From Bacteroidia bacterium (GTDB lineage: Bacteria; Bacteroidota; Bacteroidia; SpSt-205), in NCBI GenBank assembly GCA_026413325.1, contig JANZYW010000015.1, forward strand, positions 1 to 37,166: a stretch of DNA of 37,166 bases. The letters are read 5' to 3'. Shown here one piece after another: positions 1 to 37,166 of this stretch. A program made the position numbers and the translations under genes. Every line of letters begins with the position of its first letter. Within the stretch, counting starts at the first letter, position 1. The notes beneath the pieces are model-generated. The model was not told the DNA's origin and searched no databases. It saw nothing but the letters and a program-made list of their open reading frames with translations.

Positions 1-1
1 G

Positions 2-79
2 TCTCCGGGTGTGTATTTCCTGCGGTGGTCTACAGAACAGGGGCGGTACCTCACGCGGCCTCTGCTTGTCGTACAGTAG
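2..79 (+). CDS. C-terminal end of a T9SS-sorted secreted protein (partial)
   Basis: The window opens inside a gene. The frame starting at base 2 reads 25 residues and stops at TAG 77-79. The peptide contains PGVYFLRW, then TEQGRY, and ends in PLLVVQ. This matches the last strands of the type A sorting domain of the type IX secretion system, where a G-x-Y-x-x-R core is followed by a short basic strand near the C-terminus. The protein would be carried across the outer membrane and the domain removed or anchored there. The passenger domain lies outside the window. The family call rests on about 25 residues, so it is good but not certain. Confidence 0.6.
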   Translation, partial: SPGVYFLRWSTEQGRYLTRPLLVVQ

Positions 80-133
80 GGCTAATCGTATAACCTGTGT
101 AAAAATCATTTCTTCTGCTTCTGGCAAAAGCTG

Positions 134-141
134 TATCTTAG
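134..141 (+). promoter_or_regulatory. Candidate -7 element (TATCTTAG) for the TPR gene
   Basis: TATCTTAG differs by one base from the Bacteroidota consensus TAnnTTTG and ends exactly 4 bases before the ATG at 146. The spacing matches other genes in the window (33811, 8793, 27878, 33774), which is the reason for believing a mismatched site. It would give a leaderless transcript. Confidence 0.4.
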
Positions 142-145
142 TCAT

Positions 146-1591
146 ATGTTCTGGCATGAGGAAGACGGTGTGGATGTAGAGGGGTTACGCCAGCAGTTTG
201 AGAGGCAGCAGCGAGAGGGGAAGCCCGGTTATTATAGCCAGGCAGAGTTAGAACATCTGCTGGAGTGGTACCTGGAGCATAGACGGACAGATAGAGCTCG
301 TCAAGTAGTAGATCACGCAGCGTATTTGTATCCGTGGTGCTCTCGGGTGTCTTTTTGGAGGAGTCGGGTCGCTTATGAGGAAGGCCGCTTCCTGGAAGCG
401 TATGTGCATGGGATGGTTGCCTTTCGTGAAATGGAGCCTTCTCATGAGCTCTATGAGTATCTATTGGAGGTATGTATGGCTGCGAATCGCTCTGAAGCTG
501 CTGTAAGAGTTTTAGAGGCATGGTGGGAGCAGGCGTCTACCCTTGATGAGCGAAGTAGGGCAGCGGCTTTTTTAGCGGAGGAGTACATCGCTCGGGGGCA
601 GTGGAGGAGGGCTATCCCTTTCCTGTGGAGAGGGTGGGCTGTAGATGAGCGAGAGCGGCTGTACTTCCCGTTTCGCTTGGCTTCTGCTTATCGGCATGCT
701 CAGCTGGTCGAACAGGGCCTATATGTTTTTGAAGAGCGGCTATGGGAGCAGCCTATGAACGTGGGCTTATGGTTAGGCCTGGCGCGTTTGTACCTGTATA
801 AGCATGCTTATGTCCAGGCGGGGCAAGCTTTGCATCAAGTAGAGCTTTTGCTTCAAGTGCGAGAAGAAGAAGCATCCGCCTACTGGGGAGCTTTGTACCG
901 TTTGTGGGGGATGTGGTATGAGTTGCATGGGAAAGAGGCAGAAGCGTTTCGGGCTTGGCTACAGGCTCGACACTATCAGCCTCATCATATCCAGGTTCTT
1001 TCTCGATTGATATCGTATTACCAGCGTTGGGGAGAGGTCGAAGCCGCAGAGCCATACCTGAGGAGGCTCTACGAGCGAGCGGCTCACCTTCCTATGGCTC
1101 GGAGACAAATCGCCGACTTTCTCTGGGCAGCGGGGCGGGCAGAAGAATCCTTAGTGTACTACCGCAGTTTGTTAGGGCGTCCTTCTCATCGAACTTTTGC
1201 ATTAGGTCGTCTCTTTTCAGGCTATTTTAGGCTGAGAAAGGCTCGAGTGCTTCGGCGACTTCTTCGGTATGCGTCCCTTCATTTTCGGGATGAACCTGAG
1301 GCGTGGCTTCATTGGATCAGAGAAGCCTATCACGCCAAACAGATAGGTTTGGCTTATCTTCTGGCTGAGCACGGTCTGCGTATTCATCAAGGTAGGCTCT
1401 CCCCCTCTTTTTATTACTGGCATGCGGCAGTTGCCCTGCGACAGGGATATGTAAAGCGCGCTTTGTATAGTTTAGAGCAAGCCTTGATCGCCTTACCACA
1501 GGGGGTATCTCTTTTCCATGAGCTCGTAGGGGAGGGAACCCCCTTGCCCCATTCTGTAGATTTCTTGCTAAAGCGATATGTCAAGCGGTAA
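146..1591 (+). CDS. Tetratricopeptide repeat (TPR) protein
   Basis: A 481-residue protein with no signal peptide, made almost entirely of helical repeats rich in W, Y, A, L and R. TPR-like pairs are visible, for example A-x-x-V-x-x-x-A-x-x-x-Y-P near residues 50-63 and A-x-R-A-W-L-Q-A near 265-275. The opening, with an acidic-helix motif (YYSQAELEHLLEWYLE at about 29-44), resembles a cytoplasmic TPR family common in Bacteroidota. Such proteins are scaffolds; no partner can be named. The gene overlaps the next one, comA-like, by 14 bases, so the two are probably translated together. The start at 146 is supported by the -7-like element 4 bases upstream. Function is unknown. Confidence 0.75.
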   Translation: MFWHEEDGVDVEGLRQQFERQQREGKPGYYSQAELEHLLEWYLEHRRTDRARQVVDHAAYLYPWCSRVSFWRSRVAYEEGRFLEAYVHGMVAFREMEPSHELYEYLLEVCMAANRSEAAVRVLEAWWEQASTLDERSRAAAFLAEEYIARGQWRRAIPFLWRGWAVDERERLYFPFRLASAYRHAQLVEQGLYVFEERLWEQPMNVGLWLGLARLYLYKHAYVQAGQALHQVELLLQVREEEASAYWGALYRLWGMWYELHGKEAEAFRAWLQARHYQPHHIQVLSRLISYYQRWGEVEAAEPYLRRLYERAAHLPMARRQIADFLWAAGRAEESLVYYRSLLGRPSHRTFALGRLFSGYFRLRKARVLRRLLRYASLHFRDEPEAWLHWIREAYHAKQIGLAYLLAEHGLRIHQGRLSPSFYYWHAAVALRQGYVKRALYSLEQALIALPQGVSLFHELVGEGTPLPHSVDFLLKRYVKR

Positions 1592-2354
1592 CTTCTTCCT
1601 CCCGAATCTCCCTGAGCGGATAGACAAGCCGCGAACAAGTGGGCTAACAATGGTGATGGATAAGGGCTTAGGTATCCATGCAGCCACGGATCTCGCTACG
1701 AATGCTGCTCCTTATGTTGATTTTGTGAAGTTAGGATGGTGCACGGCTTATCTTACTCGGAGCTTAGAGGACAAGCTACGGATCTATCGTTCAGCGGGTA
1801 TGGAGCCCTATTTTGGAGGTACCCTATGGGAAGCCTTCTATATAAGAGGGGCTGAGGTGGAGTTTTACCGTCTTCTGGATCGGTACTCGATGCGAGTCGT
1901 AGAGGTCTCTGACGGCAGTGTAGAAGTTCCACACGAGGAGAAGTTGCGTTGGATAGATAGTTTTCGACAGCGGGGGTATACTGTTTTATCAGAGGTGGGG
2001 AGTAAAGATGCGAATAAGGTTCTCCCTCCTTTTCGGTGGATAGAGCTTATCCGAGCTGAGTTAGAGGCGGGTTCGTCATGGGTGATAGCTGAAGCTCGGG
2101 AAAGTGGGACGGTGGGTATGTACCGTTCCACAGGGGAAGTTCGGGAGGGGCTTGTGGAAGAGGTAGTACATGCTATTCCTGTAGAGCGTCTGATATTTGA
2201 GGCTCCTCAAAGGGCTCAGCAAGCATGGTTTATTCGTCGTTTTGGGACGAATGTCAACCTTGGCAATATAGCTCCTGAAGATAGCATCAGTGTGGAAACT
2301 ATGCGTTTAGGCCTTCGGGGAGATACTTTTTGGAGTTTTCTCGAGCGGGGGTGA
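1578..2354 (+). CDS. comA: Phosphosulfolactate synthase family protein (ComA/YitD-like)
   Basis: 258 residues, the usual family length. ComA adds sulfite to phosphoenolpyruvate to give (2R)-phospho-3-sulfolactate, the first step of archaeal coenzyme M synthesis; bacterial homologues feed sulfolactate or other sulfonates. Recognisable family blocks are KPRTSGLTMVMDKGLG (about 17-32), VDFVKLGW (about 48-55), EVSDGSVEVP (about 108-117) and LSEVGSKDA (about 136-144), the TIM-barrel active-site strands. The ATG lies inside the end of the TPR gene, and the stop overlaps the GTG of nuoH, so the three form one coupled unit. No ComB, ComC or sulfopyruvate decarboxylase gene is in view. The product may be a precursor of the sulfonolipids some Bacteroidota make, but that is inference. 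Confidence 0.82.
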   Translation: MSSGNFFLPNLPERIDKPRTSGLTMVMDKGLGIHAATDLATNAAPYVDFVKLGWCTAYLTRSLEDKLRIYRSAGMEPYFGGTLWEAFYIRGAEVEFYRLLDRYSMRVVEVSDGSVEVPHEEKLRWIDSFRQRGYTVLSEVGSKDANKVLPPFRWIELIRAELEAGSSWVIAEARESGTVGMYRSTGEVREGLVEEVVHAIPVERLIFEAPQRAQQAWFIRRFGTNVNLGNIAPEDSISVETMRLGLRGDTFWSFLERG

Positions 2355-3247
2355 GCGGGATCGTAGCAGTGGGATGCCTTTTGATGTATGGACTTCTCGC
2401 TGTGTATGTGGAGAGGAAGTTAGCCGCGTGGATACAGGATCGTCAAGGTCCGATGGAGACTGGTCCATACGGTTTGGCCCAGACATTAGCCGATATTCTC
2501 AAGCTGTTGAGAAAACAAGAAACAATTCCTGCTGCGGCTGTAAAAGGGCTTTTTCTATTTGCCCCGCTTTTGGCGTTAGCATCAGTGGTGGCTTCACTTG
2601 CATGGGTGCCTTTTCTTCGTCCTTCGTCTGGAGGAGAGTATGGTCTGTGGCTGGCTTTGACTGTAGTATCCTTAGAAGCGGTCGCTCTTTTTTTAGGGGG
2701 ATGGGCCAGTGGGAGTAAATATGCCTTTTTAGGCGCTTATCGCTTGCTTGTGCTGGTTCTGGCATATGAACTGGTATTGGGCTTGCTATTGCTGCTGGTC
2801 GTGTCGCACTACGGTACTTTGGATATAGCTGCTATACAAAGCATGCAGCGCCCTTTGTGGGGTATACTTCAGAGTCCTGGAATGTTTTTGGGAGGGCTTC
2901 TATGGGTAGGGGTAGGATTGATGGTCTCCCATCGGGCGCCGTTTGACCTTCCAGAGACTGAGTCGGAGCTGGTGGCAGGTGCGCTTACGGAGTACAGTGG
3001 GTTTCGATTTGCCCTCTTTATGCTTGCAGAGTACATTGTGATGTTATTACAGGCCATCTGGGTTTCCTATATCTTCTTAGGGGGATGGCTATGGGTCGGT
3101 GTGCCTGTCCTTATTCTGGGGCAGATGGTAGTTCGATGGGCTTGGCCGCGTTGGCGGCCTGACCAGGCTCTTCTTCTGGCATGGAAAAGGGGCATACCTT
3201 TAGCTTTCGTGGCATGGGTTTTGGAAATGATATATGTGAAGATGTGA
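2351..3247 (+). CDS. nuoH: NADH-quinone oxidoreductase subunit H
   Basis: Membrane subunit of respiratory complex I that forms much of the quinone chamber. About 298 residues with eight or so hydrophobic segments. Diagnostic blocks are VERKLAAWIQDRQGP soon after the first helix, LADILKLLRKQ, and the conserved loop RAPFDLPETESELVAG followed by YSGFRFALFMLAEY. An upstream TTG at 2330 is in frame, but GTG 2351 is preferred because it makes a four-base GTGA overlap with the comA-like stop and leaves a normal first transmembrane helix. Unusually, no other nuo gene flanks it: upstream is comA-like and downstream a secreted acylase, so complex I genes must be dispersed in this genome. Confidence 0.93.
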   Translation: MSGIVAVGCLLMYGLLAVYVERKLAAWIQDRQGPMETGPYGLAQTLADILKLLRKQETIPAAAVKGLFLFAPLLALASVVASLAWVPFLRPSSGGEYGLWLALTVVSLEAVALFLGGWASGSKYAFLGAYRLLVLVLAYELVLGLLLLLVVSHYGTLDIAAIQSMQRPLWGILQSPGMFLGGLLWVGVGLMVSHRAPFDLPETESELVAGALTEYSGFRFALFMLAEYIVMLLQAIWVSYIFLGGWLWVGVPVLILGQMVVRWAWPRWRPDQALLLAWKRGIPLAFVAWVLEMIYVKM

Positions 3248-3316
3248 ACCTGCATCGAAGGGATATTGGGTTTTCTTGGTGGTGGCAGCCATCTGGGGTT
3301 GCTGTCATCGCGTTGG

Positions 3317-3349
3317 GGGCGGGCCAGCACCGAAGGCGCTGGCCCGCCC
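3317..3349. repeat. GC-rich palindrome, copy 1 of a dispersed hairpin repeat
   Basis: A 33-base near-perfect palindrome centred on 3333. The outer arms are GGGCGGGCCAGC and GCTGGCCCGCCC around a short ACCGAAGGC centre. It lies between nuoH and the acylase and has no T-tract on either side, so it is not a classic intrinsic terminator. Read on the minus strand it closely matches the palindrome at 36121-36155, with a compensating base-pair change in the stem. On the minus strand the inner position forms a G-U pair, while on the plus strand it is an A-C mismatch, which suggests the minus strand is the structured RNA sense. Confidence 0.7.
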
Positions 3350-3414
3350 TGACTTATGCACCACACGAGAAAGGTTTCAATGTGGTGTTGAACGTCATAA
3401 GTCTGGGGAGACTT

Positions 3415-3422
3415 TACCTTTG
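3415..3422 (+). promoter_or_regulatory. -7 promoter element TACCTTTG for the acylase gene
   Basis: Exact TAnnTTTG match ending 6 bases before the GTG at 3429. It predicts transcription from about 3427, leaving almost no leader. It also supports the GTG as the true start of the acylase. No clear TTG -33 box at the usual distance was found. Confidence 0.65.
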
Positions 3423-3428
3423 TAAGCT

Positions 3429-5558
3429 GTGATACGAAAGATACCGCTTCTTTGCTTGATTCTCTGGCAGACTCAAGCACAGAAAATAGAGATTTACCGA
3501 GACAGTTTCGGAACCCCTTATATCTTCGGAGAAAAGGATGCAGATTGTGCTTATGGATTGGCTTGGGCTCATGCAGAAGATGATTTCGTGCGGATTCAAT
3601 ACCTTGTGGCTCTCGCTAAGGGAAAGCTGGGCAGATTGATTGGGAAGGTAGGGGCAGCTACGGACTATTTTTCGCATTTCACGGGTGCCTTTCAGCTGAG
3701 TGCTCAGCAGTATGACAGTCTCTCTTCAGACGTTCGAGCGGTCTTAGAGGGGTATGCCGCAGGACTAAACGCCTTTGCTGCAAGCCATCCACGAGCGGTC
3801 TTAGACAGGACCCTTTTCCCCGTCAAGGCAGAGGATATTGTGAGGGGATATATTATTGTGTTGTCGAGTATGATAGGAGCGGGCCAGGCATTGCAGAAAA
3901 CCCTGGCTGGCCAGCCTGAAAAATATGAGTTTCAAATCCATGCAGGTTCGAATGCGATGGCCGTGAGCGCGAAGAGAACAGAGGATGGCTGTACCTACCT
4001 CCTAATAAACCCACATGTTCCGATAGAGGGTGTAATGCGGTGGTATGAAGCTTTTCTTCACAGTGAGGAGGGGTGGCACGTTCTTGGAGGTTTTTTCCCC
4101 TGTACGGTTGCACCAGGGCTGGGCACCACCCCCAAGTTGGGATGGGGGGTGACTTTCAATTGGCCTGACTTTGTTGATATTTATCGGCTTCGTATCCATC
4201 CTCGCGATACCCGCCTATATGCTTTGGATGGCAAGTGGGATACACTCCGATCCCGAACTGTGACTTTGGAGGTTCGCCTTATGCGCAACCCTCAGTACAG
4301 TATACAGGGTTGGCCTGTGATGAACCCTCCTCGTCCATGGGGGCCCGTGTTGCGAGTGAAGAAACGGATCGAGACCAGTGTATTTGGGCCTGTTGTTCGC
4401 ACGAAGAAAGGAGTGTATGCGCTCCGATTTCCTGTCGAAAAGCTTTTCCGTGCTCCTCAGCAGTGGTACGAAATGAGCAAGGCGACGACGTTCTCTGCCT
4501 TTCGGAGGGCCCTGGATCTGCAAGGCATACCCCACTTTAATATCGTGTGTGCAGAAAAGCACGACACGCTTTTTTATCTCTTCAATGCTACTTTGCCAGA
4601 GCGCCATCCCGCCTATAACTGGCAGGATGTTCTACCTGGGGACACCTCTGCTACACTTTGGAAGCGATACCTTTCGATAGAGGAGCTGCCCCAGGTGCTC
4701 TCTCCCACCTGCGGTTACGTCTTCAGTGTTAATAATAGCCCGTTTGCTACCACATGTCCGGAAGAGGCTCCGAAGCCAGATGCCTTTCCGAGTCAGCACG
4801 GGTGGCACTGGAATCGTCATAATAACCGGGAGCGTCGCCTATATGAGCTTATGGCTTCCCAAGAGCGGATCTCATGGGAAGAGTTCCATGCTATCAAATA
4901 CGATAGGCAATATCCCAAAGAGGGCCCTGTCAGGTCTCTATGGTTGGCTTTCGCGACACTACCTGATACTGAGCATACTTCTCTCCAAGAAGCTGTACGA
5001 CTGATTCGGGACTGGGATTTTACAGGGTTAGGGGGGAGTCGGGCTGCTACTCTGCTGACCTTAGCAGGTAGTTACGCTCTCAAGAAGATGGGACTACCTG
5101 CTTACAACTGGTTGGAAGAAGGTAAACTGCATCTACCCACTGATCTTTTGTGGGAATCTCTTGCATATGCCACTCGACAGCTTCGACGGTTTTATCACCG
5201 AGTGGATCCGCCCTTAGGAGAGGTCCAAGCTTTAGAAGTCAAAGGCAAAAGGTATCCTTTAGATGGACTCCCTGAGCAGTTGGCGCCTGCCTATGCAGAA
5301 TGGGATATGCGAAAAGGGTTTCTACGGGTCCTGGCTGGGGACACCTATATCCAGTTCGTTCGGTTCTCTCCCGATACTCCGTATCCGTACGTAGAATCGG
5401 TACTGCCATTAGGGATTTCGGGCGACTCCTCCAGCCCACACTATGATGACCAACTTCCGCTATACCTAAGTCGTCGATGCAAGCCTATGACCTTAGACCC
5501 AGGGCAGATACGGTCCCGCTTTACCCGTACGAAAGTGCTACTGCGGAGAGAGAGATAA
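3429..5558 (+). CDS. Secreted penicillin acylase family (Ntn) hydrolase
   Basis: 709 residues. GTG start, then a short signal peptide (IRKIPLLCLILWQTQA, about 2-17). The mature protein has the alpha-chain opening IYRDSFGTPYIFGEKDADCAYGLAWAHAEDD with family-typical spacing. Ser174 in HAGSNAMAVS is the expected N-terminal nucleophile of the beta chain, exposed by self-cleavage after Gly173. INPHVP and VFSVNNSPFA further on match conserved beta-chain blocks. Relatives hydrolyse amide bonds of penicillins, acyl-homoserine lactones, lipopeptides or peptides; the substrate cannot be told here. It has its own promoter and stands alone. Its last 21 bases overlap the convergent alpha/beta hydrolase gene. 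Family call is firm, substrate unknown. Confidence 0.9.
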   Translation: MIRKIPLLCLILWQTQAQKIEIYRDSFGTPYIFGEKDADCAYGLAWAHAEDDFVRIQYLVALAKGKLGRLIGKVGAATDYFSHFTGAFQLSAQQYDSLSSDVRAVLEGYAAGLNAFAASHPRAVLDRTLFPVKAEDIVRGYIIVLSSMIGAGQALQKTLAGQPEKYEFQIHAGSNAMAVSAKRTEDGCTYLLINPHVPIEGVMRWYEAFLHSEEGWHVLGGFFPCTVAPGLGTTPKLGWGVTFNWPDFVDIYRLRIHPRDTRLYALDGKWDTLRSRTVTLEVRLMRNPQYSIQGWPVMNPPRPWGPVLRVKKRIETSVFGPVVRTKKGVYALRFPVEKLFRAPQQWYEMSKATTFSAFRRALDLQGIPHFNIVCAEKHDTLFYLFNATLPERHPAYNWQDVLPGDTSATLWKRYLSIEELPQVLSPTCGYVFSVNNSPFATTCPEEAPKPDAFPSQHGWHWNRHNNRERRLYELMASQERISWEEFHAIKYDRQYPKEGPVRSLWLAFATLPDTEHTSLQEAVRLIRDWDFTGLGGSRAATLLTLAGSYALKKMGLPAYNWLEEGKLHLPTDLLWESLAYATRQLRRFYHRVDPPLGEVQALEVKGKRYPLDGLPEQLAPAYAEWDMRKGFLRVLAGDTYIQFVRFSPDTPYPYVESVLPLGISGDSSSPHYDDQLPLYLSRRCKPMTLDPGQIRSRFTRTKVLLRRER

Positions 5559-6323
5559 CCCTTCACCCCAGAACCTTCGTAAGACTTGTATGAGCTCGGA
5601 GGGATTGTCTACATGGATCCAATGCCCTGCGTGAGCTATAGTAAGGATTTGAGCGGAGGGAAATAGCCTGTGGATGGCAGTTTCATCCGCTGGCTGGATA
5701 TAGGGCGAGCGTTCACCTTTTATGAATAATACGGGGCCTTTGTAGGGGATAGGTCCATCAATAGCTTCGAGTATGGCGGGGTAGGCTTGAATCAGGACGG
5801 AGAGGTTCCAGCGCCAGGTGAACTGCCCATCGGCCCCGCGAACTAAGCTCTTGAGGAGGAATTGCCGAGTGCCTATATCCGGGATAGCAGAAATCAGCTG
5901 AGATTCTACCTCTTCCCGTCTACCTACAGCTAAGTTTACTTTTTGGAGGGTCTGCAGGATGATTTCGTGTCCACCTGTGTATGCTTTGGGCGAGATATCC
6001 ACGACTACCAAGGACGCCACCTTTTGGGGGTAGTGCAGAGCCATATACATCCCCGTTTTACCTCCCATAGAATGGCCGAGAATGTGAGCCTGCGGGAGCC
6101 TTTCTGATTCCATTAGCTCTACCAGGTCGGCTGCCATTGCGGGGTAGTTATGTATGGGAGTGTGAGGAGATAGTCCATGATTTCGAGCATCTATGAGATA
6201 AAGGCTTCCTCGGAGTTGGAGAGTCCGTGCGATGGTACGCCAGTTATCTAAGTTTCCAAGAAAGCCATGCAAGAAAAAATAAGCGGGCAACCCTTCTCCT
6301 ACTCGTTCAAAATGGAGCTTCAC
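5538..6323 (-). CDS. Alpha/beta hydrolase, YbfF-like esterase
   Basis: 261 residues from a GTG start at 6323. An oxyanion-hole motif HGFLG (about 19-23) is followed by DARNHGLSPH (about 45-54), the nucleophile elbow GHSMGGK with Ser85, VVDISPKAY, and a final HAGHWIHVDNP holding the catalytic His. This order and the D-x-R-N-H-G-x-S signature match the cytoplasmic YbfF esterase group, which hydrolyses short acyl esters or thioesters; the physiological substrate is unknown. The open frame runs upstream into aroE, but TACCTTTG ends 5 bases before this GTG, and the protein from here begins with the usual first strand (KLHFERVGEG). Divergent from aroE and convergent-overlapping with the acylase. 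Confidence 0.88.
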   Translation of the reverse strand: MKLHFERVGEGLPAYFFLHGFLGNLDNWRTIARTLQLRGSLYLIDARNHGLSPHTPIHNYPAMAADLVELMESERLPQAHILGHSMGGKTGMYMALHYPQKVASLVVVDISPKAYTGGHEIILQTLQKVNLAVGRREEVESQLISAIPDIGTRQFLLKSLVRGADGQFTWRWNLSVLIQAYPAILEAIDGPIPYKGPVLFIKGERSPYIQPADETAIHRLFPSAQILTIAHAGHWIHVDNPSELIQVLRRFWGEGLSLSPQ

Positions 6324-6328
6324 AGCTG

Positions 6329-6336
6329 CAAAGGTA
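6329..6336 (-). promoter_or_regulatory. -7 promoter element TACCTTTG for the alpha/beta hydrolase
   Basis: Exact match on the minus strand, ending 5 bases before the GTG at 6323. It decides between the long open frame and the short start. It lies back to back with the aroE element at 6369-6376, 32 bases away. Confidence 0.65.
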
Positions 6337-6368
6337 CAGGGGTAGAGGAGGGAGGCGAGAAACCCTCT

Positions 6369-6376
6369 TATCTTTG
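6369..6376 (+). promoter_or_regulatory. -7 promoter element TATCTTTG for aroE
   Basis: Exact TAnnTTTG match ending 5 bases before the aroE ATG at 6382. An out-of-frame ATG at 6377 is closed by TGA after one codon, so it is not the start. Confidence 0.65.
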
Positions 6377-6381
6377 ATGGT

Positions 6382-7161
6382 ATGAAGCTGGGGCTTCTGG
6401 CGGGAGAAGGGATCCGATCGTTTTCCCCCTTACTATTTCGTCGACTGTATGGTTTACTGTATGAACAGCTCTCGCCTACAGATCCTGCACACATACGAGC
6501 CGAGATAGCGAATCGAGGATGGATAGGTTTCAATGTGACTACCCCCTACAAAGAATCTGTATATAGCCTTTTGGATACACAAGAGGAGGTCGTGGAAAAA
6601 ATCCATGCAGTCAATACTGTTGCCATATATCCAGATGGGCGTTGGCATGGATACAATACCGACTTCGAGGCAGCGAAATACCTCCTGCAGGAGTGGACGA
6701 GTGTGTACTTACCATGGGAAGCTATTTACATCCTTGGCACGGGAGGAGCTGCGCGAGCTGTTGCTTGGGCCCACCGAACGGTCTTCCCCGAAGTGCCTAT
6801 CTGTTTTGTAAGTCGAGATTCCACTTCTTTGCCCTTCTTTCCCGCTCCGCATTCATTGATAACCTATGAGGAAAGTGCTTCGCATCGCTTTCCCTCTCGG
6901 GTCCTTTTGGTACAAGCCACCCCTCTTGGAATGTTCCCCCACATCCGATCTTCCCCCCCTTTTCCGCTGGAGCGAATCCAGCCTACATGGCTGGTATGGG
7001 ATTTGGTTTACAACCCCAATCCTACTGCATTTTTGCGGGCGGCCCGCCGTCGGGGAGCTCCGATCGAGAGCGGCTTACACCTGTTTCGTAAACAGGCAGA
7101 GTATAGCCTCGCTATCTGGACAGATTTGTGGAGGAGAGCTTATAGGAGCCGCGCATCTTAG
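6382..7161 (+). CDS. aroE: Shikimate dehydrogenase
   Basis: 259 residues. Reduces 3-dehydroshikimate to shikimate with NADPH in the cytoplasmic aromatic amino acid pathway. The substrate-binding part shows RSFSPLLF (in place of the more common SHS), NVTTPYKE with the catalytic Lys, HAVNTV and GYNTDF with the paired Asp. The cofactor part has GTGGAARAV, QATPLGM, DLVYNPNPT and the closing GLHLFRKQAEYS. All catalytic positions are present. It is a monocistronic unit reading away from the alpha/beta hydrolase and towards the outer-membrane protein gene; the rest of the shikimate pathway is elsewhere. Family assignment is firm. Confidence 0.95.
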   Translation: MKLGLLAGEGIRSFSPLLFRRLYGLLYEQLSPTDPAHIRAEIANRGWIGFNVTTPYKESVYSLLDTQEEVVEKIHAVNTVAIYPDGRWHGYNTDFEAAKYLLQEWTSVYLPWEAIYILGTGGAARAVAWAHRTVFPEVPICFVSRDSTSLPFFPAPHSLITYEESASHRFPSRVLLVQATPLGMFPHIRSSPPFPLERIQPTWLVWDLVYNPNPTAFLRAARRRGAPIESGLHLFRKQAEYSLAIWTDLWRRAYRSRAS

Positions 7162-7177
7162 ACGAGGACTATTGTGA

Positions 7178-7194
7178 CCTTTTCGGAGAAAAGG
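7178..7194. terminator. Short hairpin between convergent aroE and outer-membrane protein genes
   Basis: CCTTTTC-GGA-GAAAAGG is a perfect 7 bp stem with a 3-base loop, 17 bases after the aroE stop. It could stop transcription from either side, but it lacks a downstream T-run and has only moderate G+C, so the call is weak. Confidence 0.25.
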
Positions 7195-7292
7195 CTGATA
7201 AGTCCATTTTCGGGTATCTCTGTGTACAGGGAGGCCAATATTTTTAGGGCCGCCCCCAAGAGCAACGAGACGAAGGTGAGAACTCTCGATAC

Positions 7293-7850
7293 TCAATGCA
7301 AGTTGCGGCGATCCCACTTACGGGCTGCAAATCCCACATTCAGTCCTACCTGGATAGGGTAAAGGGCTCGATAACGACCGAAAAGGCCTTCCACCTGCAG
7401 GTAGGGCTCGACTACTCCCCCATATGCTTGATAGAAAAGGTGCTGATATCCCATCGTAAATCCGACTCCCCCTGCCCACGTGGTTTTTTCCCGAGGAGGT
7501 CCCCATCCCCCGATACAAAGGTGAAGCCCAGCCCATACCCCTTGTGGAGCATAGACCCTTCGGAGCCAGTAGTAGCGCAACCCAGAACGGAATATCCCCC
7601 CTCGAAGCGGTAGGCGGCGATAGTAGCTCCCTCCTGCGATAAAGGTAAGCCCATCCCATCGTGCTCGCTCTACAGAAGAAATGAAGGGGGGGGCCCACCG
7701 AAATAGCCGGTACTCCCCCGTAATGCGATATTCTCGCCAGAGAAAACTCAGCGCATCTCCCTTTAGGAGATAGCGAGCTGGTAGCTGAGCCCAAACGAAA
7801 CTGATACTTAGCCCGAGCCTACTCCAGGTGAGGTCGAGCGCTCGGGCCAT
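7293..7850 (-). CDS. Putative outer-membrane beta-barrel protein
   Basis: 185 residues from ATG 7850. A hydrophobic stretch ending in FVWAQ (about 18-22) looks like a signal peptide. The rest has alternating aromatic and small residues typical of small barrels: GLTFIAGGSYYRRLPLRGGIFRSGLRYYW, AGLHLCIGGWG, GVGFTMGYQHLFY, VEPYLQVEGLF and a last strand IQVGLNVGFAARK near the C-terminus. No named family is recognised. The ATG lies 32 bases inside the 3' end of arginase, so it is probably co-transcribed with it, though no functional link is evident. An alternative frame of similar length (7318-7794) lacks these features. The start is uncertain by a few codons. Confidence 0.6.
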   Translation of the reverse strand: MARALDLTWSRLGLSISFVWAQLPARYLLKGDALSFLWREYRITGEYRLFRWAPPFISSVERARWDGLTFIAGGSYYRRLPLRGGIFRSGLRYYWLRRVYAPQGVWAGLHLCIGGWGPPREKTTWAGGVGFTMGYQHLFYQAYGGVVEPYLQVEGLFGRYRALYPIQVGLNVGFAARKWDRRNLH

Positions 7851-8751
7851 CAATGAAAGAACGTATGCTCCCATATGCATACAGAGCTGTCTGGTTTTCC
7901 CTGTCTAAGAGAGGGTTGATTTCTGTCACTTCTAAAAATAGAGTCTTAGGCCAGCTCAGTAACTCATCCAGGAGGCTTCGTACTTGTCCGATGCTGAGAC
8001 CTCCTGCAGCGGGGCTTCCTGTTCCCCGTGCGAAACTGGGATCCCATACATCGACATCGAAACTGACGTAGAGGGCATCACATCGCTCTGCTAAGGCTTG
8101 CGCAGCCTCTAAGGCGGGTTTAACTCCCTCTTGAATAATCGCCTCAGAAGTGAAAAAAGGAATCTGATGAGCTTGGATCAGTTCCATCTCTGGCGGCTCG
8201 TAACTGCGCAGTCCGATGAACAGAATGTTTGAGGGTTGGATAGTAGCTTGAATGGCGCTTTCCCACAGCTTCCAGGTATTATCAGGTACAGGATGATAGC
8301 GGTGGGTATTGAGACCTGTGGCCAGCGCCATTGGCATGCCGTGTAGATTTCCAGAGGGGGAAGTCGCAGGATTGTGAAAATCTGCGTGGGCATCTATCCA
8401 GATTACCCCTAAGGTACCGACCCTGCTCGCCAAAGTTGGCAGGATGACCCCAGCCCAGCTGTGATCCCCTGTAAGAAAGAGGATGGGTTCTGCAGGAGAC
8501 AAAGTTTGCACATGCTGACGAACCTCCTCAGCGAAAGCAAGCCAAGGTTCGAAGCGACGAGCGTATACATGGGGACCTGTTTCTACCCATACGGATCGAT
8601 TTACCTTTGGTAAAAGACAGTGGTGATGCGCTTCTATCCAGGCTAAATGTTTGTAGTACAAACCTAAATGATACCATCCCAGTACACCTGCCATCCCTCC
8701 AGGCTGGCCTGCCCCCCAGTCACATGCCACAGCTACCACCTGTAGCGCCAT
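7819..8751 (-). CDS. rocF: Arginase (ureohydrolase family)
   Basis: 310 residues. Hydrolyses arginine to ornithine and urea using a binuclear Mn centre. Metal ligands are seen in TGDHS, in DAHADFHNP and in SFDVDVWDPSFARGTG. SGNLHGMPMALATG is the arginase-type loop, which favours arginase over agmatinase, and LEVTEINPLLD closes the site. The ATG is at 8751 with no good -7 element before it; a weak TAGGTCAC sits 5 bases upstream. It is divergent from an arginine decarboxylase gene 41 bases away, so the two competing routes out of arginine share one intergenic region. Formiminoglutamase remains a possible alternative substrate class. Confidence 0.85.
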   Translation of the reverse strand: MALQVVAVACDWGAGQPGGMAGVLGWYHLGLYYKHLAWIEAHHHCLLPKVNRSVWVETGPHVYARRFEPWLAFAEEVRQHVQTLSPAEPILFLTGDHSWAGVILPTLASRVGTLGVIWIDAHADFHNPATSPSGNLHGMPMALATGLNTHRYHPVPDNTWKLWESAIQATIQPSNILFIGLRSYEPPEMELIQAHQIPFFTSEAIIQEGVKPALEAAQALAERCDALYVSFDVDVWDPSFARGTGSPAAGGLSIGQVRSLLDELLSWPKTLFLEVTEINPLLDRENQTALYAYGSIRSFIDGPSARPHLE

Positions 8752-8780
8752 AAAAAGTGACCTATTTTACATTTTAGTTC

Positions 8781-8788
8781 CATCTTTG
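8781..8788 (+). promoter_or_regulatory. Candidate -7 element CATCTTTG for the arginine decarboxylase
   Basis: One mismatch (first T to C) from TAnnTTTG, ending 4 bases before the ATG at 8793. The spacing equals that of several other near-consensus sites in the window. Confidence 0.45.
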
Positions 8789-8792
8789 CGCC

Positions 8793-10181
8793 ATGCAAAG
8801 TTACGCTGAGTTTTTAGACCTCAGTGTAGGGTTTCCCCAGGAGGGATTTGAAGTTATCGAGGATGAACTCCACTTCCACGGCATCAACCTGATAGAGCTG
8901 GTTGAAACGTATGGCACTCCCCTCCGTTTGACCTATCTCCCCATCATAGGAAAGAAAATACAACAAGCAAGGCTATATTTTCAAGAAGCATTTCTCAAAA
9001 ATGATTACCATGGCCAATATCACTACGCCTATTGTACAAAGAGCTCTCATTTTAGACATGTTTTAGAAGAAGTTTTGAAAAACAATGTACATGTGGAAAC
9101 ATCCTCTGCATTTGATATAGAGATAGTGGAGGCTCTTGAGAGAAAAGGGCTTATATCCAAGAAAGATACCATGGTGATATGTAATGGATATAAGACCCCA
9201 TCTTATGCCCAACGCATTGTAGATCTTCTACACGATGGTTTTGAAAATCTCATACCCGTTTTAGATACCAAACGAGAAATTAATTTTTATACCAGCGAGC
9301 TTGAAGTCCCTGCTAAGTTGGGGATTCGGGTGTCTATAGAAGAGCGTCCAGATTTTCCGGTCTATACCAGTAGGTTAGGGATCCGAGCTGATGATGTAAT
9401 CGATTTATACGTTGATAAAATAAAATCAAATCCCAACTTTCAGTTAGTTATGTTGCATTTCTTTATCAGCTCTGGCATTCGAGATACGCCTTACTATTGG
9501 AATGAGCTTGAGAAAATGATTCAGCTCTATTGTGAGCTCAAAAAAGAGGCTCCCTCTCTACGATTTTTCAATATCGGAGGGGGGATGCCTTTTCGTAATT
9601 CGCTTGATTTTGAGTTTGACTATCCTTATGTGATCGGAGAGATTGTACGTCGCCTTAAGTCGGCTTGTAGTTATTATGGAGTCGAAGAGCCGGATATCGT
9701 TTCTGAGTTCGGCAGCTATACTGTGGCAGAGTCCGGGGCGGTCTTTTTCAAAGTTTTAGAGCGAAAAAGGCAAAATGACAGAGAGAGCTGGCTTATCCTG
9801 GATGGGAGTTTGATGACCATCTTGCCCGACATATGGGCTCTCAAGCAACGATACATTATTTTGCCTCTAAATAACTGGAGTTCGGAGTATGAAAGAGTGA
9901 TATTGGGGGGTATTACTTGTGATGAGTTAGATTTCTATCATACGGATGCCCATACTAACGTACTTTTTTTGCCCAAGACACGAAAGGAGATGTACATTGG
10001 TTTTTTCCACACGGGTGCCTATCAAGAGGCGCTCAGTGGGGTAGGAGGGATCCATCATTGTCTCATTCCTACCCCCCGACACATCTTAGTCAGAAGAGAC
10101 CGAGATGGTCAGCCGCATTTTGAGGTATTGTATGAAGAACAGAATAGTAAACAAGTACTCAAACTTTTAGGCTATACATGA
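8793..10181 (+). CDS. speA: Arginine decarboxylase, Bacteroidota short type
   Basis: 462 residues, a fold III PLP enzyme much shorter than the enterobacterial SpeA of more than 600. Converts arginine to agmatine, the route to putrescine and spermidine. The Schiff-base Lys is in HYAYCTKSSH (about 76-85), a glycine-rich phosphate site is FFNIGGGMPF, and GGITCDELDFY carries the second-subunit catalytic Cys. It resembles the group annotated as arginine decarboxylase in Bacteroidota; diaminopimelate or carboxynorspermidine decarboxylases are more distant alternatives. Its 5' half is visibly richer in A+T than its neighbours. The last codon overlaps folD by ATGA, so the two are coupled. The start is supported by the upstream -7-like element. 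Confidence 0.85.
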   Translation: MQSYAEFLDLSVGFPQEGFEVIEDELHFHGINLIELVETYGTPLRLTYLPIIGKKIQQARLYFQEAFLKNDYHGQYHYAYCTKSSHFRHVLEEVLKNNVHVETSSAFDIEIVEALERKGLISKKDTMVICNGYKTPSYAQRIVDLLHDGFENLIPVLDTKREINFYTSELEVPAKLGIRVSIEERPDFPVYTSRLGIRADDVIDLYVDKIKSNPNFQLVMLHFFISSGIRDTPYYWNELEKMIQLYCELKKEAPSLRFFNIGGGMPFRNSLDFEFDYPYVIGEIVRRLKSACSYYGVEEPDIVSEFGSYTVAESGAVFFKVLERKRQNDRESWLILDGSLMTILPDIWALKQRYIILPLNNWSSEYERVILGGITCDELDFYHTDAHTNVLFLPKTRKEMYIGFFHTGAYQEALSGVGGIHHCLIPTPRHILVRRDRDGQPHFEVLYEEQNSKQVLKLLGYT

Positions 10182-11020
10182 TAACACTGAAGGGAGCTCC
10201 CGTTGCGCAGAAGATTCTAACGGAAGTGGAGACCTACGCTCGGCGGCATCCGCTCCGGTTGGATATCGTCTTGGTAGGGCAGCATGAAGCCAGCCAGATT
10301 TACGTAGCTCATAAGCTTCGCCAAGCTGAGAAGGTCGGTATCAAGGCAGTTTTGCATCACCTCCCTGAGAGTGTGACGCTTCCTGAGGTAATCCACCTGG
10401 TGGAGCATCTCAACCGTTCTCCAGAGGTGACGGGGCTCATCGTGCAGCTTCCTTTGCCCAGTCATTTAAATGAGTCTGCAGTTCTGGATGCGGTGGCCCC
10501 CCAGAAGGATGCAGATGGTCTGCATCCGCTTAACCTGGGCTTGCTGGCCCAAGGAAGGGCCTCATGGGCTCCTGCCACGCCATGGGGTATCATTGAGCTT
10601 CTTCGACATTATGACATTTCTACGGAGGGGAAACATGTGGTGATCATAGGAAGGGGTCGGTTGGTGGGTACTCCTTTATCTCTGCTCCTTTCTCGGCCAA
10701 CCTCTTATGGAAATGCCACCGTGACTTTATGTCACAGCCGCACCCCTGAGCTTTGGCGATTTACTCGTCAAGCTGATATTGTGGTGGTGGCAGTCGGGCG
10801 TCCTCAATGGTTCCCCCCTGAGGGAATCCGTCCAGGGGCTGTGGTTATCGACGTAGGCATCCATCGAGAGGGGGGACGGTTGGTGGGGGATGTACAAATC
10901 GAGGTTGCAGAGGTCGCTGGGGCAGTAACGCCCGTACCCGGTGGGGTGGGTCCTCTCACAGTTGCATGCCTTTTGGATAATCTATGCCGGCTTCATCGAG
11001 TACAGAGCCGTTCCCAGTAA
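10178..11020 (+). CDS. folD: Bifunctional methylene-THF dehydrogenase / methenyl-THF cyclohydrolase
   Basis: 280 residues. Interconverts methylene-, methenyl- and 10-formyl-tetrahydrofolate in the cytoplasm, supplying one-carbon units for purines and formyl-Met-tRNA. YVAHKLRQAEKVGI has the catalytic Tyr and Lys; GLIVQLPLP, KDADGLHPLNLG, GRGRLVGTP (usually GRS) and GAVTPVPGGVGPLT follow in the normal order. PATP replaces the common PCTP. It starts with a four-base ATGA overlap with the arginine decarboxylase, an unusual partner, and its last 28 bases overlap the convergent lamin-tail-like gene. Assignment is firm. Confidence 0.95.
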   Translation: MITLKGAPVAQKILTEVETYARRHPLRLDIVLVGQHEASQIYVAHKLRQAEKVGIKAVLHHLPESVTLPEVIHLVEHLNRSPEVTGLIVQLPLPSHLNESAVLDAVAPQKDADGLHPLNLGLLAQGRASWAPATPWGIIELLRHYDISTEGKHVVIIGRGRLVGTPLSLLLSRPTSYGNATVTLCHSRTPELWRFTRQADIVVVAVGRPQWFPPEGIRPGAVVIDVGIHREGGRLVGDVQIEVAEVAGAVTPVPGGVGPLTVACLLDNLCRLHRVQSRSQ

Positions 11021-12093
11021 CGGCGTTGTGGGGTCCAAACTACTACCCAGCTTCCTTTCCTCACTTGGGAAGTATCCCAGACGAATATATTTTCTACGCC
11101 TCCATTTACCCAGCCGTCGTAGATACGGAGTTGCTCTATGAAGTATTCGTCCAAGAGCCTGACTTTTATGGGTTGACTTTGAGCGAGCCATAATCGAACT
11201 AATCCTGCCTGTGCTTCCAAACGAAACCGCGTTTGTTGGGGGTAGCAAGTGAGAGTAGTGGGAGCTGATTCCAATCGGAGAGAAGGTCCTCCCTCATATA
11301 CGAGTCGGTAGTGGTAGGTAGTATAGGCTTTGACAGAGAGGTCATAGTACTCTGCCTTTTGTCGGGTCGGTATTGCGGAGGGACAGGGGAAGCTTCGAAG
11401 CTTTTTCCACCCTCGTGGAGCTTCCCATTTTTCCAAAAAATACCCCTGACATCGCTCTCTTCCTTCCACCTCCCAGGTGAGATGAACGGCGCCTCCTTCA
11501 TAGGCTGCGACCAGGGTTGAGAATCGGATCGGCGCATACAGATGAGCCTCTCTCTCTGTGTCTGACACGGTGTAACGCCATGTGTTTCCTATACGAACCA
11601 CCCCTGTGATAGGGTCGGGTTCCCAAGGTACATATTCCCAACTGGGGGCGGTTTCGGAGGGTAGGTAAAAGGCTATTCTTTTCCCATCTCGTGTTATATT
11701 GATACCTGAATCAGGTAAGAAAAGGACCTGGGCTAAGGGGGCTAAATACAGCCCCTTTCTCAGTTTGCCCTCCTTGTCTATGAGGGCTACGTATTCTCCA
11801 GGCTGACTGCGGTCCGGGATTCGGATGAGAAAGTCCGGATAGCCATCCAAAGTGAGATTTCCTCCCCTTTTTGCAAGTCGATATTGCTGTCCCGGGGCCA
11901 AAGTGAGAGCGGCGGGTAGCCGGACAGAGTATTCCCGTGTCACAAGCAGCCAACCACCGATTGAGAGGGGGTAGGAATAGGGATTATATAAATCTATTCG
12001 GTGGTGGGGATTCTCTCGATATCGCCCTGGGATAAAACGAAGAATTTCCGGAGCTTGACTCCATAGAAGAGAGAGACAAAAAAGGCATCTCAC
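10993..12093 (-). CDS. Secreted protein with lamin-tail-like domain and possible degenerate sorting domain
   Basis: 366 residues from GTG 12093, which overlaps the cystathionine beta-synthase stop as GTGA; the longer open frame would start inside that gene and lacks a leader. The start gives a short signal peptide (RCLFCLSLLWSQA). Residues about 15-110 (EILRFIPGRY, HHRIDLYNPYSYPLSIGGWLL, FLIRIPD) resemble a lamin-tail/LTD fold, which in secreted bacterial proteins is a structural module. Residues about 195-300 look like a fibronectin-type III fold (GAVHLTWEVEGRERCQGYFLEKW, TTYHYRLVYEG). The C-terminus (VRLLDEYFIEQLRIYDG, VRKGSWVVVWT) resembles a worn type A T9SS sorting domain. Convergent with folD, with a 28-base overlap. 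Cell function unknown. Confidence 0.65.
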   Translation of the reverse strand: MRCLFCLSLLWSQAPEILRFIPGRYRENPHHRIDLYNPYSYPLSIGGWLLVTREYSVRLPAALTLAPGQQYRLAKRGGNLTLDGYPDFLIRIPDRSQPGEYVALIDKEGKLRKGLYLAPLAQVLFLPDSGINITRDGKRIAFYLPSETAPSWEYVPWEPDPITGVVRIGNTWRYTVSDTEREAHLYAPIRFSTLVAAYEGGAVHLTWEVEGRERCQGYFLEKWEAPRGWKKLRSFPCPSAIPTRQKAEYYDLSVKAYTTYHYRLVYEGGPSLRLESAPTTLTCYPQQTRFRLEAQAGLVRLWLAQSQPIKVRLLDEYFIEQLRIYDGWVNGGVENIFVWDTSQVRKGSWVVVWTPQRRYWERLCTR

Positions 12094-13469
12094 ATTCGAG
12101 CCTCTACCAGAGAGTGGAGAATGTCGGAGCGGGTGACGATGTCCCACTCTCCGTGGTCGAGCTGTACCAGGACAGCAGGCATCTCGCGAGTAAGCATTTT
12201 TGAAACGATATCGACAGGGGTGGTGGGTAAAACGATGGCAGGAGGCTCTATCATATACTTCTGGACGAGCTGGTCTTTTGCGAGTGGATCATCCATCAAG
12301 ACCTCGATGAGGCGAGATTCCGTCAGAAGGCCATAGATCCTTCCTTCTTCGATAACAGGTAGCTGGGAAATCTCATATCGCTGCATGAGTTCTACAGCCC
12401 GCATAAGAGGATCTTGCGGTGATACCGTTGCAAGTCCCGGGGTCTTTCGATTTTTACTCCGCAGGATATCATTAATGACCAGTTCTGAAGTTGCTTCTAA
12501 GAAGCCTTGGGAACGCATCCACGTGTCGTTATAAATTTTATTGAGGTAGCGAATCCCATGGTCAGGGAGTAGCACCACCACTATATCCTTAGGGGAAAGT
12601 TCTCGGGCGACCTCGAGCGCTCCCCATACGGCAGAGCCACTCGACCATCCCACAAACAATCCTTCATAGCGGGCGAGTTTACGGGCCATCAAAGCTCCAT
12701 TCCGGTCTGTGACCTTGATGATCTTATCGATGAGAGAAAGGTCGAGATTGCCAGGCACGATATCTTCTCCAATACCTTCCGTAAGATAGGGGTAGATTTC
12801 CCGAGGGTCTATTTGCCCTGTTTCGTGCAGTTTCTGGAAAAGGGAGCCGTAGGTATCGATGCCGATCACTTGGATGGCAGGATTTCTTTCTTTGAGGTAC
12901 TGTGCGATCCCACAGATGGTACCTGTGGTACCCATTCCAGCCACGAAATGAGTGATACGTCCCTCCGTCTGCTCCCATATTTCAGGTCCAGTGGTTTCAT
13001 AGTGGGCCTGGCGATTATTCAAGTTGTCGTATTGATTTGGGTAAAAAGCCCCCGGGATCTCTTGAGCGAGTCTTTTTGCGACGCTATAATAAGAGCGGGG
13101 ATCTTCTGGAGCGACGTTAGTGGGAGTAACAATAACTTCTGCCCCCAGGGCCCGTAATGCATCTATTTTTTCTCGAGATTGTTTATCCGGTACGGTAAAA
13201 ACACATCGATATCCTTTGATGGCGGCTACAAGGGCCAAGCCCATTCCCGTGTTACCAGAAGTGGCTTCTACGATCGTGCCTCCTGGCCGTAGAAGGCCGG
13301 CCCTCTCCGCCTCTTCGACCATCTTGAGGGCGATTCGATCTTTTACACTATGCCCTGGATTGAAATACTCTACCTTGGCCAATACGGTGGCAGATACCCC
13401 CCGTGTGACAGCGTTGAGCTGGACAAGGGGAGTATGCCCAATCAGCTCTAAGAGACTCTTACTCCACAT
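12090..13469 (-). CDS. cbs: Cystathionine beta-synthase with C-terminal CBS pair
   Basis: 459 residues from ATG 13469. PLP-dependent condensation of serine (or activated serine) with homocysteine, first step of transsulfuration. The PLP Lys is K43 in NPGHSVKDR; ATSGNTGMGLA and GMGTTGTICG bind the substrate and phosphate. Residues about 340-455 form two CBS motifs (MQRYEISQLPVIEEGRIYGLLTESRL, and MLTREMPAVLVQ to VTRSDIL) that commonly sense adenosyl ligands. There is no N-terminal haem segment. An upstream GTG (13502) would overlap the previous gene by 23 bases and add residues unlike the family, so ATG 13469, 10 bases after that gene's stop, is preferred. A cysteine-synthase-like activity is possible. 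Confidence 0.88.
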   Translation of the reverse strand: MWSKSLLELIGHTPLVQLNAVTRGVSATVLAKVEYFNPGHSVKDRIALKMVEEAERAGLLRPGGTIVEATSGNTGMGLALVAAIKGYRCVFTVPDKQSREKIDALRALGAEVIVTPTNVAPEDPRSYYSVAKRLAQEIPGAFYPNQYDNLNNRQAHYETTGPEIWEQTEGRITHFVAGMGTTGTICGIAQYLKERNPAIQVIGIDTYGSLFQKLHETGQIDPREIYPYLTEGIGEDIVPGNLDLSLIDKIIKVTDRNGALMARKLARYEGLFVGWSSGSAVWGALEVARELSPKDIVVVLLPDHGIRYLNKIYNDTWMRSQGFLEATSELVINDILRSKNRKTPGLATVSPQDPLMRAVELMQRYEISQLPVIEEGRIYGLLTESRLIEVLMDDPLAKDQLVQKYMIEPPAIVLPTTPVDIVSKMLTREMPAVLVQLDHGEWDIVTRSDILHSLVEARM

Positions 13470-13479
13470 GTGAGGTAGG

Positions 13480-14316
13480 TTATCGTGGGCGTGCACCTCC
13501 ACTGGACGAACGAATCCCTCCTCCAGCAGTACCTCCCCCTGGGGTGGACGGACGAGCTCCCCCTCCGCTTGGAGTAGGACGACTTACTCCTTCAGACGGA
13601 GTGGGTGAAAAGTACGTAGATGAACGGGGAGGGGTAGAAGCGGGAGTGGTCCGTCTGGAAGGGGTACCAGAGGGGCTCGTTATAGAAGTGCTTCGAGGTG
13701 GGGTATATGTGGTTCCTCCTCGGGGTGTAGTATAGGTACGAGGAACGTAGTTGTATCGGCGAGGGGCGGCATTTCCTCCTGTCCAGTAGCCTCCTCCCCA
13801 GCCCCAGTAAGGGTCATAAGCTCCCCAATATCCCCATCCAGGTCCAGCGTAGTAGGTAGGACCCCAGAATCCTCCATAGTAGGTCCAGCCCCATCCGGGC
13901 CGATAGTACCAGCCAGGACTCCAAGCCCATGAAGTACCCCATCCCCAACCAGGACCCCACGCTCCCCAGCCAGGACCCCACCAAGCGCTTCGGCCCCATC
14001 CACACCAGGGGTCCATCCAAGGATCATACCACACTCCTGTGGAATAGCGCCGAACCCGGCAGGAGTAGCAATAGTCATCGTCCCAGTCGCGAGAAGAGCG
14101 GCTTCCTCGGTCTGATCGCTCATAGTTGTCGTCTCGGCTATCTACGTTCTCAGAGGAGAGGGTAGATCGCTGAGCGTTCTGCTGGTTGAGCTTGGCCCGC
14201 TCCTTCGCAGTGAGATAAGTATCATTTTGTGTCGCAGTCGCAGAACGGCCTGCTCCACACCCCCAGAGGAGTAAAAGCACCAAGCTCACTCCTGCTATCA
14301 TTCGTAGCGTTCTCAT
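13480..14316 (-). CDS. Lipoprotein with W/G/Y-rich low-complexity region
   Basis: 278 residues. Signal segment RTLRMIAGVSLVLLLLWGC with lipidation Cys20. Residues 21-90 are polar and charged (N, S, R, D). Residues about 91-181 are a block of Trp, Gly, Tyr and Pro with repeated GWG and GPGWG units. Residues about 182-278 are Ser/Thr/Pro/Arg/Gly-rich. No catalytic fold is seen. Such composition suggests an exposed, flexible or self-associating envelope protein, which is inference. It is followed 10 bases later by cystathionine beta-synthase and is divergent from proS. The upstream TATGTTTG gives a leader of about 21 bases. The frame is confirmed by the lipobox and by the lack of stops through the repeat. 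Confidence 0.8.
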   Translation of the reverse strand: MRTLRMIAGVSLVLLLLWGCGAGRSATATQNDTYLTAKERAKLNQQNAQRSTLSSENVDSRDDNYERSDRGSRSSRDWDDDYCYSCRVRRYSTGVWYDPWMDPWCGWGRSAWWGPGWGAWGPGWGWGTSWAWSPGWYYRPGWGWTYYGGFWGPTYYAGPGWGYWGAYDPYWGWGGGYWTGGNAAPRRYNYVPRTYTTPRGGTTYTPPRSTSITSPSGTPSRRTTPASTPPRSSTYFSPTPSEGVSRPTPSGGGARPSTPGGGTAGGGIRSSSGGARPR

Positions 14317-14324
14317 AGTCGTGA

Positions 14325-14332
14325 TACTTTTG
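14325..14332 (+). promoter_or_regulatory. -7 promoter element TACTTTTG for proS
   Basis: Exact TAnnTTTG match, 25 bases before the proS ATG. Unlike most genes here, proS would have a leader of about 21 bases, which is A-rich near the start codon. It faces the lipoprotein element at 14342-14349, with 9 bases between them. Confidence 0.55.
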
Positions 14333-14341
14333 CCTACCTAA

Positions 14342-14349
14342 CAAACATA
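14342..14349 (-). promoter_or_regulatory. -7 promoter element TATGTTTG for the W/G/Y-rich lipoprotein
   Basis: Exact match on the minus strand, 25 bases before the lipoprotein ATG at 14316. Together with the proS element it forms a symmetric inward-facing pair whose predicted start points fall on the same base pair, about 14337. Confidence 0.55.
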
Positions 14350-14357
14350 CGAAAATT

Positions 14358-15821
14358 ATGCCAATCTCGATGCACGAAATCAGTGAGTGGTATGGTGAGG
14401 TAGTCGAACGCGCTGGTTTAGCGGAGCACTCGCCTGTCAGAGGGTGCATGACCATCAAGCCGTATGGCTGGGCCCTGTGGGAAAATATCCAGCGACCGCT
14501 CGATGAAGCTTTCAAGGCTACAGGACATCAAAATGCCTATTTTCCCCTTTTTATACCCTTGAGCTTTCTCGCAAAAGAGGCCCAGCATGTGGAAGGCTTC
14601 GCTCAGGAATGTGCCGTCGTGACCCACTATCGCATCCAGACTGACTCGATAAGCAAAACGGTCGCTCCTGATCCAGAGGCCCAGTTAGAGGAACCGCTGG
14701 TCGTCCGCCCTACATCAGAGACCATTATATGGCATGCCTTCAAAAACTGGATCCATTCTTACAGGGACCTTCCTCTCCTTATTAATCAATGGGCAAATGT
14801 CGTACGGTGGGAGAAACGCCCCCGCTTGTTCCTACGCACGGCAGAGTTTCTTTGGCAGGAGGGGCACACAGCCCACGCAACAGCTGAAGAAGCCATGGCG
14901 GAAGCCCGGCAGATGTTGGAAATCTATGCGGATTTCGTTCAGCGATATTTAGCGATACCTGTCGTCAAGGGGCGAAAAACTCCTACAGAGCGCTTTGCGG
15001 GGGCAGTCGAAACCTTCACGATCGAAACTCTACTCATAGATGGTAAAGCCTTACAGGCAGGCACTTCGCACTTTCTGGGACAAAATTTTGCCAAGGCTTT
15101 TGATGTGCAGTTTCTCAATAAAGAGAACCAGTTAGAGTATGTGTGGGCCACCTCCTGGGGGGTATCTACTCGGCTGATTGGAGCGACGATTCTTTCTCAT
15201 GGGGATGAAAAGGGATTAGTCCTTCCCCCCTATGTCGCTCCGATACAGATCGTCGTCATCCCTATTTGGAGGAATGAGGAAGAGCGGACCTCCGTCGTAG
15301 AACAGGCATTTACCCTTGCCAAGGCCCTTCAACAAAAGGGGATTCGGGTCAAGGTAGATGATGATCCACAGCACCGCCCGGGTTGGAAATTCAATGAGTG
15401 GGAGCTTAGAGGAGTTCCCATTCGTGTCGCTTTAGGTCCCAGAGATCTGGAGGCTCAGACAGTCGAGCTTGCTTGGCGTCATACAGGCGAAAAAACTACC
15501 CATCCGCAAGATGATCTGGTGCGGCAGGCTCAATCCTGGTTGGAGCGCATACAAGTCGCTCTGTATGAAAGGGCCAAGGCGCGGATAGACAAACAGACCT
15601 ATCGAGTAGATAGCTACCCTGAAATGAAGGAAATCTTAGAAAGTAAGGGGGGATTTGTCTTAGCTCACTGGGATGGTACTTCGGAAACAGAGCTTGCTAT
15701 CAAGGAGGAGACAGGGGCTACCATTCGATGTATTCCCCTCGAAGCACCCCTGGAAGAGGGAACCTGTGTGTATACGGGCAGGCCTTCTACTCAGCGGGTA
15801 CTTTTCGCCAAAGCGTACTAA
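14358..15821 (+). CDS. proS: Prolyl-tRNA synthetase, archaeal/eukaryal type
   Basis: 487 residues, class II, without the YbaK-like editing insertion of the bacterial type. Charges tRNA-Pro. Motif 1 is around GCMTIKPYGWALWENIQ; VRPTSETIIW and the motif 2 loop RLFLRTAEFLWQEGHTAHAT are characteristic; motif 3 is GVSTRLIGATILSHGDEKGLVLPP. The anticodon domain begins at APIQIVVIP, and the zinc-like C-terminal domain of this subtype ends in a Tyr, as here (FAKAY). This subtype is known in Bacteroidota. It is monocistronic, with a 135-base gap to the next gene. Assignment is firm. Confidence 0.96.
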   Translation: MPISMHEISEWYGEVVERAGLAEHSPVRGCMTIKPYGWALWENIQRPLDEAFKATGHQNAYFPLFIPLSFLAKEAQHVEGFAQECAVVTHYRIQTDSISKTVAPDPEAQLEEPLVVRPTSETIIWHAFKNWIHSYRDLPLLINQWANVVRWEKRPRLFLRTAEFLWQEGHTAHATAEEAMAEARQMLEIYADFVQRYLAIPVVKGRKTPTERFAGAVETFTIETLLIDGKALQAGTSHFLGQNFAKAFDVQFLNKENQLEYVWATSWGVSTRLIGATILSHGDEKGLVLPPYVAPIQIVVIPIWRNEEERTSVVEQAFTLAKALQQKGIRVKVDDDPQHRPGWKFNEWELRGVPIRVALGPRDLEAQTVELAWRHTGEKTTHPQDDLVRQAQSWLERIQVALYERAKARIDKQTYRVDSYPEMKEILESKGGFVLAHWDGTSETELAIKEETGATIRCIPLEAPLEEGTCVYTGRPSTQRVLFAKAY

Positions 15822-15942
15822 TCAACTCGGCTTGTAGGTGTCACCGAGGGTTCGCAAGCAAGGCTGTCTAAGCATACCTACGGAGGGACGTTTGGTTCAA
15901 GAGAGGTTTGCTTTCGACTTTTTCGCATTTGAAACCACCTCC

Positions 15943-15950
15943 TACCTTTG
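15943..15950 (+). promoter_or_regulatory. -7 promoter element TACCTTTG for the polysaccharide/symporter operon
   Basis: Exact match ending 6 bases before GTG 15957. It rules out an earlier TTG at 15948, which lies inside the element. Confidence 0.6.
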
Positions 15951-15956
15951 CCCTCC

Positions 15957-17234
15957 GTGGATCATGCTGTAATCCCCACGATAGGTGTAGTGGGTCTGGG
16001 GTATGTGGGCTTGCCTGTAGCTGTGGCTTTTTCGAGACATTTCCCCGTGGTCGGTTTCGATGTGGCGGCGGCTCGCATTTCGGAGCTTCGGGCGGGGTAT
16101 GATCGCAATCGTGAGTTTTCGGGTACTGAGCTGCAAAGTGAATCGCTTTTCTTCACGGATCGGGAAGAAGATTTGCGCGCAGCAAACTTTTTCATCGTCG
16201 CTGTGCCGACTCCCATAGACAGCTACAAAGTACCTGACTTAGAACCTTTGCGTCGCGCCAGCGAAACCCTCGCTCGGGTGCTCAAGCCCGGTGATACCGT
16301 GGTGTATGAGAGCACGGTATACCCTGGTTGCACGGAGGAGATATGCCTGCCTATTTTAGAACAAAGTGGTCTTCAAGTTGGGAAAGACTTTCATCTGGGG
16401 TATTCTCCAGAACGCATCAATCCTGGGGACCCTCAGCACCCTTTGGAAAAAATCACCAAGGTCATCTCTGGCTATACCCCAGAGGCTCTGGAGCGGATTG
16501 CGGCTGTTTATGGACGAGTCATAGAGGCAGGCCTTCATCTCGCCCCTTCTATCCGAGTGGCTGAAGCGGCTAAAGTGATAGAAAATACCCAGAGAGATCT
16601 AAACATTGCCCTCGTAAATGAGCTCGCAATGCTTTTCCAGGAAATGGGGATAAGTGTATACGATGTATTAGAGGCAGCCGGGACGAAGTGGAACTTTCAC
16701 CGATATACTCCGGGCTTGGTCGGAGGACACTGTATCGGTGTCGACCCGTATTACTTGACCTATAAAGCCATGGCCATGAACTTTTATCCTCAGGTAATCT
16801 TAGCAGGGAGGCGTATCAACGATCAATTTCCCAGGTACTTAGGAGAACGTCTCTTGCAGAAGCTAAGTCAGCTCCGTCGTTATCCTCCTCTTCGTATTTT
16901 GATTTTAGGTTTCACCTTTAAAGAGAATGTACCTGACATTCGAAATACTAAAGTGTATGACTTGGTACAGACGCTCATTACCCACGGTGTAGAAGTGGAT
17001 ATTGCAGACCCGCTGGCGCATCCTGAAGAGGTCGAATCAGAATATGGTATCCATCTCACCGAGCCTTTGGAACGGGCTTATGATGCAGTCGTGGTTGCTG
17101 TGGCCCATGAGGCATATCGTGCGCTTACTCCCTCAGATTTTCATCGCTGGGCTAAGCCGGGAGCGCTTATTGTCGATATTAAAGGGATTTTCCGGGGCCG
17201 ACTTGGCGAATCTTTTATCTATTGGACGTTATGA
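15957..17234 (+). CDS. UDP-N-acetylhexosamine 6-dehydrogenase (TviB/WbpO-like)
   Basis: 425 residues from GTG 15957. NAD-dependent two-step oxidation of a UDP-N-acetylhexosamine to its uronic acid, supplying surface polysaccharide or lipopolysaccharide. The NAD site is IGVVGLGYVGLP, the middle domain has EAAKVIENTQRDLNIAL, the catalytic Cys is in VGGHCIGVDPYYL, and the C-terminal domain has ILGFTFKENVPDIRNTKVYDLV. The last block and the EYGI ending are typical of TviB/WbpO enzymes rather than UDP-glucose dehydrogenase; GlcNAc versus GalNAc cannot be told. It heads a four-gene unit and joins the aminotransferase by ATGA. Confidence 0.88.
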   Translation: MDHAVIPTIGVVGLGYVGLPVAVAFSRHFPVVGFDVAAARISELRAGYDRNREFSGTELQSESLFFTDREEDLRAANFFIVAVPTPIDSYKVPDLEPLRRASETLARVLKPGDTVVYESTVYPGCTEEICLPILEQSGLQVGKDFHLGYSPERINPGDPQHPLEKITKVISGYTPEALERIAAVYGRVIEAGLHLAPSIRVAEAAKVIENTQRDLNIALVNELAMLFQEMGISVYDVLEAAGTKWNFHRYTPGLVGGHCIGVDPYYLTYKAMAMNFYPQVILAGRRINDQFPRYLGERLLQKLSQLRRYPPLRILILGFTFKENVPDIRNTKVYDLVQTLITHGVEVDIADPLAHPEEVESEYGIHLTEPLERAYDAVVVAVAHEAYRALTPSDFHRWAKPGALIVDIKGIFRGRLGESFIYWTL

Positions 17235-18358
17235 AGCCTTTGCGGATGGTAGATTTGGAGCTGGAGCGGCGCTTTTTCGGCCCACGCCTTGAATCGGCCA
17301 TAGAGGAAGTTTTCCAGCACACCCAATACATCAAGGGGCCTGAAGTAACACGCTTTGCGGAGGAGTTAGGGCAGTACCTGGGAGGGGTGCATGTGATTCC
17401 GTGTGCCAATGGCACGGATGCTTTACAACTGGCTTTGATGGTTTTGGATCTGCAGCCAGGAGACGAGGTGATAGTACCTGCTTTTACGTATGTAGCTACG
17501 GCTGAAGTAGCCGCTCTTTTGCGGCTCACGGTCCGATGGGTAGATGTTTCGCTGGAGAGTTTCAATTTGTTACCGGAGGCGTTAGAGCAAGTATGGACGC
17601 CTCGGGTGAAGGCGATTGTTCCAGTTCATCTTTTTGGTCAGGTGGCCCCCATGGGAGAAGTGCTCAACTTCGCACATAGCAAGGGTATCGCTGTCATAGA
17701 AGATACGGCGCAGGCACTGGGAGCAGATTATATCGCGTATGATGGCCAGACGTATAAGGCTGGTACGATGGGGGACATCGGCTGTACCTCCTTTTTCCCT
17801 TCAAAAAATCTGGGTTGCTACGGAGATGGGGGGGCGATTTTTACTCGTAAGGCAGAAGTAGCGGCCCGCTTAGCCCGTGTAGCCAATCATGGGCAAGATT
17901 CTCTCTATGAATTCTCCGAGGTAGGGGTCAACTCTCGGTTAGATAGCATTCAGGCGGCCATTCTTCGTTTGAAGCTCCCCTACTTAGATGAATTTAATGC
18001 TCGGAGGAGGGCTGCAGCTGCCGTATATGATGCGTATTTTTCAGACATATCTGCCTTGCAGGTACCTGTACGAGTGCCATGGAGTACCCACATTTACCAT
18101 CAGTATACACTTCGCGTGCTCGATGGACGCAGAGATGCTTTGAAAGCGTATTTGGCCGAGAAAGGGGTTCCTTCAATGGTATATTATCCGAAGCCTCTCC
18201 ATTTACAGCCAGCCTATTTTCGGCCAGAATATCCGTCTGGGAGTTTTCCTAATGCCGAGCGGCTCGCACGGGAAGTTCTATCGCTCCCCATGCACCCTTT
18301 CTTGGGAGAGGATCAGCTGGCCTTCATCGGAGAAGCAGTCAGAAGTTTCTTTCGGTGA
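17231..18358 (+). CDS. DegT/DnrJ/EryC1 family sugar aminotransferase
   Basis: 375 residues from ATG 17231 (ATGA overlap); a TTG three codons earlier is less likely. PLP-dependent transfer of an amino group from glutamate to a keto-sugar nucleotide. Family blocks: IKGPEVTRFAEELGQYLG, CANGTDALQLAL, GDEVIVPAFTYVATAEV, VPVHLFGQVAPM, IEDTAQALGADY, the PLP Lys in SFFPSKNLGCYGDGGA, NSRLDSIQAAIL and YYPKPLHLQPAY. The pairing with a TviB/WbpO-like dehydrogenase suggests a WbpE-like role on a 3-keto UDP-N-acetylhexuronic acid, but the oxidase and acetyltransferase of that path are not in view. Family firm, substrate inferred. Confidence 0.88.
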   Translation: MKPLRMVDLELERRFFGPRLESAIEEVFQHTQYIKGPEVTRFAEELGQYLGGVHVIPCANGTDALQLALMVLDLQPGDEVIVPAFTYVATAEVAALLRLTVRWVDVSLESFNLLPEALEQVWTPRVKAIVPVHLFGQVAPMGEVLNFAHSKGIAVIEDTAQALGADYIAYDGQTYKAGTMGDIGCTSFFPSKNLGCYGDGGAIFTRKAEVAARLARVANHGQDSLYEFSEVGVNSRLDSIQAAILRLKLPYLDEFNARRRAAAAVYDAYFSDISALQVPVRVPWSTHIYHQYTLRVLDGRRDALKAYLAEKGVPSMVYYPKPLHLQPAYFRPEYPSGSFPNAERLAREVLSLPMHPFLGEDQLAFIGEAVRSFFR

Positions 18359-19731
18359 TAGGCTGGGGGGTTATAGCATATGTAGCTGCTTCGATTGGGA
18401 TCGGGCTGTGGGCAGCTCGCCGGGTGAAAAACAGCCAGGACTTTCTGGTGGCGGGGCGGCGGCTTCCGCTGCTGTGGACGCTTTCTCTGCTCTTTTCTAC
18501 ATGGTTTGGGTCTGAGACTATCTTAGGTGCTTCAGACACGATGGCTCGAGGGGGCCTCCTATCGGTGATCGAAGATCCTTTTGGCAGTGCCTTGTGCCTT
18601 TTTCTTGTAGGGGTATGGTTGGCTCGTCCCTTTTATCGGCTTCCGATTCGCACCTTCGGCGACTTTTATGCGATGCACTTTGGGTCCTGGGCGGAGCGAG
18701 TCGCGACTCCCCTTATGATCATTTCGTATTTTGGGTGGATTGCTGCACAGTTGGTCGCATTGGGCCAAGTTTTGAGCCATTTCTTAGCCATTTCTCTCCC
18801 GCTTGCGACGGGTCTTTCTACGTTGCTTATCCTTTCCTATACAATATGGGGCGGGATGTGGTCCGTCGCCGCAGTAGATTTGGTACAAAACGTCGTCATT
18901 GTTATCGGTCTGATTTTTCTCGTGATTTTTTTGCCCAAGGGGTGGTGGCAAGCATGGGATCAGCTGCCAGAGGGTTTTTTGCGATTCGTTCCTCCCCTCC
19001 ATGCCGAGAGTTGGCTGGATTATCTTGCAGCTTGGATGATCATAGGCTTGGGTTCCTTACCTCAGCAAGATATGTATCAGCGAGTGGTTTCGGCACGTAG
19101 TGAAAAAGTAGCGGTTCGTGCAGCGGTAGGGGCTTCCCTCCTCTATGTGACGGTGGGGCTGCTACCTCTCACAGCGGGTTTGTTTATTCGGATTTATCAT
19201 CCAGAGTGGATAGCGGGCGAGGGAGAGACTGCCGCTATTCTCCGTTTGGTGGAGCGCTATTTGCCTCCAGGAGTTCAGTTTCTTTTTTGGGGTGCGTTGG
19301 TCTCCGCGATTATGAGCTCCGCCAGTGGGGGCATCTTAGCCCCTGCAGCCTTATTGGCGGAAAATACACTCGCTCGGTGGCATCGCCTCTCCGACTTGTG
19401 GAAAGCCAGGGCAGCGGTTTTTTTCGTAGCCATAGTTTGTTTTGTAATGACACTCTATGAACAAAATATCTATGAACTGGTGGCAGAGTCGTCTATATTT
19501 AGCTTAGTTACGCTGTTCTGGCCTATGGTCATTGGTTTACATGCGCCCCGTTGGCGAAGTGCTCCGGGTGCGATACTGAGTATGCTCATGGGGGTAGCGG
19601 GTTATTATTTAGCAAAGTGGGGCGGCTCCTCCATCCCCCCCTTGTGGTATGGTATGGCTGCAAGCATAGTTGGATATGGGATAGGAGTTTTGGGAGAAAA
19701 GATTATTTTCTACTACCGTGTATCCACTTGA
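18355..19731 (+). CDS. Sodium:solute symporter family transporter
   Basis: 458 residues with about 13 hydrophobic helices, the size of the SSS family. It begins with GTG overlapping the previous stop as GTGA. The first helix is followed by the family signature NSQDFLVAGRRLPLLW; TWFGSETILGASDTMARGG, SYTIWGGMWSVAAVDLVQN and GLGSLPQQDMYQRVVSARSEK are characteristic. SSS proteins import sugars, amino acids, acids or other solutes with sodium; the substrate is not identifiable. Placement after two nucleotide-sugar genes could mean a sugar-related substrate, or may only reflect operon packing. Confidence 0.9.
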   Translation: MIGWGVIAYVAASIGIGLWAARRVKNSQDFLVAGRRLPLLWTLSLLFSTWFGSETILGASDTMARGGLLSVIEDPFGSALCLFLVGVWLARPFYRLPIRTFGDFYAMHFGSWAERVATPLMIISYFGWIAAQLVALGQVLSHFLAISLPLATGLSTLLILSYTIWGGMWSVAAVDLVQNVVIVIGLIFLVIFLPKGWWQAWDQLPEGFLRFVPPLHAESWLDYLAAWMIIGLGSLPQQDMYQRVVSARSEKVAVRAAVGASLLYVTVGLLPLTAGLFIRIYHPEWIAGEGETAAILRLVERYLPPGVQFLFWGALVSAIMSSASGGILAPAALLAENTLARWHRLSDLWKARAAVFFVAIVCFVMTLYEQNIYELVAESSIFSLVTLFWPMVIGLHAPRWRSAPGAILSMLMGVAGYYLAKWGGSSIPPLWYGMAASIVGYGIGVLGEKIIFYYRVST

Positions 19732-20761
19732 AGGCCTAATCGTCGTCGAACTTGCTCGTCTCCTTCCTGCTCCGCTGGCAGGAATGGTCCTGCGGGACCT
19801 GGGTGCTACAGTTATAAAGCTGGAGCTTTTGCCTCGGGGAGATTCTCTAAGAGGTACAGAACTTTTCGCTCTCCTCAATCGAGGGAAATATAGCGTTGCT
19901 ATCCACCCAGATCAGCTTTCCGCTGTGTTAGATCAGCTTCTTCCGAAGGTGGACCTCTTGCTTACCAACTACCGACCTGAGACACAGCGAGAGGTAGGGC
20001 TAACCCCTGAGCTCCTCCAGAAAGCTTTCCCCCATTTAGTGTATGTGAACTTAATCGGGTACGAAGATGGCCGTCCCGGACATGATCTAAACTTTTTGGC
20101 GGAAAGTGGTGTTTTGGACCGTCTTCGACTATCAGCGGAAGGGGCCCCCGTCGTCCCGGGCTTTTTATTCGGAGACATTTTAGGAGGGACAGCGACGGCA
20201 CTCATTCGGCTTTTAGCGATGCTGTACCAGCGCATGCGTACAGGGCGGGGAGGGTATGTCTCTGTCGCCATGCGGGAGGAGATGCTGCGGTGGAGCGTGT
20301 CTGCTGCGCATTTGTATAAGCTTTGGAAAGGGGAGCTTCCCTCTCCCGGGATGGATCTTCTTTCTGGGGGCATGCCTTCTTATCGTGCGTATCGAACGAA
20401 AGATGGCCGTTATGTGGCAGTTGCGGCCTTAGAAGAAAAATTTTGGCGTGCCTTCTGCGACTTCGTGGGCAGGCCTGACCTTTTGCCCTATGGACGGACA
20501 GTGGGAGACCCCCATCCCCATCGAGAGTTGGAAAATCTATTTGAGAAACGCACCTGGGAAGAGTGGAGAGAGGCGCTGAGGGGCAAGGCTTTTTGTGTTA
20601 GTCCGGTGTATACTTTCCAAGAAGCAATCCAAGAGCCCTGGGCTTCGGAGATCTGGAGGGAGGGATATTTATTTTTCTCCCCCCCCGATCTGCCAATACA
20701 AGTGCCCCTCTTGGGAGAACACAACCGGTGGGTGAGAGACAAGCTTGGAGTGAGCCTGTAA
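19718..20761 (+). CDS. CaiB/BaiF CoA-transferase family, alpha-methylacyl-CoA racemase-like
   Basis: 347 residues from GTG 19718, overlapping the symporter by 14 bases. The N-terminal CoA-binding block VVELARLLPAPLAGMVLRDLGATVIKLE is typical of family III. GHDLNFLAESGVLDRL and the FLFGDILGG segment match the His and Asp regions of alpha-methylacyl-CoA racemases better than formyl- or carnitine-CoA transferases. The enzyme would epimerise 2-methyl-branched acyl-CoAs or move CoA between acids. No fatty-acid oxidation gene is nearby. It ends the four-gene unit. Family firm, reaction uncertain. Confidence 0.85.
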   Translation: MYPLEGLIVVELARLLPAPLAGMVLRDLGATVIKLELLPRGDSLRGTELFALLNRGKYSVAIHPDQLSAVLDQLLPKVDLLLTNYRPETQREVGLTPELLQKAFPHLVYVNLIGYEDGRPGHDLNFLAESGVLDRLRLSAEGAPVVPGFLFGDILGGTATALIRLLAMLYQRMRTGRGGYVSVAMREEMLRWSVSAAHLYKLWKGELPSPGMDLLSGGMPSYRAYRTKDGRYVAVAALEEKFWRAFCDFVGRPDLLPYGRTVGDPHPHRELENLFEKRTWEEWREALRGKAFCVSPVYTFQEAIQEPWASEIWREGYLFFSPPDLPIQVPLLGEHNRWVRDKLGVSL

Positions 20762-20864
20762 GTTTTCTGGGAGAAACCGCTCGACACCGAAGGGGGGCGC
20801 TGACGATGAGGTTCCTCAGCTGCTAAATGAACTGATTCGGAAGATAGGACTCGAACTCAAGGGA

Positions 20865-21188
20865 CTACTGGTAAACGGCGAAGCGGCGTACCATTCTGAC
20901 CTTCCCGCTCTCTGTTATCCAGCGGGCATAATAAAGCCCTTCTGGAAGGGTGGGGAGAGGGAGGGGAAGGGTCTCTCCTGGAGAAAAGTTTGAAATAGAT
21001 AACTGGAGTACTCGCCGACCGATGAGGTCGACTATTTCTATTTTGTCTCCAGGGATTCCTCCCTCGGGAGTGGATAATACCAGGGTATGACGGGTAGCAT
21101 CATAGTGCAGAATGGTTTTCGTCTCGGGGCCTGTCGGCTGAGCAGAGAGAAAGAATACTGCACCGAGAAGTATATATTTTATTTTCAT
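20865..21188 (-). CDS. Minimal secreted protein consisting of a T9SS sorting domain
   Basis: 107 residues. Signal peptide KIKYILLGAVFFLSAQ (2-17), then a short linker and a near-complete type A T9SS C-terminal domain from about residue 27 to the end: LHYDATRHTLVLST, GDKIEIVDLIGRRVLQL, LPTLPEGLYYARWITESGKVRMVRRFAVYQ. The G-L-Y-Y-A-R core and terminal basic strand match the sorting domain that brings proteins to the outer-membrane translocon. There is essentially no passenger domain, which is odd. It lies 45 bases after gldH on the same strand. It may be a tiny cargo, the remnant of a longer gene, or a domain with its own role. No -7 element was found close to its ATG. Confidence 0.7.
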   Translation of the reverse strand: MKIKYILLGAVFFLSAQPTGPETKTILHYDATRHTLVLSTPEGGIPGDKIEIVDLIGRRVLQLSISNFSPGETLPLPLPTLPEGLYYARWITESGKVRMVRRFAVYQ

Positions 21189-21233
21189 AGAGGTGACTCG
21201 GGATTATATAACAAAAAACGCGCCATTTTCCAT

Positions 21234-21680
21234 CTATTGGCAGGCGTGGGCATAGAGACCTACCCGTCGCACCCCTGGGAGGGTGTCCTTTCGGACATAA
21301 GGGAGGAGCCCTATCCGATAGGTACCGGCCGCAGAGAAAGAAAGATTGCGCGCGACAAAGGTACGGAATCGGCGGTTTCGCACATACCATTCTCCCAGGG
21401 AGTCTGTAAACACCAGTTCAACTCGGGAAGAGCTCCTGAACCCATCCGGCTGTTGAGTCCAAATCAGGAGGTAGAGATTTCTCCAAGGGTATTTTTCCTC
21501 CAGATCGATATGGAGGCTGAGGTGGCGACAGCTGCTTGGTGAGGGTATGTAAAGCTCTCCCCATATTGTATCGGGGTAGATCCACTTCTCGTGGGGGAAG
21601 GTATGGTCCAGTATTTTTTCGGCGGTAGGCTCACAAGCCCAGAAGGTCAGGGAGAGCAGCACTGAGATTCTCGCAGCCAT
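21234..21680 (-). CDS. gldH: GldH-like gliding motility lipoprotein
   Basis: 148 residues from ATG 21680, giving a lipoprotein leader AARISVLLSLTFWAC with Cys16. After it, HTFPHEKWIYPDTIWGELYI, IDLEEKYPWRNLYLLIWTQQPDG, LVFTDSLGEWYVRNRRFRTFVARNLSFSAAGTYRIGL and the closing VRKDTLPGVRRVGLY follow the order of GldH. In Flavobacterium johnsoniae GldH is an outer-envelope lipoprotein needed for gliding. An upstream ATG at 21701 would lengthen the pre-leader. The start lies 50 bases inside the 3' end of the aminopeptidase gene. GldH often occurs also in non-gliding relatives, so motility itself is not proven. Confidence 0.78.
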   Translation of the reverse strand: MAARISVLLSLTFWACEPTAEKILDHTFPHEKWIYPDTIWGELYIPSPSSCRHLSLHIDLEEKYPWRNLYLLIWTQQPDGFRSSSRVELVFTDSLGEWYVRNRRFRTFVARNLSFSAAGTYRIGLLPYVRKDTLPGVRRVGLYAHACQ

Positions 21681-22881
21681 GCTCGGTGATGAGTAGGTCA
21701 TTTTCTATGCGGATTCCGATGCCTTGATTGGGAAGGTATAGGCCTGGCTCACAGGTTACCACTGCGCCCACGGGGAGCGGTTCATATCGGGAGCCCACGT
21801 CATGTACATCAAGACCCAAGAAGTGACCCAGGCCATGAGGGAAAACCTTCTTATAGGCCAGGGGTTCTGCCTGAGGAGGGAGAACCCCGATCTGTTGGAG
21901 ACACTCCTGCATGTACATGCCTACCTCTCGCTGCCAGGCATCTAGGGTGATGCCTGGGCGGAGTTGTTTCTGAGCATATTCCTGCACCTCCGCTACCCAT
22001 CGGAGGTAAGTCTCAGAGGGAGGAGAGAGAGGGCTAATGGGGAGCGTGCGGGTAAGATCCGCACAGTAAAAACCCAGCTTAGCTCCGATATCCACAAGTA
22101 CAAGTTCTCCCGCTCGGAGGGGCTGGCTGTTGAAGGTATAGTGTAAGATGCATGCGCGTGCTCCCCCTGCGATGATCGGAGGAAAAGCTGCCTGTCCCCT
22201 TCCTCGCGTGAAAGTATGTATAATCTCTGCTTCTATTTCATATTCGAAGGTGCCCTCCTGAAGGAGGGGTAATAGCGTGTGATATGCTTCGATGGTGAGG
22301 TGTATAGCTTCACGAATGAACTGTATTTCTTCAGGGCTCTTAACCATCCGCAGGCGAGTGAGAATGGGAGCTAATCTGTGAAGGGAATGAGCAGGAAATT
22401 CTTGTTGGAGACGTCGAGCGAATCGATGGGCAGGCGATACTGAAAATCCTTGATTTTGTCGCTCATGTTCGTTGAAGTCTAAAGCCACGCCCGAGAGATG
22501 GCTCACCATGCGCCGCCAAAAAGAGGGCCAATCTGACAAGGGTTTTACGGAGGCGACGCCACTTCGGGCGTGCGCTTCTTCTAATCCATAACTCCATCCC
22601 TCCCATAGTTTCTTTTCGGGGGAAGGAGGAGATATAAAAAGCACCTCTTGCGCTTCTTGCGTAGGGGCTTCGGGATAGATCCAGAGTAGCCCTCCTGGCG
22701 TTTCTATTCCAGTGAGATAAAAGTAGTTGCTACTCTGCTGGAAAGGAAGTACAGTATCGGCCTCTCCAGGGAGAAGTTCGTTGGCAAATACGACAGCGGC
22801 CGTACCGGGGGGAAGCTGAGCTGCCAGACGCCGGCGATTTTGGGCAAAAAAATGACTCGGTAATGTTGGGTGACGAAACAT
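21631..22881 (-). CDS. pepP: Xaa-Pro aminopeptidase (M24B)
   Basis: 416 residues from ATG 22881. Removes N-terminal residues preceding proline. The N-terminal domain (FFAQNRRRLAAQLPPGTAAVVFANE, FQQSSNYFYLTGIETPGG) matches the aminopeptidase P regulatory domain. The pita-bread domain carries the five metal ligands: two Asp in LVDIGAKLGFYCADLTRT, His in HGLGHFLGLDVHD, Glu in CEPGLYLP and Glu in IRIENDLLIT. The open frame continues upstream into ccmF, but TATTTTTG sits 6 bases before this ATG and the protein then starts at the family's normal position. Its 3' end overlaps gldH. Assignment is firm. Confidence 0.93.
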   Translation of the reverse strand: MFRHPTLPSHFFAQNRRRLAAQLPPGTAAVVFANELLPGEADTVLPFQQSSNYFYLTGIETPGGLLWIYPEAPTQEAQEVLFISPPSPEKKLWEGWSYGLEEAHARSGVASVKPLSDWPSFWRRMVSHLSGVALDFNEHERQNQGFSVSPAHRFARRLQQEFPAHSLHRLAPILTRLRMVKSPEEIQFIREAIHLTIEAYHTLLPLLQEGTFEYEIEAEIIHTFTRGRGQAAFPPIIAGGARACILHYTFNSQPLRAGELVLVDIGAKLGFYCADLTRTLPISPLSPPSETYLRWVAEVQEYAQKQLRPGITLDAWQREVGMYMQECLQQIGVLPPQAEPLAYKKVFPHGLGHFLGLDVHDVGSRYEPLPVGAVVTCEPGLYLPNQGIGIRIENDLLITEHGCENLSAALPDLLGL

Positions 22882-22887
22882 CCAGCC

Positions 22888-22895
22888 CAAAAATA
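22888..22895 (-). promoter_or_regulatory. -7 promoter element TATTTTTG for pepP
   Basis: Exact TAnnTTTG match on the minus strand, ending 6 bases before ATG 22881 and squeezed between the ccmF stop codon and that start. Confidence 0.55.
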
Positions 22896-22897
22896 GG

Positions 22898-25651
22898 TCA
22901 ACCCCGCTTTCTGTGCCGAAAGATAGCCCAGACCACACCTATCAACGTAAGCCCTATTCCCCCCCAGAATAGCCAGATGAAGGGCTTATAGAGGATTTTT
23001 AGCGTGATGAAGGCGTCGGGTTGCCTCCTTAGAGCTGCTCGGAAGCGAAGTTTTCTCTGGTCGATGAGAAATCCCTCCAACTGTAGGGTTAGACCAAGCG
23101 CTCCTACAGAAGCGGGAGAGCTGCGCAGTTCCTTCTCTTGTATAGCAAACTCTACGGGAAATCGCTGAGCAAAGGCAGGTAAGCCCTTCCATGCGGTAAA
23201 CCACGCTCTAAATGTGGGATGGGGAGTACCCTCTACTTCAGTGAGCCTCTCTAAGGAAAGGGTTATATCCTCCCAGGTTATGGTATCTCGAATAGCTATG
23301 TCGACCATGCCTTGCATAAGGGCAGCCCCCTCTGCTCTAGGTAAGCTGGTTAGATGGACATATAGGTCTCCCGTCCAGAGACGAATATGAGAAGGATGCG
23401 CCAAGAGCCCTGTCTCTTCACTTAGGTCTGCCTCCAATAAGAGGGGATACTTTTTCTGACTCTGTAAGTCTGTCAGAGTCACTCGATAGCGGTACCGACG
23501 ATCGGCAGGTTCTACGGGGAGGAGTGCCAAGTTCGATTCAATGAGGGTCTGGACAGAAGGGAGTGCTACGGGGCGTACAAGCTGAGAGCTTGTGAGAAAG
23601 TCCGGGAGCCAGCTCTGATAGGGAAAACCTAAGCTATCGGTAAATCGCCAGAGGGTCTGCCCCTCTCTTTTGAGGAGAGGTTCAAGACGGCGAAGGGGGG
23701 GAAGAGGCTGCAGCAAACCCTCATATCGGACCAGGTAGCCGAGAGCAGATGCTTCTCCCCCCAGAGGCAGAAACAAGTTATCTCCAGCGCCTGGACTGCG
23801 TGGATTGAGATTAGCGCTCAGCACCTTTTCGTATCCACTCGATAGAAGAGCCCCCATGATAAGCAAGGCGAAACCTCCGTGGGCCAGAGTAGCGCTTGCG
23901 ACTATACGTTTGGGACGCTGTAGAAATACGGCAATAGCCCCGCCCAAAGCTATCCAGGCAGCCCCCCATAGTAAGTCATCCAAAAGCAAAAAGAATGCCC
24001 CCCTCAGTTTGGTAGGCCAGGTGCCTTCCAAAAGGGTGCGATAGAGCGGGTGATAGACAAAATCCCATCCTTTCCACCACAAGAAACCAACACATCCTGC
24101 TAAAAGACCTCCCCCCGACCACGCCACAGCTTCCCATCCCTTTGCTCGGTAGGATTTCAATAACCCATATCCCATAAGCCCCAAAAGAGGGACAGAAAAA
24201 AGTCCCATCCATTCATAATAGATTTGTAAAGAGTTGGCTCCCAGTGCCCAAGAAGAGCCAAAGAGTTTATTTAGAGCGGGGAGGGAGGTGAAGAGGAGGA
24301 GAATAAAAGCGACCCAAGTCAGTAGCAAGCTCCCAGTGCGAAGGGCTGACCAGGAGAACGCATCGGATAGTGGGAAGGGGGGACGAGGCAGCCTTCGACC
24401 GATGAGCAATATACCTCCCCCCATACAAAGACCTACGCCCCAGAGAAGCCAATTTCCTAATCCCAGGTCGGTGAAGCTATGAACAGAGCTATCGGCCAGT
24501 ACCCCGCTCCTCGTAAGGTAGGAGCTGTATAAAACCAGAGGGAAAGGGAGCGTGGCGAAGGCAAGGGCGATTCCTTCGCTCTTTCGCTCTTTTCTCCATA
24601 CCCAAATCAGATGAGCAGCTGCAACCAGTACCAGCCAAGGAGCAAGAGATGCATTTTCCACAGGGTCCCAGTTCCAGTAGCCCCCGAAATTCAAGGTTTC
24701 ATAGGCCCAATAGGCCCCCAGGGCGATACCTAAGCCCAGCAATCCCACAGCTATCCACAAGAATCGCAAGAGGCGTCGGCTTCGCTCGAGGGTGAGCTTC
24801 CCATCCTTCACCACAAGGAGCCCCTCCCAAAAAGGAAGGGCTGTGGCAGCATAGCCGCCAAATAGCACAGGAGGATGGATAACCATCCAATAGCTCTGAA
24901 GAAGCGGATTGAGTCCGTTGCCATCGAGAGGTATCTCTCCTGGGATAATCTCTGCTCGGGCTTCCCATAAGTACAGGAAAGGAAAACTTCCCCATGTTTC
25001 CCCTGTAGGGATGAGGAGGAGAGCCCAGGCTGCAATGGTGGCTTTGAGGGAGAGCTTTTTTCGTAAACTAATGAGCAGGGTCCCTATCAGGAGGGCAATT
25101 TTTAGCCATTGGGGACTCCAGCTTACCGCTGCGATAAGGACAGCGGTGCCCCCTATTCGGTAATGCCAGGGAAGCGATTCGGCTGCCCATAACCCCCAGA
25201 GAAGGCCACCTATACTGGCAATAACCCAGCTTGGGAAGGAAAGACCGAGTAGGAAAGTTGCCAGGTAGCCATTCACAGCTGAAAGCCCTGCTACAAGGGG
25301 CCATCGATAGGGGTCTCGACCAATCAGAAGTGCCCATCCCACTATCCCATGCCAGAGCATCCAGAGCAGAAAGCTTCCTTCCTGCCCCTCCCACAGGGCT
25401 GCCGTGGTATAAGCTGGAGAAAGTTGTCGAGAACCATGAGCCCATGCATAGTAAAACTCGTATCGATGGTCTATCAGGATGTACAGTAAAAGGCCGATCG
25501 TGCTGAGCAGAGCTATCGTGTGCAATATCCAAGCTCCCCATGCACTTTTTCTCCACAAAGGTTGCCCTTCTCTACCTTCCCACGCCGCTATCGCTCCCCA
25601 TAGGCCACTGACCCATAAAAGGCCCACGAATATCTCGCCTGCAAGCTGCAT
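22898..25651 (-). CDS. ccmF: Cytochrome c maturation haem lyase, CcmF type
   Basis: 917 residues with about 15 membrane helices, longer than the proteobacterial CcmF of about 650. It presents haem to apocytochrome c on the periplasmic side. Blocks: WEGQEGSFLLWMLW (87-100), LNPLLQSYWMVIHPPVLFGGY (about 247-267, haem-ligand His), and the WWD-type loop GGYWNWDPVENASLAPW (323-339). The segment from about 590 to 880 is largely periplasmic, and a final helix (LFWGGIGLTLIGVVWAIF) ends in basic residues, as in CcmF. No ccmE, ccmC or thioredoxin-like partner is adjacent. An NrfE/CcsA relationship is possible, but the WWD context favours CcmF. Confidence 0.9.
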   Translation of the reverse strand: MQLAGEIFVGLLWVSGLWGAIAAWEGREGQPLWRKSAWGAWILHTIALLSTIGLLLYILIDHRYEFYYAWAHGSRQLSPAYTTAALWEGQEGSFLLWMLWHGIVGWALLIGRDPYRWPLVAGLSAVNGYLATFLLGLSFPSWVIASIGGLLWGLWAAESLPWHYRIGGTAVLIAAVSWSPQWLKIALLIGTLLISLRKKLSLKATIAAWALLLIPTGETWGSFPFLYLWEARAEIIPGEIPLDGNGLNPLLQSYWMVIHPPVLFGGYAATALPFWEGLLVVKDGKLTLERSRRLLRFLWIAVGLLGLGIALGAYWAYETLNFGGYWNWDPVENASLAPWLVLVAAAHLIWVWRKERKSEGIALAFATLPFPLVLYSSYLTRSGVLADSSVHSFTDLGLGNWLLWGVGLCMGGGILLIGRRLPRPPFPLSDAFSWSALRTGSLLLTWVAFILLLFTSLPALNKLFGSSWALGANSLQIYYEWMGLFSVPLLGLMGYGLLKSYRAKGWEAVAWSGGGLLAGCVGFLWWKGWDFVYHPLYRTLLEGTWPTKLRGAFFLLLDDLLWGAAWIALGGAIAVFLQRPKRIVASATLAHGGFALLIMGALLSSGYEKVLSANLNPRSPGAGDNLFLPLGGEASALGYLVRYEGLLQPLPPLRRLEPLLKREGQTLWRFTDSLGFPYQSWLPDFLTSSQLVRPVALPSVQTLIESNLALLPVEPADRRYRYRVTLTDLQSQKKYPLLLEADLSEETGLLAHPSHIRLWTGDLYVHLTSLPRAEGAALMQGMVDIAIRDTITWEDITLSLERLTEVEGTPHPTFRAWFTAWKGLPAFAQRFPVEFAIQEKELRSSPASVGALGLTLQLEGFLIDQRKLRFRAALRRQPDAFITLKILYKPFIWLFWGGIGLTLIGVVWAIFRHRKRG

Positions 25652-25663
25652 CCCTTTTTAGAA

Positions 25664-25671
25664 CAAATGTA
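25664..25671 (-). promoter_or_regulatory. -7 promoter element TACATTTG for ccmF
   Basis: Exact match on the minus strand, 12 bases before ATG 25651. The predicted leader of about 8 bases is nearly all purine (AAAAAGGG), one of the few places where a Shine-Dalgarno-like run precedes a leading gene. Confidence 0.55.
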
Positions 25672-25838
25672 CGACAGCTGATGGCTGCAAATAGCTCAGT
25701 GCTGGACGAGAGATTTCACGAGTGCAGTATACTCTGAGTAGTTTCATTTGCCCTAAGAAAAAAATCTGCTGCGAGGTTGGCTCGACATTAGACGAGGTAG
25801 AAGGCCCCCCTACAAGAAAATGGAGACATCAGCAGAGG

Positions 25839-27878
25839 TTAAAATTCCAAGAGAGCCCTTGCAGCCGCCAGGAGAGCATCTGGATCGGGGAGGTAGCATT
25901 TCTCTAATGTGAGATTCAAGGGTACAGCGGGTACCTCTGCACTTCCGATCACTTGGGGGGGAGCATCTAACCACCTAAAAGCATGTTGGGCTATCCACCC
26001 CGCTAAGGCTTGAGTGAAGCTGTGGGCAGGTGGCTCTTCTGTGAGGAGGAGAACCCGGTGATACCGCTGTACTGCTTCCTGTACGGCCTCATAATCTAAA
26101 GGGGAGAGGCTTCGCAGATCCAGTAGCGCTATGTTTCCTTCTAATCGTCGTGCCAGTTCCAAGCCCCAGTGTACGCCCATGCCATAAGTAATGACGACGA
26201 GGGCGGGCTCCTTTTCGGCATGGAGCCACCAGCGGGCTTTCCCGATTGGTACTGCATACGCACGGTCTGGCTCTGGGGTTTTGGCTGCACGGGTACCGGG
26301 CACCTTCGACCAGTAGAGCCCTTTATGTTCTAAAATGACGACGGGGTTCGGATCATAAAATGCTGCTTTGAGGAGTCCTTTCATGTCTGCGGCATTGGAA
26401 GGATATACCACCTTTATACCTCGGATGGAAGTGAGCACGCTCTCGACGCTGGAGGAATGATAGGGGCCTCCTCCTAAATAAGCGCCACAGGGAACTCGAA
26501 TGACCACAGGCATTTCCCATTTTCCATTCGAGAGGTAGAAGGCTCTGCTCAGCTCCGTAAAAAGCTGATTAAGGCCTGGCCAGATATAGTCGGCGAACTG
26601 GATCTCTACAATAGGGCGACAGCCCACAGCTGCCATCCCTGCCGTGCTACCGATGATATAGGCCTCTTGTATAGGGGTATTGAATATCCGTTCGTCTCCG
26701 AACTTTTCGGCGAGGGTAGCCGCTTCTCGAAAAACACCGCCCAGTCTGCGTCCGACATCCTGTCCGTAAAAAAGGGCTTCGGGATGGTCTGCCAGGATCT
26801 CTTCCACGGCGTGGAGAGCGGCATCCACCATGAGGACTTCGGGGGAGTTTGGGGGTTGGCGTGTTCCGCGTTCCTCTGTTATAGGGGTAGAAGCGAATAC
26901 GAATCGATGAAGGCTCTCTGGTTCTGGCTCAGGGGCTTCCATCGCTTTTCGAAAGTCGGTTTCGACTTGGGCTTGAGCACTTTTTTCGATTTTTTCTAAG
27001 TCTATCTCAGGATGGTGCGTCTGTAGATAGGCTTGTAAGTGGAGCCTGGGGTCTGCTGCTAATGCGTCTTGGTATTCTTCTGCACTTCGGTACCATTCTC
27101 TACGTACGCCAGATGTGTGATGCCCGATGAGGGGGACTCGAGCGTAAAGGAGGGCTGGGCCCTTTCCTTCTCGTACGTAGGAGAAAGCATCGCTGGCTGT
27201 GGAATAGCAAGCAAGGAAGTCGCTTCCATCGGAGACGATAAAAGGCCTTAGACCGGGAAACCCTTGTGCATACTCTACGACGGGCATGGCCCGGATTTCT
27301 GTTTCTGAGGCAGAAATCGCCCATCCATTGTCCTGGATAAGGTAGAGAATGGGGAGCTTTTTGAGGATAGCCATTTGGAAAGCTTCGGAGACCTCTCCTT
27401 CGGTAAGTGCACCATCTCCGAGGCTGCAGAGGACGATAGCATCGTCCTCACGAAGTCCCTGGGCGCGCAAGTAGGAGAGCCCATGGGCCGCACCCGTGGC
27501 AGGAATGGCTTGCATTCCCGTCGCAGAGGATTGATGAGGGATCTGTGGGCGGTCAGGTCCTTTGTAGCTGGCGTGGTTGTAGTAAGTTCTCCCTCCAGAA
27601 AAGGGGTCATCGCGCTTGGCCAAGAGCTGTAGCATGAGTTCATAGGGGGTAAATCCCATGGCGAGGAGTAGGGCTTCATCCCGATAATAAGGGTAAGCGA
27701 AATCTATCGATCTGAGGTGGAGACCTGCAGCGATCTGGATCGCTTCGTGTCCTCGTGAAGTGGAATGCACGTATCGGGCGACCTCTCGGTTTTCATCATA
27801 AAGCCGAGCCATGTGATAGGTGTAGCACATGAGTGTGTAAACCTGCTGCAGGAGAGTGGGACTAAGTGTTTGGACCAC
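25839..27878 (-). CDS. Fused 2-oxoacid dehydrogenase E1 alpha-beta (branched-chain type)
   Basis: 679 residues from GTG 27878. The alpha half (about 1-340) has the thiamine diphosphate motif GDGALTEGEVSEAFQMA to LIQDNGWAIS; the beta half (about 355-679) has MVDAALHAVEEILADHP, FYGQDVGRRLGGVFREA, FNTPIQEAYIIGSTAGMAAVG and QFADYIWPGLNQL. Fused E1 subunits of this kind occur in Bacteroidota and act in branched-chain 2-oxoacid dehydrogenase, with lipoyl E2 and E3 encoded elsewhere; a pyruvate role cannot be excluded. The longer frame starting at 27935 would overlap the divergent gene's start, whereas CAACTTTG ends 4 bases before GTG 27878. Followed by a 167-base gap up to the ccmF promoter region. 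Confidence 0.9.
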   Translation of the reverse strand: MVQTLSPTLLQQVYTLMCYTYHMARLYDENREVARYVHSTSRGHEAIQIAAGLHLRSIDFAYPYYRDEALLLAMGFTPYELMLQLLAKRDDPFSGGRTYYNHASYKGPDRPQIPHQSSATGMQAIPATGAAHGLSYLRAQGLREDDAIVLCSLGDGALTEGEVSEAFQMAILKKLPILYLIQDNGWAISASETEIRAMPVVEYAQGFPGLRPFIVSDGSDFLACYSTASDAFSYVREGKGPALLYARVPLIGHHTSGVRREWYRSAEEYQDALAADPRLHLQAYLQTHHPEIDLEKIEKSAQAQVETDFRKAMEAPEPEPESLHRFVFASTPITEERGTRQPPNSPEVLMVDAALHAVEEILADHPEALFYGQDVGRRLGGVFREAATLAEKFGDERIFNTPIQEAYIIGSTAGMAAVGCRPIVEIQFADYIWPGLNQLFTELSRAFYLSNGKWEMPVVIRVPCGAYLGGGPYHSSSVESVLTSIRGIKVVYPSNAADMKGLLKAAFYDPNPVVILEHKGLYWSKVPGTRAAKTPEPDRAYAVPIGKARWWLHAEKEPALVVITYGMGVHWGLELARRLEGNIALLDLRSLSPLDYEAVQEAVQRYHRVLLLTEEPPAHSFTQALAGWIAQHAFRWLDAPPQVIGSAEVPAVPLNLTLEKCYLPDPDALLAAARALLEF

Positions 27879-27882
27879 CGAC

Positions 27883-27890
27883 CAAAGTTG
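27883..27890 (-). promoter_or_regulatory. Candidate -7 element CAACTTTG for the E1 gene
   Basis: One mismatch from TAnnTTTG, ending 4 bases before GTG 27878. It lies back to back with TAACTTTG at 27903-27910, with 12 bases between, the same geometry as the 33779/33799 pair. Confidence 0.45.
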
Positions 27891-27902
27891 TCGATTTTTT
27901 CC

Positions 27903-27910
27903 TAACTTTG
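27903..27910 (+). promoter_or_regulatory. -7 promoter element TAACTTTG for the GT5-like gene
   Basis: Exact match ending 7 bases before the ATG at 27918. Confidence 0.6.
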
Positions 27911-27917
27911 CGTATCT

Positions 27918-28676
27918 ATGAATGGCCACTACCAAGAGCGGCTGCGGGTTCTCTTGGTTACCACGGAGTGTGAACCTTTCTGGGAAGAAACTCAGGCTGC
28001 CCAGTACGTTGCGCAGCTTCCCCAGCGTCTTGCCTCCCAGTATGAAGTTCGGATTCTTATGCCCAAGTATGGGCTTATCGATGATAGGCGCTGGCGCTTA
28101 CATGAGGTGAAGCGTCTTTCTGGCATTACGATCCGGGTAGGGAATATGGACTATTCATTGAATGTGAAGGTCGCCAGCATCCCAGGCACTCGTACGCAGG
28201 TTTACTTCCTGGATAACCACGAATTCTGGGCCCGCAAAGGTATATTTACCGATCCAGAATCTGGTGAAGCCTATTTAGATAATGATGAGCGCATGATATT
28301 TTTTAGCAAGGGGGTCATATCCATGATAAAAACGCTCAAATGGGCTCCCCACATTATTCATTGTAATGGATGGATGACGGGGCTGCTGGCTTTATACTTC
28401 AAATATCAATTTCATCGAGATCCTTTCTTCGGGGGGGCGAAGTTGTTTTTCACCCACTACGAGAGTAGTATTCCCTCCCTACGTTTCTCGGTTAGTTTAC
28501 CAGATAAGGCCCGGATGGATGGGCATGCGCATGAGGTTTTTCAGCGCTTAGCGGGCGACCCTTATGAGAAACTCCTCGCGGAGAGTAGCCAGGTGGCCGA
28601 GACCCACGAGGGGATCCCTGCTCCTGAAGTATGGATTGAGTCCTACCAGCAGCTTTTGACCCATTCTCCCGCTTGA
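27918..28676 (+). CDS. Glycogen/starch synthase N-terminal domain protein, probably non-catalytic
   Basis: 252 residues, about half a glycogen synthase. RVLLVTTECEPFWEE near residue 9 aligns with the first strand of GT5 enzymes, and HEVKRLSGITIRVGNMDYSLNVKVA, VYFLDNHEFWARKG, DNDERMIFFSKGVI and PHIIHCNGWMTGLLALYFK match later blocks. The ADP-glucose loop K-T-G-G-L is replaced by EETQAAQ, and the whole C-terminal Rossmann half is absent, so transferase activity is doubtful. Stand-alone proteins like this next to DUF4270 genes are, to my knowledge, a recurring Bacteroidota arrangement. It overlaps the DUF4270 gene by TTGA. Role unknown. Confidence 0.75.
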   Translation: MNGHYQERLRVLLVTTECEPFWEETQAAQYVAQLPQRLASQYEVRILMPKYGLIDDRRWRLHEVKRLSGITIRVGNMDYSLNVKVASIPGTRTQVYFLDNHEFWARKGIFTDPESGEAYLDNDERMIFFSKGVISMIKTLKWAPHIIHCNGWMTGLLALYFKYQFHRDPFFGGAKLFFTHYESSIPSLRFSVSLPDKARMDGHAHEVFQRLAGDPYEKLLAESSQVAETHEGIPAPEVWIESYQQLLTHSPA

Positions 28677-29920
28677 TACGCTGGATTCGAATAGTCCCTT
28701 TGCTGTGGGCTACTGCTTGTCGGAACCCACAGCGGATGGGTGAGGAATTGTTTCCTCCTCCCCCTGTCCAAGTAGACACTTTGCTCATTACTTCGGTTCG
28801 TCAGGTTTTCCTTGCTCCTCCTTCCACCCGAAATGCCCCCTTTGTCTTTATCGGAGAGGCAGAGGACACGCTGGTCGGACGATGGAAAGGAGGATGGGCT
28901 ACGCAGTTCTCTCTGGGCGGGCAAAATGTCCAGTTTTTTGCTTCGGAGCTCGTTGCTGTCGACTCGGTGGTACTGGAGCTCTTTATCGCAAGCTCTTTTG
29001 GAGACATATCGGTGCCTTTACGATTGAGGGTGACTCGTCTGATTCAGCCCCTTTCTTCGGCGGGAACATATACGACGGAAAGTACTTTTCTCACGGATGG
29101 CCAGAACCTCAGCCGGCCCGGATGGGATAGCCTGTATTATATCGCTTTCTCCCCTGGGGTACGTCGCTTTCATTTAGATACTTCTCTGGGACGGGCTCTC
29201 TTAACTTTACCTGCCACTGCCTTGGTCAACGATGCTGCTTTTCATTCCGCTTTTCCTGGGCTTTACATCGAGGCTGAGCCTTTTTCTCCAGGGGCTCGGA
29301 GCGCCGTTTATACCGTTTTTCCTCGGAGCCCTTCTACGCTTCTACGAGTCTATTATCGAGAGCGGATACAGGGGCAGGAAGCTCCCCAGCGATACGATTT
29401 CGCCATCAATGATACATGTGTCTGGGCGTATCGGCTTACCCGTTCTGTGCAGGGGCCTCCTCCCCTTCGTGACCAGCTGGAAATCGATTCTGCATTATGG
29501 GCTTCTCGCCTACTGATTGGAGGGGGGGTTCCGGTTGGGGTTACTTTCGAGATATCGGGGTGGGAACGCATCCAGCGGCGCCCTGTATTGTCTGCTCAGC
29601 TAATCTGGCCTTCTGACTCTGGGAGTAGAGGTGCCTTTTCTGCTTTTTATACTCGTCCGAATAGCATCGTTCTGTATGCAGATACTTCTGACGAAGTTGC
29701 TTCCGCCGCGTGGGGAATAGGGGACTTCAGGAATGAAGAAGCCTTATGGGACCTTACTGCTCCGGTACAGGAAGTTGCTTTAGGTCGTCGTCCTCCCCCT
29801 CATAGGTTTTACCTATGGCCAGCGGGTCGGACTTATACGCTGCAGCGATGGGTCGCAGTCGGGCCAGGTGCTTATACAAGGCCTTACCTCATCGTAAATT
29901 CCGTAGAGCCATACCGATAA
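28673..29920 (+). CDS. DUF4270-like lipoprotein
   Basis: 415 residues from TTG 28673, which forms a TTGA overlap with the previous stop and gives a compact lipoprotein leader IRWIRIVPLLWATAC (Cys16). The body is beta-rich: VDTLLITSVRQVFLAPPSTRNAPFVFIGEAEDTLVGRWKGGWATQF, VDSVVLELFI, WDSLYYIAFSP, ALLTLPATALVND, FHSAFPGLYIEAEPFSPG. These and the length fit DUF4270, an envelope family of unknown function in Bacteroidota. Translation is probably coupled to the GT5-like gene. Its final 37 bases overlap the convergent lipoprotein gene. The family call relies on pattern and neighbour together. Confidence 0.68.
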   Translation: MIRWIRIVPLLWATACRNPQRMGEELFPPPPVQVDTLLITSVRQVFLAPPSTRNAPFVFIGEAEDTLVGRWKGGWATQFSLGGQNVQFFASELVAVDSVVLELFIASSFGDISVPLRLRVTRLIQPLSSAGTYTTESTFLTDGQNLSRPGWDSLYYIAFSPGVRRFHLDTSLGRALLTLPATALVNDAAFHSAFPGLYIEAEPFSPGARSAVYTVFPRSPSTLLRVYYRERIQGQEAPQRYDFAINDTCVWAYRLTRSVQGPPPLRDQLEIDSALWASRLLIGGGVPVGVTFEISGWERIQRRPVLSAQLIWPSDSGSRGAFSAFYTRPNSIVLYADTSDEVASAAWGIGDFRNEEALWDLTAPVQEVALGRRPPPHRFYLWPAGRTYTLQRWVAVGPGAYTRPYLIVNSVEPYR

Positions 29921-30831
29921 ACGGGAACGGCCCGTATGGCTTGAGCTCCGGCTTGCCTGAGCACAAACTGAGGTGGAGAGATCGGAGACAAGTGGTACCT
30001 CCAGATCGTGTCATTTCGAAGAAAGAACCCTTTCCCTCCCATGAAGTCGGCTGCGAAACTCTGGACTTTGCTGTGAGAGCCAGGTAGTAAAAGCCCTTCT
30101 TGAGTGAGAGACAAGTTTCCTACATACTCCGTTCCGAAATTTTGCCGTACATAAGGAGATGAGGCCGATTCCTTGTAGGGGGAGGGCTGTAGTGTATCTA
30201 CCTTGAGGTACCGTGCAGTATGTCGGTATCGAAAAGTCCAAAGGGTATCCTGTTTTTGCCATGTACCCACCGCCTCTGTTGGGTAATCGATCCAGAGATG
30301 GTGGACAGGTCCAGGTACTTCCCCTTCGAAAAGGGAAGTAAGATCCTCTAAGCGGAAAGCCGCTATATGTCGATCTCCTGCGGCGATAAGGAAAGAGGGA
30401 GCTACAGCAATATGCTGAAATCTCTGTGGGGAGGGTTTCCACATCCACTGCACCTTGTCTGGGAGGTGAGATTGTTTTGAGCTTCCCATGCCTATCGAAG
30501 AAGGGCTCAGCAGATAAATCCGATAAGGATCTAAGGAGACGGCGAGGGCTGTGGCGGGCTGGGGTAAGCTGTAGCTCTTTTCTGGAAAGAAAGCTCCTGC
30601 AGAAACGTAGTATAGAGAATCCCCCGTTGTAGAGAGTGCGAGAAGCCACCTTCCTGCCCCGCAAATCGTCCGTACTCGAAAGGGCAAAAGAAATGGCCGT
30701 TCTTCTTGGTCAAGCCACCAAACCAGGCTGTCTATTTGGAGATAAGTCCCCCTATATTGAGGGGCATATTTTGTATCTTCATCCCAACCGCACTGGCTCA
30801 GAAAGCCCAGCGCAGCCAGAGTGCCCCCCAC
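29884..30831 (-). CDS. Putative lipoprotein, function unknown
   Basis: 315 residues if started at GTG 30831, inside the end of fabH and preceded by GGAGGAGG at good spacing; that purine run also encodes the conserved end of FabH, so it may be accidental. The start gives VGGTLAALGFLSQC, a plausible but imperfect lipobox (Gln before Cys). The mature part is beta-rich with repeated strand patterns (RWLLALSTTGDSLYYVSAG, YRIYLLSPSS, FLIAAGDRHIAAFRLEDL, VHHLWIDY), which recalls a propeller or similar fold, but I do not recognise a family. It ends the lipid operon and overlaps the DUF4270 gene tail to tail. Another frame of 217 codons here is judged a shadow. Confidence 0.55.
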   Translation of the reverse strand: MGGTLAALGFLSQCGWDEDTKYAPQYRGTYLQIDSLVWWLDQEERPFLLPFRVRTICGAGRWLLALSTTGDSLYYVSAGAFFPEKSYSLPQPATALAVSLDPYRIYLLSPSSIGMGSSKQSHLPDKVQWMWKPSPQRFQHIAVAPSFLIAAGDRHIAAFRLEDLTSLFEGEVPGPVHHLWIDYPTEAVGTWQKQDTLWTFRYRHTARYLKVDTLQPSPYKESASSPYVRQNFGTEYVGNLSLTQEGLLLPGSHSKVQSFAADFMGGKGFFLRNDTIWRYHLSPISPPQFVLRQAGAQAIRAVPVYRYGSTEFTMR

Positions 30832-31778
30832 GTGAAGCCTCCTCCAAAAGTGGCTAAAATAAGATTGTCGCCTTTCTTGAGCTTTTCTTGATAATCGTAG
30901 AGGCATAGGGGAAGGGTTGCAGAGGTAGTGTTCCCATACCGGTCAATATTAAGCATGACCTTATCCATCGGAAGCCCTAAGCGTTGAGCAGCTGCTTCGA
31001 TAATACGTCGATTGGCTTGATGGGGTACGAAAAAGGCAATGTCATCTGGGCTGAGCCCATTTTTTTGCATCAGGGCTTCTGAGACCGCAGCCATTTGGAC
31101 TACGGCTTGCTTGAAGACTTGCTTGCCCTCTTGATAGACGTAATGAAGGCGATTTCTGACAGTCCGAACAGAAGGGGGTAAAACGCTTCCTCCCGCTTTC
31201 ATATGAAGGAAGGTGCATCCGCTTCCGTCTGCCTGATGGAGATAATCCATCACACCTACGGGCTCTTCAGTCGGTTCGAGTAGGACTGCCCCAGCTGCGT
31301 CTCCAAATATCACGCATGTAGCGCGGTCTCTGTAGTCGATGATACTGGACATTTTATCGCTGCCGATGACCAGGGCTCTTTGCACGCGACCGGCTGCGAT
31401 GCTGTCAGATGCTATACTCAGTGCATACAGAAAGCTACTACAGGCCGCTTCCACATCGAAACCCCATGCTTTATGGGCGCCTATAGCGTGAGAGACGATA
31501 TTGGCTGTAGCGGGAAAGGGATGTTCTGGGGTTACCGTAGCTACGATGACTAGGTCGATAGACTCTGCGGGTAGATTCCGCCGTCGAAGTGCGTCTTGAG
31601 CGGCAGCTATGGCCATATATGCGCTGCCCTTCCCTCGGGAGAGAATACGTCTCTCCTGGATGCCTGTCCGTTCGATGATCCACTCGTTAGTGGTCTCTAC
31701 CAGCTTTTCTAAATCAGCATTTGTGAGTCGTTTCTCGGGCAGGTAAGCTCCGACGGCAGTGATGGCAGCTCTACGCAT
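30798..31778 (-). CDS. fabH: 3-oxoacyl-ACP synthase III
   Basis: 326 residues. Condenses acyl-CoA with malonyl-ACP to start fatty acid synthesis. The catalytic triad is visible: Cys in DVEAACSSFLYAL, His in FVPHQANRRI and Asn in YGNTTSATLP. ETTNEWIIERTGIQERRI near the N-terminus and FGGGFTWGALWLRW at the end are typical. Its start overlaps plsX by 8 bases. Bacteroidota and other bacteria that make iso-branched fatty acids use FabH to load branched-chain acyl-CoA primers, which would connect to the fused E1 gene in this window, though that link is inferred. Assignment is firm. Confidence 0.96.
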   Translation of the reverse strand: MRRAAITAVGAYLPEKRLTNADLEKLVETTNEWIIERTGIQERRILSRGKGSAYMAIAAAQDALRRRNLPAESIDLVIVATVTPEHPFPATANIVSHAIGAHKAWGFDVEAACSSFLYALSIASDSIAAGRVQRALVIGSDKMSSIIDYRDRATCVIFGDAAGAVLLEPTEEPVGVMDYLHQADGSGCTFLHMKAGGSVLPPSVRTVRNRLHYVYQEGKQVFKQAVVQMAAVSEALMQKNGLSPDDIAFFVPHQANRRIIEAAAQRLGLPMDKVMLNIDRYGNTTSATLPLCLYDYQEKLKKGDNLILATFGGGFTWGALWLRWAF

Positions 31779-32721
31779 GCGCGCGAAAGGCCTGAGCTAT
31801 CTTTTCGGTGAGCCGCGCCTGGATGACCGATAGAGCAGTGCGAATCATATTTCGAAACGCTTTTGGAGAGGAAATACCATGACCAATGATCACATTCCCC
31901 TGCGCTCCGATAAATGGTAATCCCCCGACATTTTCATAGTTGAGTCTTTCCAAGATCGAGTTTGAGGGCACCTTTTCCCGTAATAGCTCGTACAGCGATT
32001 CCCCGAACTTGAGGAGTATATTCCCTACAAAACCATCTGTGACATATACATCAGCAAATCCTTGGGTCAGGACACGCCCTTCTGCATTTCCGATGAAGAG
32101 GATATCTGGATTTTGCTGTAACAGGGCATAAGCTTGTTGGGCCACTAAGTTTCCTTTGCTGGATTCCTCTCCGATGTTGAGGAGAGCCACTCGAGGATGG
32201 GGTATGCTCATCACTTCTCGCATGTAAACCGTGCCAAGCTGTGCAAACTGTAGTAGGTGTTCAGGTTTGCAGTCGACGTTGGCGCCCACATCGCAAATGA
32301 GAGAGTAGCGATTCTCTCCGTAGGGATATAAGGCGCCGAGGGTGGGACGAGATACCCCTGGAAGGTTGCCTAACTTGAGAACGGAGGCCGCGACGACAGC
32401 CCCCGTATTGCCAGCGCTGACAAAGGCATCGATTCTTCCCTCCTTGAGAGTCTGGAGGCCCACAGCGATAGAGGAGTCAGGCTTTTGGACGATGGAACGT
32501 GCAGGATTCTCATCCATCTCGACGACTTCGCTGGCATGTAAGAGATAGACAGGGGGAGCGATAGGTAATCCAATACGTTCAGCAGTAGCGCGTATCTCGC
32601 GCTCACGGCCGATCAGCCATATCTCTGCTGTGGGAGGTAACTCAGGCAAAGCTAAAAGGGTACCCCGTAGAGGATTTTCTGGGGCGTAATCTCCCCCGAA
32701 GGCATCTATCCCTATCCGCAT
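31771..32721 (-). CDS. plsX: Phosphate acyltransferase
   Basis: 316 residues. Converts acyl-ACP to acyl-phosphate, the donor for phospholipid synthesis, at the inner face of the cytoplasmic membrane. The N-terminus RIGIDAFGGDYAPENPLRG is diagnostic; AFVSAGNTGAVVAAS, CDVGANVDCKPEHLLQFA, NIGEESSKGN, FIGNAEGR and VTDGFVGNILLKFGE follow in family order. The ATG shares one base with the rpmF stop (TGATG). The order rpmF-plsX-fabH is widely conserved in bacteria and couples membrane lipid synthesis to ribosome supply. Assignment is firm. Confidence 0.97.
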   Translation of the reverse strand: MRIGIDAFGGDYAPENPLRGTLLALPELPPTAEIWLIGREREIRATAERIGLPIAPPVYLLHASEVVEMDENPARSIVQKPDSSIAVGLQTLKEGRIDAFVSAGNTGAVVAASVLKLGNLPGVSRPTLGALYPYGENRYSLICDVGANVDCKPEHLLQFAQLGTVYMREVMSIPHPRVALLNIGEESSKGNLVAQQAYALLQQNPDILFIGNAEGRVLTQGFADVYVTDGFVGNILLKFGESLYELLREKVPSNSILERLNYENVGGLPFIGAQGNVIIGHGISSPKAFRNMIRTALSVIQARLTEKIAQAFRAHA

Positions 32722-32912
32722 CAGGCTTCACCGTCTTCTTCCGTGCGCAGAACTTTCTTACCCCTGTAGTACCCGCTAATAAGGTTCACACGATGGAAGA
32801 GTGTAGGCTCTCCACTTTGGGAGTCGATGTAATATGCTGGGGCAGCGAGACGCTGATGCGTGCGTCGCTTGTCTCGTCGACTCTTCGAATGCTTCCTCTT
32901 CGGATTTGCCAT
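32721..32912 (-). CDS. rpmF: 50S ribosomal protein bL32
   Basis: 63 residues, the usual size. The N-terminus ANPKRKHSKSRRDKRRTHQRL is the hallmark of bL32. The C-terminal part (HRVNLISGYYRGKKVL) fits, but the zinc-binding Cys pairs of many bL32 proteins are absent, as in other C-minus forms. It follows DUF177 by 23 bases and carries its own weak -7 element (TACCTTCG at 32920-32927). It leads into plsX and fabH. Confidence 0.95.
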   Translation of the reverse strand: MANPKRKHSKSRRDKRRTHQRLAAPAYYIDSQSGEPTLFHRVNLISGYYRGKKVLRTEEDGEA

Positions 32913-32919
32913 AGTAGCG

Positions 32920-32927
32920 CGAAGGTA
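32920..32927 (-). promoter_or_regulatory. Candidate -7 element TACCTTCG for rpmF
   Basis: One mismatch from TAnnTTTG, 7 bases before the rpmF ATG and just after the DUF177 stop codon at 32936-32938. The same octamer precedes the TerB-like gene, so an internal promoter that raises ribosomal protein and lipid gene output is plausible. Confidence 0.35.
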
Positions 32928-32935
32928 TGGAAAAC

Positions 32936-33400
32936 TTAACCTTCTTCAGGACTTATTTCCAGGTAGGCCTGAATATAAGGAGGACATGCTCCATCCGGAC
33001 AGGTAGGACGTACCCGTTTAGAAGGGATCGCTAAGCAGATATAGTCATAGAAGGATTGGGCTAAGTCCACCGAGTCTTCCCGAGGTCCGAGGGTATAAAA
33101 CTCTTCCGTTCCTTCGGGTGGGAGGTATAGCGTATCCCAGCTGTAAATCTGTTCGTGAGAGGTCTCGATAGGCAGCTGGATCGGTTCTAACCCGCGATCA
33201 CAAGGAACAATCACCCATCCTTTGAGATGAAGCTCCAGTCGCAAGTGCCCAGCCTCCCGACGGGCTCGTACCTGGGCTTGCACAGACAAGTCTAAAATGT
33301 CATATGAGGACCCAATAATCTCAAATAGGTCTGCGCGTATCTCCCACTCATGGAGTGTTTCACCCTGTGGTAACTGGGAAATCACTAACCGATAACTCAC
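32936..33400 (-). CDS. DUF177/YceD family protein
   Basis: 154 residues from GTG 33400 (GTGA overlap with the previous gene). DUF177 proteins sit directly before rpmF in most bacteria; YceD has been linked to 23S rRNA maturation, although mechanism details are not visible here. The N-terminus RLVISQLPQGETLHEWEI and VQAQVRARREAGHLRLELHLKGWVIVPC fit the family. The usual C-x-x-C is altered: the motif reads CDRGLEP, with Gly for the second Cys. A further C-x4-C occurs near the C-terminus (CPDGAC). The call rests on position plus the weak motif. Confidence 0.75.
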   Translation of the reverse strand: MSYRLVISQLPQGETLHEWEIRADLFEIIGSSYDILDLSVQAQVRARREAGHLRLELHLKGWVIVPCDRGLEPIQLPIETSHEQIYSWDTLYLPPEGTEEFYTLGPREDSVDLAQSFYDYICLAIPSKRVRPTCPDGACPPYIQAYLEISPEEG

Positions 33401-33774
33401 TCCACAATACGGGCTAAATCCGCCTCTAACCGTTCTAAAAATTGAGCTTCATAGGGATGAACCTTCCCATCTGCTTGGATCACCGCACGAAAGAGATTGA
33501 GTATGTCGAATCGATACTGACGTACTTCTTCTCGCACGGCTTTGAGATGAGAGATAGCTTCTGCATATGCTTCTTCAGAAGAGTAGCGGAGAGAGGAGAA
33601 TAACTCTAAGATCGCCTGGGCTCGCTGGGGAAAGTTTGTGGGGATCTGCCGAAAAGCCTCTTCTATACGCTTGGCAAATGCGAGCATTTCTTGTTCTTCA
33701 ATGGCTCCATCGGCCTTGGCAAAGGCATAGGCAAGACCTCCTATTCCATCCCAAAACCGCCGACTGGTGAGCAT
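33397..33774 (-). CDS. TerB-like small protein
   Basis: 125 residues from ATG 33774. Two acidic-helix units resemble the TerB/DjlA fold: FAKADGAIEEQEMLAFAKRIEEAF near residues 18-41, and FRAVIQADGKVHPYEAQFLERL near 95-116, each with A-D-G-x-[IV] and a Glu. TerB-like domains bind metals or membranes in several contexts; the role here is unknown. The open frame extends 63 codons upstream, but TACCTTCG lies 4 bases before this ATG, and the extension would cross the divergent gene's start. It heads the DUF177-rpmF-plsX-fabH unit. Confidence 0.62.
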   Translation of the reverse strand: MLTSRRFWDGIGGLAYAFAKADGAIEEQEMLAFAKRIEEAFRQIPTNFPQRAQAILELFSSLRYSSEEAYAEAISHLKAVREEVRQYRFDILNLFRAVIQADGKVHPYEAQFLERLEADLARIVE

Positions 33775-33778
33775 GCCG

Positions 33779-33786
33779 CGAAGGTA
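33779..33786 (-). promoter_or_regulatory. Candidate -7 element TACCTTCG for the TerB-like gene
   Basis: One mismatch from consensus on the minus strand, ending 4 bases before ATG 33774, and 12 bases from the opposing TACCTTTG at 33799. Confidence 0.45.
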
Positions 33787-33798
33787 GTAGAAAACCTT

Positions 33799-33806
33799 TA
33801 CCTTTG
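33799..33806 (+). promoter_or_regulatory. -7 promoter element TACCTTTG for the TonB-C-like gene
   Basis: Exact match ending 4 bases before ATG 33811, which predicts the transcript begins on the A of the start codon. Confidence 0.6.
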
Positions 33807-33810
33807 TTGC

Positions 33811-35034
33811 ATGCGAGTTTTTCGCTGGGCTCACTTGTACTGGGCCTACCTTTTGGCGCAGCCCGTAGATATTAGCCAGCAGCGGGTAGACCCACTCACA
33901 TTTACCTTCGAAGATGGACGTACCACTCTCGCTGACTATGTTCTCTCTCAGCTTCGCCAGCATAGCAGTTGCTGCGGGGTGGACAATGTCTATATAGAGT
34001 TACGGATCACGCCCGAAGGAACCGTGGAGAGTGTTCGAGCTATGACAGGTCGCAACGATTGCTACAAACAATCGGTACGAGATATTCTGCAGCCTATCCG
34101 GTGGAAAGTGGAAAACTTTCGGACAACCCGCCCGATTTATTATGAGCTACGCTTTAGTGAAGAATGTAAAGGCACAGAGGGAGACAATGTGTACAAACCC
34201 ATTTCTACTCCTGGGGCTTCGCGTCCCGTAGCCCAATCGACCCCTCCTCCTCAGCCAGAGTCTCAACCCACCCCTCCTAAAACTGAGGCTCCCGCTCAAG
34301 AGCCTACCCAAACAAAGCCTATCGCTTTGACACCTTCCTTACCTGGAACTGCGGAGCCTAAAACTCCTCCCGCCCAAGAAGAGCCTGTCAAGCAACCAGT
34401 CGAGAGGCCAGAAAAAACACGGCAGTCGACCAAGCGTCCTTCTTCTGCCGAACCTCTCGCTGCCGAACCTGCGCGTAAGGGCTATCAGCCAGGTAAGGAG
34501 CCGCCCAAAGAAGCCCAACCCCCCAATCCACCAGCTTTGATTGGGCGCCTTCCTTCTGATTCGGTGCCTCGTCCTCTCTCCACGCAAGTTCCTAAGCAAT
34601 ATCAAAGTACGGGAGAGAAACGTCCCCCCTCCGAGCATGTCAACTCCTACGTAAATACCTCTGGGCCTCGCTTCGCCGAACCTGATTATGTCAATGGCCC
34701 CGTAGCTAAAGCTTTATACCTCAAACAAGAATATCGCAAACGGGGAGTTTGTGGCCTGGTCCATGTTCTTCTCGAGGTAGCCATCGACTCGCAAGGAAAC
34801 ATTCGAGGGTATCGCATTCTGCGGGCCAATCGTCCAGACGTCGAGATCGCCACTCCTCAGGTTTTGGCAGGAATGAAATACAAACCTGTCCCCCTTCCCA
34901 CGGTTTTCTACGCTGAGTTCAAGATAGATGTGGACTGCCAGACAGATCAACGCAAAATCAAGTTAGACACGGTGCCCGATTTTCTCTCAACTCCAGAGGG
35001 GAAGCTTATCCGTCCAGCTCAACCTCAGCCGTAG
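33811..35034 (+). CDS. Periplasmic protein with two TonB-C-like domains and a Pro-rich linker
   Basis: 407 residues from ATG 33811; the longer open frame upstream overlaps the divergent gene and has no leader. Signal peptide about 1-17 (ending LLAQ). Domain 1, about 38-119, has [36 protein letters not shown] and [22 protein letters not shown], the strand-helix-strand pattern of TonB C-terminal domains. Residues about 130-280 are rich in Pro, Glu, Gln and Thr. Domain 2, about 300-376, has [37 protein letters not shown] and [21 protein letters not shown]. Cysteines in each domain (54, 55, 84, 119; 334, 376) could form disulfides. It lacks the membrane anchor of true TonB, so energising a receptor is unlikely. 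Function unknown. Confidence 0.6.
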
Positions 35035-35039
35035 CCTCG

Positions 35040-35047
35040 TACCTTTG
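35040..35047 (+). promoter_or_regulatory. -7 promoter element TACCTTTG for the sigma factor gene
   Basis: Exact match, but 49 bases before the chosen ATG, so the sigma factor mRNA would have a leader of about 45 bases with a long T-run near its middle. The sigma factor encoded here is itself the one expected to read this element. Confidence 0.5.
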
Positions 35048-35096
35048 CAACTTTTCTTTCCCAAAAATCGTATATTTTTTTTCGGAGCGTATGGGA

Positions 35097-35969
35097 ATGC
35101 GACAGCTCAAGATCCAGAAGCAAATTACGAATCGAGAGTCTCAATCGTTAGACAAGTATCTTCAGGAGATTGGGAAGGTCCCCCTTCTTTCCGTGGACGA
35201 AGAAGCGGAGCTTGCTCGGCGGATCCGGCAAGGGGACGAAGAGGCTTTGGAGAAGCTGGTCAAAGCCAATCTTCGTTTCGTGGTATCTGTGGCTAAGCAG
35301 TACCAGAATCAGGGCCTTCCGTTGACAGATCTTATCAGTGAAGGCAATCTCGGTCTCATCAAAGCTGCCAAGCGCTTCGATGAGACCAGAGGGTTCAAGT
35401 TTATTTCGTATGCGGTGTGGTGGATCCGACAAAGTATCCTACAGGCGCTGGCTGAGCAAAGTCGGATTGTACGCCTTCCACTTAATCGAGTGGGAGCCTT
35501 GAACAAAATCAATAAGGTTTTCGCCCGCCTGGAGCAGGAATATGAGCGTGAACCATCTCCCGAGGAGATAGCGGAGGCGATGAAAGGGACCTTATCTCCC
35601 GAAGAGGTTGCCGAGATCATGCGCCAGTCTGGTCGTCATGTATCGCTGGACTCTCCTATCGCTCCTGGCGAGGATACTCGCTTTATAGACGTGCTGGAAA
35701 ACCCCGACCTGCCTCAGCCTGACCAGGTGCTCATGTACGAGAGCCTGCGTCAGGAAATTTCAAAAGCCTTGGCTACTCTTGAAGATAGAGAGGCCCAGAT
35801 TCTTCGCATGCACTTCGGCATAGATCAGCGCTATCCAATGACACTGGAGGAGATCGCCGAGAAGTTAGGCCTTACTCGAGAGCGGGTCAGACAGATCAAA
35901 GAAAAAGCTGTTCGTAAGCTCCGCAGCAATCCTTCTGTTCTGGAGCCCCTCCGCCAATATCTGGGATAG
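35097..35969 (+). CDS. rpoD: Primary sigma factor, Bacteroidota short RpoD
   Basis: 290 residues from the second Met; family members begin MRQLKI, and the ATG at 35091 adds only Met-Gly. Region 1.2 is [27 protein letters not shown], region 2 is [61 protein letters not shown], region 3 includes [18 protein letters not shown], and region 4.2 is [28 protein letters not shown]. It lacks region 1.1 and is much shorter than E. coli RpoD, as is typical for the Bacteroidota housekeeping sigma that recognises TTTG at -33 and TAnnTTTG at -7. The many such elements in this window fit it. Confidence 0.95.
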
Positions 35970-36675
35970 AATTCCTGAAGCCTTGCCTATTTCTTGGGGC
36001 AAGTGAATGAGCGTGGAGAGAGGCGACCTTCCCACCTATCAGCCTGTCACATACATAGTGCCGAGAGGCTGCTCTTCTTGGGTGTATCTGGTTTTTTCGT
36101 GAGAATCTTTGTTGGTTGATGGGGTGGGCCAGCGCCTTCGGCGCTGGCCCACCCCACTCCTATGCTGGCAGTCGAAGTTCATCCAGTTATGGCAGTGGGG
36201 GGCCACTCATCGGTCCCCTCTGCTCCACCTTAGGCAGAAACTCAGTGGGTTCTCTTCTCTCTGTTTCCAGACGATGTCTGATCTGCATTCTTTTTGATGT
36301 CTGGGAAACTACAATACGCACCCTCTGGACCGTAGAGAATGTTCCCTCAAAGCAAGGGGCTTTTTTCCCTTTCCTCTAAGAGTTCTGTGAAAGCTCTCGC
36401 TTGGGCAGCGCCTTTTTCGAAGGGCTGTTATGGTTCACTTCCTTCTCGAAAGTGTTGCGTCTATCTTCCTTCTCCTCTCTGTCAGAAAGGCGATAAGCCT
36501 CTCTCTTGTCTGGAGGAGAGGGAGCTGGGATATCTGGGAAGTAGTTCCTTTCTCTTGCGAATCGGAGGGATAAAGAAGCACCGTAGGCCTCTTATTGGAG
36601 TGTCCTGGGGGTTAGCCTATTTTTTCTGTGGATCCCCGTAAAGACCTTATCAGAAGGGCCATCCAGAGTACGATT
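35970..36675. other. About 700 bases without a supported gene
   Basis: Between rpoD and gcvH, which converge, I see no convincing protein. A 100-codon + strand frame (36339-36641) has no promoter element, no recognisable start context and an unusual Ser/Cys/Leu composition. Contents that stand out are a weak inverted repeat (CTTGCC at 35982 and GGCAAG at 35998) just after rpoD, and the strong palindrome at 36121-36155. The rest shows no repeat or RNA motif that I can name. It could hold a small RNA or a decayed gene. Confidence 0.5.
36121..36155. repeat. GC-rich palindrome, copy 2 of a dispersed hairpin repeat
   Basis: A 35-base palindrome centred on 36138: GGGGTGGGCCAGCGC and, on the far side, GCGCTGGCCCACCCC, around CTTCG. 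All stem pairs match, including an extra outer G-C compared with copy 1. Relative to copy 1 read in reverse complement, the fifth-from-outside pair is T-A instead of C-G on both arms, so the stem is preserved by a double change. No T-tract follows. Confidence 0.72.
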
Positions 36676-37056
36676 TTATCCTACGAGGGTTCGGTAGGCT
36701 TCGGCTCGTAAAAGCGTTTCCAGCTGCTCTGGCTTTTCGATCTCTATGCGGATCATCCATCCTTCTTCGTATGGCGATTCATTTACCTTTTCTGGGTGAC
36801 TTTCCAGAACCGGATTTTTTTCCAAGATGGTACCTGTTACAGGCATGTACAGGTCGGATACCGTCTTAACAGCTTCTATCGTACCGAACACGGTTCCTGC
36901 TTCTACTCTCTGCCCCACGGAGGGGATATCCACATATACGATGTCTCCCAGCTGGGACTGGGCGAAATCCGTTATCCCGACTACTGCTTCCTTCTCGCCG
37001 ATTCGTTTTAGCCATTCATGTTCTCGGGTGTAATAGAGTTCTTCTGGAAACTGCAT
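36676..37056 (-). CDS. gcvH: Glycine cleavage system H protein
   Basis: 126 residues. Lipoyl carrier that shuttles the aminomethyl group between the P, T and L proteins of glycine cleavage. LYYTREHEWLKRI at the start, VGITDFAQSQLGDIVYVDIPSVGQ, and the lipoylation site in GTIEAVKTVSDLYMPVTGTI (Lys in EAVKTVSD) are diagnostic, and NESPYEEGWMIRIEI closes the fold. It has its own -7 element and stands alone; gcvP and gcvT are not in the window. Assignment is firm. Confidence 0.97.
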   Translation of the reverse strand: MQFPEELYYTREHEWLKRIGEKEAVVGITDFAQSQLGDIVYVDIPSVGQRVEAGTVFGTIEAVKTVSDLYMPVTGTILEKNPVLESHPEKVNESPYEEGWMIRIEIEKPEQLETLLRAEAYRTLVG

Positions 37057-37064
37057 AGTCAGTA

Positions 37065-37072
37065 CAAAAGTA
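37065..37072 (-). promoter_or_regulatory. -7 promoter element TACTTTTG for gcvH
   Basis: Exact match on the minus strand, 8 bases before ATG 37056, giving a predicted leader of about 4 bases. Confidence 0.55.
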
Positions 37073-37094
37073 TAGCGGAAGGGTTGCAGGAGGA

Positions 37095-37166
37095 TTAGGC
37101 GGAGGCTATGGTATTCACAAGGGTACCTAACTCTTGCCCGATGAGGACGATCTCATCTCCCACTTG
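37095..37166 (-). CDS. C-terminal end of an unidentified protein (partial)
   Basis: The minus-strand frame entering from the window edge reads 23 residues and ends at TAA (37097-37095): it begins QVGDEIVLIGQELG and ends NTIASA. V-G-D-E-[IV]-V-L-I-G is a beta-barrel turn seen near the C-terminus of alanine racemases and in several other enzymes, but 23 residues are too few to decide. It lies 38 bases before the gcvH start, with the gcvH promoter element between them. Confidence 0.45.
   Translation of the reverse strand, partial: QVGDEIVLIGQELGTLVNTIASA

Follow-up and report, generated by a model that had tools for sequence, protein, structure and literature searches.

REP-like palindromes behind genes in a genus of uncultured Bacteroidia

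Two palindromes and their relatives

The stretch of DNA analysed here (the window, 37,166 nt) contains two similar palindromes, which raises the question of whether they belong to a dispersed family whose hairpin structure is maintained and, if so, what the hairpin is for. The two copies and the genes next to them are:

2330..3247, + strand: nuoH-like gene (NADHdh, PF00146), 3' end 69 nt before copy 1
3317..3349, no strand assigned: copy 1, type-A hairpin; arms 3317-3328 and 3338-3349 form 12 perfect pairs, then a mismatch A3329/C3337, two inner C-G pairs and the loop GAA (3332-3334)
3429..5558, + strand: penicillin amidase family gene (PF01804), downstream of copy 1; a coding-score caller starts the gene at 3456
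35091..35969, + strand: RpoD-type sigma factor gene, 3' end 150 nt before copy 2
36120..36156, no strand assigned: copy 2, type-A hairpin; 17 perfect pairs (36120-36136 with 36140-36156) around the loop TTC (36137-36139)
36676..37056, - strand: glycine cleavage H-protein gene gcvH (PF01597), on the far side of copy 2 from the sigma factor gene and convergent with it

In the list of inverted repeats in the window, the two copies come first as a pair (34 nt, 91% complementary). The initial annotation had placed copy 1 as above and copy 2 at 36121-36155, which we extend by one base at either end; the change from C-G to T-A on both arms of the outer stem that it described is present (GGGCGGGCC / GGGTGGGCC). 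It also described the copies as lying in opposite orientation, and this holds for the loop, which reads GAA in one and TTC in the other, but not for the stems, which are palindromic and have no direction. Likewise, both copies do lie beside the end of a + strand gene, with the refinement that copy 1 is between two + strand genes and copy 2 faces the convergent gcvH gene 519 nt away. Copy 2 is perfect and has an RNA minimum free energy of -40.4 kcal/mol; copy 1 is one of the few flawed members of the family, its A3329 opposite C3337 giving A.C on the + strand and G.U on the - strand. Inspection of the sequence agreed that a T-tract is missing 3' of both copies. No terminator-like site was found by the scan near copy 1, and the two weak ones near copy 2 were not in excess over shuffled sequence (2 vs 1.4, sd 1.1). 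A search of the window against Rfam at gathering score gave 0 matches.

Further copies were found in the genome, confirming that the two palindromes belong to a multi-copy, dispersed, REP-like family. A pattern allowing up to 3 mismatches hit 24 places in the genome that contains the window (G000; 2,191,420 bp in 135 contigs), and the reversed pattern, used as a control, hit 5. In 372,916 bp of G000, from contigs named by the pattern searches and hence partly chosen by hits, there were 33 perfect hairpins with a stem of at least 11 pairs and a loop of 3-9 nt, 23 of them with a loop of 3; a single first-order Markov simulation of these stretches gave 0. Twenty-six of the 33 had a stem of at least 12 pairs and a GC content of at least 0.7; the remaining seven were AT-richer and looked ordinary. 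For several of the analyses below we used a set of 61 hairpins from three genomes (G000, G002 and G006), a few of which (L178 5278, L183 14404) may be ordinary hairpins and in which hairpins within one array are not independent. Known hits determined the placement of 13 of the 20 stretches in G002 and 4 of the 20 in G006; stretches placed otherwise contained 3 hairpins in 140 kb and 3 in 320 kb, respectively.

Each unit is a GC-rich palindrome, in most cases with 12-23 perfect pairs that enclose a loop of 3 nt. Type-A units have the inner core CAGCGCC nnn GGCGCTG, with outer stem bases that vary yet remain paired, and other units have cores such as GGCGGCAGCC or GGCGGCGGCC. The hairpins fall into 19 groups in G000 (7 of two units), 17 in G002 (1 of two) and 9 in G006 (3 of two and 3 of three). 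Palindromes of the uptake-sequence (DUS) type are known for over-representation of the single arm by itself; GCCAGCGCC, counted on both strands, lies in palindromes in 17 of 26 occurrences in G000, 10 of 28 in G006 and 26 of 32 in G002.

Several arrangements were noted on the way. In G006, two similar arrays of several hairpins are separated by about 5 kb (L188 8478-8579 and 13251-13351); the second has three perfect units, and the two look like the result of copying a composite unit. In G008 an identical 29-nt hairpin with its flanks recurs at an exact spacing of 701 bp (L222 6525, 7226 and 7927) and looks like part of a tandemly repeated gene unit. In G000, two hairpin arrays flank a nucleotidyltransferase / NTase substrate-binding pair (PF18765, PF08780; L038 10315-10925, contig C65), which we take to be MNT-HEPN-like; the idea of a cassette was rejected as a rule, as the loci of four relatives had no hairpins nearby. 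Several draft contigs break off inside a family hairpin or only a few bases from one, at G003:C8:2-22, G005:C12:2-22, G004:C2:28379-28399 (contig of 28401) and the end of L233. Assemblies thus seem to break at these hairpins, so that copy counts are probably lower bounds.

We found the exact type-A core in 8 of the 11 genomes of the genus, with 1 to 23 copies per genome (8 in G000), and in 0 of 384 other genomes of the class (8/395 overall). With up to 3 mismatches, 9 of 40 genomes were positive, all within the genus. Small stretches of two other members of the family or order, G011 (53,930 bp) and G012 (44,827 bp), had no GC-rich hairpin of this kind. We conclude that the hairpin family is specific to this genus of uncultured Bacteroidia, whose habitat, from the isolate names of relatives, may be hot springs. 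Type-A copies are more alike within than between genomes (0.825 vs 0.717 for 28 copies; in 2000 shuffles of the labels the value was never this high). The core also occurs in 7 IMG/VR viral stretches, with stems of 9-12 pairs amid DNA of 56-72% GC, and these were not accepted as members. No published description of the family was found among titles and abstract openings, a search outside which most subscription journals lie.

Stem pairing and loop type

The proposal that the structure is maintained by compensatory change was tested on 36 type-A copies chosen by their inner seven pairs, leaving out duplicates and copies less than 24 bases from the end of a stretch. All 36 pair at positions 8-11, 35 at positions 12 and 13, 34 at 14, 31 at 15, 25 at 16 and 22 at 17. 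When the left arm of one copy was set against the right arm of another, pairing at positions 8-17 was 84, 100, 55, 94, 38, 68, 72, 56, 51 and 51%. Position 9 is invariant and hence uninformative on covariation, and positions 8-11 formed part of the patterns, with up to 3 mismatches allowed, by which the stretches were found, so that only position 12 outward is free of bias. Position 13 occurs as four pair types. Pairing is therefore kept at positions outside all search patterns, and nearly all further copies keep it too. Among places with a 3-nt loop and GC-rich arms, 51 pair at 14 of 14 positions, 4 at 13 and 3 at 12 (control 0, 0 and 0). Places with 11, 10 and 9 of 14 pairs number 7, 26 and 166, against 2, 10 and 70 in a control whose arms were not matched for GC, and some decayed copies may hide in this excess.

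The loop is also restricted. It has three bases in 55 of the 61 hairpins, and of these 48 read purine-N-A or its complement (null 0.317, p = 1.6e-17) and 29 read GNA or its complement (null 0.166, p = 1e-9), both p values treating related copies as independent. By genome, purine-N-A was seen in 21/22 loops in G000, 15/15 in G006 and 12/18 in G002, where the rule is weaker, and a count by eye gave 5/8 for copies in other relatives. ANA loops probably behave like GNA triloops. In the 28 copies in tandem gaps, the purine loop was on the transcript strand in 14 and on the opposite strand in 10, and was of another type in 4. As there is no clear preference for the transcript strand, the selected form is no less likely to be a DNA hairpin than an RNA hairpin, although RNA, too, may favour purine-N-A triloops, which would count against the DNA reading.

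Position behind genes, turnover and competing explanations

Analyses of gap type and stop distance bear out a position at gene ends. With a caller that penalised hairpin bases, 32 of the 61 hairpins were in tandem gaps, 25 in convergent gaps, 2 in divergent gaps and 2 at edges, and none (0/61) lay inside a called gene; without the penalty, 21 of the 61 fell inside open frames, 17 of these in frames of at most 156 codons. Among gaps of at least 60 bp, a hairpin was present in 19/59 convergent, 23/178 tandem and 2/71 divergent gaps (against divergent gaps, p = 4.8e-6 for convergent and p = 0.018 for tandem). The 32 tandem placements are closer to the upstream stop (median 66 vs 113 nt, p = 0.004). 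From this position it is likely that the hairpins are transcribed. REPs show the same positional bias towards gene ends (available text of PMC3733652).

A potential explanation is that the hairpins are selected as RNA, forming barriers to 3' exonucleases on Rho-terminated transcripts, and that pairing is kept for the sake of a useful RNA hairpin. Their location behind genes and rarity between divergent genes are as this predicts, as are RNA hairpin energies of -24.0 to -58.8 kcal/mol (median -38.0). In the genus, 11/11 genomes encode the Rho RNA-binding domain, and T-tract terminators, as far as detected, are uncommon. With a home-made detector of uncalibrated sensitivity, they were found at 6/55 hairpin-bearing ends and 30/241 others, the latter being 5/86 convergent and 25/155 tandem ends (shuffled 0.04). 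Mutual exclusion of hairpin and terminator, which we considered, is thus not seen overall. By genome, hairpin-bearing ends had a T-tract terminator in 0/23 cases in G000, 1/22 in G002 and 5/10 in G006 (12/67 for other ends in G006); as such terminators are seldom present at these ends in G000 and G002, an end function is possible there. It can be seen from the 3' ends of the adenosylhomocysteinase gene in L235, L237 and L240 that ordinary T-tailed terminators do occur in the genus, though the simple detector finds few.

The turnover of the hairpins between species speaks against selection as RNA barriers. They are missing at the orthologs of both window genes: no hairpin with a stem of at least 9 was found at nuoH loci in 10 relatives (L157 was cut off by the contig end) or at rpoD loci in 6 relatives (4 of the 11 genomes gave no ortholog), and in both cases the neighbours were other genes. 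Nor was there such a hairpin at the amidase locus of nine close relatives, with one unrelated 11-pair hairpin in L072; the sequence upstream of the amidase gene differs in these relatives, so that no empty site was obtained. At two further genes the hairpins are patchy, family members being present behind adenosylhomocysteinase in G002, G006 and G008 among the 10 genomes that have this gene (in G003 the contig breaks off within such a hairpin) and behind a PpiC-type gene in G000 and G006 among 11 genomes (one cut off).

A wider comparison covered 190 ortholog pairs in which the gap downstream could be read. In the 102 that keep their neighbour there is no hairpin (0 of 102); the neighbour has changed in the other 88, of which 18 carry a hairpin at either 3' end, 4 of the 18 in both genomes, as would be expected of useful mRNA ends. 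When gaps of 60-400 bp were considered, a hairpin was present at 0/33 conserved and 27/100 broken junctions (p = 2.7e-4), a test in which one junction could be counted up to four times and which is confounded because broken junctions are more often operon ends. For tandem junctions alone the counts were 19/79 broken vs 0/29 conserved (p = 0.0016), and for convergent junctions alone 8/21 vs 0/4, which is not significant (p = 0.27). On the sequences compared, the turnover fits dispersal or concerted change better than upkeep at fixed sites. Neither a target-site duplication nor an exact empty site is on record, and this we counted against dispersal. A barrier would, moreover, need neither a common core nor outer stems particular to a genome, and the loop type has no clear preference for the transcript strand (14 vs 10). 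Stabilisation of mRNA 3' ends is a possible role of the hairpins, while selection for it as the origin of the family seems to us unlikely.

That the hairpins might be terminators of an unusual kind, as had been suggested for the window copies, is less probable still. They would have to act without a U-tract, and in both directions between convergent genes, and it is in convergent gaps of at least 60 bp that hairpins are most frequent (19/59). In E. coli, inverted repeats of at least 8 bp behind stop codons are mostly parts of intrinsic terminators (available text of PMC6060812). However, T is not enriched past the stem of the 61 hairpins (0.14-0.26 over 12 positions, both strands), and in two relatives the family hairpins behind adenosylhomocysteinase lie beyond an ordinary T-tailed terminator. 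In G006 the terminator is followed by A and B hairpins and then by a terminator-like hairpin on the opposite strand, this last read directly from the sequence and absent from the scan. In G008 a terminator with nine T precedes two hairpins, the first of which is trailed by four T. The excess of T-tract terminators at hairpin-bearing ends in G006 given above (5/10 vs 12/67) also argues against a terminator role.

We would give a similarly small chance to perfect pairing as a product of mutation, in which template switching within a palindrome copies one arm onto the other with no selection for structure. The matching of stem changes while the loop varies, and the small number of places with 12 or 13 of 14 pairs, are what such switching would produce; alone, it leaves unexplained the dispersal of one core through the genome, the restriction to a genus, the loop constraint and the bias towards gene ends. 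It may act jointly with the explanation that we prefer. By analogy with E. coli REPs, which are bound by IHF, DNA polymerase I and gyrase (available text of PMC6006769), the hairpins could be sites for a chromosome-organising or supercoil-handling protein, with an inner core conserved over the genus, arrays of 2-3 units and a position between convergent genes in its favour, but a putative protein site has no need of a long, variable, paired outer stem and we think this very improbable.

On balance, and with modest confidence, we favour a genus-specific, REP-like, non-coding dispersed element that is probably selected or copied as a DNA hairpin, has settled at gene ends and perhaps protects mRNA ends, and is not a terminator. 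We infer both the dispersal mechanism and the function. The selected form would be a folded DNA strand, either a cruciform or a lagging-strand hairpin, because the loop reads purine-N-A on one strand whatever the direction of transcription. Copies may spread through some activity on the DNA hairpin and would persist at 3' ends, where insertion harms least; once transcribed, a very stable RNA hairpin could, as a side effect, shield mRNA ends left by Rho from 3' exonucleases. The scarcity of clearly decayed copies, unusual for a neutral mobile element, speaks against this explanation, as does the negative search for PF01797 as a mobilising enzyme in the 11 genomes. A more specific version, in which an element without a Y1/HUH transposase is spread by some activity for which the purine-N-A triloop and long stem of a single-stranded or cruciform hairpin would be the recognition signal, is speculative and rather doubtful; copying through the hairpin would keep the pairing, so that sequence could drift while structure could not.

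Comparison with known repeats and hairpins

Intrinsic terminators, and the U-less candidates called 'I-shaped' terminators, have a strong hairpin directly behind genes. The family shares this feature, but it is without a T-tract and may be found past a terminator with a T-tail.

REP families are as a rule attributed to a RAYT transposase together with a tag that marks the strand. A RAYT transposase, which the initial annotation had named as a possible partner of the hairpins, did not turn up: PF01797, the Y1 HUH transposase family and the only family searched, was found in 0 of the 11 genomes of the genus, three of which are 81-83% complete, by a search that was positive in 5 of 14 controls. 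REPtrons can be lost, according to the available text of PMC3733652. In 122 flanks of 10 nt, the GTAG tag was found at the foot of the stem 0 times and CTAC 2 times (expected 4.3 and 3.6), and CGTC 0 times and GACG 2 times (expected 2.1 and 2.5). Tag, loop and stem irregularities all mark the strand in those RAYT systems that have been studied (PMC8266576, available text). In the present family only the loop could do so.

The GTAG REPs that accompany RAYT/TnpA_REP are, like the family, short palindromes repeated many times in intergenic DNA, as single units or in clusters, chiefly where the neighbouring genes are unidirectional or convergent, and some are perfect palindromes with 3-nt loops (PMC3733652, PMC6006769 and PMC8266576, as far as their text is available). 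The family differs in that no GTAG tag and no Y1 transposase were found in the genus. Its stems have 12-23 pairs, against 6-13 in the GTAG families of the available text of PMC3733652; basal stems of 7-20 are allowed in that of PMC6006769. CGTC-tagged repeats, which are apparently also without a dedicated transposase and are known from Bacteroidetes too, have stems of 8-9 bp and loops of 4-5 (PMC3733652, same text), whereas the family lacks the CGTC tag.

BIMEs are composite elements (PMC2817692, abstract opening). They have several palindromes adjacent in small arrays, a feature that the family shares. Its units, in contrast, are mostly perfect palindromes of unlike sequence, and no tag was found.

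On broad criteria, REPs are extragenic, usually transcribed, palindromic stem-loops with a short common consensus in several copies (PMC12306157, available text). The family was found to be extragenic and to form a palindromic stem-loop with a short common consensus in several copies per genome. We conclude that it resembles a repeat of the REP type, searches for the usual enzyme and tag having found neither. It has the dispersal, gene-end bias and turnover of REPs, yet has nearly perfect stems and a restricted loop, and this genus with small genomes is a case for asking whether palindromes can spread and stay paired as DNA hairpins, as distinct from acting at the 3' ends of RNA. Should the loop rule hold, it offers a simple handle for finding a loop-reading protein.

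Minihairpins of the type C-(GNA)-G are very stable in DNA (Yoshizawa et al., 1997, as cited in the available text of PMC6479982). The same loop type is the form of 29 of the 55 family copies with a three-base loop; the minihairpin is a structural motif, whereas the present family is a genomic element.
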